Source: Ceratorhiza oryzae-sativae
Lineage: Eukaryota; Basidiomycota; Agaricomycetes; Cantharellales; Ceratobasidiaceae
Length of the DNA stretch: 64,000 nt
Direction of reading: 5' to 3'
Assembly (NCBI GenBank): GCA_030998015.1
Contig: JARWMV010000235.1
Location: forward strand, 744,001-808,000
The notes beneath the pieces are model-generated. The model was not told the DNA's origin. It saw nothing but the letters and a program-made list of their open reading frames with translations, and made no database searches. Within the stretch, counting starts at the first letter, position 1. The number at the start of each line of letters is the position of its first letter. Shown piece after piece: positions 1 through 64,000 of the stretch. Position numbers and translations under genes: made by a program.

Positions 1-290
1 GAAATTTGGTATAAAGATACTGAAAAAAGTCAAGTGGTAGTCGGGGAGGGTGCATGATTGCGCGAAAAAGGATCCAATCGTGACCCAACCAACGAATATA
101 TTTGTATCATTCGATTTTCTTTCTATCTCTTGGGACGTTTTTGCTGTATCTCTCTCTCGCTTTACCCCAGCTCTTCCCTCGCACTGTACTCGTCACCTTT
201 CATCCTCATTCGCAATCTTTCATCGAATCATAAAAACGTTGATTGAATTTCAGTCGGCAAGCATGACGCATTTTTAAGCTACCAGGGTTT

Positions 291-2222
291 CTATAGAGAA
301 TTGATCGCGAATGTGATATCCTGGGCACGAGAGCTGCCGGTGTAAACGGAAATCTGAACCGTACCACTCGGGACCGAGTCGGCCGTAAACCCTGTCGAAC
401 CGCCGTACGCGAGTAAACCATTGACCTATAGGAGGGAGTGAGCATACATATGCATCCACGCCACTGCTAACATCACATACCGACGTAAACACCGAGCCAG
501 TCGACACGGAACTGCCGCACGAGAAAGCACCTCCACTCACTTGGCAGAGACCTATCCAGTACGGGTTTCGTTTCAGTTCATCTAGCAACTAAAATCCAGG
601 ATTTGTATACGCACCCTTGGAAGTTGTGAGCGTGAATCCGCCCGAGACGCTTGTGAGCGTGTACGTAGCGCAGGTCTGAACGGACCAAGTGCCGGCTGTG
701 AGCAAGCAACCGGTTTTACTTCCAGAAGAAGTGTAGGCGGCAATGGTAGCCTTGCTAGGGACAGCTGTGCTTGTCTGTAGAACAAATATTAAGTTGCTGG
801 TATATGTGTGCTTCTGGGACCTCGATACTCACGCTGCTGGGTGCCTAAGCGTGTCTATATCAGCCAAAAACTGGCAAGGGTTCAACAAGCACTCACAGTT
901 CCGGTAGTGGTTGGAGTGCTAGATCCAGATTTCGGAGGATACTTGAGGCCGGTCGAGCCGCACGTTCCAGCCTTGGGGGCATCTAACACACGATCTTTAG
1001 CCCTGGCAGTATATCAAGATGGGGTACTTACTGATGGGGACAAGAGTTCCATCGATGATCGAGCCCTTCAAGTTGTAGTAGTACGATACAGCGTTGATTG
1101 ATCCGCTCGTACAATCAAAGGCGGGAGTGAATCCCTATGGTTGTGGGGTTAGCTCTGTAAATACACACACAAACGAAGGAATAAACAGGAATACGCTTAC
1201 CCATTTGGCCTTCACCGCCGAAGTGAGTTGGGCCAAAGTGTATGTCGTTGTCGATGACGGGTAAATACCAGCTGCTCCGAGGAACTCGTATGTGGTAAGA
1301 GTCTGGAGATAATATATCAGCAAAAGCCGCTATGAGAGGTAAAATGACATACTTTGAAGAGGTTGACTGTGCGAGTAAAATAGTAGATCGCATCCTGGCC
1401 CTGGACAGAGGAAGAAATGCACGCCGGCTGGAGGGTGCTATAAAAAAACGATGAGTTGTAGGCGTGAGGCAAATTAATGCTCGACCTGCCTCATGCACGT
1501 GCCATGCTTGCCCCACTCATGCTCCCAGAATGACTCGTCGTTGCCATTGATATCAACCCAATAGGTCTGCATGTAGCTTAAAATGTCGCTGGCGCCTCCA
1601 TTGGTCAAAATCTTTGATAGCCAATAAAATTAAATTATATATCCTGGCTAGTATGCGGTTGTACTCACCGACGCAATATTGGTGTACGCGCGAGACAGAT
1701 CACAGTTCGAGTCGTACGTTCCATCGCAGCTAGAAGATGTATGAGGGTTCAATCCCAATATCCGAGGTGACCAGGAACGTACTGATCGGGCTAAATGAAA
1801 TTTAATTAAATCAAGGGATTCGTAATGAAGGTTGGGTTTACTCACCCACAGGCCATGGATGGTCCAGCTATTCGAAGGACCAGTGCTAGGGCTAAAGTCC
1901 CAAAACTGAAGTAGAGTCAGCATGCCGAAAGGGTTATTTCCAGATAGGAACGCACTTGTGTTTGCAAGAGTTGTCCCTATTGACAGCAAGGTGAGCAAAC
2001 ATGCAAACAAGGCAGATTGGGTGGATGTACTCCTGGAGCCTCGAAGCAACACAGGTTGCTTTGGGCAGTTGTGTTCTGGCACGAAGCCTGGCCGGTGATT
2101 GAGCACGAAGTCCGAGGGAACAGCGAGTGTGTGTCGACACCAAAAAGTGGAGATGCGGACACAACCGCCGAAAGACCGAGAAGAAGAGCAGACGCAAACA
2201 TCGCACCGAAAAAGCTTCGCAA
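291..2222 (-). CDS. Secreted ribonuclease T2
   Basis: Endoribonuclease of the T2 family, which cleaves single-stranded RNA through 2',3'-cyclic phosphates and is normally secreted or vacuolar. The first exon encodes a clear signal peptide (MRSFFGAM start, hydrophobic run, SASP end) and then the Cys-rich CCFEAPG stretch. Both catalytic signatures are present: WTIHGLW (near 1870-1850) and EHEWGKHGTC (near 1530-1500), with the histidines of active sites CAS1 and CAS2. The C-terminal exons (about 900-291) give a separate small domain with the TLTSVSGGFTLT, SCGSS and VYTG patterns seen at the end of long fungal T2 enzymes. About nine introns of 45-60 bp join the pieces. The last one (donor at about 443, acceptor before 424) leads to the final exon ending at the TAG at 291-293. 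Exon borders are hand-drawn; the family call is firm. Confidence 0.93.
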
Positions 2223-2661
2223 GGGTGACTGAAGCCTTCCGAGAGTGTTCTAGGATTATTTTTCGGCATTGGCTTTTGTAGTCCGCTGTTTCCGCCCGCA
2301 GCACTGTACCACAAGAAGGAATGCCGTTGCTCTGCGGCTACAGTGAATGATACGCATGCATCGTGTGGAGCGTTGGACATGCACACGTTCGACTATCTTC
2401 GCCCGGAGCGAATTATCTAGGGCACGTGTAGCCTCAACTCGTCGACGCTGGGTGCTCCCGGGACAAAATTGGAACGGACGTCACATAGGCGAACGCGACC
2501 CATATGGGACCGAAGTGAAGAAGACGCGGCGCGAGTGTGGGCACAAGCGAGGTGTAGGAGATTCTCCGACATCGAAGCATTGATTTATGTGGGGTCGTAA
2601 GCGCTCCATAATGTAGATCATTAACAGCATGATACATGTATTGCTCCTGCCTACGATGTAA
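2223..2661. other. Intergenic, upstream of RNase T2
   Basis: Holds the RNase T2 promoter on the minus strand and the 5' flank of the tRNA-Gly gene. Open frames here are out of frame with the T2 signal peptide and have no recognisable domain. I see no other gene. Confidence 0.6.
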
Positions 2662-2742
2662 GCGTGAATGGGGTAGTGGTAACCTTAATCGTTGCCATCA
2701 AGCTAGCTCGATTAGCCAGGGGTTCGATTCCCCTTTCACGCA
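2662..2742 (+). tRNA. tRNA-Gly (GCC) with 10-nt intron
   Basis: Cloverleaf folds fully: acceptor GCGTGAA with TTCACGC, D stem GGGT/ACCT, anticodon stem AATCG/CGATT, T stem AGGGG/CCCCT with loop TTCGATT, and discriminator A. The anticodon loop is TTGCCA followed by a 10-nt insertion (TCAAGCTAGC) at the canonical intron site, one base 3' of the anticodon GCC. A Pol III terminator TTTT follows at 2747-2750. The exonic sequence is identical to the copies at 22956-23036 and 46372-46452. Confidence 0.95.
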
Positions 2743-3478
2743 AAGATTTTGCTTGTCTAACCGATTTCGCTTATCACAATTGGACGCTTGGCTCATCGAA
2801 GTATTTTCGCATTAATACTCCGCACACAAGGTGACGGTTCCAAAGAAGTTTTGTTCGCGACCAGGGTGTTCAGCGATACTTGAAGGTGGCACATTTCAGC
2901 CAAATCTGAATTGACACCCCAGCTCCCTGGAGCATTGTTTCATTGTCGGTAATGGCAAGCGACGACCTATATAGGACACGGAGCCAATTCGAATTCGAAT
3001 TTCCGGGCTCACGTACTCAAGCCGATACACGCCTTGGCAAATAAATTTATTAACAGTCGGAGCAGACGATCAACCCATGGGTCCTTTGGACGAACAAGCT
3101 CAGCTGCCTCTTGCATAGCATTTCCTGGGTAACCACCGAATGCCCAAAAACAGTGGGGCAATGTATGGATGTTTCTTTCAAGAACACGTGCCTTGGCTAA
3201 TGCTTATATGATGACCGAGCCTTATCGCTTCATCCGTGCGGCTCCTTGGTGAGTAGCGACGGATTCAATTGGTTGTGGTAGGCTTAGAGTCTCACTCATT
3301 ATGATCGATAGCAGCTGTCGAACCAGTGACGCGATTACCCCTGCGGCAGTAATCAAGATATCTAACTCGCCCTGAAATTTACCACGGGATTTACAAGAGA
3401 CTGAAGCGGATTGAACGCGACTGGTTTGGCTTCTCACCCTGGCAGTAGCAACCACAGCTGCCCGCCTAACCTATACGG
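2743..3478. other. Intergenic, no gene seen
   Basis: About 740 bp between the tRNA-Gly gene and the WD40-kinase start. Only short frames without domain character; presumably the promoter and 5' leader of the downstream gene. Confidence 0.5.
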
Positions 3479-5910
3479 ATGCTGCAACCAATCCACAGTT
3501 GGGACCTCCCCGATGCTGACGGTTCAATTGCTGTCTCGCCCGATTGGACTCGCTTGGGAGTTGGTCGGAAACACTGCGTTATAGTCTATGACATGAATAC
3601 TGGACAAAGCGTTTTGGGCCCCCTGCAGGGCAGTGAGCGCCGCATTACATTCTCTCCGGATGGTCGTATGATTGCTGCTGCTACTGCCCAAACCAGCGAC
3701 GCGCACCTATACCCGGGTACAACAAACAGCAACGCACACGTATGGGACGCAACAACTGGCGACCTGATTCACCGTTTCCATTTTACAGACCTGGAATTTT
3801 CACCCACAAAACTCTGGCACAAGGAAGCATACTCTAAGGGTCTCTTGGGAGGAGTAAAGGAGATGGTTTTCTCGCACGACGGTCAGTTTCTTGTAACATG
3901 GGGCATAATAGCTCGCGTTTGCGCATGGGACACGCGTACTTGGAAGGCCATAGATTATGAAGGCGAAACAGGCGTCGTAGAGACCGCGGCCATTTCACCC
4001 GATAACAAGAGAGTTGCCGTTTCATACAGCCCGTCTCAAAAAAACAAGATATTTGTGTTTGATGCAGCTACAGGTTCCAATCTCTTTGCGTGCATGGGGC
4101 ATTCGAGTGGAATCCATTCAATCGCGTTCTCACTAGATAGCCGACGTATCATTTCTGGATCTTCTGATTGTACCGTACGCATTTGGGATGCCATGAACGG
4201 ACGTGCGACGGGTAATCCACTCGAGGGCCATACAGAATCTGTCAAGTTTGTAACATTCTTCTCTGAAAGCAATCTCATTGCTTCTGCTTCAGACACCTCG
4301 ACTGTCTGGGTCTGGGATTCGGCAACTGGGGTTCTGAGAGATACCTGGTCGTTTGAAGGTCGCAGGGTGTCGATAAGTCCTGACGGGAGCCTTCTTGTAT
4401 CGCGTGTCGATCGCACAATTCAGATATGGAAAACACCCAAGCTCGATTGGCTGGATGACAATGAATACCCGTCGATGGAAGCAGCAGAGACTCCCGAAAT
4501 TGAGATTAGTAGCACGATGGTATGGCGCGTATCTTTGATTATAAAAGCTAGTTCTGAGATGTTGTGGCCAGAGTCCTCAGCAGATAGTGTCGTATCTCGG
4601 AACTCGAGGCTGCAATGATCTAACCGAGATTCTCGACATGGCGAGTTGCACAGAATATCCAATCTCAACCGGCGGTTTTGGGGATATATATCGCGGAAGA
4701 CTCAAAGGCGGGACTGAGGTTGCGATCAAGACACTCAGGCTGTATGCTGGGCCGCAAGAAGAACCCCAGAAGCACTTAAAGGCTAGTATACTCTACTCCC
4801 AGTGGCCTAAAATGATCTTATAATCGCGCAGCATGCGGCTCGGGAGCTATACACTTGGTCAAAGTGTCGGCACCCTCATGTCCAACACTTGCTGGGACTA
4901 GCGGTACTGCGAGGACAGATAGGTATGATAGCGAGGTGGGAAGTGAATGGGAGCCTGCCAGAATATCTTGAGCGGCATCCAGATGTCGACCGGTGCGGAC
5001 TGGTAAGCAAAGTTGAATAGATCAATTGACACCCTTTGACGCGAGCATATCCAATTAAGAGCACGCAAATCGCCGACGGCCTGTCATACCTGCACTCATC
5101 AGGACTAGTATGTGCAAACCTGTATGCTCTGTGGCTTCAATGGTGCTAACCTAAACGCTCCCTAGGTTCACGGGGATCTTAAAGGGGTAGGCTATAATAC
5201 AAAATTTAGTATCAGTGACCAGAGCATGCCAGGCGAACGTACTAATATCTCATGACGGCGCTGCTCAACTCGCAGACTTTGGCAACGCAAAACTGCAAGA
5301 GTACACGCTCCAGTTTACCAAGACGTCCACAAAAGAGAGCCTCTCACCGCGCTGGGCGGCAAGTACCGTCAACCATATTAACAAATCAACGTACTAAATG
5401 CCAACAGGCCCCAGAACTATTCAAGGGAGGAAAGTGCGACACTTCGGCAGATGTATACGCACTAGGCATGGTGAGTGCAAGGTGATGTAATTTGACCAAA
5501 TCTTAATCCACATTTGGGATCAGACCATTTTAGTATGTTACGCCCTACACCTACTCGAATTGATCGTTGACAAACTCCAGGAAACAATAACGGGCCAGCT
5601 GCCATGGGCTAACAAGAGCGACCATGCAGTCATGTTTGCGGTCGTAATGGAGAACGCCTACCCGGATCGCCCAGAAGCGGAGATACCGAGATATTCGGAG
5701 CATGGGGACACGTTGTGGTCAATACTACAACGATGCTGGGAGGCTGAAGCGGCGAATCGTCCAACTGCAGCCGATGTAAGAATGATAGTAAGTGTTCCGC
5801 CGTTTGAATTCCTGCCCGATCTGAACTAGCTTCACCTACAGATGTTAGGTATCTCAATGGAAGGGCTGAAGAATCGAGAAGTTGAGATGGATGTTGATGA
5901 CGATAAGTAG
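3479..5910 (+). CDS. WD40 beta-propeller / protein kinase fusion
   Basis: One polypeptide of about 650 residues. Residues 1-346 form seven WD-type blades, ending successively in IVYDM, HVWDA, CAWDT, FVFDA, RIWDA, WVWDS and QIWKT, so the propeller is complete. An intron at 4518-4580 (GTATGG to CTCAG, phase 0) joins this in frame to a kinase domain of the basidiomycete tyrosine-kinase-like type. The kinase has a glycine loop STGGFGDIY, VAIK lysine, HGDLKG in place of HRD, ADFGNA, and a split WAAPELF (APE). The C-lobe ends ANRPTAADVRMI and the last exon ends DVDDDK. Without the intron the WD40 frame would stop at 4618, so a two-gene model is possible but less likely. Two introns appear to use GC donors (after LK at about 4780 and after WA at about 5360). 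A 9-nt microexon (5524-5532, Thr-Ile-Leu) is needed to restore the conserved GMTILETITG. Likely a cytosolic signalling protein; partner unknown. Confidence 0.85.
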
Positions 5911-6312
5911 AATGCATAATGTCAACATACGCACGGGTAGTGTAAACCCATGAGGAAAGATTCACTGGCGACTCTGTCCGTCTAGTTTGTGGGACCGAGA
6001 GCAGCCGAGAGAGATGTAATAGCCCGCTTCTAGTTGTTGTAAGCAATCAATTTCTAGGTTAGTCTAAACTAAATCAACGAGAAGCTCTCTATCGCATCGG
6101 AGGAAGCTAAACCGGGTTGGGACATGAAAAGATTCATCACTGTAGAATTTGTAACTCCACCCAAGAAATACCAATAAACAGATGCATATACGCATACAAC
6201 CACGGGTTCACACAAACCCGGAACTCGCACTCCGTATTTCAAATATCTGCATGACTCGCTTAGTCTTTATCGACTCGCCTCATTGTCTTGGGCGACCCCT
6301 CTGTAAACTAGC
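5911..6312. other. Intergenic, no gene seen
   Basis: About 400 bp holding the 3' end of the WD40-kinase transcript and the promoter of the FAD oxidoreductase. No conserved element recognised. Confidence 0.5.
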
Positions 6313-8220
6313 ATGGCGAGCTCAAACTCCGTTTTGATTCTCGGAGCGGGCTGCTTCGGACTCTCGACGGCGTATGAGCTCCTCTCACGAGGGTACAAGC
6401 ACGTAACGATTGTTGATCGCGCACCCGAGCTTCCTGCACCAGATGCTGCATCTACAGGTGAGCAACCGTTATCGACTATGACGCGAACAGTTAGCTCTCC
6501 TGAAGGGGATCCAATTTGGGTTGCCTCGTTTTTTTTTTTTCCCCTACTCTCTCGCTCTCTCATTTGCTTCGGCATTCTCGGACTCTTCGGGTAGGGTAGT
6601 TTACTGATTCAACGGGCTTTGGTTTGATCAAGACTTGAACAAGATAGTACGTTCTGCATATCGTAAAGATGCATACACTCGAATGGCTCGAGAATCAATC
6701 AAAGAATGGAAAACCGGGGACTGGGACAACGCATATCACGAGTCAGTTCAACCAATCACTCTTCTGTCATCAAGTTTTGACCAGTGATTTATTTTATTTT
6801 TATTTATTTTTGTGCTCTCAGAAGCGGGGTTTTGGTCTGTGGTGGCCCGGTTGGGACTCCGTATTCTAGAGCGGCAGAACAAAACGACATTGCCGCCGGT
6901 GGACGCGTGACGCTCCTCCCGACGGCCGACGACATCCAAAGCGTGTTCCCGGCGGGGATCAGACTAGGCGAAATCGCAGAAGCCGAGGATCAAGGGCGCC
7001 GGGGGATCGCCGCCAAGAATTCGTGCTATCTCAACGCAGACGGAGGTTGGGTCGAAGCGACGACGGCGATCAAGGCGCTTTTGTGGCGGGTACGTGCCTA
7101 TGAAGGTCGCGGTGTGAATATCCTGGCTGGATGTCGGGTGACTGGATTGGAAATCGGCCCGGATGGAAGCGCGGCTGGCGTCCGAGTCGCGAGGAACGAG
7201 GAACGGGGCCAGGGCCAAGAACAAATCTTGACGGCCGACGTGGTGGTTCTCGCGACAGGGGCGTGGTCGTCGTCGCTGTTCCCAGGCGATTCATTCGGCT
7301 TATCAAAGTTGATGAAGGCGACCGGGTGCGTCTTGCCCGTTTATTCGTCGGATCGTAGATTTTGTTTTGATACACTGTTCGAACCAGGCAAAGCGTATTG
7401 TCTGTTCAGCTTTCTTCCGAAGAACTCACGAAATACAGCAAATGCCCTTCCTTTTTTGATACTTCGACCGGTTTGTACACTATGCCGGTAAGCGCCCCCT
7501 CTCCTATCTGGTTATGCATACCATCGCAAAACTCTTTGCCCTGCCGTTTAGCCTACAGCATCCGGTCTTCTGAAATGGGGGTTGCATCATACGGGCGCCC
7601 TCTCTTCTCACAAGGTCTCGACACCCCGAACCGGACTGGCGACAGACAACTCCGCTCGTCTGAACCCAGACGCGAGGATTGGGGTCGACGGTGCAGGGGT
7701 TCCGTGCGCTGTACCAAAATCCATCATTCGACCGATGCGGGATGCGATGCGGAAGCTGTATCCAGATATAGCGGACCGAGACGCGGCGTCGAGTCGGATA
7801 TGCTGGGTGGGTTGCTTCATGTGTATTGGGGAGGAGGCATATATGGTGAACGTATGCGCGCATTCAGTACGCAGATACCATTGACGAAGACTGGATCATC
7901 GACTACCACCCGTCCCATTCACGCATACTCTTCGCGACCGGGGGCTCTGGGCATGCATTCAAAGTACGCGTATACAAAAAACCCCATTGACCTTCTCAGG
8001 CTTTGATATTGATTTGGATCCCCTCCTTCTTTCCCTCTCCCCAAAGTTCTTGCCAGTGTTGGGGCGTGTTATCGCTGACAGACTCGAGAACAAGCTGGAC
8101 GAGGAATCCAAGTTGCTGTTTTCGTTTACGCGTCCTCGCTCAGCAGAGCACGTTGAGCGAGTGGGCGAGTACATCCGGATTGACGAGTCCGAGATGAGCA
8201 CGCCAGAGGATCTCAAGTAG
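6313..8220 (+). CDS. FAD-dependent amine/amino-acid oxidase (fructosyl-amino-acid / sarcosine oxidase-like)
   Basis: DAO-superfamily flavoenzyme. The N terminus is a Rossmann dinucleotide fold, VLILGAGCFGLSTAYEL, with GxGxxG and the acidic D at the end of beta-2 (VDRAPE). Exons then give the SGVLVCGGP segment, the substrate-domain core GGWVEATTAIKALL, VVLATGAWSSSLFP, and the C-terminal flavin-binding FATGGSGHAFKFLPVLGRVIAD typical of monomeric sarcosine oxidase and fructosyl-amine oxidases. It would oxidise a secondary amine or glycated amino acid to give H2O2; the exact substrate cannot be read from sequence. No PTS1 peroxisomal tail is present. Introns of about 45-165 bp interrupt it; the first (after DAAST) contains a poly-T run. 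The present stop codon TAG at 8218-8220 is the first three bases of the inserted transposon. The ancestral frame continued Gly-Leu-Ala-stop, now stranded at 14930-14941. Confidence 0.88.
8209..8217 (+). repeat. Target-site duplication, left copy
   Basis: GATCTCAAG, directly abutting the left end of the transposon. It is repeated perfectly at 14921-14929 on the far side and lies within the last codons (Asp-Leu-Lys) of the FAD oxidase. Confidence 0.95.
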
Positions 8221-8363
8221 TCTCTTCCACATCCGGTCTAGGTCGCTCCACCCTTCGGCGTCGTCAGGGTTCGGATCACTCGTTCCTCGCAACCGAACCC
8301 TCGTGCCTCGGGTCTCCCTAGACCGTCTGTAAGGATTTCTCGGAGAGCAGGCCTGACTTAGCG
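8218..8363 (+). repeat. Left terminal inverted repeat with foldback hairpin
   Basis: Starts TAGTCTCT. An outer motif (ACATCCGGTCTAGG, 8229-8242) pairs at 12 of 14 positions with an inner motif (CCTAGACCGTCTGT, 8317-8330). Between them is a perfect 9-bp hairpin, AGGGTTCGG (8266-8274) with CCGAACCCT (8293-8301). The inner 33 nt end in GACTTAGCG. A second TGACTTAGCGA copy lies just inside at about 8393-8403. Confidence 0.88.
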
Positions 8364-8477
8364 AAATTTCGGGCGTGGCTCCCATCGAAGCGTGACTTAG
8401 CGAGATGTCAATCGGCGCCTCTCGGATAAGACTTTTTGATTAGTACAGGTTGTAATGCGAGTCTACAAAAAGTGTAA

Positions 8478-11400
8478 TCAATCAAAATCAAACGGGTCCT
8501 CTTCCTCTCCGTCGCCGTTATCGACCACGACATCGAAAAGGTCTTGGTTTTGAGTCTCTGTAGGACTTTCCGTCAGTGATATGCATCTTCCGAGTACCCA
8601 TGTGCAGATGAAGTAAATAGATAAAAATATACTTGCTGACCTTGATCTTCGCCGTTCTCAGCATCGCCCTCTTCGCCGTCATTGGGCGGTTGGGTGGCAT
8701 ATGAGGTGTTATTTCGTGCCCCGAACCTATCTTTATTGAACGCCTTGATCGGAGAATTGTGTGCTTTACGTGCTAATACAGTAAATACAAATGATAGTGA
8801 ATAGTGGGTGAACTCACCTTCGAGACTCTGAAGCCCTAACGAAAGCGCGTCTTTGGCTTGTAAAGTTTTGTCGAGTTGTCGACTGGGATCGTGTCCGTGG
8901 ACTTCGCTTTCGACGAGCGATTCGACGAGTGCGTCAAGATCGGCCTGAAGGTTTGGCGCTGTATGATGGTTTGAATTACGAGGAGCGAGGGATGCGTTAA
9001 CCTGAGTGGCAAGTTCTCTCAAAGTGGAGATACATGGCGATATTTCGGCCAGCCATTTCCAAGTCGCATTGGGCCCTCGGGCCTTATAGATTCTCTGTGT
9101 TAAGATTGTAAGAAGCCCAGACGATTAGAAAAATCGATGCTTTTACCTTGATCCAATAGTTCATGTGTTCTTGGAGGAGATCTACCTCCTTCCACCCGTT
9201 CTTCTTACCCGTTGTGTTGACAAGCATGTTAGATAGTATAAGATCGCTAATAAAATAGAAGATATGGGTATATATAAGCGTTTTTAGCTCTTGACTTTCC
9301 ATACCGTAGCGGTTTCGGCCAAGCATGTGTCAGGTTATGGCGCAATCGTAGCAACTCGCCAGCATACTGGCTTCTTCCCGAGCCACGGAACAGGATCGTC
9401 CATATTTTGAGGATAAGTTCGATCATAGCCATGTTGCCGCATTTTACAGAGGTCACGAAACAGCGGAAGAGTAACGCGTCTCGGATGAATAGTATACTAT
9501 TTCGAAGCACATCGTCAGTCCCAGCCTCTTCGGGTGTGGTAAAGCGAGCGATAGCATTAGAGGCGACTAATTTTAGTCGCTCCCAGGCCTTATCGTCTGG
9601 TAGGTTCGCTAACTGCTCCCCAAAACGCTGGAGCGATTCGTATCCAGATTCAATTCGAACAATATCCAGAAGCCGAGCATAGAGCGAGTGAAACGTAAGA
9701 TCTTGCACAGTCCTGTATTTGGGGGGTTGTCCAACTGGGATGTTCTTTCGCTTCAAGATTTCATTATGTCTCCAAAGAGAGGCTGGGCTGTCTTTTGGCC
9801 GGGCGTTAGGTTTCCCAAAGTGACTATACAGAATTCCGTTAACGGCAGTGATTCGAATATGGAATAGGCTAGCAAATGGCACAAGATAGCTAAGGTTATC
9901 GACTTTATCCTTGATGTGCACAGGTGTTCGCATATATAGAGTTCGTACATCTCGAACGGAGAGAAGACGGCTAATTGTAAGCAAATCGCCAGTAGCTACG
10001 CATAAACGTTGTCTGAATAGTTCGGACTTGTCGATTTGAGTAATGCGTCGAAGTTCTTCAGTAACTGTTGCATTGCCGTTCGCTGAGGCTTGTTCGATAT
10101 GAAGCGTTGGCAGTGGGTAGACCTTTGACACCCGAAGAGGGAGAAGCGGGCGGATTAGAGGGCGAAGCATCTCGTTTGCTAGGCTCCAAGGTATCAGGAT
10201 ATGTTTCAGTCGTATAGATGTACCGTACTTACGCTTTTTGAACCGTTTAAAGAGTTCCCCTGCGTGTTCAACCAGAATGTTGACCGTCTCATACACAAAT
10301 TCGTTTCGAAGGTTTTGCTCATCTTCTTCGGTCGGCATAATGTCTGATATCTTAAGGTCAGGCGCATTTTCAACCGAGTGTAAGTATTTATCAAGATCCA
10401 GAGCTTCGTCGACTGCCTCTGGGCCGCAATCGGGGGGCGGATGAAGTTCTACAACTGTGGAAGCTGTACCGCTTTCAAAAGATCCTTTAAGATTGTGCTT
10501 ATTAGTGGGTCTGAAAGTAACAAAGCTAATCGACTAACCAGCGTTTTTGATACGTTGTTCTGCCGGTTTTTCATCGAAGTTGACATTGTCCCATACAAGC
10601 ATAGATTGACATTTTGCAACCACGTTTTGAAACCGCTCAGTGCAGGAACGATTAAGGCTTGAGAGCGAGTCAATGAGAGTGCTATAGGAGACTCCCAGTC
10701 CTAGTCGATTTAAAACATTGATTGTTGCAGCGTGGACTCCAGAGCTATAAAGGTATGCGGTAAATCCCTTGGCAAACATATTCGCCCTCTGCGATCTTTT
10801 GAGCCACAATATCGAGCCCACAACAGATAATGTCTACCAGGGAGTCGATTGAGTCTGCGGTTTTGGTATCAAAGCCAATTAAAAACTCTCACGATTGGTA
10901 CCTCGTCCTGCTTTGCTTCGGACGAGTGTTCACCATCTTTGATAAAAGACTCAAGGAGCGATACAAAATATGGCATATGATCGCACAGATGCTTGTGGAC
11001 TGTATTTGGCGACCATTCCTTGAGCAAATCTACTGTAAATGAGTTCGCTAGTGCGCATATATGGTTATCAAACCGTTTCTAGTTAGATGAACGAAGTTGG
11101 ATAATACTCACCATCCGTATTGAGACAATGATACTTTTCCATTTCTTTTGCCTCCCGCAAGATCTCTTGGCGTGCTATTTCTTTTGCCCAAGCTCGTACT
11201 GATTGCGCATCTTCAGCCTCGTCTATTTTGAGCTGAAAATCAGGATCTGATTTGGCCCTCTCATCTCCATAGTCGAATGCACACATTATCCGAACCATTT
11301 TGGCCACAGTCAGCTCATTTTCTCTAAGAAAGCGCCAAGCAGCATCAATGCGTTGGTAAATTGGGTCGGAGGTGCCAATAAAAGATTTCCGTGGACGCTT

Positions 11401-11598
11401 TTTGGGATGTGAAGGAAGGAGACGTTGTGGAGTGAGGTTAGGAAGCTTTGTTGCCTCTTCAAGACCACCTCGCGCAACTCGTCTACGTGCTCGTCCAAGG
11501 CGTGCAGCATCGCTCTTGGGCCCTTTAGAGTCAGGAAACGGACTGTCCTCAAGTTCAGAAAGATCAGAATCGAGAAGGTGTTTCTTGTGGCGAGACAT
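8478..11598 (-). CDS. DUF6589-family protein, candidate transposase
   Basis: About 880 residues in nine hand-built exons: 11598-11112, 11047-10902, 10833-10539, 10484-10233, 10178-9305, 9246-9147, 9094-8820, then two short ones ending at the TGA 8480-8478. It starts MSRHKKHLLDSD; the first ~90 residues are basic and disordered. The body matches the DUF6589 pattern known from Agaricomycetes: NKRSQR-like LKRSQRANMF, MLVWDNVNF (about residue 293), SGTASTVVEL, ATGDLLTISRLL (about residue 460), FHIRITAVNGI, and the C-terminal WTILFRGSGRSQYAGELLRL followed by VNTTGKKNGWKEVDLLQEHMNYWIK. The conserved aspartates in WDN and GDLLT sit in beta-strand-like contexts, consistent with an RNase H-like catalytic core, but that is my inference. 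The C terminus is very acidic (GDGEEEDPFDFD). It lies wholly inside the transposon, so it is the best transposase candidate. Confidence 0.85.
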
Positions 11599-11716
11599 GG
11601 TCCACTGATGACGAGGAAGAGAGAAGGAGAAAAAAGTGATGTATTTATGACAAATTGACCAGAAAAGGTTAAGTCTCTGCTCAATTTGCTTTTCACGACA
11701 GCCACATACGACGACC
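11599..11716. promoter_or_regulatory. 118-bp bidirectional promoter of the transposon genes
   Basis: Only 118 bp separate the start codon of the DUF6589 protein (11598, minus) from that of the RecQ-like helicase (11717, plus), so both 5' leaders and core promoters must lie here or overlap the genes. No strong TATA box is visible. The arrangement implies coordinated expression. Confidence 0.6.
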
Positions 11717-14622
11717 ATGCCAACTCCATTGAGCCCACAGACTCGAAAGACTCCAACTCCAGAGCCAGGCAATCCTAATGGTGAGTGCATATATTCACTG
11801 GAACACATCTAGACTCTTTCTATCCATTACGTCACTCCCAGATCTGGCCTCGCACCATCACCTCGTGTCGAAGATCCTCGAAAAAACTGGATTTGAGGCT
11901 CGAGAATTCCAAATAAATGCAGCCAAAGCAGTCTTAGGTGGACAAGATGTTGTAGTGCATGCAGGTACTGGAAGCGGCAAGACATTAATATTTGCAGCAC
12001 CACACTTTGTCTCTGAGAAAAAAACCTCAATCGTTATATCGCCCCTCATTCTCTTACAGCATGATCAAGCGAGTGTACATTTTATATAAACTGAAGGTAA
12101 AGAAAAAGCTAAACCTCCAATAGGAAGAAAGAATGCAAAAAATGGGCCTCACAGCGATTGCTCTTAACAAGGAGGTTCATGTCGAGACTGAGACCTGGGT
12201 GGTGAGTTTACCAATTTGGCAAATGATCGTTGGCTTCCGCTGATTAACTTTATGGTTCTTGATCGACGATCGACACCTCCACAGGAACTCGCTCAAGGCA
12301 AATACGAAATCGTTTTGCTTAGCCCTGAAATGGCACTACATAGTGAAGATGTGCACAGGGTATTCGACAGCGATGCCTTCCGCAAGGCGTTGATGGCGAT
12401 TCATGTTGATGAGGCGCATACAATTTCGCTTTGGGGAGGAGACTTCCGAAAGGATTATCAGGGACTAGGTCGAATCCGTGCGCGATTACCTAAAGGGGTT
12501 CCTGCTACGCTGGTCAGCGCGACACTACGCCCAAATGTCAAACACGACGCAATGTCGACGCTCGGCTTCTCTTCCGACCCATCTAAATACGTCGATATTA
12601 ATGTTGGGAACGAGCGATTCAACGTGTACATTGGCGCTCGCCCAATGCAGTATTCGTCGTCGTCTTTTAAAGATGTTCTACTACACTTTGATCCAGATGA
12701 GATTGACCCCAAAAACATTCCCCAGACTATCATATACATCGACAACGTCAACGAGGTTACCTCCGCTGTGGTTGCCCTATACGGCTGGCTACATCCGTCG
12801 CTCTCGGGGCAGGAACTGATTATGCCTGTACATGCTTGGATGACACCAAAATACAGGAGCGAAGCGATGGCTAAGTTTGCGTCAGGAGAAGTTAGGGTGA
12901 TAATCGCCACAGAGGCAGCGGGAATGGTGATTTTAAAGCTCTCTGCACTCTCAATCACTAATTCGCATTTCTCCGAGTATTTAGGGATGCGATATTTCGA
13001 ACATCAAAAGAGTGATTCAATTTGGGGTTTGTGGTTCAATAGGTGAGCAACTTAATGTGTGAATATCAGCTTTCTAATAAGTTGTTGCTTATTTGCATTG
13101 GTTAGACGCATTCATGCAGCGAATCGGCCGCGTTTGGCGCGGGTTAGATGGCAAGGGCGAAGGGTGGCTTATTTACGAAAAGTGGGTGCCCAACTGTAAC
13201 TCAGAAAAGACACCGAAGGAAAAAGGAAAAGCCCCGGTAAACAAGAAACGGAAAGCGGGCGGCGAAGCTGGGCCAACCCTCAATGCAAGCACGAGTAAAG
13301 CAGGGGCTAAAACAGAACGAAAATGCGACCTTCTGATTCAAAAGTTTGTAACTGAATCAAAATGTCGGCGGGAATACCTAAACCGTGTATACAATAATCC
13401 AAGAAGCGGTAAGTGCTTGATTTTTACTTTGACTTATGTTTTACTATCTAACGCCGCTCGCATTACAGGAGTGACGGTGCCGGCGCAAGACTGCTGCGAC
13501 TTATGCAATCCAAATTCCGCTATTCGTATCCCATCGCGTCAGTTTCCGGCACAGCGAGGTCCGCCAAGGGCTGCTCGTGTTTCTGGAGAACCAAACCCCA
13601 ATATGCTCTCTTGCCTCCGCACCTGGCGGACAAGTGCTTTTCGCGGCGCATTTGGTGTCTCGCGCATGTTTGGGTCGTCGGCACTGATCAGCGATGCTGA
13701 GCTTGAGCGTATTTCACGCTGCGCACCGGTTCCCTCTATAGACCGCCTTCGATCTTATCTCGTCAAGTGGCCACATGTTAACTCGCAGCTCGAATCAATG
13801 TGGGAAGCGCTCAAAGCCGGGGGGTTCGCCCTATCTATTGAATCCTCCGAGCTCACCCCCTCTGAAAGCCCGCTGGCGCCACGTTCTCAACCCACACCTG
13901 GGCCCTCCACTCTCCCTGCAACATCAGGCGCATCAAAGCCCCGAGACTCCACAGGAGCCGCATCCAAGGCTCGACCTAGGGCAACAAAGCGTCCTACGTC
14001 GACGCAAACACCAGCTGTTGACGATAAATGGTGGAGAGGATACTCGGGAGAGCGAAATTACGAGGTTCGTCGAAGTAATATGGATGACTTTCGTCGGATT
14101 TTTGCCGAGCAAGCGGAGCAGCAACCAGACGAAACGCCTCCCCAGCACACTCAACGCTCCAAACGTCGACGCATGAACGACGCACCCACTCCGCGTTCTG
14201 CTCATTTAGAGCTGTCCCTAGGGTCGCACTCTACGGCTGGGTTTCATTCGGCGCCCCACATCACCAACTCAACATTCAGCGCTCCTGCACGACCAGTTGG
14301 ACGCCTAATTGTACCGTCTCAACGTCTAGCAGCCCCCCTGCTTGAACAAAACCGAGCATCGAGGACTGTCAAACTCGATCGCTCGCTCGTCGGAAACGCC
14401 CCTATTCCACTAGTCCATCCTCTACCCATTCTGCCTCCCAACTTTACGTGTTTCGGCGTCTCCCGAAGGCGCGATTCTCCCTCTTCAACACTAGCACCGC
14501 ACCGACCCTCTCACCCGAAGCCTTACTTGTGCTACCCCTTCCACGATCAGCATCGAATGCTCGATGATTTAAGGGCCCTACTCAGTTGTCCTGCTGACCG
14601 CCCTTGTCTCTTTATCTCCTAG
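11717..14622 (+). CDS. RecQ-like DNA helicase of the transposon
   Basis: About 840 residues. The first short exon (MPTPLSPQTRKTPTPEPGNPN) splices at 11780 (GTGAGT) to a superfamily II ATPase. Motifs in order: I AGTGSGKT, Ia SPLILLQ, II (DEAH) HVDEAH followed by TISLWGGDFRKDY, III VSATLRP, IV IIYIDNV, V IIATEAAGMGCDISNIKRVIQFG (split by an intron), VI QRIGRVWRG. The order and the aromatic-rich loop after motif II fit RecQ-type helicases. The zinc-binding end looks reduced: CRREYLNRVY, then CCDLCNP after an intron at about 13409-13469. The C-terminal 350 residues are Pro/Ser/Thr-rich and disordered, with a short conserved-looking WWRGYSGERNYEVRR. It probably unwinds or remodels transposon DNA ends during excision or repair; the role is inferred from its position within the element. 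Confidence 0.88.
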
Positions 14623-14774
14623 TCTATTTTCTACTATTTTCCATACGTTATATGCTGTACTGATTTATTCTCTATTTAATACAATTTATGCGTCATGTTT
14701 TGAGCTATCCCGTCCCCATCTGTATGGTTGGCGCCTAACTCCCATGGTCGGCGCTTCGAGACCCACCGCGAAAT
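14623..14774. other. Helicase 3' flank inside the transposon
   Basis: AT-rich stretch between the helicase stop codon and the right inverted repeat. It probably holds the polyadenylation region; no gene. Confidence 0.5.
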
Positions 14775-14920
14775 CGCTAAGTCGAGCCTGTTCGCGGAGG
14801 TTTCAACACAGACGGTTTGGGGAGTAGCGAGGGAGGGGGATTTGATATTGGGGTGTGTGGGGTATATCAAATCCCACCGACCCGACCGAGCGGATCCTCA
14901 AACCGTCTGTGTAGAGACTA
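14775..14920 (-). repeat. Right terminal inverted repeat with foldback hairpin
   Basis: Mirror of the left end: CGCTAAGTC at 14775, inner ACAGACGGTTTGGGG (14808-14822), outer CCTCAAACCGTCTGT (14896-14910) and terminal AGAGACTA (14913-14920). Between the paired motifs is a perfect 12-bp hairpin, 14837-14848 with 14864-14875 (GGGATTTGATAT type arms), around a G/T-rich 15-nt loop. Relative to the element end, the paired arms finish at positions 57 and 84, the same positions as in the left repeat. Confidence 0.9.
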
Positions 14921-14929
14921 GATCTCAAG
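14921..14929 (+). repeat. Target-site duplication, right copy
   Basis: GATCTCAAG, identical to 8209-8217 and directly abutting the right end of the transposon. Confidence 0.95.
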
Positions 14930-14941
14930 GGCCTGGCGTGA
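14930..14941 (+). pseudogene. Stranded last codons of the FAD oxidase
   Basis: GGC CTG GCG TGA continues the oxidase frame after the duplicated GAT CTC AAG. It encodes Gly-Leu-Ala-stop, the probable original C terminus before the transposon inserted. It is no longer joined to the gene. Confidence 0.8.
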
Positions 14942-15623
14942 GATGGGGGGGGGGTAATATGTCGAGTGATATACAAAGCGTAAATGGATATCCTTTCTAG
15001 ACAAACCTTAAATTTTGTTGCAAGATGAAACGGGTATGGATGATGAACACACGACCCTCTGTTAGATCTATACACTCGGCAAACTTGAAGAAGGGTTGTC
15101 GGTGACGAATGAATACCGTCAAGGCCGGCGTCGTGTACTCCAAAACCGGCTCGCTCAGGCACAAAAGAAAGACTGCATCACAACGCATTCTATTTTCTAA
15201 CAGCACGGTCCAGACCGCCAACCAATCGACCAGAGTAGCGACAGAGACAGACCAGAGCAAGGAGGCAAACTATGTAAAATTACAAATTTAAGGATATCCT
15301 TCGGCGACCATCAGACTTTGAACCGGCACATTCGGCTCAGCCGACGCCGTTCTTTTGGGTGGGGTATCGACAAGGGATGAACACAGCGGATCAAGGTCGG
15401 AAAGGTCGGGCCGGACGGATGGATATGCCGTGGTCACGCGCGGGGTTGAGACAGCAGGACAGCACCAAGTCGTAAAAAAAAGAGCAATCAGAGAATAGAG
15501 TAAAGAAAGCACGCAGTCAAAGAAGGTTGGGGAGATAAGAGAGTTTATACAGGGGTTAAAGGATAATGCGGGTCGGAGCGGACGAAGCACAGGGAAGTAG
15601 GAATGCGGCAACAAATCGACCGT
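14942..15623. other. Intergenic, former 3' flank of the oxidase
   Basis: A poly-G run lies just after the stranded stop. The rest holds no convincing frame and presumably contains the 3' region of the DUF6534 gene on the minus strand. Confidence 0.5.
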
Positions 15624-17261
15624 TTATGGTGCAAACGGATGATGGGAACGCTTGCCCGCGTCGAGACTCTCGTCATCGTCGTTGATATCGTCCTGGCGGG
15701 CGAATCGGACCGTGTCGACTGTGCGGGTTCCGAGTTCGATGTCGTGCCCACGCGACTTGGTGTCGTCCACATTTTGCTGGTAGCTCGTCGTGACCTGATT
15801 TGGTAGGTCAGAGAGCGGTGAGTGGACGAGTACGTGTAATCAGCGGTAAGACGTACAACGACTCCACCGGTGGGGATGCTTCCATTGGTCTGGGCGCGGC
15901 CGCGTGTGGACTCGTAGTAGCTTGTGGTCGGGGGGGAGGACATGATCTCTTGGAGGTCCTTGCGCGAGCTGAGGGTGATCATGACCGAAATGGCATACCT
16001 AGAGCCGAGTTGGTCAAGAGACAGAGCAGGGCATGGGGATGACGTACATCTTGCCCATGATGAGCTGGGGCAGGAGATGATATGCAAGACCAGGGAGCGC
16101 GAGGTACTGCATAATCCATTGCGTTAGGCGGATGGAAACCACAGAGAAGCATTGCTTACCAAGACGAGGTTAATAACGGCAATCTAGAGCAAGGTTAGCC
16201 CCCATTATGGGAATGGTATGGTGGAGGCACGCACCGACGCGGTCACGGTACTCGTCTCGGCTGTCACACGGATGATCTTGGTGATCACTGCCTCGGTCCT
16301 GCGCGACCCCATTAGCCACCACCACCACGCCGCACGCTGGGCCAGACTCACTTGCGGAACGGTGTCTTGACGCGCAACAGAGTGTAGATAAGGATGGCTG
16401 AAATCAAGACGTCGAGCACCGCCGTTGCGGTCAGCCAACCGATAATAGGCTTGGGGATCTGATGGCCGTTGTTAGGCTTCCATTGGGGAAGGACTGCGAG
16501 TCTAAACTCACTTCGGGAACCAGGCTCAAATGCACAATCCTCTGGAACTCGACGGAGGAACTGCGAGCGGTGTGAGCGGGTGGGGGGGGGGGGGGTTGGC
16601 GAGTTGGAAAACACGCACGCAATGCCAAATCCGAGCGAGGTCATGATCATGAGGAAGACGATACCCGCAATAATCTTGTTCTTGGTGGCCTGTTTGCTTG
16701 AATGTCAGTGCACCGTCCGAGCTTCGACAAAAGTTGAGACCAACACTGAAGCATCGCTCCAAGAAGAAGATTTGCGCAACGGTTCCGATGAGAGCAGTCA
16801 CGCCAATCTCCCAGAACAGCGACCCTAGGGAGTGTTAGACAAGGCGCGACCGAACAACGCAACGCTTACAGTCCTGCTCGTCAAACTTGGTAAAGTCGCC
16901 ATAGTACGTGACCGCGCAGCGATACAAGTTGACATAGTCCATGACTCCTTGGAGCACGGTGAGGACCGTCACTGTGCAAAAGTGAGACAACGATAGACCA
17001 AGGTTCAAGGCGACGTACATCCGCAGACTATCCCTCGGTTGAATATGGTGTCCGTCTGGAACATCCGCTGCAGGGCGATATCAGTCTCGCTGCAAGTAAA
17101 AGAATCAAGGCACGAACCCAATAGTCGTACACTTGGACGCAGAACACGCCCAAGAACAGCTGCTGCATCATGATACCCGTGACATACGGCCCAAAGGTCG
17201 CGACGACCGTCGCCGTAGGAATCTGGAGGTTGTAGCCTGGGATTTGAGCAGGGGCAGACAT
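15624..17261 (-). CDS. DUF6534-type integral membrane protein
   Basis: Multi-exon gene starting MSAPAQIPGYN. It has the successive hydrophobic helices of the basidiomycete seven-helix DUF6534 family: VATFGPYVTGIMMQQLFLGVFCVQVYDYW (helix 1, with the family's QxYxYW-like end), then VTVLTVLQGVMDYVNLY, the FDEQD loop, WEIGVTALIGTVAQIFFLERCF, IIAGIVFLMIMTSLGFGIA, and later helices to about 16000. The cytosolic tail is Ser/Thr-rich and then acidic (QQNVDDTKSRGHDIELGTRTVD). The tail frame requires a 62-bp intron with donor GTACGTC (about 15852) and acceptor AAATCAG (about 15791). The stop is TAA at 15624-15626. Ligand and function are unknown for the family. A TTTAAATA box lies about 57 bp upstream. 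Confidence 0.8.
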
Positions 17262-18052
17262 CGCTGGAGGCGCCAGGCGGGGGGACGAGGAATGAAGAGT
17301 CGGTTCGGAGCGGGGACTATTTAAACAGGGCCGACACCGCCAAACGAGGCAAGCCTTGGACTAGCAGGGGCGTCGGTGGCAGTACTCGAGTAAGGACGAT
17401 CAAAGGGCGAGCACTGATCGGCCAAACTCCAGAAGAAGTTGCAGATTGACCAGAACCGGCAAGAGCAGGACCAGATCGTTGTCGCTTGCTTCGTCGTCAC
17501 CAAGGTACGTGCGTGGAACAGTGGGAAGCAGACGGATAGAAAATGACGCCGTTTATAGCAGCGTACTCGCGTTTTTTAGACTCGTAGCGGGTGCAAGCTG
17601 CGGGTGGCGCGACTGAACAGAGATGCCAACACCCTAGGCGCGGTGCCCGGTAGTGCGGCTCCAGCGTCAGGATCGCGGAACAGCGACCCTGGGCCGCTAG
17701 CGACGATGGGGGATAGTGCACAGTGGAAAAGCCGGGTCCTGATCAGGCATATGATCGCGATTGTTCTCGAGAAATAGGGTGACTTCCCCGATGCATCAGC
17801 CGCTTCTCGCAAACAGTTTGAGATTGCCCTGCGCATTCTAGTAGCCCTCTTGCTGTTTCGGGCGGGGCATCACACGTTGCAGGCTACTGTCAGCACCCAT
17901 CCCCTGACCGATTTTCGCCACCAACCAATTATGGTCCATTTGTTGCCTACACCGCGCACTCGCCCGTCCATTTTTTGGGCCCAGAGCCAGGCTTCGACGC
18001 CAGCATTCCCCCCCCCTCCTTCCTCCCATCCTTTCATTGACACACTCTCACC
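17262..18052. other. Divergent promoter region, DUF6534 gene / P450
   Basis: About 790 bp between two divergently transcribed genes. A TATTTAAA box (17318-17325) is well placed for the minus-strand gene. C-rich runs precede the P450 start codon. No other gene seen. Confidence 0.55.
17318..17325 (-). promoter_or_regulatory. TATA-like box for the DUF6534 gene
   Basis: TTTAAATA when read on the minus strand, 57 bp before the start codon at 17261. Confidence 0.45.
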
Positions 18053-20136
18053 ATGGACACCAACGTCGTCGTCCCCGTCGTCCTCGGTTCGGCCCTCGTC
18101 TATGTCGTCGCAAAGACGATGAGCATCGGCCAAAGGGAGGGCTACCTCCCTCCAGGCCCTCCGACCGCCCCCCTGCTCGGTAATCTTCACATCTTCCCCA
18201 AGACAGAAGCCCACTTCAAGTGAGTCTCTCGTACCCTTGCGCAGACGTCTTCGCGCGCATCTCTTAATTCGTCATTTCCGTTCTGACTCGACTACGTCTA
18301 GGCTTACCGAATGGGCCCGCACCTACGGTGGCATCTACTCCGTGAGTCCATGTTTGCGCGATGGCTCTTACTACCGGTTACTGACTCTACGCCGCCAGCT
18401 GAAACTGGGGCCTGGCACCGCGATCGTCTTGACCGACGTCTCTGCCGTAAAGGAACTCATGGACAAAAGATCCCAGTCGACTGTCAACCGCCCTCCGAAC
18501 CACATGGCAGATCTTGTTGCCGGTGGCATGAATATGGTGCTCGCTCCATACAGTCAGTCCGTCTCTTGCGCCAGATTGCAAATACTCATTATATGGATCT
18601 ATTCAGCCGAGGACTGGCGCACCTTGCGCCGTGCTGCACACGCCATCCTGACGCCTCAGGCTTGTGCGGGACATTTGCCGATTCAGCGCGCCGAGGCCAG
18701 TCAGCTCATGCATGACATCCTCACCAAGCCGGAGGTATGTCCTGTATCTTGGCTTTTATACTCGCTCTGACTTGCTGTCCAGGGCTTTTACACTCACATT
18801 CGCCGCTACTCGTCTTCGGTTATCCTCTCCGTGCTCTGGGGCAAGCGTGCTCCTCGCTACGAGACCAAGGAGGTCACCGACTTTTTCCATGCCCAACACA
18901 AGTGGGAAGAGGTCCTCGAGCCTGGTGCGTCCCGATTTGACATGTTTCATCGAGTGTGTACTGACACACCCATAGGTGCGCACCCGCCAGTCGACCTCAT
19001 CCCGATCCTCAAAAAGGTCCCCGAGTCCATGGCTCCCTGGAAGCGTCTATGCAACCTCACCCGCAAGCTCCAGCGCGACCTCTACTTTGGCCTGCTCTCC
19101 GAGACTGAGCAGCGCATTGCCAACCACCAGGAGAACAACTGCTTTATGGAGCAGATTATCGCACGCAAAGAAGAGTTTGGCCTCAACCGGGAGCTCCTTG
19201 GCTACCTCGGTGGTGTCCTCCTCGAGGGTGCTTCGGACACGACCAGCTCAACTTTGCAATCCTTGGTTCTCGCTCTAGTTGCCTTTCCCGACGTGCAGAA
19301 AAAGGCGCAGGTACGTTTCCTAGATGCTCGTTTCGAAACTTGAGCTAAATATATGCGTGGCTCCTAGGCTGAGATCGACTCGGTTATTGGCCCCGACCAC
19401 GCGCCTACCCCCGACGATTTCGATCGCCTCCCCTACATCCAGGCTGTCGTCAAGGAGTCCCTCCGCTGGCGTCCCGTTGCCCCGCTCGCCATCCCCCACA
19501 GCACGATCCAAGAAGAAGTCTACCGTGGCTATCGCATCCCCGCGGGATCGACCATCTTTGTCAACAACTGGGGCATGTTCCACGACCCCGAGGTCTATGA
19601 GCGCCCTGACGATTTCTGGCCCGATCGGTTCTTGCTCAACGAGTTTGGCACCAAGCCTGGCGTCGACAACAGCGACCGTCGTGCGACCATGGCATTTGGC
19701 AGTGGCCGTCGTCTCTGCCCAGGTATGCACTTGGCCAACAGCAACTTGGTACGTAAAGCTGGAAATATATTGCCACGTCTGAATGGACACGCGTAATTAA
19801 TTTATGCTATTCAGATGCTGAATACGATGAACTTGATCTGGGCCTTTGATTTCAGCCCTGCTGTCGATCCCGAGACCAAAAAACCAATCCCCGCCGACAT
19901 CCATGATTATGCCAAGGTACGGTATTTGGACGTTCATCGGTCGACATCAACTCACGCTCTCCTTGCAGGGTATCCTCACCGCCCCCAACCCATTCAAGTG
20001 CACCATCAAGCCTCGCACCGCACACCACGCCGAGATCATCCACAACGAGTTTATCGCTGCCGGCCCTGCCTTTGAACCATTCGAGCGCGACCTCAGGCAA
20101 GAGGACCTCGACTACATCAAGGAGCAGCGCAAGTAA
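18053..20136 (+). CDS. Cytochrome P450 monooxygenase
   Basis: About 510 residues in ten or so exons. The N terminus is a single membrane anchor (VVVPVVLGSALVYVVA) followed by the proline hinge YLPPGPPTAPLLGN. The I-helix oxygen-binding motif is EGASDTTSS, the K-helix ExxR is KESLRW, the PERF-like motif is PDRFLL, and the haem-binding loop is FGSGRRLCPGMH with the Cys ligand. The overall type resembles the basidiomycete P450s annotated as O-methylsterigmatocystin oxidoreductase-like (CYP64-related), a label that says little about real substrate. It should sit on the ER with a P450 reductase partner. Start chosen at CACCATGG (18053). Introns are short with clean GT-AG borders. No other biosynthetic gene lies beside it, so a metabolite cluster is not indicated. 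Confidence 0.93.
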
Positions 20137-22955
20137 AACAATATACAAAAATGCAAAATATGAACCCCAGCATTCTCTCGTTTCTTCCTTTTTTTTTCAA
20201 TATCATTCCTCTGTCGATCAGATTTGCATTGCATTTGTCAGTTTTCGTAGCGTCTGTCGTAATCAGAGTCCATTTCTTTTTTCATCTTCCTATCTCGCAA
20301 AATGTGTGCCTTGTGAATTTCGAGCGTGCACAGATGATAGTGAGGCTAGATCAGAATACGATAGATAATATTCATTGCGAGGTGAAATCGTTGCGAAATT
20401 TGTTCCTGTGATAAGTTGGATATGAATCACTTCATAGGCGTCATGAGCGCTTATTTCGCTAAACTTGTTCTTCGTTGCGTAGGCGATTGAAAATAATGTA
20501 CTCGGCGCTTGGTACATCCCCTGATTGAATTAGACTCAAGGTGCAGAACCATAGAGCAACCTCGTCTCTTAGAAACACTACAACCCCACAAATGAATCAT
20601 AATGGGCAACTTGGAGAGTATACGGCATGGACGACATATTTGGTCCACACGGTCTCCCACGCGCATATAGTCGCGTAAACTAATCACTCGTGATCTACAA
20701 ACCTTCACTTGATGGCCGCGGAATGCTCATATTACGCTATGCGCTTGGTGACACACTATCCGACCGTGACGAATGCCCAAGACCCAAGTATTCTCTCCAC
20801 CATTTCGCAGCCATCTCGCTCCCGTCTCGCCCCTCCCTCGTGATAACACCGAGTGGGACTATTTCGTAGTCGACATGACTAACCCCAGACTACGTTTATT
20901 ATTCAACGGAGATCTATATTACATTCATGGCACCAAGATCTAGCTGATTTCGTCAGCAGCAGCACGGACAAGACATCCCATCTCGCCGGTTCATTACGGG
21001 ACCCTCCCGGCCGAGCTCCCCGATCTCTTCCTCCGTAAACACCAATTTACGTCCGGCAGCAAAGAAAGAGATTTGCGGCTGTCTGGAGCTTCAAGTCCGC
21101 AATCAGCCCTGGTCATGTAGCTACTAGCGCCATTTCCCAATCGCCGTGTATGAAAGCGGCTGATAGCATTCATTTGAACAAAGGCCGCGGAGGTTCTGTT
21201 GCAAGAATCAAGGATCAGGAATACCGGAGAGCTCATCCATCATAAACACTTCAAATGGCTCCATCTTGATTCAGTGCAGCAGGGCCGCTTATCATATGAA
21301 GCCAACCACGTTTTACTAGGGACTGAACCAAGTGTGTACTGATACAAATTACAAGGGCAATGAAGCGACCTAGACTCGATTTGTAAAAGTTGGGAATATG
21401 GCCGATCGTGCAGGACACCTTGTTTGGCGAAAGCGCTTCGACCCTATTGCTGGCCGACGGCAGACAGTACGCCCTTCATCAGTCGCGTGGCTTCAGGGTT
21501 GCAGTTGCAAAATTCCGTTGGTAATGGGATGTGAACACTATTTGGTCATGATGGTCAATTTGGGTCCGTGTAATCCCGACCTTCACCGATTTAGATCAGT
21601 TACTGCTGTCCCTGGTCATCTGTCTCATTTATGTAGCTAAAATCTTGACAGCCTAGAAAACGAATTTAATAATTATAAAACGTTTTCTCTTTCTGCGGTT
21701 TTGACACCTTGGACAAGGAAGTGGGTGACTGGAAAGTGGCGCGGCGATCTGATATGGCTGTTTAACGCGACGTCGATCTTAATGTGCCCTACCCGCTATC
21801 CCCGGCGCGTAAAGTATCTGAAGGGGGTCCATACAGGTTCAAACCTTGCATACATATGAACCAGAAAGACAGGTAAGGATCGCAAGTGTTCGATCAGACA
21901 CAGGCACCAGACGTTCTGTAAGAGTTGGTGGCAAGAATACTGACTGTCCCTGTTGTCCTATTAGGGCTTGCCATGACCGCTATCCCATCAACCCGTTAGT
22001 TTGCTATGATGGGGCTAACACGTTTGTGCGAAAGAATCCCACCCCGAACGTTGACGGGTTTATGAATTTTATGAACGATAATTCTGGATCACTCCACGGT
22101 TTTCGGGCTAGCCAGCTCGGGCTTTTGAAACTCAGTTGACCCCCGATTATAGTGTTGGTCTAGGACACTTTACCCACCTCACCAGCCATCAGCGAAATGC
22201 CAATTGCTAGTCTGCGCCGTCCTTGTAGTCGCCGAGGGTTGACCTTCTCTTTTACTCAAAATTCGCGCTATTAGCGCAGTGTCTGGTCTCTCAGCCGCAC
22301 AGGCTGCGTTACAAATAGGCTGTCTTGATATCTGGGTGCTGTATCGGTGATCTTGTTTCGCGTTTGAGAGGCGGATTTCGCGAGGGTTTAACGGTGATAC
22401 GAGGCGCGCGCGCCAACGTCACGTGGCGCACGTGCTCAGGGAGTGCACGCTCTGAGACGCGTACCGTCGCATCCTCCGCAAGGCTTCCAAGCCCCTGCTG
22501 CTCTCAGACCTATTTGGCACCGTTCTGGGTCTCCAGGTCGTTGCCGTTTTCCTTAGATTCACTTCCGCTTTTCGTAAAGTCGCCTACCACGATAGCTCTG
22601 TCACTTAGCTAGCGTCTTTTCTCCTGCCTTTGGGCCCTACTTTTTGACCCCCCCTGCTTACGCCCCTGTTATTTCTTCTCTCTCGCTGATGTCCCCCGCC
22701 CTTGTGGCTGCTGTTTTTGGTTCCCGGCCTGTGTCCCGAGCGGTTTGACCAATGTGTTCATGTAGCTCGTTAAAACTGAATGCAAAAAGAAAAGCCAACG
22801 TCACGTGGCCTTGGAGCGTTAACCTTCGCGTCAGCTAGGGGTTATCTGCAGTTGGGGCTTCCATCGTTTCGTTTTTTTTTTTTTGAGAATGATGGATGAT
22901 GATACAGCGATATCACACTTTCAGTATCTGGAAGCTTCAACTATGTAAAACAGAT
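20137..22955. other. Gene-poor region, no gene seen
   Basis: About 2.8 kb with only short, unsupported frames on either strand. There are some GC-rich stretches (about 22400-22500, including CACGTGGCGCACGTG) and a 14-T run near 22871-22884. No terminal repeats or coding domains recognised. Confidence 0.5.
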
Positions 22956-23036
22956 TGCGTGAAAGGGGAATCGAACCCCTGGCTAATCGAGCTGGCTGAG
23001 TGGCAACGATTAAGGTTACCACTACCCCATTCACGC
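22956..23036 (-). tRNA. tRNA-Gly (GCC) with 10-nt intron
   Basis: Minus-strand copy with exons identical to the tRNA-Gly at 2662-2742. The intron after the anticodon is CTCAGCCAGC, different from the other copies. Acceptor GCGTGAA/TTCACGC, T loop TTCGATT, anticodon GCC and discriminator A are all present. Confidence 0.95.
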
Positions 23037-24063
23037 TCACAATCAGCGCCAACAATGGTGATGTTTGATCCTCACAACTCATGTCAAAGACGCTCCCATC
23101 GTGTATAGCGACTTGTGAGCAGGCAGGAATGGATTGGTTCGATCGAATGATGTCGTTTTAATATGTTTTCTGATTCGCTTTGACAGCTCTTCGGGGACCA
23201 CGTGCTTAGCTCAATGTAAGACAGGCGGTCACGGGAATGCTTTTTTTTGCATACATATTTAGAGACCTACACGGACACAGGGTCGAACCGGGCTAAGAGA
23301 AACACACCACAGGTGGGTAAAAAACGGGGCACAGAAGGGCGAAGCGGGGGACAGAGGTCAAACGACCCGAGGGCGTACTAACACGGGAGTGCTTCAAACT
23401 ATTGCTAAATCTACTCAATCACATTGAGACACGAAACCCCCTTGGAATGATTAATACCCGCGTATTCGAGTCATATTTCCAAATATGATGGTCAGTACTT
23501 AGCCAATTATTATTCAACAATGTTTTAGTGAGGCTATTTGGCAAGCTATTATAAGCGTCGGTTAAGGATTCATACGACAGTGCAACTTGCTTTGTTACTT
23601 GCGGTTGTTCCCGGTGTCTAGATTGATAAACATTCAGGCGCCTCACTATCATTGGCTCGTATGGTCGGGTTTGCATATCGGATTAAACGAATACGTGAGC
23701 GTCCCTAAACACCGGCATGGGATCATCTTCTTGATTTCTGCTTCTAAGAATACGACTTGCCAAGCGTCTCGGTTAACACCTTCTTATATCATCAATTCGA
23801 GCTTCGGGCTCGCGGATTGGCTGGTAGGTACGTTTCGGTCCGGGTATTTGAGATTTTGCAAGGTACAGATTCGAGTTGTTCTATGCAGAACGTATATACG
23901 CTATGGACGTATTGTGCCGAATAGCTTGGCGAGTTGGGCGCTCGGGATCATCCCTTCTTACCGGGCGGGGGCATGCGGAGCCCCATGGAGAATATAAGCT
24001 GTGGGTCTGCGTCGATTAATTTCAGGGCACTCTCTGGTCGCCTCACTTGCTTTCTCGAGAGCC
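23037..24063. other. Intergenic, no gene seen
   Basis: About 1 kb between the tRNA and the first MFS transporter. Frames here do not continue into the transporter and have no domain character. Confidence 0.5.
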
Positions 24064-26137
24064 ATGGCCATGTCGAACCGAAATATCGAGGTTGACGAGA
24101 AGGAAGTGCCTCGTCACAATGATTTTGTAAACGACGGCGGTAATGTCAAGATGGCTGCGCCAGTCGATGCGGCTGAGCGACGCTTGTTACGAAAGGTAAG
24201 ATATTACTTTAGCTTGGCAGACGATCCAATTCTTACTAGGTATCGAAATGTACAGCTTGATTGCCTGATTATGCCTATCACATGGGTCTTGTACTTGCTA
24301 GCTTGTAGGTTTAGGTATCCCAGCTTCCTAAAAAAAAATCGACTGACTTGACGTTGGACCCAGATCTCGACAGGAGTAGTGAGTGGCGCAATTGATACGT
24401 AACTTCCGTAATATTCATTTGCGTTTGTCAGACCTTGGAAATGCGAAGCTTCAAGGCCTCGAAGCAACGTTGATACCCAACGATGAATCTGGGGACCAGT
24501 TTGCATTGTTATCGGCCATGTTCTGTAAGCGCCATTCAAATCAGTGTAGGTGACACTAGCTAAATTTGGCGTAGACATTGCATATCTCTGTTGGCGTTGG
24601 TGGCTTTATTCTTAGCCAAATTAAACGCTAACATGTACTCATTTAGAAATTCCACTTACGCTAACTGCGAAGCGATTTGTGAGCCTTTCATCGTGCGCCC
24701 TCTATTTTCGTACTTACCTATCGCCCCAGTCCCCAAACATCGTTATTGGAGTAGTGACCATTGCATGGGGAGCTGCCTCTTCGCTCCAGGCCGTGGCATT
24801 TAATTATGCCGGAGTCACCACAGCAAGATACTTCCTGGGCTTGTTCGAGGCTGGATTGTATGTCGATCCAACCACTAGAGGCCACAGGCTGACTTTTGCT
24901 GCATAGTGGACCTGTGATTCCCTTTTACTACTCGCTTTTCTACCTAAAATCCGAGCACGGTTTCCGCACATCTTTCTTCATCAGTGCTGCTCCTCTCGCC
25001 GGCGCATTTGGTGGGTTGATTGCCTACGGTGTACAGCACATACAAAGCCATATCGCGACTTGGAGAATTCTCTTGTGAGTCACGACGTGGTTATGTATGC
25101 TTCAACCGATTAACCAATGGGCTATGTCTAGCCTCATTGAAGGCCTGCCTACCATTTTGGTTGGAATAATCGTACTGCTGTTCCTCCCCTCTCGCCCTGA
25201 AACCACCAAATGGCTCAGCGAAGACGAGCGCAAGCTTGCCCAGCGTCGGCTTAACCGTGAGGTTGCTTCAGAAGGCCAGTCGATCAATTGGAAACACGTT
25301 CTGATGAGCTTTACCGACTACAAAGTCTGGATGGTAAGTATATGCGCTTTTTTCCATGGTACGATGTTGATCGCGGTCATCTCAGATTTGCCTGATGTAT
25401 CAGTCCTTGAATGTTGCCCTGTCCTCGATCTCTATCTTCTTGCCTTCTATTGTCAAGACCCTTGGGTATACGAACGCCAAGGCTCAGTTGATGACAGTCC
25501 CGCCTTACGCCTGTGCCGGAGTAGTAATGCTGCTTGTGGCCAAGGCTAGCGATCGCTTGAAACTTAGGGGTCCATTTATTGCAGGCGTCCTTATGCTCAG
25601 CGGAATTGGGTACACTATCCTGTAAGCTTTCTTGAAGAGTTGTTTCAAGATAGGAATACTCACCTCGTGTGCCTAGTTTGGCTGTACCTGCTACGAACAA
25701 CCACGCTCGTTACGGTGCAATCTTCCTTGCTGTCACTGGGACATATTGTGGTATCCCGCTTGCGTGGGTTGGGTCTGCTTTGGATTAGGAGACTTTGGCT
25801 GATTATCTCTTGTAGTATGTCTTGGACTACTGGTAACGCTGGATCCGAAACTCGCCGCGGTGTCAACATGGCAATGTTGAACACATTCGGACACAGCATG
25901 GCTGTCCTTGGGTCTTATATCTATCCATCACGCGAGCGTCCTGCCTATAGGCGTGGTTTTGCGATCTGCTGCGGTTTTGCGTGGTGGGGCGCTTTCCTCG
26001 CAATTGTACTTTCTTTCCTCTTGCATCTGGAGAACCGTCGTCGCGACAGGAAGGAGGGTGGGCGACCTACCACTGGCGAAACACCAAATACAGCTGTCCA
26101 CGCGGACAAGGCGGAAGGCTTCCGTTATGTCCTTTGA
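24064..26137 (+). CDS. MFS transporter, allantoate/nicotinate permease type (copy 1)
   Basis: Major facilitator of the anion:cation symporter (Dal5/Tna1-like) family, probably a plasma-membrane uptake carrier for a small organic anion. The first exon is MAMSNRN followed by an acidic leader ending ERRLLRK. Exons then spell helix 1 and the family signature LAYLDRSNLGNAKLQGLE, then IPLTLTAKRFSPNIVIG, the motif around ARYFLGLFEAGL, GPVIPFYYSLFYLKSE, FFISAAPLAGAFGGLIAYG, the central loop LPSRPETTKWLSEDER, and the second half VPPYACAGVVMLLVAKASDRLKLRGPF, MSWTTGNAGSETRRGVNMAMLNT, GSYIYP. All introns are 45-60 bp with GT-AG ends and the reading frame is intact to the stop at 26137. It is a tandem paralogue of the next gene, in the same orientation. 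Confidence 0.9.
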
Positions 26138-26727
26138 GCATTGCTTTTCACTATCCTGTATTGTAGCTCAGTCGCGTCAAAAAGCATCAAATGCACCCAA
26201 GTACTGAGATCATGAAATTTAACTGGTTTTATGTTCTATGAGCATGGTATTCTATTGTCCTCAAAGCAAGCTCCACTACATGAACATTATGTGCACGGCG
26301 TTTGAGACACGACCAATGCCGAATTGAATGGTAATTGGTCATCGATTAGCGCCACTAATGACATCACGTCAGTGGTTGGCTCTGCCTCCCAACCAGCGCA
26401 GCGCGCCAGAAGTGTTCACCACACAACGCAGTCCAGTAGCCTCGCTCGGAAGTTGGTTATCAAATTATCCGACCTGTCGCTTCTGTATCTATATTAGGTT
26501 CGCGTCTATAAATGTCGCCCAATCGGAATTGGATCTGAGTCTTACCAGCCGCTCACAGCAGGGAATGCGCTAAGCCGGCCTGCTGCGAGTAGTTCTTTGG
26601 AAGGCATTACAAAGATGATATTTCAAGTGCCCCTTCCGTTTCGTCCGTGCCGCATCCGTATTAAGCGCTATTTAAACAGAGGGGCCTTGCCCAAAAGTAC
26701 TATGTCCCCCTCCTTCCTTCTCCCTCC
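26138..26727. other. Spacer between tandem MFS genes
   Basis: About 590 bp. A TATTTAAA box lies at 26669-26676. A 12-codon upstream frame opens at ATG 26702 and overlaps the main start codon, ending at 26737. Confidence 0.55.
26669..26676 (+). promoter_or_regulatory. TATA-like box of MFS copy 2
   Basis: TATTTAAA, 52 bp before the start codon at 26728. Confidence 0.4.
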
Positions 26728-28805
26728 ATGTCACTAAAGGAGAAGCCATCTGAAGTCCGAGTCGACCCGGGAAAAACAGAGAAAGATGAGGTGGACACGG
26801 GCACTGTGTTTATTGAAGGATTTGTTGGCCAGGGTGAAAGGAGGCTCGTCAGGAAGGTAGGCTGCATTTGTCGGTAGAGCGTTGGACGTCGCTTAATACT
26901 CGTAGTTGGACCTAATCATAATGCCTCTCTCGTGGATCCTCTACTTAATGGCCTGTAAGGGCAACGCTTTTATTATACCATCTATTCGGGACTAATTGGG
27001 CCATTACAGATTTGGACAGGGGCAGTAAGTCTTCATGGTAGCCATCCAGAGCATAGCTTATGGCCTCCCTAGACCTCGGAAATGCAAAACTCCAAGGGCT
27101 AGAGAAAACACTTATACCCCATGATCCTTCAGGCACTAAATTTGGGCTGCTTTCAGCTATATTCTGTAAGTGATCCGTGGGTCCTTCGCACTTTCAATCC
27201 CTGACTTGCCTTTTTAGATGTTGCCTACCTCACTTGGCGTACGTTCAGCTTATAGTCTCGTCAAGGAATAAAAATAATCTAAATCTGGTTCAATAGAATT
27301 CCCAATGATGCTAGTTGTCAAACGATTCGTCGGTGAATTGATCTTGAATTCACCAACGGAGGACTAATTGTTATTTTAGTCTCCTAGTCGGGTCATTGGA
27401 TCGGTAACAATCATGTGGGGCTTGTGTTCACTGCTGCAAGCGACAGCTTTTAGCTACCCAGGAATCGTAACTGCACGTTATTTTATGGGAGTATTCGAGG
27501 CTGGGTTGTAAGTCTATATAGTTCTGAGTGTGTTTTGCTCCTCACATTGCTCTTATAGTGGGCCAGTTATACCCTTCTACTACACTTTGTTCTACCTCAA
27601 GTCAGAACATGCGCTCCGAACTTCATTCTTCATTAGCGCAGGCCCACTAGCTGGTGCATTTGGAGGACTGATCGCTTATGCTGTCCAGTCTATCAAATCT
27701 CACATTGGGACATGGAGAATTCTGTTGTACGTGCTTTATCTAGCTATATGACCTGAAATCCGCCAACTTTAAGGAATCGCGTTCATAGCTTAATCGAAGG
27801 ATGTCCAACTGTGTTGGTCGGGATCATAGCCTTGTTTGTCTTGCCATCCCGACCTGAAACCACTAAATGGCTCTCTGAAGAAGAGCGAAAGATTGCAACC
27901 GAACGTTTGAAGCGTGAGGTAAAGCCCGAAGCGCGCCCGGTCAATTGGGGCCACGTTCGTATGAGCATTCTGGATTATAGAGCATGGATGGCAAGTGATG
28001 TTTCCAATCGTTCTCCGTCTATTTCTGACATTATGTATTTTGATAGGTCTCACTTCTCTACCAATCACTCAACATTGCACTATCGTCCATCTCAGTGTTC
28101 CTACCGACGATCATCAAAACGCTCGGTTATACAGATGCAAAAGCTCAACTCATGTCGGTTCCACCTTATGCATGCGCAGGCATTGTGATGTTGATCATGG
28201 CAAAAATGAGCGATCGGCTCAGATTGCGTGGACCGTTTGTTGCGGCGTCGCTTGCACTCAGCGGCGTCGGATATATAATTTTGTCAGTAACGTTTTTCGG
28301 CGCATACAATCACTCGCGCTAAGGTCTGTTGGCTGTAGGCTTGTGAGCTCACCGGAAAATGCTCACGCACGTTATGGAGCTATCTTTCTTGCTGTTGCTG
28401 GGACGTATACCGGAATACCTATCGCGTACGTGTTTCAAATGCTCTTCAATAACACCGATTGACCTTTTGCTCCTTTCTTTTGCAGAATGTCCTGGACGAC
28501 CGGGAATGGCGGGTCTGAAACACGTCGCGCGGTTAACATGGCGATGCTTAACACTATCGGTCAGGCCATGGCGGTTAGGATCTTACATTTATCCAGCTAA
28601 GGATTCCCCAACTTATAAGCGGGGATTTGCGATTTGTTGTGGCTTCGCTTGGTGGGGGTGTTTATTGGCGAGCACTCTATCTGTGCTACTCTGGCTCGAT
28701 AACCGCAATAGGGACAGGAAGGAGGGCGGCAGGCCACAAGAAGGGATGGCACCAGACACCGCAACTCATGCAGATAAAGCTGAAGGTTTCCGTTACGATA
28801 TTTAG
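26728..28805 (+). CDS. MFS transporter, allantoate/nicotinate permease type (copy 2, frameshifted)
   Basis: Close paralogue of copy 1 with the same exon plan: MSLKEKPSEVRVDPGKTEKD leader, LDLIIMPLSWILYLMA, YLDRGNLGNAKLQGLE, ARYFMGVFEAG, GPVIPFYYTLFYLKSE, LPSRPETTKWLSEEER, MSVPPYACAGIVMLIMAKMSDRLRL and MSWTTGNGGSETRRAVNMAMLNT. At about 28577 the frame breaks. After GQAMAV the sequence GTTAGG would read into a stop at 28598-28600, while the expected GSYIYPAKDSPTYKRGFAICCGFAWW continues one base on. One extra base, or two missing, explains it. The gene is thus either a recent pseudogene losing its last ~75 residues or carries a sequence error; every other exon is intact. One intron (after YRAWM, 27992) uses a GC donor, GCAAGT. 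The donor after KRF is the weak GTCGGT. Confidence 0.8.
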
Positions 28806-28982
28806 ACCATGGAAAACGATAAGCCTAACTTGTACTTGTACGCATCCAAACGAAATCGGGCGATTGCAAAGGATAAAAAACGGAATCAACTTGTTCATCA
28901 GTCTGGTATTCACAAGGGAGAAACGACATAAGAAATATAAAGCAAGGGTAGGAAGCATAGGGAATGGTGTTTTCCTTCAGTT

Positions 28983-31900
28983 TTATGCAGCATGGCCGAC
29001 GAATTCTCGCCATGACTTGACCTCGGAGGGAATGCGGCCTTCATAGTAAGGCCTCAATGCACCTTCAGGGATTTTTTTCGCCAGCGCCTCAACGAAAAGT
29101 TGAGCGCATCTAGCGTTGTTCAACAAGGGAAGGCCAAAGTCGACCGCGTTCCTGTGGCACGGCTCAGTAACCTAATTTGAGCTTCGAATGGGTACTAAAC
29201 TTACCTGCGAGCAACGTAGTCCTCATCTATTGCGTCCTTACCCCTCGACTTGGCAAGGTTAATGACGCACTGGATATTGTGCTCATCAAATACTTCGCGA
29301 AGTTTACGCTTGTCCTTGGTCGGGAAGAATATCCTCTTGCAGGATACATACGGAATAGAGTTCAAGAACTCTTCCACCTTAGGAGACGAGCAGTGCAGCT
29401 TGAATCCAAGGTCAATGAGTTGCTTAGCAATGGTCACCATCTCCGGTTTTGTGATGTCTCCGCCGATTAGTACACTGGAACCGAGCTTGGGCGGCTTGAA
29501 GCCAGTAGTACTGAGGAGCGAGGCCCAGTACGCTTCATGCACATCTTTTCCAAACGATGCGACTTCACCGGTACTAGCCATTTCTATCCAGAGCCAGCGC
29601 ATTCAACCAAAGTCCAATAACTTGAGAAGTGCTACCACTCACCAACGCCAAGGAATGGGTCCGCACCACCCAACCGGGTCCAAGAGAATTGTGCAACTTT
29701 GACTGAATAATAGTCGCGCTTCTCCTTCATCAAGTCTACCGGCTCGGGGACGTTTTCACCCGTGATCGCAGCTGAGGCAACTTGGATAAAGTTCTTGCCC
29801 AGCACCTTGCTCACAAATGGGAAACTGCGCGATGCCCGCAAATTACATTCGATGACCTTGAGTGCCGCTGGCTCGCCTTGACCATTATCTTGACGGATGA
29901 TTTGCATGTTAAACGGCCCAGAGATCTCGAACGCCGCAGCAACTTTCTCGGCAACCTCTTTGAGCCGATCCATGTCCGACTCGGGGAGCGAGAACGGGGG
30001 AAGCACGAGCGTTGCATCGCCAGAGTGGACACCGGCATTTTCAACGTGCTCTGAGACAGCGTGGATGAGGAGTTTGCCCTTGTGGGCGACTGCGTCCACA
30101 TCGATCTCTTGTGCGCCATCAATAAACTTCGTGATGACGACGGGGTGAAGCGGAGAGACCGAAGCAGCTGCAGAGAGGTGATGTTCAAGAGTCGACTCTT
30201 CGTAAACGACGTTCATTGCGGCACCAGAAAGCACGTATGATGGTCTAATGAGGACGGGGTAGCTAAAAGGTCATGCTTATTAGTCTCGACGTTGGACAAA
30301 ATCTTAGGAATATCTTATACCTGACACGATTAGCAAACTCCTTAGCAGCTTCAAGGCTAGTCACTTCAGCCCATTCAGGTTGATCAACACCAATCTTGTC
30401 AAGGACAGCAGAGAACTTGTGCCGGTCTTCAGCGGTATCGATCATGGACGGGTCAGTCCCTAGAACGTTGATACCAGATTGCTTAAGGCGAAGGGCGATG
30501 TTCTGCGGGAGTTGGCCTGAAGACCGAGAGTTGGCTGATGTCCATGTTTCTCGAAAGAGGCGACCTACCTCCGACACTAACGATCACACCCTGCGCCTGT
30601 TCCAGCTCGTAGATGTCCATAACACGCTCGAATCCAAGCTCTTCAAAGTACATTCGGTCGGCCTCGTCGTAATCTGTGGAGACGGTTTCAGGGTTGTAGT
30701 TGATCATGATTGTCCTGCGTCCACTTTCGCGCAGGCTGCGAGCGCAGGTTACTGCGCACCAATCGAACTCGACACTGGATCCAATGCGGTACACTCCCGA
30801 ACCGAGAACGATTGTTCCATGCTCGTCGAATTTAACATCGTGCTCCGAGGCGTTGTAGGTGGTATAAAGGTAATTGGTGTGCGCAGGGTATTCGGCAGCA
30901 AGTGTATCGATCCGCTTGACAAATGGAGTGACCCCAAGAGATTTCCGATGCTCACGAACGATGGCTTCGCTGCTATTTGTGAGGTTCGCAATTTGTTGGT
31001 CAGAAAATCCCATCTTCTTGGCACGATGCATGAGATCGCGGTCGATGGCCTCCACAGAACCAGCGGCTTTGAGAACCCGATTGGTCTGAACAATGTTGTC
31101 GATTTTGTAGAGATACCACTGTGACACGAATGAGCCTGTTTTCACACAGGTGAACACTCGTGTGACCGCACCTTGTCAATCTTGGTCAATTCATGGATAC
31201 GGTCAACAGTGTACCCGCAGTTGTACATTGCATGGGCAATGACGAACAGACGCATATCGGTCGGTACGCTCAATGCGTGATCAAGCTCGGGTCCTGCCTT
31301 CGGCTGGGCGTAGGCCTCAAAACCAACCCATCGTGGGTCTACTTGTCGGATTGCCTTTTGGAGAGACTCTTCCCATGTTCGTCCAATGGCCATAACTTCT
31401 CCGACACTCTTCATAGATGAACCAACCTCTCGGTTGACCTGGGACGAGAACTTGGCAAGATCCCACTTAGGGATCTTGGTCACGATATAGTCGAGTGAGG
31501 GTTCGAAGCACGCGGTTGTAGTTTTGGTAACAGCATTCGGTAGTTCAGGTAGGGTGTGTCCGAGCGCAATCTTGGCAGCGGTGTACGCGAGAGGATAGCC
31601 AGTGGCCTTGGACGCAAGCGCGCTACAAATAGCCGTCAATAAACGAATAAATGAAACGAGTGTAATTCTACCTAGAGCGACTTAGACTAGAAGGCAGTCA
31701 ATGTGAGCTTGGATTCCAAAAGTAGGTGGGCCAAACGTACCGGGCATTAACTTCAATAACACAGTACTCGCGGGAGTCGGGACTCAGGGCGTACTGGATA
31801 TTACATTCGCCCACAACACCCAAATGCCGGATAACTTTGAGTGCAGCGGAACGAAGCATATGATACTCGTCGTCATTGAGGGTTTGACTAGGGGCTACGA

Positions 31901-33183
31901 CAATAGAATCGCCGGTATGGGTACCAAGCGGGTCGAAGTTCTCCATATTGCAACAAATGATGGTGTTCTGTTACATTGTAAGTCATCGGTGAGCAGATAT
32001 CTTGTGGATGAACAAACTTACATCAGCCGCGTCACGAACTACCTCGTATTCAAGCTCCTTCCATCCCTTCATACTCTTCTCGATAAGAACCTGAGGGCTC
32101 AGAGATAGCGATTTGGCAGCTAAATCTCGAAGCTCATCCGGGTTGTTGGCAAATCCAGAGCCTAGCCCTCCGAGGGTAAATGCAGAGCGCAAGATGACGG
32201 GGTATCCAATAGCTTCGCCAGCGGCAAGTGCCGCATTCACGGATGAAACTGCTGTAGATCGAGCAACGGGAATATCGATCTCTACGCATATGGGTCAGTG
32301 TTGGGGCAAGACAGAAGAGAGTCCTGAAGCACGTGCCATTAAGGGCCTGTACGAATAGATCACGATCCTCGGATACCTCGAGAGTGCGGATTGGGGTGCC
32401 AAGGACCTTGACGCCAAGCCGCTCAAAGACACCCATCCGGTCGAGCTCAATGCCAACGTTCAGTGCGCTTTGGCCACCAAACGTGAGAAGAACGCCATCG
32501 GGGCGCTCCTTTTCGAGAACGTAGGCGACGTAGTCTGGTGTGATGGGCAGGAAATAAACCTCGCTCGCAAGCTGATGGCTCGTCTGCCATGTCGCAATGT
32601 TCGGGTTGATCAAAACTGCCTCGACGCCTGCCTCGCGCAGCGCCTTCATTGCTTGTGAGCCAGAGTAGTCGAATTCGCCCGCCTGCCCAATGCTCAGCCC
32701 GCCTGAACCGACAACGACGACCTTGCGGACGTCTGGCCGCTCGAGTTTGGGCAGAACCCGAGCAGATATCTTCCGCGCGAGCTCCGACGGGGAGCTCAGG
32801 ACGTGTTCGTTATTGGGCGCATAGTCTCCCACAGCTGGCGCCGCAACTGCGAGTGTCCTCGTGGTTGGTGCGATGCGGATGGGTCGGGATACATGCAGCG
32901 AGCGGCTAAGGGGCAGTGCTAAGCTGCGTGTGGTTGGGCTTTTCGGGCTATGATGCTTGTCGCAGACCGGGCCGCAGGTCGAGCAAAGGCCATGGTTTAG
33001 TGGAATGGAAAAAAGTTGCGTTGGAGTCGAGTCAACGCCCAAAATATAAAGCAAATTCCGGTTAGCCTTGTTTGGATATGATGCATCGGATTGATCGGAC
33101 GTAAGCACTCCATTTTCATTTCCCCTGGATGACCGAAGGGCTTTATCAATAATTAACCGGCCGAGAACAAACTCTGAATCCAT
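28983..33183 (-). CDS. CPA2: Carbamoyl-phosphate synthase, arginine-specific, large subunit
   Basis: About 1,190 residues in nine or so exons, complete at the C terminus ([14 protein letters not shown], stop at 28983-28985). It makes carbamoyl phosphate from bicarbonate, ammonia (passed from the small subunit) and two ATP, feeding ornithine transcarbamylase in arginine synthesis. Both ATP-grasp halves are visible: [21 protein letters not shown] and [15 protein letters not shown] starts, NPEYxxV-type segments, [10 protein letters not shown] and VIEVNAR in half 1, and [17 protein letters not shown] in half 2. The C-terminal MGS-like domain follows (about 29600-29200). The [20 protein letters not shown] stretch is a typical mitochondrial presequence, as in filamentous fungi. 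The open frame starts at 33183, but a better presequence start [18 protein letters not shown] lies at 32993 one base out of frame, so the 5' end is uncertain. It is convergent with MFS copy 2 at 177 bp. Confidence 0.93.
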
Positions 33184-33284
33184 AGCCGGAGTAATCTACG
33201 TAACGTGTGGGGTTAAAATTTACAATTTCCTCAGAAAACACGCCGTGGGCTAATGTAATCTGCAGGATCTCACAAGGAAACACA

Positions 33285-33356
33285 TTCTCAGTGGTCCAAC
33301 GGTCAAGACTCGTGCCTGTCACGCACGCAACCGGGGTTCGACTCCCCGCTGGGAAG
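33285..33356 (+). tRNA. tRNA-Asp (GTC)
   Basis: 72 nt, no intron. Acceptor TTCTCAG/CTGGGAA, anticodon stem CGTGC/GCACG around CTGTCAC (anticodon GTC), T stem CGGGG/CCCCG, discriminator G, then a TTTTT terminator. It begins 102 bp from the CPA2 frame start, on the opposite strand. Confidence 0.95.
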
Positions 33357-33542
33357 TTCATTTTTGCTTCATCTTATGAAAGCCATCTCTTATTCTCGGT
33401 TATCCTTAGTATATAAAGTTTATTCTACGGGCATCAATACTTTGAAGTTGTAGTAGTACGACGCTCGTTGGTATTCCCATCTCAGGAATCAGGTTAGAGT
33501 GGTGCGTATCGAGCAAAAGGAAAACATCCTGTAAAAAACGCA

Positions 33543-33614
33543 CTTCCCAGCGGGGAGTCGAACCCCGGTTGCGTGCGTGACAGGCACGAGTCTTGACCGT
33601 TGGACCACTGAGAA
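33543..33614 (-). tRNA. tRNA-Asp (GTC)
   Basis: Identical in all 72 nt to the copy at 33285-33356 but inverted, 186 bp away. The minus-strand 3' flank carries a TTTTTT terminator. Flanks outside the tRNA are not shared. Confidence 0.95.
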
Positions 33615-36600
33615 CGATTTCATCTAATCAAATTATGTATCCACATCCTTCTATCAACAATCACACATTATCCAGTATGTGCAAGCGCCGGTTCACTTGG
33701 TCACTTTCGACTCGCTGAGGAATTATATTTGATATGTTAAAAACGGGGGGCTTACCAGGCTGGCGACATAGATGGATGCGTAGCATTTCTGGCGAAACAG
33801 ATCACCACGTTGTGGAATCTGACGAAAGGCCAATGATCTTGGTGCTGGCGATGAGACGCCAATATATGACATAGTATCTTAAGTGAAGACGATCGCGCTA
33901 CATTATTATGAAAATGATAGGTATCGGTTATGTATACTTACTCACTGGCTAGCCGAATAGGGACAAAACCCGGCTGCCGTACTGCTAGGATGGCACTTAC
34001 GTCGACAGACGCACCAACCACCTCACGTCACTTCCCTCTTGTAGCAGCGAAAATCCAACGCGCCTCGAGTCTTTCAAAAGGGTCCCAGAGTGGTTGAAAG
34101 TTTAGCTTCACGATTTTGTGCTGCCTCTTTGATCTTTTGCAGATTATAAATGGATTTGGCTGGTCAGAATCCTATTTCTCGTACCACCAGCCGTATCATA
34201 TATAAAAATCATAGTACTATAAAAAAAAAAATCTATCGCCAAGGTGTCGACAAGAGCTCAACAAACACGGTATTGATACGTTTCTGTCCTCTGCATGCCC
34301 AAAATAAATGCTAGTCTCGGCTACGCTCGTCAAGTCCACCCCTGGATGGCATACATACTCAAGTGGCTCATTTGCCTCAAAACCAGAATGTGAGCAGAAC
34401 GATAGATCCAGAGCCAGAGAGTCAGCCAATCGCGAAAAGCTGTCATTGCAGGCTGGGTGCCAACTCTGATCGGGGTAGCCACGGTTTCGCTCCGAACCAT
34501 GAAGCCGATACAAACCATGCTTGGTCGATCCCTTAGACACTTTGGTCTACGGTTCTTGAACCCACCAAAGCGTTGTCGTTCACCCGCGGGAGCTTCTCGG
34601 ATCGACGTTCTGCTATACACAATCTACTTGCCGGAAACCAAGGGACACCAGCCAGCGACCTTTCTAGAATGTCCTCGTCGAACCTTGCCTATACCGCAGC
34701 GTTCCAAGCTTGATTTGAGTAATGCTCAATATTAGCTTTCACGCGCTTACGGCTGATAACAGCGAATACCTGAAAAGCCTTCCGGGCTTCTCCAGAGCTC
34801 AGAACTATGCATAAGCCGTCTGCGAGACCTGCATATGTACAGTAACAAAAGCTTTAAGATGTTACAGCCTCCATGTGATCTCCTTGCGCAATGGGTCGCG
34901 CCAAGGTCTCGTTGTACGATTTGAAGCTCTAACGCACCATTGATGAACACTCACAGGGTCTTGGATCCCGGGAGCTCATCCGGAGGAGGCTCTCAGGAAC
35001 TCTAGGCCCCCTTCAGACATTGTCCGCTCACATTCGTTTTCGCCCACGTACACCCTGTACTGGGCGTCGTACCCCGCACAATTTACCCGATGCGCCCCAA
35101 GGATTCAACAAGGATAGCAGCAAGGTGAGCAGATGAATGTACTCGAGACAACTCTCTGTTATAAAATCCTGGTAAACCTGGTTGTTGCGTTTCTTCTATA
35201 TTTTAGTTCTAGGCCGTCAGTGGGCAGTCTAGCTTCCAACAGCCTGGAATGTGGCTCGCTCATCCTGGTTTCCTCCGAATACGGATGGCTTTGATGAATC
35301 AGAAAATCATTCAGCTAGACATCAAAGCACGCCTAAGACATGTAAGCTGAACAGGCACCTCTGTGGAACCGGACAAGCGTGTTGTTTTTTGAGATTGGCA
35401 TAAAATTAGGGTCAGTCATACCAAAGTGGGCCCAAAGGACATACGCAAAATCACTGTCAGTGCCGAAGCTCTGTCGCATAAAGCGGATCAAAGCGTGCTC
35501 CATACCAACCACCCAAATCTTGACCAAAAAAGAAGCAGAGCTGCAAAACAGGCCAAGCACGTCATTCTTCGTTAGCATCGAAGATTTATACTCATTCTTC
35601 CTGAAATTCATTCTCAATCAAAGAATAGCTTGAACTCGAACGTGGGACAGGGAATTAAGCTGTAGCAAAACCCATCAAGCAAAAGGCAGCTGCTTGATGC
35701 CGGCTCCGGCCAGCGAATCGCCTTGGGTGGATACTTCAACAACGGAGGGACAGATAGAGTGCAGGTAACTACTAGAATGTTTGTTAATTTTGTAAATTCA
35801 AAATAGGCATAGTAGGTGAATGATGCGCACAAGTCGACAGCTACCATACTTAACCTCAGGTATATTGGAAAATTTTGCTCCTGCTCATGTGCCTGAGTAG
35901 CTATGGTCCCATTCAGCCACAACGTGACCGGTGATGAATTTAGTTCAGTTTGAGGATTGAGCATACATCTCGAAAGGTCCGAACAAGTTCCGCTTTATAT
36001 ATGCACTGCATATACAAGCCTTCCTCCAACAGGCCCACAGAGCCTGTATTGAATATTTAGCACTCCCAGCCGTGGGCGGTTGTGCAAATGACGTGGCTGC
36101 CGGTTTGAAGGTTGGCCCAGATACAAAAAAGGCTGAATTCCAAGGGACTACTTCAGTGGGAATATCATCTCCAATCGACCAATCGGCTTGCCTACTTGTA
36201 TTGTTCCCCGACTACACTCGGCTCCTGCAACCTCGTCTCTTTCTCTTCCTGCGCCAGTTCGCGGGGTCTATCGCCAACGGCGGCTGGACAGCGCAGCGCG
36301 GCTATCATGCTCGGCTACGCGAGCAGTGCACGCCCGTGGGTAAGTTTGCACTACATCGAAATAACCGGAAAAGCAAGAATCATAGACAATCCTCTCGCTA
36401 CAAATTCAAGACCCTGTTGAACAAAACGTTGTTTTGGGCCATAGATAACCCCCGCAAGCGTCATATCGATACATCAGGAACTTGTATAAAAAAGGTCCTT
36501 GTCACTATCGCTCAACAAAATGAACGTTCTGCCGAACATGGCTTGAGCGGGCTGTTCTGGCCGCGGGGATCAACCCTGACCTCATAACCATCCCTCCCCA

Positions 36601-36866
36601 CGGGACCTAGTACGCAGCCACGACACGCCCTAGGAGCCTCGAGGCTTGGAGACACGTCAACCCCTGAAGCTGAGGTTCCTCTGTCGAGAAATATGAAAGA
36701 GTGAACAGGTGATCTAGCTCCGAGTTAGCCCATGACGACGAGAACTATTTCAGCGGGATCGGTTGCGCATCCCACGGGTCAGCTGAACGAATCGTTCGAA
36801 CGTGTTCAGAAAATAGCAGTCCGACCGGACTCGTGTGAAAGCAAAATAAGGTGTGATGAAAAAGAA
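33615..36866. other. Gene-poor region, no gene seen
   Basis: About 3.25 kb without a recognisable gene. The longest frame (36072-36587, plus) lacks domain character. No terminal repeats or retroelement motifs found by eye; decayed repeats cannot be excluded. Confidence 0.45.
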
Positions 36867-36938
36867 CTTCCCAGCGGGGAGTCGAACCCCGGTTGCGTGC
36901 GTGACAGGCACGAGTCTTGACCGTTGGACCACTGAGAA
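36867..36938 (-). tRNA. tRNA-Asp (GTC)
   Basis: Third copy, identical over all 72 nt to 33285-33356 and 33543-33614. A T-rich terminator follows on the minus strand. Confidence 0.95.
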
Positions 36939-38771
36939 TTGTTTGATCATCGCTGCTATCACATGATGACTCGTTTTGTGGCTCAACCATTGCTTTGGAC
37001 GACAGAATCAGGCTCTGACTTCTGACTGTATTCAATGATACAAGGTTTCGTCTTGGGCGTTCGAAGTCGCGATTCACCTATTGACGATGGAACTCAGCCA
37101 CTTGACTTGGCAGCGTTCTTCGGCGCTCGTAGAACGTCGAAGCGTTAATAACGAAGCCTTGGCAGAAAATATATCGGGATAAATGTATTTGTCCGCTTCA
37201 ATCTAGGACATGAGATGCACGTTGGGGGTAGGTAGTTGGGGGTAGGGTGATGTCATTTGGGTGTTAAATTTTCGGTTATCTAGCATCTTGGCGTTCGGCT
37301 CCTATCGTCGTCGAGGATTGGATCGGATAGTCGTTCTGGCCGAAAACGATCTGCGGTTAGCGAGGAGGGAATAGCAGTGACGGCCTCGGAGAAAGTTCTG
37401 CTCGGCCGATTCTTGCGCTATGATGAATATCCGGATACTCTCTCCTCGCTGAAATTTGTAGCTGAAGGCCGTGCTAGAGGGTATGGTGTATAATACTTAT
37501 CTCATAAATGTACCGAGCAATGTCAAAAGCAATGGTGATGCGATAGCATACACACCAGGGAAAAATGCGGCGAATAACGAGCCTCAAACGCCAAGGATCT
37601 GCAAGACTATGTGCCCACGACTCGACTCCGCCACCACCAATTTCGATCTCCATTCAACGTCGTCATTGTCCATCACCTCACCGCCGGTTTGTATTGAACG
37701 TGTGTGAACAAGACGAAACTTTTGGATGTACCACGGTGACCTCATCACGTTGCTGCGCTGCCTGAAATTACGGATCAAGAACCTCTGCGCACTCCCCACC
37801 GCTTTCCATGTGCATTGAGGAGATAATGACGGCCATTCATTCTTTGGTATCACGAAGAGTGCGTTCCAAGAGCTCAGGTAAGAGATGGAACTGCCAGAAG
37901 GCTTCAAGCGACGTCAAATGTGTCGAACGCGTACCTAGCGATCCGTAGGGCTAGGATCGTAGCGTTGAAACGAGCGCATATGCGCTCTGCAGATCATGCA
38001 GAAGCACGTATTTATCACAGGGAATCACAAGTGGGCGGATGGATCGCGAGCCGACCATAGGACATTATATGCAGAAGGCGACGAGCCCGAGGGAGAGACG
38101 GGTAAAGAAGTGCTAGTATGGCGATAGGTAATGGTTTGCGAGAGCTGTAGTCCAGATGGGACAGAGAGGTAGATGTGTTCAGCTCGAGAGATAGATGCGC
38201 CAGTTCGAGAGATAACGAGCTTCAGTGACGCATACACATCCTCTATTCGGATGAAGCCAAACAAAGACGTACAAGCGTCGGGCGTATGTCGCATCCCAGT
38301 CAGTTATTGAAACCTCATGCAGAAAGAAGCTGTTCAAGCGCCGCATGGGGGGGAGACGGGGGGTCCTAATCCCATCGACTCGCGAGGTACCTGTTTGCTG
38401 ACATCAGACGGTCGGTGGGTAAGACGTACCAGTATCCCCACACGGCCGGATCACAGCAAAAGGAAACCGCGCGGTGGCCCGTTATCAAATTAGTGTTTAT
38501 CGTTATTCTAATGGCGCCCAACACCGTAACGGGCTCTGGATTTTGGTTCGGACGGATCTAGAAATGCAGTAAATGGTTACTCAAGACCGTGGAAGAAGTC
38601 ACTATCGCGTGCCAGTTATTGAACCAGCCTGTCATCGTCGATCGTTCTATCTTTCCCGGGCTTTGTTGTGCCCATATCATGTGTGCCAGTTTTTTTCTCG
38701 GGGGGTCAATGCGCCCTGACGTAGGAGGGGCTTCCTTGGACAGGAGTGACGGAAATTTCCCTGTGGTTGGG
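36939..38771. other. Gene-poor region upstream of PAL
   Basis: About 1.8 kb with short frames only. The last few hundred bases presumably hold the regulatory region of the phenylalanine ammonia-lyase gene. Confidence 0.5.
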
Positions 38772-38779
38772 TATATAAA
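38772..38779 (+). promoter_or_regulatory. TATA box of PAL
   Basis: TATATAAA, about 105 bp before the PAL start codon, followed by a pyrimidine-rich leader (CATCGCACCTTTCCCCTCC). Confidence 0.6.
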
Positions 38780-38883
38780 ATGAGGTCAACTCGACCCGAT
38801 AACGAGCAACATCGCACCTTTCCCCTCCAGCGACTTCACCACTTTGACTATCCCAGTCTCCATCGATCTGCCCTCACTGTGAT

Positions 38884-41419
38884 ATGATCATGGCCATTGA
38901 CGCCGAAGTCTCGACCACCACCAACGGCTATTCCAACGGCCACAAGATGGTCTCGCACCCGCTCCCCGTCCCCTCGAGTGCTGCCTTGCTTGACACATTC
39001 ATGGCCAGCCAGGCTGCCGTGAGCGCACACAAGTGGGTTTTCTCAATTTTGGTATTTCGATCCGCGTCCTGAGCTTTTTCCAATTAGATCGGGTAAGCCA
39101 GTCACCGTCGACGGCTACAACCTCACCATCCCAGCGGTCGTTGCGGCTGCACGATACGCCGCCCCCGTTGCGCTCGATGACTCGTCTCTCGTCAAGTCAC
39201 GCATGGCCAAGTCTGAGCGTGCGATTGACGAAAAGCTCGAGACGGGCAAGAGCGTATACGGCATCTCGACCGGATTTGGAGGCAGCGGTCAGTCCTCGGT
39301 TGATCTCATCGAAGTGTTTTGATTGACGACGGTTTGTTTGTAGCTGATACGCGAACGAACCAGCACCTTGTCCTGGGCAAGGCACTATTGCAGCACCAGC
39401 ACTCTGGCGTCCTGCCTGTCTTTACGCACCCCGGCCATGTCGAGTCTGAGGGCACCAAGCCGCTCCCGCTCTCTGACCCGCTCAACACGCTGTCGATGCC
39501 CGAATCATGGGTCCGCGCGGCGATCCTGATCCGCATCAACTCTCTCATTCGTGGTCACTCGGGCGTGCGCTGGGTCCTGCTCGAGCGAATGGTCGAGATC
39601 CTTGAAAAGAACATTACTCCTCTTGTCCCCCTCCGTGGGAGCATTAGTGCCTCGGGTGGTAAGTCGTGCTATCCGTTTCGGTAACTTGATTCTCATCGCT
39701 TTGATAGACCTTTCTCCGCTGTCGTATGTGGCAGGCACCATCTTTGGCAATGAGCAGATTCGTGTCTTCCACGGCAAGCGCTGCGCCGAGGGACCTCGGG
39801 AGATTACCTCTTCCCGCGCGGCGCTCCAAGCCGCCGGGATCGAGCCGCTCAAGCTTGCGCCCAAGGAGCACCTTGGCTTGCTCAACGGCACGGCGTTTTC
39901 GGCTGCCGTCGCGAGCCTTGCACTCAACGATGCCGTGCACATGGGAATGCTCGCACAAGTCTTGACAGCCATGGGCACCGAAGCCCTGGTTGGCACCCAG
40001 GGTGAGTGCACACTCGATTTTGCGTTGGACGTCGCCTAAATATTATTGCAGCTTCCCACCATCCGTTTATCCATGCTGTTGCTCGTCCTCACCCTGGCCA
40101 AGTCGAGTCGGCTCAACAGATCTGGAACTTGCTCGAGGGAAGCTCTTTGGCTCAGCGTGGAGAGGAGAAGGAGGTGACGATCGAGGAAGACGAGGGTACG
40201 CTCCGCCAGGATCGCTATCCCCTGCGCACGGCCCCGCAATTCATCGGACCCCAGCTCGAGGACATCCTCCACGCGTGGTCTGTGGTCACGCAAGAGTGCA
40301 ACACGAGTGGGTTTCTAGCCTTTTTTTTCTAAAGCGTATACGTGGACTGACCGCCTGGTTAGCGACTGACAACCCGCTTGTTGATGGCGAGACTGGACAT
40401 GTGCACCACGGCGGAAACTTCCAGGCGATGGCTGTGACCAACGCGATGGAAAAGACCCGCCTCGCGCTTCACCACATTGGCAAGATTATGTTTGCGCAAT
40501 CGACCGAGTTGTTGAACCCTGCGTTTAACCGCGGACTGCCGCCTTCGCTTGCCGCGTCGGATCCGTCGGTCAACTACCATGCCAAGGGTCTTGATATTGC
40601 TACAGCCGCATATGTCAGTGAGCTCGGATTCTTGGCCAACCCGGTGTCGACGCACGTGCAGAGCGCAGAGATGCACAACCAGGCTGTCAAGTGAGTTTGT
40701 CGGGATGGATTCATGGGCTTTCACTGACTGGTTTGCAGCTCCCTCGCCTTGATTTCGGCCCGTGCGACCATTCAAGCGTTGGACGTCCTCTCGCTCTTGG
40801 TGGCTTCTTACATGTACCTCGTCTGCCAGGCTGTCGATCTCCGTGCCCAACAGCGCGAGCTCGCCGAGGGTGTGGCTCGCATTGTGTCCGAGGAGCTTGA
40901 CAAGAAGTTTACTTCTTCCGGCCTTCACGGACCGGTCTTCAAGGCGATGATGGCGTCATTCGAGGCCACGTCGACGATGGACGCTGTCCCGCGCATGCGC
41001 ACCGCTGCAACGGCAGCGTCTGCACCTCTGCTCGACAAGCTCTCCGGTGCCGAATTCAGTGCCATCCCGGCGTTCCGCGATGCGGTGGCGGCCCGATCGG
41101 CTGAGCTGTACGAGAGTCTGCGGGCCGAGTACTTGATCGGTGAGCGTGGACCGGCGCCTGCTGCGGAGCTGCTGGGCAATACGCGACCGGTGTACGAGTT
41201 TGTGCGTGTCAAGCTGGGCGTCAAGATGCATGGCCTGGACAATCTGAACCGATTCGAGGATGGTTGGACTGATCTGTCGATTGGGCAAAACGTGGCGCTT
41301 ATCTACGAGGTGTGTTTCATTGGATATGTTTCGGGCGATGCCGGTAGCTAACTGGTGTTTCGTAGGCCATCCGCGATGGGAGGATGCAGGAAGTTGTTGC
41401 TTCCTTGTGGAAGAATTAG
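38884..41419 (+). CDS. PAL: Phenylalanine ammonia-lyase
   Basis: Deaminates L-phenylalanine (often also tyrosine in basidiomycetes) to trans-cinnamate and ammonia; a cytosolic homotetramer. About 710 residues. The catalytic MIO prosthetic group forms from Ala-Ser-Gly in [19 protein letters not shown], with the ASG exactly before an intron (about 39659-39708). Also visible are [49 protein letters not shown] and [22 protein letters not shown], all canonical for the family. The C-terminal extension specific to eukaryotic PAL is present and ends [15 protein letters not shown]. Start chosen at MIMAIDAEV (38884); the second ATG (38890) is equally possible. Introns are short and frame-consistent throughout. 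It supplies cinnamate for phenylpropanoid-type metabolites or lets the fungus use phenylalanine as carbon and nitrogen source. Confidence 0.97.
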
Positions 41420-41879
41420 CTGCTTGGCGTGATGTATATAGAACAAGTTTTTGGATTTTAGGACTCGGAATGGTTAGTGGGGGATTTTCGGAGCTGTGCT
41501 ACTTTCTCTTCGGCATTGTAATATGTGAAATGCATGCATTTTTTTGTCTTTTGAAACTGCAGAGTGTGTTGGGGGTGTGTGTGACAAGCGTGTCAGGCTG
41601 AGCGAGATATGCGCAGGCACCGACGTCGAGCACTTGCCGATTGCCGGCTGGGACAAGATCTTTCACCCGTGAGCTTGGCTGGGAATCGGCGGTGCCTGGG
41701 CGATTCACATGGCCGGCACGGTTCTTATCGTTCGGATAGACGGATATAATGAGTGTTGGCCGCCCCGGTTCGCTGTCAGTCTCCCTCGCTGTCTCTGTTG
41801 GCGAGCCCGATTCAGGCGGCGCCAGCGAGTGTTCTCTAGCCGATCTGTGCCAGACGCGGATCGCTGCGTGTGCAGAGGG
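41420..41879. other. Intergenic, no gene seen
   Basis: Holds the PAL 3' end and the promoter of the Ras exchange factor. No conserved element recognised. Confidence 0.5.
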
Positions 41880-44800
41880 ATGTCCAAGCCGCCGAACTCG
41901 CCCCGGACGCCGGGGGCTGACGACGCACGCGGACGGGCGAGCGTGGACGGGGTCGCTGCAAGTTGTTTTACTCTGCTTGGCAACCACAGGCTGATTGAAA
42001 TTGTCCCCTAGAAGCCCACCAGTGGAGGTCAGCGTTCTCGGTCGGGCGCCACCCCATCATATTGAGCCTGATTTTTGCTGTGCTCTAGGTGCTCCCTCTG
42101 TCAAGTCGTCGTCCAACTCGAGCGGAAAGACGACCAAGGACAAGCGGCGTCGGTGAGTTTTCCATTGTTCCATGTGCCCCTCGCATGGCCTAGCTCTGCA
42201 GCTCATCTGACTTTTATTTATTTATCTGATTGTCAGGAACCCCAGCCCCCCCAGCTTGTACTTTGCACCACCCATGAAGAAAACACCCACGACACCGAAA
42301 AAATCCAAGACAGTCGCCCCGAGCATCCGCTCCGGAGACAGCGGCGAGACGTTCGACTCGACTCGAACGGCGCGCCCAACCACCAAGTCCGACCCTCCGT
42401 CGTTCTACCAGCCGGTCCCGCTGCCCACCAAGAAGAGCAACGACCTGCGCAGCATCTCCAAATCGACGCTCGACCTGCGCACGCCGACGCGCGACACGTT
42501 TTCCGTGTTCAGTGGCAGCAGTGGGAGCGGAAGTGCCAGCGGTGCGCTCAGCATTTCTCCGAGCATCACCAGCGCGTCGCCGAGCACGCCCGTGACCGAC
42601 GAGCCGATCAAGACGTTGCGTCTGCCTGCGCTCGGCCGGAGGAAATCGGCGCCGCTGCATCAGCCTTCGATGCCACCATCGGGCGACTTGCCACCTGTGC
42701 CAAAAGATCAGCTTACCAGGGTCAACTCGTCCAGAAGCGCCCCGCGCGTGCATTCGTCCACCACACGCGACGGAAACACGAGTGATCACCTCACTCGTCT
42801 CGACCCTGCCATGGTCAGCCTTTTTTTTTTCCGACCGTTTTCGCCATGCGATGTCCGCTGATGATCGTCTAGCCTCCGCAAAAAGTTGCGCCTGTCGCCA
42901 AGACCCAGCCCGAGTATGTACTCGGCGTCGTTGGTACCAAAGGATGTGGCAAATCGACTCTCATCAAGTGTGCGATCAACACGGCCGACGCGCGAGAGTC
43001 CCGCAGCGTGGCCGCTAGTGCCGACGGTCCGACTATGACCCGTGAGTCTCGATCCCCTCCGTTTTTTTTCCCCCTTCTGTTGTTAACGGGCCTCACAGTT
43101 GCCTCGACGACCACTTCCCGCGGCGCGGTCCGCATCCTCGAGATCGATGCCGACGAACTCCTGGATCTCTCCGAAATCGAGTCGGACAAATGGCGCCTCT
43201 GGCCTGAAGGGTTCCCCAAGCTGCATGGTCTCGCAGTGTGTTACGACGCACAGGATCAACGGAGCTACAGCCAGGCCAAACAGATCCTAAGTGCGTCGCT
43301 TTGTTCAGCTTGTCTTGCTTTGTGCTCAAAATCAATTCAGCTGGCGTTGGCACGAGCTTCACCGACCCGTCGTTCATCACCCTCCTCATCGCTTGCAAAT
43401 CTGATCTCCTCGACGAATCAAGCCCAGACACACCCGAAGTCTCCGCTGAACGCGCTTCCAAAGTCGGCGCAGAACATGGCGCCAAGTTTGTCCGCGCCAC
43501 GCACCGCACCCCTGAAGGCATTCAGTACATGGTCGGTGCTGTCCAATGGATGCTCGACCATCTATCCAAGTTCCGAGGTAAGCAATTTTTGTCTCCTATT
43601 TTGGCTCAAGCCCGGGCTGCTTCGCAACTCGATCGTCATGGTCACGTGTGCCGTCATAACGGCCCACCGCTCGCTGCCTCTTGTTCCCACCACGATTCTC
43701 ACGACTTGAATGTTCTGGCTAGGTACCAAACGAGTGATTATTATCCCTCGAACCAAAAAATCTGCACCGGCGGCAGAAAAGTCGGCGTTGGCGCGCGCAC
43801 GCTCGGCTGGCGACTTGGTCTCTACCTGGATCTCGGATAACTCTGATGCTGGTGCTCGCACTGCACCCCCAGTCTTTTCTCCTCCACCCCCACCCGCGCC
43901 TGTAGAAGAGCCGGGAAGACCGAGTATCGGCGACGAAAGTCTGTTGTCCTTTGGCTTCCCCAAGGTCCCCACCACGATTCCTTCGCCCGTTCCCGAGCAT
44001 GCCCAGCAGGTGCCAACACCAAGCCCAGTGAAGAGGTGCCGCAGGTCCGCGCACCGCCTCTCCAGCTCAAGATTGACGGGACGCCGTCCGAGGCCCCGCC
44101 CCGCAAGCAGCCTGCTCCGTAAGTCATCTTGCCGTAATAGGCGTATCTGAGGTTGACCCTGTCTAGTCTATGTATGCGCTGGGCCACACCCGAAGAGTTG
44201 CTGGACAAGCTATTCTTTGCTGGAGTATCTGACGATGGTGCGTGATGGTGCGCTTTGGGCCGGGCCAGTGCTGATTGGGCCCCGCAGAACCCTGGTTCAT
44301 ATTCAACTTCTTCCTCACCTATCGATTGTTCATGACCCCTCGAACGGTCCTTCTCAGTTTCCAAAAACGGCTTCGCGACCTAGATGAATACTCGGATGAT
44401 CCTATCCTGGCCGGCTTTGTCCAGCAACGCCTCTGCGAGCTTCTCCAAACCTGGATCGAAGACTACCCCAACGACTTTGCCGCGCCCGGCGCTCCGAGTG
44501 CACTTGCCGCCGTTGTACGCACAGCATGCGAAAACACGCATCTGATGTACTATGGCTCCGAGTTTACGTACTTTTTGGACGAGCTTCCCGGACTGACGGA
44601 CGATGCGGCCTCGTGGGCGTTTGTCAGTGCAGACACGCCTATTGAGGAAGCCGAGTCGTTGTACGAGTTTGATCTCGATTTCAACCATGATTTCGATCAT
44701 GGGCTGTTTGGAGATGGCCAGGGGTTGTTTGATCCGGGGTATAGCGTCGCGAGTGCTGTCAATGGGAATGGTAGTGCCCCGGTCGAGGAGTCTGTCGCGC

Positions 44801-45892
44801 CCGAGGCGAGTCGGTCCCCTCCGATCACGGCGAACGAGTTTAGTGGGCGCCGGCTGACGCGGAACGAGTCGCTTCAGGATGAGATGGGACGTGGGACTAG
44901 CCCGGACGCGCGCCGTGGGGTTTCGCCAGTCATCAAGGTGCTGGCAAATGTAGCCTCACAGTTGCTGGAGTATACGCCCGTTCAGGTCGCAGAGGAGATT
45001 ACCAGGATCGAGACTGGACTATTTTTGAAGATCAAACCGAGGGATTGGGTGAGGCGGGGTGTCAAGGAGGACAAGCTGGCAAGCCCAAGTCGATTATTGA
45101 GATGAACGCGTTTTTCGATCGGATTGGCAAATGGTGAGTGGCTGTCGTTGGTTAGCGTGTCGTGTCTAATCTGGCGCTAGGGTCATGTCGCTGGTCGTTT
45201 CGCTCAACCGGGCCCAAGAGCGCGCGCGTTTGGTCACGCACTTGTGCGACATTGCTCAATCTCTTCGTGCGCTGAACAACTATTCTAGTCTGCGCGCGTT
45301 CCATGTGGGGATCAATTGCGTGTGCGAGCAAGGAGACGTAGTCCAGTCTCAGGTCCCGGACAAAGTGTGGCGCAAATATCAGAGTGCGGACAAGTTGTTG
45401 AGGGTCAACGAGAATCATTTGCTTTATCGGATGGCGGTCAAGAATACGTTTGGGGCTGGTATTCCTTCTTTGTGAGTTTTTATTAGTCGTTTTCCGGGTG
45501 ATGAATGCTAACTTGGACACAGGGAGGTCCATTCGAGTGATTTGAGTCGAATTGGAGAGATGCCAAGTACGAATGCCGAAGGTCACATTCACTGGGCCAA
45601 GTTTACACACTTGGGCAATAATATCCACGAGATCAACGCGTTCCAGGAGCGCATTCGGGAGGACGGCGAGTATGCATTTGAGCCCAATCAGGCTTTGACG
45701 CGGTTGATTGTCGAGCCTGAATTGTTGGATATGGATGTGAGTTGGCCGTATTTCTTAGGAAAACGCATGCTGATGGTTTTGCAGAGCATATATGAACGTT
45801 GTTCACAGGTGGATCGCGATTTGCAGGGTGGATACCCCGTACCGATGCCTACCTCCACGGCTAGTAGGTTACACAAGTACCTTCGTCGATGA
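41880..45892 (+). CDS. Ras-type guanine nucleotide exchange factor with N-terminal P-loop GTPase-like domain
   Basis: Large signalling protein. The N-terminal ~240 residues are Ser/Pro-rich and disordered. Next is a Ras-like P-loop domain (42890-43580): VLGVVGTKGCGKSTLIKCAI (G1), LLIACKSDLL (G4-like, Cys for Asn), then a Pro-rich linker. The RasGEF N-terminal motif (REM) lies at about 44170-44600 (ATPEELLDKLFFAGVSD, FLTYRLFMTPRTVL). The catalytic CDC25-type RasGEF domain covers about 44930-45800 (ITRIETGLFLKIKPRDWV, MSLVVSLNRAQERARL, ALNNYSSLRAFHVGIN, EVHSSDL, INAFQ), ending in a short tail. It would load GTP onto Ras-family GTPases at membranes. The start at 41880 needs a tiny 16-nt exon near 42012. 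Two one-base frame breaks (about 44033 and 45060) interrupt otherwise continuous homology; each is cured by one added base, so sequence errors are likely. Confidence 0.82.
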
Positions 45893-46045
45893 TCTCCCTA
45901 TTGTCAGTCTTCACCACTCTTTCGGTCTCTCATGCTTTTCTTTTTCTTTTTTCTTTTTTTGGCTCCATATACCCCCGCGTCGACGCTCTTTTTTTTTCCG
46001 CGTTTTGTCTGTGGATTAACATTCAGGGTGGATCGTTCGTTTGTA

Positions 46046-46201
46046 CAGTGGATGACTTCCCGTAAGGGCCAAATCTAAGCTAAGCTAAGCTAAAGTCTGT
46101 ATGACGTCATAAGTTATTAATGTCTGATTACTCCACGTTGTAATCATTCCGCCTTTAGAATAGCTTAGCTTTAGTTTTAGCTCTTACGGGAAGTCATCCA
46201 G
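46046..46201. mobile_element. TA-flanked MITE
   Basis: 156-bp non-coding element with perfect 18-bp terminal inverted repeats, TGGATGACTTCCCGTAAG at 46049-46066 and its complement at 46183-46200, continuing inward imperfectly as TAAGCT-rich arms. It is flanked by TA on both sides (46044-46045, 46202-46203), suggesting Tc1/mariner-pogo type mobilisation. It lies about 150 bp after the Ras exchange factor stop codon. Confidence 0.8.
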
Positions 46202-46371
46202 TAGCTCATTTCATGTCTGGTGTTTATGGTTTCCCCTGTGGTGTAGTTGTACAAGACGGACGATTGGTTTTTGTTTATGTGGTACTATGCTGAATTCAAT
46301 ATCAAGGCTTTTTTTCATTTCTTTGGCGCAGATTCAAGTCCTCGTTAGAGCTCGCGGTGCAAAGCTGATAA

Positions 46372-46452
46372 GCGTGAATGGGGTAGTGGTAACCTTAATC
46401 GTTGCCATCAAGCCAGCTCGATTAGCCAGGGGTTCGATTCCCCTTTCACGCA
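46372..46452 (+). tRNA. tRNA-Gly (GCC) with 10-nt intron
   Basis: Third copy, exons identical to 2662-2742. The intron is TCAAGCCAGC, one base different from that copy. A TTTTTT terminator follows at about 46467. Confidence 0.95.
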
Positions 46453-47890
46453 CAAATAAGACGTTCTTTTTTGTCTGGCGGTCCTATTAATTTGCGGAGG
46501 CTCGGAGACAGGCGTGCATTGAATGTGGTGGGGGAAACTGACGGAAAGTCATTCGAAAAGCGAGTCGAGTTTGTTTAGTGCGCAACTAGCAATGGAAATC
46601 GGACCTGCTCGTCTACCGACTGCGTTGAGATATATTTCCGACATTTCTTGAAAGACTTTGCTATCTAACATCGATTCTTCATCCCAAGTAGCGCCTAGGT
46701 TGAGGGGGTCAGAGAACCTAGAGGTTAGTATTCTTTAACGGGATATCCTGAGCAGCTGTTCTAGGCGACGTCATTTTGGCGACAGTGTGCGTCGGACGCG
46801 GGGGTATGAATATGAAGATGGCGCGGCCGTTTTGGGGATGTCGGATGACCATATGATTCACAGGTGGCATGTTTGAGCTCCCATAACTAAGCGCCGATTT
46901 GAACATTCGGGAGGTCACATAATACAAGTGGTTCTAGCCAACGCTAGGCTGGATTTGTCACGCATACAATCGCCCAAATTGTTAATAGTTATTGAAATGG
47001 TACTTAAATAAGAGCGCAACGTGTTATACGAGACCTTGGACGCGCAAATGCAGTTCAGGGCGTTGTTTCACGCTCGCGCACCTTGCGATGTTTTCCATGT
47101 ACTCTGAGCCAAATAGGTGGCTCTTTATAGCACCTTGTGGCGTGGTGAAAGTATTACGGTCAATTTTGGCAATATTGTTATCAGTCTTTCTGTGTCTGTA
47201 CACCACCTCGCTTTTTCCAACGTGGGGCTGAGCATATACCTCTAACATCCATCACTCTGCCAGGGTAGCTCCTGTTAATTTAATCGATCGGTTGCAATTG
47301 GTGCGGGCCTGAAGGCTACCCAGAAGCTATACAATTCACTGTGAGGAGGCACAAAGGTAGATAAACCAGACAACAGAGGGAGCGCACAAAGAGCTACAGA
47401 TTTTTAATTTTTTTAAAGGCGCATAAAAGTTGTTGTTCGTCAACCATCCTATTTCAGGAACATGGGTACAGACGCAGTGCTTGGAGTTGTAGCGGTTGCG
47501 TTTCTATCTAGATGCTTGTCTCGACCTCCTCCTCGTCACTGTTTTGGTGAGGGCTGGGGCGTCTGAGCAAACGAGCTGATCAAGGGACAGCTCCGGGGCG
47601 GGGGATAGGAGAAGGGCGAGGGGGTCTTCTGTACTCTCACGTGGAGGAGGGCTGGGGATAGGGCTATATGCTGGGGAACTTGCTAACAAACGAGATGGTG
47701 GAGGGACAGCGCCGGCGCGGCGCGGTGACTAGCCTGTGCCTGGAGCCGAGAATTTTTGTTTAAAAAAGGCACTGGAGGAGTTTCGTGTCTGTTTTCCTCA
47801 TCGTCCCTATCTTCTTCGAATCGAGTAGGCATCAGAGATGACGAGCCTCTAGAACGAGAACTACGTTAGTGACTATTTGTCGCGAATGGG
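46453..47890. other. Intergenic, mostly featureless
   Basis: About 1.4 kb. No gene recognised; the right part (from 47794) shares a degenerate tandem repeat with the small acidic frame that follows. Confidence 0.45.
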
Positions 47891-48010
47891 TTAATAGGGG
47901 GGGGGTGTGGCGCTATCTTCTTCATCTTCCCTATCCTCTTCGAATCGAGTATCTATCGGGGGTGACGGATAACGATATTTGCGATCATTTCTCGAGAATG
48001 GGTTGACAGG
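47794..48010. repeat. Degenerate tandem duplication
   Basis: Two imperfect copies with an offset of about 112-124 bp. CTTCGAATCGAGTA recurs at 47814-47827 and 47938-47951 with matching upstream CCCTAT-CTTC text, and AATGGGTT-A-AGG recurs at 47885 and 47997. On the minus strand the units read TRFEEDR-DEE-PP. Confidence 0.5.
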
Positions 48011-48196
48011 AGGAAGTGTTGGGCTCTCTTGATCTTGATCTTTGTCCGTCGTGGGTTGTGTGTAGGGGTTGACGGCCCCGAGCTCGACGACAACATCATC
48101 CCCTGATTCATGTCCAGTGCGATAGGACCCATCGGGCCTTCGGCGATGTATATTTTGCCTAGGGAGAGATAGAGGTGAACTTACATCCTGAGACAT
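47891..48196 (-). CDS. Small acidic disordered hypothetical protein
   Basis: 101-codon frame starting MSQDVSSPLSLP and ending EEDSATPPPY. Composition is rich in Pro, Asp, Glu and Arg, with no fold or transmembrane segment. Coding is uncertain. Support is only the length and the repeated TRFEEDR-DEE unit, which is read in frame here and again downstream after the stop, as if the C terminus had once been longer. It could be the last exon of a decayed gene. Confidence 0.3.
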   Translation of the reverse strand: MSQDVSSPLSLPRQNIHRRRPDGSYRTGHESGDDVVVELGAVNPYTQPTTDKDQDQESPTLPPVNPFSRNDRKYRYPSPPIDTRFEEDREDEEDSATPPPY

Positions 48197-48555
48197 TTAG
48201 AGTCTTGTAAAATCCAATTGTGGGGGGTAGACTGGGTTGGTTCACCTGCTCCATCCCGCCTTTAAGTCTGAGCGTTATGGGACGGCGAGCGCGGAGCCGA
48301 CTCGGGCACGGTTCGTCCAGGTACCTGAGCGCTCGATGGTTGGTTTCGGGTGTCATAGCATCCAGGCAAGATCTAGGCTTAGTTGGATCAGTCTGCGAGC
48401 GTCTACACAGCAGAGTGATAGGGGCAAGATCACGTGCGATCCGGTGGATTACATCATCGATGCCTTGTGCGGACGGATCATGCTGGAGAATGACCACCCC
48501 GCCAAAGTTTGGCAGTTATTCGGTTCTTTTACTCTCGAACACGACTTGACCGAGG
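48197..48555. other. Upstream region of the MCC beta gene
   Basis: About 360 bp. Open frames on both strands but none with domain character; presumably promoter and leader of the carboxylase gene. Confidence 0.45.
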
Positions 48556-50918
48556 ATGTTGAGACTGACTCGCTCTTTGCGAACACCTGGCCTCGCTCGA
48601 GTGCTTAGCACGAGGGGTATACATGATGCTTCGAGGTTGCCTTCATTAGTGTCGACGAGTAGCCCCGATTTTATTGAAAAGTCTGAGGCTATGGATGGAT
48701 TGGTAAATTTGCGCGTTATATCAGGTTGTTTATTTGGGCACTTAATTACTTGTTGATTCTAGGTCTCAAAGTATGAGGAGCTTCTCAAGAGTGCTCGGCA
48801 AGGCGGTGGACTGAAAGCTCAGGAGCGGATGAAGTCCAAGGGAAAATTGACACCACGAGAAAGGCACGTCAATCCGGCTGAATTATAGGCAGGGTATATT
48901 AACCAATCCTAAAAGGATTGCTGCCCTGTTGGATCCTCATTCGCCGTTCCTCGAGCTTTCGAGTCTCGCTGCCAATGGCTTGTACGGTGACAGTGTGCCT
49001 GGGGCTGGCATTATCACAGGAATAGGCACAATCAACGGGCGAGAGTGTATGATAGTTTGTAATGACGCGACTGTCAAGGGAGGAAGTTATTTCCCGATGA
49101 CTGTAAGTAACGACGTACAATGTCGTCAATTCCTTACCAATCCCTCGCTTTTAGGTCAAAAAGCATTTGCGGGCACAGGAGATCGCAATGCAAAATGGAT
49201 TGCCTTGCGTTTATTTGGGTGCGTGGAATTCTCGCTAACTCTCCAATTAGTTTAACGTGTGAACTGGACAGTCGAGTCTGGAGGAGCTGCTTTACCCCAT
49301 CAGGCCAATGTCTTCCCCGATAGGGAGCATTTTGGCCGGATTTTCTACAACATGGCACAGATGAGTCGAATGGGGATTCCGCAGGTAAGTGGGCGACGTT
49401 TGCTTGATAACAAGTTTTCAACGTTTGGCTGGCAGATCAGCGTGGTTCACGGTATTAGTGTCGCAGGAGGCGCTTACGTCCCTGCGATGGCTGACGAGAA
49501 TATTATCGTAAGACAGCAAGGTTAGCACCTAGAATACGTCTCGTAAATCGTTTTTCTCATGGAATATTATAGGCAGAATCTTCCTGGCTGGCCCTCCACT
49601 CGTTAAAGCGGCAACAGGCGAGGTTGTAGACGATGAGACATTGGGAGGGGGCGATATGCATTCGTCAGAGTCTGGAGTGACCGACCATCTCGCCCGTGAC
49701 GATGCACATGCAATCGAGATTGCGCGTGCGTGCGTGGCTGACCTTGGGAGCGGGTCTTGGGCTGCGACTCCAGTAAGTTTTCTAAACTCAACCATCAATC
49801 ACCACCCTGAGACTTCTGTGTTCGGATAGCCTCCTAAAGCTCCTGAAGAGCCCTTGTATCCTGCGCATGAGCTGCATGGTATTGTAGGCACTGATGTCCG
49901 ACAAGGTTTTGATATGAGAGATGTGATCGCTCGAATTGTGGATGGTTCGAGCTTTCGGGAGTTCAAGAAGGAGTATGGTCCAACGATCGTTACGGTAAGA
50001 AATCTGATTCTTCGGCATTCTGAATCAATCAACTGAATTATGGACTAGGGCTTCGCACATGTTCATGGTTATCCAGTCGGAATCATTGCCAACAACGGCA
50101 TTCTATTCTCCCCTTCTGCATTGAAAGCAACGCACTTTATTGAGCTCTGTTCTCAAAGGAAAATCCCGTTGCTTTTCTTGGTAAATGTCACTGGTACGCG
50201 CAACACCACTGATTCATCCGGATGCTCAAGCTTGCATGACAGGGTACATGGTCGGCTCGAAGGCGGAGAAAGGAGGCATCGCCAAGGATGGGGCAAAAAT
50301 GGTCCGAGCAGTAGCCTGTGTGGACGTTCCTAAACTTACGGTAATTGTTGGGGGGTCGTTTGGAGCGGGTAATTATGGTGCGTTGGTCTGGCCGGTTAAG
50401 GACGCTTTGCCTTTGCTCACTGAACTTGGGTAGGAATGTGCGGTCGTGCGGTAAGACGTTTGAGATAAGATCTTTCAATTGTCTAAACGTGTTTATGTAG
50501 TATTCACCGAGGTTCTTGTGGATGTGGCCCGTAAGTTTGGAGTCAGGTTGCATGATCATTGGAGTTAACATTTCCACGCATATAGAATGCCAAAGTCTCT
50601 GTCATGGGATCTGGACAGCTGTCCGAAGTTATGACTACGGTTTCCAAGTGCGTTGTGTTTGTGCTCGTTGCGTACAGACTCGGCTGATTCAAGCCATCGC
50701 ACGACAGAGATCCAGCCCAGCATGCGTCACTCAAGGCCGAAATAGAGGACCAATCTACGGCACTTTATGCAACCGCTAGAATATGGGATGATGGGATTAT
50801 TCGTCCTCAAGATACACGAAATGCCGTTGGCTTGGGATTGGCACTCGCGGCAAGGGAGCGAAGGGCCGGTTCGGTGGCTGGCAATGCTGAGGGAGGATTC
50901 GGTGTATTCCGCATGTAA
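48556..50918 (+). CDS. MCCB: Methylcrotonoyl-CoA carboxylase beta subunit, mitochondrial
   Basis: Carboxyltransferase subunit of 3-methylcrotonyl-CoA carboxylase, the biotin-dependent step of leucine catabolism in the mitochondrial matrix. The start gives an Arg-rich presequence ([21 protein letters not shown]). The body follows the family: [98 protein letters not shown], then the second crotonase fold with [57 protein letters not shown], and a C terminus [27 protein letters not shown] ending GGFGVFRM. Roughly ten short introns; the one after PRER (48864) seems to use a GC donor (GCACGT). Its alpha-subunit partner is not in this window. Confidence 0.94.
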
Positions 50919-51435
50919 AGTGGTGCTCCGCGATTTCATAATATATCCGCATTACCGCATGATATGTGTATTTGATCGCACATCGCCTGTGGAGCCGGAG
51001 AACGGACCCGAATATCTACGTCATCGCATCACGCGTTACACCACCAGTTCTTACAATGGTTAGCCGCTCAACAAAGATGTGCTCGAGGCTGGAGCGTGGT
51101 TACTCTCTACTCTGGAGTCTCAAACATATGTTCTAGACCAGCTCCATTCATATTCATGTGCAATGCGACATGTTTAACGAATTTAGGACCTATCGGTTGT
51201 GCAACGATGGCCGAACTTCAATCTGCCTAAAATGGAAACTACCACCTGCATGGGCTCGTTATTTGGACGAGCAAATACGGTACCCTAGCGTTACTCCAAA
51301 GCCGCTACTCCTATTGATCTTGCACAGCGTTACCGCCTAGCTTCGGCTAGTTGTACCCCAGGCCCGACCACCACATGAATTCGACAGCTAACTTGGTTTC
51401 TGCATCTCAATCGGCTAGGATACTCTCACCCTCTG
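50919..51435. other. Intergenic, no gene seen
   Basis: About 520 bp with short frames only, between the carboxylase and the kinase gene. Confidence 0.5.
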
Positions 51436-54400
51436 ATGTCAAGCTCCGCTACAATTGAAGATATTGCAGACAAAATAAGCGCACTATGGAAGATTTGTCG
51501 AAACGTCGTAGTCCACCAGGTAGATATTCTCAGTATCGTTTGGGAGTATGCTTGAAGAAGCGGGACTCTTAGCATCGCTGCACTCGAATACACCGATGCG
51601 CTAGAGATATGTTGGATGCTGTCCAAGATATGGATGGAGAGCGAGGGTTGGAGCTAGTTATTTCGGACATCAACAGGTATGTATGACGTAGTTCCCCGTA
51701 GTCTCGCGGACTCTCATGAGTGGTCAGTGTCCTTAGTCGCACTCTGCAATCCCTGAAGCAGTGGGCATCGATATCGCCTTACCAAGCTGTCGTCGACGAA
51801 GTCAAGTTCCTCGCATGCATCGATTCGCAGCTCCAAGTGTTAGCCGAGTGCGATTCACACTACGTTGTTAGTATATCCAGCCGCAATGTGGGGTGTTTCT
51901 CACCACGATCAAATTGCAGTTTGGCTTCGAGCGGCAGTGGGCTTCAGCGTACGCTCGAGCCAAGACAAGAGACGAAAATGAACTGGAGGAGAGGTTGATC
52001 CAAATTGCCGAAGAAGAACTCGAAACAGAGGCGGATGGAACGAACTCGAGGGCTCAGTCTCCACCGCCCAAGACGCCCACCTCCACAGCGATGGAGCGTT
52101 TACTAGCTGAAGGGGTGAATATATTATCCCCTCATTGCTCAATAAGCTTATAATTTCATTGGCAGTTCAAACGTTCGAAGATGAATCATACCAAGATCAA
52201 TTACGAACCAACGTCGGACCCGTTAGGATGGGAAATCGAGGTATTGTCACAGGAATACAACGACTCTGTCCAAATGACCTCTCAATACCAACCGCCTCTA
52301 TTGGTGCCGAACGAGCTTTCACCTGTAATTGCACCTTTGGCGCAGGATTTAGTCTCAATCGGCGAGGGGTTTCTCGGGGACCCTGATGATTTCGCGATGC
52401 ATGGGGTGTCGCACGTCCCGTTCGTGACAATATCCGATATCAACAAAATGGAAAACGCCTCGTACTTGCACAACATCAGAGACCTTAGTTTTCAGATACG
52501 ACTCTACGGTGGTCACCCAATGCGCAGAACTGGGTCCATCATGTCATATCTGGGGAGCAAGGTTGAAGACCAGTTTAACCCTGAGGCGGTTGAAAAAACC
52601 GCTCTGTCTTTTCAACAAAACAACAACTCTCTTGTTACGGTTCGAATTTGCTCACCACATCCCAGTGATAACCTACTTCATAGCATGATTCAACGAGTGC
52701 GTGTCTCCAACCGAATCCATATAATCCGAACTTAGCTTTTTTGTTTTTGTTTTACAGAGATTACTCCAGGAAGCGTGCATATGGTCTCGGTTGACACACA
52801 GAAACATCGTCTCGTTCCTGGGTATGTGTCGGTACCTGAAGCTAGAGAAAACCCCAATAGTGGCGTTGGTTTCTCCTTGGCATGAGCGAACACTTTCCGA
52901 TTATGTTAAAGTGTTTGAAGATGTCGATCATATTGCCCTGGTACGCGCATTATTGTTAGCTATGGCGGTCCTAACGAATAACTTTAGGTAACGGGAGTCG
53001 CTCAAGGACTACATTACTTGCATTCTCATGGGCTACACCACGGCGGACTGCATGCGGTGAGAATAATCGGATTTCTGTCGTACAGGCTGAGTAGTTTATT
53101 TTATATAAAGGGTTCAGTGTTCGTGAACGAACATGGACATGCTCAGATAGGCAACTTTTCGATGTGTTCAAAATTTGAGCTCAACCCTCCTCTCAATCTT
53201 CTCATTCGTTTGATGGGGCAGGGCGTCCTACGGTGCATGGCCCCCGAAGTAAGTGTTTAGATTACCAAGTTCAAAGTTGGTTTAATCGTCAGTGTAGTAC
53301 ATCCAAGGCCGAGTTCGAACCTCGGCAATGATGCTCAAGGCAGATGTATGGTCCCTGGCCATGGTTGTACTGCAGGTATGTCGAGGAACTCTATCACAAA
53401 ACTGCAGTACCGACTAGCGCCCCTCAGATATTTACTCATAAAACACCCTTCGAGGGCGTTCCAATGCCTCATGGACTGGTATCATTCCTCTATCAGGGCC
53501 CCACTCCCGCTCACCCTTCGACGACCGAAGCCTCAGACGTTCTGGCGTCCAGGACTCCTCACAAACGAAAGCGGGCACCCGGATTTCCTATACCTAAGTC
53601 ACAAGCTGCTGCATTGGAGGCTGCCGCTGAGGCCGCTGCGGCAGTTGTTCCGTCAAAGGCAGAAGGGCACAGCGCAGTTGGCCGCGGATTGACTAACGAT
53701 ATGTGGTCGCTTCTGCAGTGGTGTTGGAAATACGACCCTCAAGCACGTCCCACGATGGACGAAGTTGTTCAACGGCTGAAGGAAATTTCAGAGTCGAGCT
53801 CCATCGGATTAAAGAATATCACTGCCTGGGTCCGGAAGACCAAATTCATTCCTGTCGCGAATGGAGGTCAATGCGATGTGGGTTTAAAATTTATGGGGTT
53901 TCTTTCCGATCCGAGTGCGCATTTACCAGGTGTTTATTGGCGAATTCGTCGCGTACCCGCACGAAAAAGTCGCTATGAAGAAACTTCGATTCTACGATAG
54001 CGATGACTTGGATTCTGAACGCAAGGTATGAAACTTTCTACTCGTCGAAGTCCAGTTCACAAATAGTTACTTGTTAGAAAATCATCCGCGAAGTCAGGCT
54101 TTGGAGCGAGCTCAAACACCCCAACATTCTTGAACTCTATGGCCTTTACGATACTGGGGGTACATCGATATACATGGTATCGAAATGGATGTCCAGTGGC
54201 ACTGTTCCAGAATACCTCAAGAAGCACCCAGAAGCGAATCGACGGAACATAGTGGGTTGAATTTACTCTCCCCGTTGTGGGTTCAACTGATATGCATGCT
54301 TTCGTTTCAGATTTCAGACGCGTTGCACGGACTTTGTTATCTACACGAACTTTACATCTTACACGGGGATCTGAAAGGGGTATGTACTTGTGTAGTGCTT

Positions 54401-54934
54401 GCGAAAATGCCCTTTAATGTTGGGAATAGACGAACATCCTAGTCAAAGACGACGGAACTGCTTGCCTGGCTGACATGGGTCTCTCTCGTACTTGCCATGA
54501 ACCTACGACCAACTCTCTGAGAGGGAGCGGCAGTACTCAGTATATGAGCCCTGAAATCCTGTTGACCGATGAATCTAGAGGTACTCAAAAATTACCTATA
54601 AAAACAATGGAGAGCGATATCTTTGCGTTTGGTTTGGTAATAAGAGAGGTGTGTGAAGGTGACTTTAAGTTAACGGTACATTGACACGATGGGAATGCAG
54701 ATTCTTGGAGACGAACGACCGTATGCCGAGATACGAAACCCTGCGCAAGTTATTCGGCTAATTGTCAATGGACATACACTCCCACGACCCAACAACCCCG
54801 TTGCAAAACGATGGCTTTGTGACCGGATGTGGGAAATCGTCCAAGCTGCGACGAACAAGGACCCCACAGCCCGACCACTGGCTGCTGATCTCGAGAAGCG
54901 GTTCCACGCTGTCCTCTTGGAAGCCCAACATTGA
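51436..54934 (+). CDS. Helical-bundle / pseudokinase / kinase protein
   Basis: Starts MSSSATIEDIADKISALWKIC. The first ~110 residues are amphipathic helices with the pattern CRNVVVHQHRCTRIHRCARDMLDAVQ, which resembles the N-terminal four-helix bundle of MLKL/HeLo-like proteins; this is pattern recognition only. An acidic linker follows. Kinase-like domain 1 (about 52480-53800) lacks a glycine loop, has HSHGLHHGGLHA in the catalytic-loop position and GNFS instead of DFG, so it is almost surely a pseudokinase. It carries an unusual insert rich in Ala and Pro. Domain 2 (about 53830-54920) has ANGGQCDVF, VAMKKLRF (VAIK lysine), LHGDLKG plus TNILV, ADMGLS in place of DFG, and SPEILL, ending LEKRFHAVLLEAQH. 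It is probably a cytosolic signalling protein. About ten introns; the frame was followed through by eye. Confidence 0.75.
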
Positions 54935-56469
54935 ATCGAAAGAAATATATCTATCTTTGAGGGATTTTAATGGATTTAGAGCGACCATGCTCATGCCCAC
55001 AACTTTGTATTATCACAAGCTTTCCATCCACTCTCGTCGCTTGTTTTATTGACGCACTCGACACTGTATTTCTACCTGCCCTTACAAAGAGGCAACCTGC
55101 TGTATAACTATGTCACAACAATGAAAATAACGAGTAGTAAAAGAGAAGACACATGGGCGTCATCGTCATATCCTAGGGATAACTCATCTGAGGCGCAACC
55201 TCTACCTGGGTCAGCCGCATATGACGTACCCCGGCCCCACACTCACACTTGATGACTTACGCAGGGGATGGACCGCAATCGATGCTCACAGGCGGCTCCA
55301 CCAAGCTCGAAGTTTACCTTCGGTTCTGACTCCAACCCGGCCCACTCGAATGCACCATAGTTAGGCATCTATGCTTCACGTTATGGACGAGTCTAAATCT
55401 ATCAGATCTGATCATGTAGCCTAACATCTATGACGCACTTTCCATCGGCCACGGCGCCGCTGCCTTGCTGCCGCAACTCACTTCCCTATGTGGGTCTCTT
55501 CAGGAAAAATACCGGTGATACGGATCGTCGCTGTGAGAATACCCCTAATCGTTGGCATTATTCTGTCCAATATTCACCAGTTGATTTGAAGCATTGACCA
55601 CGGCAAAAGTGGCGGAGCGGAGAACACGGGAGTGAGTGACGGCCAGGACTATGCTTGCAAAAAGACCTACCCAGAGCGTGTTTGAACTCCAGAAACTGGC
55701 AATATTCGTGTAAGCACAGGCTCTTGAAAGGAATTTCCCTTGCTACCTTGCCTCACTAGCCTTGTTTCTCTCGTCCAATGGTCAATTCAGATCCAATACT
55801 TCAACCACGAGAGCCGCTGGACAGACCTACCGCTTCGGGTTTCAGGTTCGAATGCACCCGGGGTAGATCTTTTCAACTTGACCCATGTCTGGTCGTTTTG
55901 ACCGATTATTCTCTGTTATCAACTTCCCATTCTAGCGAACGTTTACAGTCTAAAGCAGGATCCATAGCCTTTGTCTTTGGTATTTATATAATGACCTGTC
56001 AAAATTACTAAGTTCATCGAGGCCCTGAAACGATTGAGAGCAGTTGGAAAACGGGAGAAATCTTCTGGGAATTGCCAGGGGGCGTAGAAGGATCGGGTCA
56101 GCTGGCTGACGCTGAGGCGAAACACGGGATTTCCCTCTGTCCTGTATTTATATGCGCTATAAGCGTCCTACTAACCTCAAGTCGAAACACAGCAGATCAG
56201 ATTTAAGAGGAAATCAGGTGATTCCCGTTTTCTGTTGCGAAGATAGTACTTAATTTCAAAAGGAGTTGACAAACGCCTTGCGCTTCGGGGTGTGGCTGGG
56301 ATGTGGCTAGCTACACGCGCTGCGATCAAAGGATCGAAGAAGCGATCCATCACCGCCACCATAAACGCGTTTATGACCAAAAAGGCAACGACATCCGAGC
56401 CCAGCGTCCTAAACCCATCCACCACGAGCGTACTATCCGGACCGCCCCGCTGAACTTGCACGACTTGAT
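54935..56469. other. Intergenic, no gene seen
   Basis: About 1.5 kb. Short frames only; the last few hundred bases are the promoter of the MAP kinase gene. Confidence 0.5.
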
Positions 56470-58295
<1,826 letters not shown>

Positions 58296-58941
58296 GCGGA
58301 GTTGAAACTTCAATAGTTAAATCAGATGGCTATAGAGCTTCTTTGGATTGTATTAGTTTGGATTCTGGATCTACATATACTACCTAAAATCGATTGAAGT
58401 CAAGTACATTTATCGGTAGCATGGATCTATCACATCCCCTCGGCATGAAATCAAGCATTGTTAGAGGCTACTACGTGTTCGTGCCGTACTTTGTAACATT
58501 TCCCGCGTCTGTGATGGGATTACTGTTGCGCGCCAAGCCCGCAACCTGTGTGCATCGAGCTTTGTGATGGCTGATTTATCATCAGTGCGCTCATTTCGCA
58601 CGTGCGGTTGACAAATCGGTGACGAGGCCCTCAGGAACAGAACCGCTGACGAGTCCTGGTTTAGAATGCCATACGTCTGGTTCTTCTGTGATTCGTGGTC
58701 AGTCTTGAGCTCTAGCTATTTTCGCTGAGCAAGCAGCGGCCATGCGGTCAGCAAGCCGACCCAACGAGACACTTGATCATTGTAATGTTGACTTGCTATT
58801 TTGGCGCCTCTACATGCCCAAAGCTATAAAAGGTGCTGTGTCTACCCCAGCAACCTCATCGGTCTTGTCGCTACTCTTCGAGATACCGGTTCCTACCTGC
58901 CTTCTCTACCAGCTCTCTACTCTACCACAGCACTCGGCGCC
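58296..58941. other. Intergenic with promoter of the AtaL-like gene
   Basis: About 650 bp. It contains a TATA box (58825-58832). The upstream frame starting at 58742 is not continuous with a known domain and is not called. Confidence 0.5.
58825..58832 (+). promoter_or_regulatory. TATA box of the AtaL-like gene
   Basis: TATAAAAG, 110 bp before the start codon at 58942, followed by a pyrimidine-rich leader. Confidence 0.55.
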
Positions 58942-59460
58942 ATGTCTAGTTTCAACTTTGCCTACACCGCTCCGTTCCCTGTGGAGACCAAAATCACCGT
59001 TGATCAGGCATTCGAAGCACTCCGTATCAAGTGCCGCGAGCCCATGAAGTTCGTGCCTGCCATCGTTGCTTGTGAAGTTCTCGAGGAGACTCCTACCTAC
59101 ATTAAACGCAAGGCAACGACGCGCGACGGGAAGGTCATGTTGGAGGACATCGATTTGTATAAGCCGGTGCTGGTGAGTCTGGCTACGCATTTTAGCTTAT
59201 ATGATAGCTGAACATGGTTCGTCGAATAGGTGACTTTCAAGAGCAACACCGGGGCCTATGTCACTAATCTGATCTCCGAAAATGCAGAGGGCGTCAAGCT
59301 CTTGACATTTACGTTTTCGCTCCCTCGGCCGGAGCATGCTCCCACCGGAACTGAAGCGGGGGCTGATTGGGAGAAAGGATTCTATCAGGGCGGCAAGGGC
59401 GCTGTAGAAGGCAGTCTGAAGGCGATCTTGGAGGTGTTTGAAGCGGGAGAGCTGAACTAG
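58942..59460 (+). CDS. AtaL-like SRPBCC (DUF1857) protein
   Basis: About 154 residues in two exons split by one short intron (about 59173-59229). It starts MSSFNFAYTAPFP; the fold order, with VDQAFEALRIKCREPMKFVP, CEVLEETPTYIKRKATTRDG, VTFKSNTGAYVTNLISEN, LLTFTFSLPRPEH and a C-terminal helix EGSLKAILEVFEAGELN, matches the DUF1857/AtaL branch of the START-like superfamily. These small proteins form a hydrophobic pocket; some members sit in secondary-metabolite clusters, but no catalytic residue can be assigned here. The strong TATA box suggests substantial or inducible expression. Reading frame and intron are clean. Confidence 0.85.
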
Positions 59461-60663
59461 GATGATGTATCACTGCTGTTATTTCAACTTGGCTCGACGA
59501 ATGAATATATGAATATTTGAGGCAGATTTTTATAGGGTCTGATATAAGAGGCATGCGTATTCTTTTAGTTGTCGTGTTGCCAGAGGCCATTTCGGGGCGC
59601 GCTTAATTTGGTCATCAATATAGGGGTTCTGCGTAAATGCGTGGCCTGCATATTGGTCGGGCCAACCTTAACCAGCTGTGGCGGTATGAATAGTGTTTTT
59701 CTCGTGAATATACACCTGCATACACTATAGGAAAGTTGCGATAGAGACATCTCTTACAGGTTTGCAGTGTTGGCCAAATCTCTTTCGGATTTCTAACTTT
59801 GTCTACGCCCATATATTCCCCAAGGGCATAGGGATCGAATAGTTGAGGTATCACCGTCAAAAGCCTAAGGCCACAGAAGTTCGTATCGATTATCGCGCCC
59901 ACCGAAGTGCTCGGATACATACTAAACTTTATCCAGTGTATGACTACCAACAGGGATAGTAGGGCTGTAGTCTAGGCCATTGATTTATATACACTTACCT
60001 TCGTATCTCTAGTTCCTTCAACCAAGCGTTCTTAAATAAAGCGAGGGTAGTTCAAGCTAGATGCACAAGGGGCTTTGTTTCATCGAATGTATTGTTGAAG
60101 ATATTTGGGGAGAAAGGTCTTTGGGCGTTTTCGTTGCCGTTTCCAATGCTGGAGGATGTTGAGCCCAGTCAAAAACCAATCGCCATGGGGAAACGCATTA
60201 CGATATCGGCGAGGCGGTTGTAGATAAAAAAAGAAAATTGGGCGAGTGATATAGCTGTACGGGGTCGAAGAGTTGTAATCGATCAGTAGATTACGTCGTA
60301 GTGGACCAATTATTGAACGCACGGCCTATGATCCCTGTTGCAGAACTAAACGGGGTCATGTGACGTTGTTGCTCATCTCCCTCACGCGCTACACGTGACG
60401 ACGCCTCTCTTAACTCAAACCACTGTGTCCTTGGAAAGGTTAGTTCAAGTATCTTATTTACATACGTGGTTCTTGTGTTTAACCTTGGTGTTGTTATACA
60501 TTCAGTTCAGAGCGTATCAGTCAGCCGCCGTGGTTGTGACGTATGATCTACTTCACCCTCGATCGTATCATCTGCCACCTGAGCCCGTAGTTAGTTGTTC
60601 TCGTGTCCCCGTAAGTGCCTCATATTGGAGTTTGGCGAGGGCTAAGGGTATTTTAGTCTCGCA
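59461..60663. other. Intergenic, no gene seen
   Basis: About 1.2 kb. Short frames only. The frame opening at 60395 has no domain character and overlaps the next gene out of frame. Confidence 0.5.
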
Positions 60664-63600
60664 ATGCACAAATCTCACGCCCCAGCCATTAATCCTTACG
60701 ACAAGCTCACCCAAAATCAATTCGATTCCTACGTCTCCAACATCCAAGCTAAAATCCAGCTTGCACTCAATCCACCCTCTCCTGAACCCAGACATGTCTC
60801 ACGGTCAATCGCAGAAATATCACAGTCCACCATTGCTTCTCCAGCACCGTCGCTGGCACCTTTGTCAAAGCGCTCAAGCCTTGAGCCTCGCGTGCCTCCC
60901 AAAAGCTATTCGCCGCTTGGCGCTGGAACGCCAAACGAACCCTACGAACTATCCGATGATGACGAGGAGAGCGAGGAACCTGTACGTCAAGCTCGGCCAC
61001 CGGTTTCATCCAGCTCAGAAGCCGGCGCTGAGAGCGATGCTGAACAAGAACCAGTACCTCTGAGTGCTATCCCTGAAGGGATCGAGGGGGGCGAGGAGGT
61101 GGACGAGGAAACCAGAACCGACGAGGCTTACTACAGCGGATACGAAAACGGGGACGAGCCTCAAGAGGAGGAATGGTATTACTCTGGGGAAGACGCGTCT
61201 GAGGAAGCGGAAGAGGAAGCGGAGAGGAGGAAGACGTTTTCGTGGGCAAGGGCAAGGGACGACATCCTGCCGAGGGCCCGGGTTTGTCTGGGTTGCTTCA
61301 TGGCTCCGGAGCACTCTCCCGCGGGCCAGCTAGCACCTTCAAGCGTGGCGCGCGTTCTTCCCGGGCAATCGACGATAGTTTCGAAGCAGGTGTTGGTCGC
61401 ATGCCGGCCCTCGGCACAACGTCAACCCCGTTCATTTCCCGTCTGCGCTCTCGGTCAGCACGCTCTCAGGATAGCTCGGATGAAGAACATGCTGGATCGC
61501 CTCCTTGGGAGGATAGTCAGGGTATATCCATGCCCGCTATTGCCACCTATCAAGAGGGAGAAAGCGAAGAAGAATCGGCCGAAGAATCAGAGGCCGCCAA
61601 CAATGGGCCAGGTGGTGCTCGCGAGGACGCTATCGAAGTGCTGGATAGTGACGAAGAGGAAGGGGAATCTGCAACACCTAAGCGCACCGAGGCGGACAAG
61701 ATTGCGCCATACTCAGCCCCGACTGACAGATCTGGACGTTTTCATGATAATACCGAATTTGACGAGCTTCAATTTGATGACTCTGCGACGTATCCTGACG
61801 AAGGACAAGAGCCTGACAGTTTGTTGGATGATACGATGGATGCGGATGATTCAATGCGCCTACGGGTTTTGACAGGTGCGCATGATTTGTCTTCCTTGCG
61901 TTCAGTTCTCATGTTATTTGCAGACGATATGCCCCCAGGTCCATCAAGTCTGTTCAGCGCTTCAAGCATTGCTATCACCCGAGAACCCTCTCAATCAAAG
62001 GATGGCGAAGAAATTGACCATAGCGCCGATACTGTTCATGCGCGCGAGCACGGTGTCGAGGACCTAGACCCCAATACAGCAATCGCCGGCTCGGAGCGTG
62101 AATTTGACCAGTCCATTCAAAGGAGCTTGGATTATTCGGATTTTATTGGCGAGCGCTCGCTGCTTGCCCAGCAAGACACCTCCATTACTCAAGCAGAGCA
62201 ACAACTTCACGAAGTCACGGTATATGAACTTGAGAATGGCTCACGCTATTATGATTTTGATGGTGTTCGGCATTTCCTAAACCCCGAGGGAGAGGTGTAC
62301 GAGACGGCAGCGATTCCTCCTCCAAGACCTACCATACAACAGCCGCCTGATTTGAGTATGATTGAAGAGGTGACAGAATATGATATCACGCGGCGGATGG
62401 TTGGGGCAGAGGATGAAGAAGGCGGATACAATGAGGGAAACTTTGATTTCTTGAAGGAATTGGACAGTAGTAAGTTGAACGGTATCTTTCGAACTGGATA
62501 CTGCAGGTCTAACTGATTCGATTATTCAGTCGGAGAGCGTGCAAATCGGTATTATGACGGGGATGACAGCACACAACTCGGAATTGACGACATACCCCAA
62601 CGTCCTGGCGCTGCATTAGGCTTTCGCTCGCGAGGACCACTTGATGCAGATTCAAGTGCATTCCTATCGGAAAGCGTAGTCGTTGGGGATCACGTCGCCG
62701 AGCACGATACTAGCCGCCACCGAACGATATCCAATTGGCTGGGACCTACAAGCAGTTTCATGAGCGCTACTGGAACTGTTGAGGAGTCGATGACTGGACG
62801 AAATGCCAATGACCTAGTCAGCGAGGACGATATTGTCAGTGCTAGCGAGGCTGGAGGCGACGGCGACGGCGACAGTGACGAGTCGCATGACTCGATATTG
62901 GATGACGACGGCGACACGACTCGCGATTTGGATAGCCGTGTGCTGGATCGCGATGACTTGATTACGCCAGTGCCTCGTAGGGCAGATGAAAGCGGGATGG
63001 AGAGTCAGTTCCACTTGGATGAGAAGGGAGTCACAGACGCCTTGGCAGCCGTAGCACAGCTGGCGGAGGAGACGTCGTTTGAAGAGTTTATGGCCGCTGG
63101 CCCAGCGGAAGGCCCGGTTGCTAACGGTATGTATCGTGTAAACGTTTTATGCAAGGGTTGCTCGCTTACACCTAATTCCCCCAGACCCTATGTTTGACTC
63201 GGCTACTGATCTCGAGAATCTGCTCAACGAAGTTTCAAGCATGAGCGCAGAAGAAGAAGAGATGCTCGCCCGTTCATTCAACATGACTGACGCTCTGCGG
63301 AGTACTTCGATTCCGCTGGATGAGCTGTCAAATTTTGGCCACTCGCCTGCTCAACCTCTGGAGACCACTATAGAGAGTAGTATACTAGATGACTTCAACT
63401 CGGCTCCGTTGATCACAGTTGAGAGCGCCCCCGAAAAACTTGCTTCAGAAGTATTGGCGGAAGTTTTTGAAGGGGTCGAGCCAATTTCAGTGTCTAGTGT
63501 TACCGGGACTGGGACTGCTACCCCATCAGGGGGTATAGAAACTTCCCCACAGATTGAGGTGATTGAAGTGCTATCTAGGTCGCCTACCCCTCAGCAGTCT

Positions 63601-64000
63601 CTCCCTCGGATCGAACATGTCGATCAAGACCCATCACCTCGCCGGACGCCTACCACACCTACACTCTCAGCTGGTAGATCGCTTACGGCTCCCGAATTTT
63701 CGATTGCAACATCCGTGTCTGAACCTTCTGTGGTTCAACCAAACGTCTCTGTCTATGAAGGCTCACCTTCATCGTCAGTACATCAAGATTATCTTAGCCA
63801 AGTCGTCTTGCCAGCTCAATCTGACACTACGGAACTTCCTGATCCTAATCTGCCTCCCTCCCCAACCCATTTGAGCATGCCGACCGTCCCCATCGCGCCG
63901 AACGATGGTGAAGTCCAAGGGGAAGCTAGTGCAAGTGTGGTTGTGGAGCCCCCAACACCCCAAGCAACCAGTGAGGATGGGGGCGTCGAGGCTAACACGA
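60664..64000 (+). CDS. Long acidic disordered protein (partial, runs off the window)
   Basis: Unrecognised. It starts MHKSHAPAINPYDKLTQNQFD; the first ~45 residues, with a helical YVSNIQAKIQLAL, are the only ordered-looking part. The rest, more than 1,000 residues, is strongly acidic and Ser/Pro-rich, with repeated DDEE, SEEES and DSDEEE clusters typical of nuclear or chromatin-associated scaffolds. One small ordered island reads VYELENGSRYYDFDGVRHFLNPEGEVYE (about 62220-62310). Introns are visible at about 62471-62530 and 63127-63184. A one-base break near 61226 is needed to move from the EEAEEEAE frame into EEDVFVGKGKG; both sides are clearly coding, so a missing base is likely. The gene continues past the end of the window. 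Function unknown. Confidence 0.6.

Follow-up and report, generated by a model that had tools for sequence, protein, structure and literature searches.

The window analysed here, a stretch of 64,000 nucleotides from Ceratorhiza oryzae-sativae, contains at positions 8218-14920 an element of 6,703 bp that carries a gene for a protein with a DUF6589 domain and a gene for a RecQ-like helicase (Table 1). Read inwards, both tips are TAGTCTCT, in inverted orientation, and the duplication that flanks them is perfect over 9 bp; a first-pass annotation of this DNA had described the inverted ends and the duplication with coordinates that are right to the base. Its statement that the terminal repeats share their internal spacing, with 113 nt to the end of the inner ACCGTCTGT motif, is likewise exact, the last base of that motif being base 113 from the tip at either end. 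Its label of cargo fits the two genes less well than that of machinery belonging to the element itself. Local alignment of the two 260-base ends gives a score of 53, as compared to a maximum of 26 in 500 single-base shuffles, and the terminal repeat is discontinuous; i.e. a conserved tip and a conserved inner block are separated by a poorly conserved stretch. The insertion point lies three codons ahead of the stop in an open frame. An upstream ORF (6784-7491) matches the FAD oxidoreductase family DAO in a Pfam scan (E 1.3e-9), and this ORF and the interrupted frame may form one gene. Elsewhere in the window there are ordinary host-type ORFs at 3479-4618 (WD40 repeat protein), 32134-33183 (carbamoyl-phosphate synthase domain) and 44275-45105 (RasGEF N-terminal motif).

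Table 1. Features of the element and of its insertion site (window positions)
Feature	Position	Strand	Remark
Target site duplication, left copy GATCTCAAG	8209..8217	none	
Left terminal region, opens TAGTCTCT	8218..8363	+	host-genome search
Outer end motif ACATCCGG, left end	8229..8236	+	base 12 from tip
Inner end motif, left (CCGTCTGT on plus), opposite orientation	8323..8330	-	base 106 from tip
DUF6589 (probable transposase) gene, 9 exons, 883 aa	8478..11598	-	predicted splicing (11598 to 8478)
Residues D296; D461; H503; E714	10590-10588; 9987-9985; 9861-9859; 9170-9168	-	DUF6589 gene model
RecQ-like helicase gene, 7 exons, 841 aa	11717..14622	+	predicted splicing, one GC-AG intron junction needed
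Helicase motifs GTGSGKT; DEAH; QRIGRVWRG	11964-11984; 12408-12419; 13117-13143	+	
Zinc-type cysteines CRRE; CCDLC	from 13363; 13492-13506	+	helicase gene model
Right terminal region, opens TAGTCTCT on minus	14774..14920	-	host-genome search
Inner end motif, right, opposite orientation	14808..14815	+	base 106 from tip
Outer end motif ACAGACGG, right end	14903..14910	-	base 11 from tip
Target site duplication, right copy GATCTCAAG	14921..14929	none	
Last codons (GLA, stop) of interrupted open frame ...STPEDLK/GLA-stop	14930..14941	+	frame open with flanks joined

Both gene models, of nine and seven exons, are predictions from genomic sequence. The DUF6589 protein matches PF20231 with an E value of 1.3e-111 over positions 4-410 of the 410-position profile. 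This match opens at residue 353, past the first proposed catalytic aspartate D296, and the PF20231 domain alone therefore lacks the full triad. For two predicted structure models the first matches are Hermes, the P element, ISCth4, Transib and RAG1, with Foldseek scores that are weak by themselves. In the predicted model D296 lies in strand 291-301, D461 just past strand 456-460 and E714 in helix 709-727, placing three acidic residues in register in an RNase H-like fold, and all three are invariant wherever aligned (the 40-protein DUF6589 alignment excludes P0014, P0019 and P0043, and the 35-protein alignment excludes five more). On the basis of these models DUF6589 is very probably a DDE transposase with an RNase H-like core. 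The first-pass annotation had proposed this role from aspartates in WDN and GDLLT contexts, and had suggested that a structure be predicted to look for an RNase H fold that holds D, D and E in register; such a fold is found in the predicted models, and together with the invariance it supports the assignment, to which E714 can now be added.

The nearest protein relatives of the window element are found in Ceratobasidium (87% identity); relatives in other fungi are known from protein matches alone, and DNA copies from the host genome alone. A literature search found no paper linking DUF6589 by name to a transposase (subscription papers being mostly beyond the reach of this search), none on Academ transposons of Rhizoctonia, and none that treats transposases of Agaricomycetes together with RecQ helicases and terminal inverted repeats; papers found under PF20231 bear unrelated titles. 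What the analysis adds is a probable transposase assignment for DUF6589, formerly a domain of unknown function. DUF6589 proteins are called "hypothetical" in many mushroom-class fungi, and reading the domain as a transposase would correct these annotations and mark the linked RecQ-like genes as transposon-borne. One DUF6589 protein of Rhizoctonia solani, P0014, bears the source name "Gamma-tubulin complex component 4", which has the look of an annotation error or of gene models fused into one.

Residues 1-472 of the second protein match TIGR00614 recQ_fam (presumably the same entry as CDD:129701) with an E value of 1.4e-48 and 165.8 bits, below the curated cut-off of 219.8. Its best PDB matches are RecQ chains, and it has a set of cysteines that we take to be RecQ-like. 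On these matches the second protein is a RecQ-type helicase.

A search of the host assembly (48.8 Mb in 253 contigs) with the 146-bp ends, as proposed in the first-pass annotation, found further copies with matching ends and 9-bp duplications: the left end has 15 matches and the right end 18, the window copy counted in each. Two full copies, C235:1562950-1569656 and C10:293285-299981, are 99.94% and 99.82% identical to the window element and lie in different flanks. Further two-gene elements, more divergent and with the same ends, are present on C244, C251, C233 and C243, and shortened derivatives on C18 (2,086 bp) and C39 (1,748 bp). Both ends could be located for 13 elements, and in 11 of these the flanking duplications are exact, at 7-9 bp (9 bp in six, the window copy included, 8 bp in four and 7 bp in one); one of the other two has a pair matching at 8 of 9 bases, and one is without a duplication. 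The longest match in 156 mismatched flank pairs, used as a control, is 5. Outside the 13 stand one-ended or truncated ends (C23, C25, C28, C33, C79:67634, C87, C99, C237:112584 and others). The near-identical full copies in different flanks, the divergent families with the same ends and the shortened derivatives argue that the window element is a real, recently mobile DNA transposon of a mushroom-class fungus.

The joined flanks of the C244 copy, minus one duplication, align with C52:89998-90154 over 157 bp ungapped at 94% identity; this locus is, on that alignment, an empty-site relative of the C244 insertion, and at least seven more loci, among the matches listed and by coordinates alone, span the same joined-flank junction. 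C235b departs from the window element in the helicase only, by insertions of 1 and 3 bases and a single change. The C10 copy has a 2-base deletion in the helicase and a 1-base deletion in a late exon of the predicted DUF6589 gene model, besides an in-frame 3-base deletion and six changes. The small breaks in these two copies can be real or assembly errors, which look alike here. At C18:9416, where the short copy has its right flank, the flank sequence matches at least 14 other loci, with matches that start no more than 3 bases from the point of insertion; it looks as though this copy had inserted at the edge of another repeat. The region C237 ~57,500-120,000 is crowded with five DUF6589 loci of several families, perhaps nested, and its tips at 57960 and 76426 have no common duplication.

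The arrangement of the ends recurs among the copies. In C235a, C235b, C10, C251, C233 and C243 the outer motif, as ACATCCGG, ACGTCCGG or ACAGACGG, is at base 11-12 of either end, and the inverted inner motif CCGTCTGT is at base 105-108 of either end. The C244 copy has the motif pair at its left end only, and an alignment of its two ends does not rise above shuffles; C18 has one-base variants of the pair at its left end and an outer variant only at its right end. These motifs were sought as a short list of variants already noticed in these same sequences, with C39 left out. With up to 2 mismatches allowed, the genome has 19 occurrences of a 19-base tip pattern and 0 of the reversed pattern. The inner motif may be a second protein-binding site, which would give two transposase-binding sites per end.

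The association of the two genes extends beyond the families that resemble the window element. A helicase lies within 6 kb of DUF6589 in 19 of 26 loci, where uniform placement would give 0.21; since the loci are related copies, the 19 pairs are not 19 independent events, and one of them (C237:77412) is doubtful, its helicase piece being probably part of a neighbouring element. The DUF6589 loci derive from 31 of 51 genome matches, the remaining 20 falling by coordinates in the same loci, and the helicase matches used (35 of 78) define 33 loci. Gene order is divergent in the window-like families and at C232:2.94M, and convergent at C83, C232:1.44M, C79, C7, C3 and C244:370k. Convergent-family elements at C232:1437932-1443451 and C83:13800-19321 have TAGACTCC tips, a 176-bp terminal repeat and 8-bp duplications, and another DUF6589-helicase pair, at C232:2942725-2950885, has TAGGCTCG tips and an 8-bp duplication; these two tip patterns have 8 and 12 genome occurrences, and the reversed controls 0. 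For the three far-family elements the ends were taken from self-alignment and the duplication was sought within 12 bases on either side, a small extra freedom, and the duplication of C232:1437932 would be 9 bp if one tip were shifted by a base. At C240:277745-284583, C51:42634 and C241:1057735 there is DUF6589 without a helicase match within 6 kb, yet TAGACTCC tips are nearby, and these loci therefore resemble members of the convergent family that have decayed.

Over eight elements the DUF6589 and helicase distances correlate at 0.978, a value reached among 40,320 permutations only by the true pairing; the C251-C233 comparison is out of line (DUF6589 distance 0.21, helicase distance 0.01). In other Ceratobasidium, relatives of both genes have close locus tags, FRC06_009194/009196 and FRC09_020860/020863, as do FRC12_002123/002125, with the match to 002123 covering little of the query. 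For the window family against C244, DUF6589 has a dN/dS of 0.087 over 875 codons and the helicase one of 0.167 over 814 codons, calculated from pieces of at least 35% local identity, a choice that lowers dN; in wider comparisons the silent sites are saturated. These values carry a signal that suggests purifying selection on both genes, and the evidence as a whole argues that DUF6589 and the helicase are a conserved, co-inherited pair.

The reading favoured here, at a probability of about 0.85, is that of an autonomous, recently active cut-and-paste family in which DUF6589 would be the DDE transposase and the RecQ-like helicase would assist it, and which by its traits belongs with AcademH, a lineage of the Academ superfamily reportedly described by Kojima in 2020 (Mob DNA 11:15). 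The precise insertion with its duplication, the several copies, the shortened derivatives, the co-inheritance and the purifying-selection signal are read from the DNA itself; for catalysis, for the cut-and-paste route with its excision step, for the binding sites and for the part of the helicase in transposition we infer the following. DUF6589, with an RNase H-like core and a large helical insertion as in Hermes, the P element and RAG1, would bind DNA at the inverted motif pair near each TAGTCTCT tip and then join the ends; it would cut at the TAG tips and insert the element through staggered cuts ~9 bp apart, whose repair would produce the flanking duplication. The helicase might unwind or clear the DNA at the ends, or take apart or repair the joined product. 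The near-identical copies make the family one in which it can be tested whether a eukaryotic DNA transposon needs its own helicase.

An alternative, judged unlikely, is that the DUF6589-RecQ elements are a superfamily of their own, nearer to hAT and P elements than to Academ, whose resemblance to AcademH arose separately; with comparably low probability this would be an ancient superfamily defined by TAGNCTC tips, 8-9-bp duplications, two inverted sites per end and an obligate RecQ helicase. hAT elements have 8-bp duplications, and TAG/CAG tips recall them. In keeping with this alternative the best fold matches in both models are Hermes (hAT) and the P element, with which DUF6589 shares a predicted RNase H-like core into which a long helical stretch is inserted ahead of the final acidic residue; the duplications of the three far-family elements are of 8 bp, and the tips of three groups are TAGTCTC, TAGACTC and TAGGCTC. 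However, identity to Hermes and the P element in structural alignments is ~7-12%, DUF6589 has a helicase partner, and the duplication is 9 bp in the window and 8 bp in four of 13 elements. The hAT C-terminal dimerisation domain had no Pfam match at E up to 0.1, a profile miss that is compatible with its presence, and the MULE transposase domain had none at E up to 1 for single ORFs or up to 0.1 for the spliced protein. The motif C/DxxH, given for hAT in the accessible portion of PMC9587614, is absent from DUF6589, in which H503 is invariant but the residue at -3 is S or G (13 rows). A Foldseek comparison to viral models gave a single match below 1e-3 (E 8.1e-4), to a Pandoravirus protein that bears the name hAT-like, and no weight is given to it. 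Against a separate superfamily, moreover, a helicase combined with a 9-bp duplication is the published AcademH combination (PMC10045372, in its available part).

Somewhat less probable still is that the helicase is a captured passenger no longer needed by the element, as might be suggested by the disturbed helicase frames in C10 and C235b and by the shortened elements without complete genes (C18, C39). However, a small deletion can be an artefact of assembly, and a copy with a broken gene can be served by proteins made from another; the pair is kept across families that differ at ~64-79% of compared residues and in two gene orders, and there is the purifying-selection signal on the helicase. 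A KolobokH identity is very improbable: the accessible text of PMC9587614 describes these as Kolobok elements that encode a RecQ helicase and are known from fungi alone, and the present elements share the helicase and the fungal host, but the TTAA (4 bp) duplication and 5'-RR termini expected from that source are absent, and the varied 7-9-bp duplications and TAG termini rule it out. That two ordinary neighbour genes, or a chance pair, are bounded by a coincidental terminal repeat is hardly credible, as the first-pass annotation had held, for although annotations of other Ceratobasidium genomes enter the two as hypothetical or helicase genes, this is contradicted by the multiple copies with matching ends, the duplications, the empty sites and the pairing in 19 of 26 loci.

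The element thus fits best with the helicase-bearing Academ transposons; it quite probably belongs to AcademH, placed there by published traits rather than by sequence homology, and by these traits it seems to be a new family within a kind of transposon that is known but little studied. The AcademH link raised in the first-pass annotation holds for the traits reported in papers, the helicase and the 9-bp duplication. In the part of PMC10045372 that is available, AcademH duplications are 9 or 10 bp and those of AcademX 3 or 4, a difference suggested to reflect helicase versus nuclease, and the accessible text of PMC10799480 gives AcademH a low copy number in Basidiomycota, Ascomycota and Mucoromycota; the window element likewise encodes a helicase, duplicates 9 bp and resides in a basidiomycete. 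Its distant relatives in the host genome differ from AcademH in duplicating 8 bp, and both divergent and convergent gene orders occur among the host-genome DUF6589-helicase elements. Fungal Academ copies, as far as the available portion of PMC6416283 goes, have domains of the DEAD and recQ_fam types and are often entered in annotations as genes of the host, and the helicase of the window element is of this same recQ_fam type.
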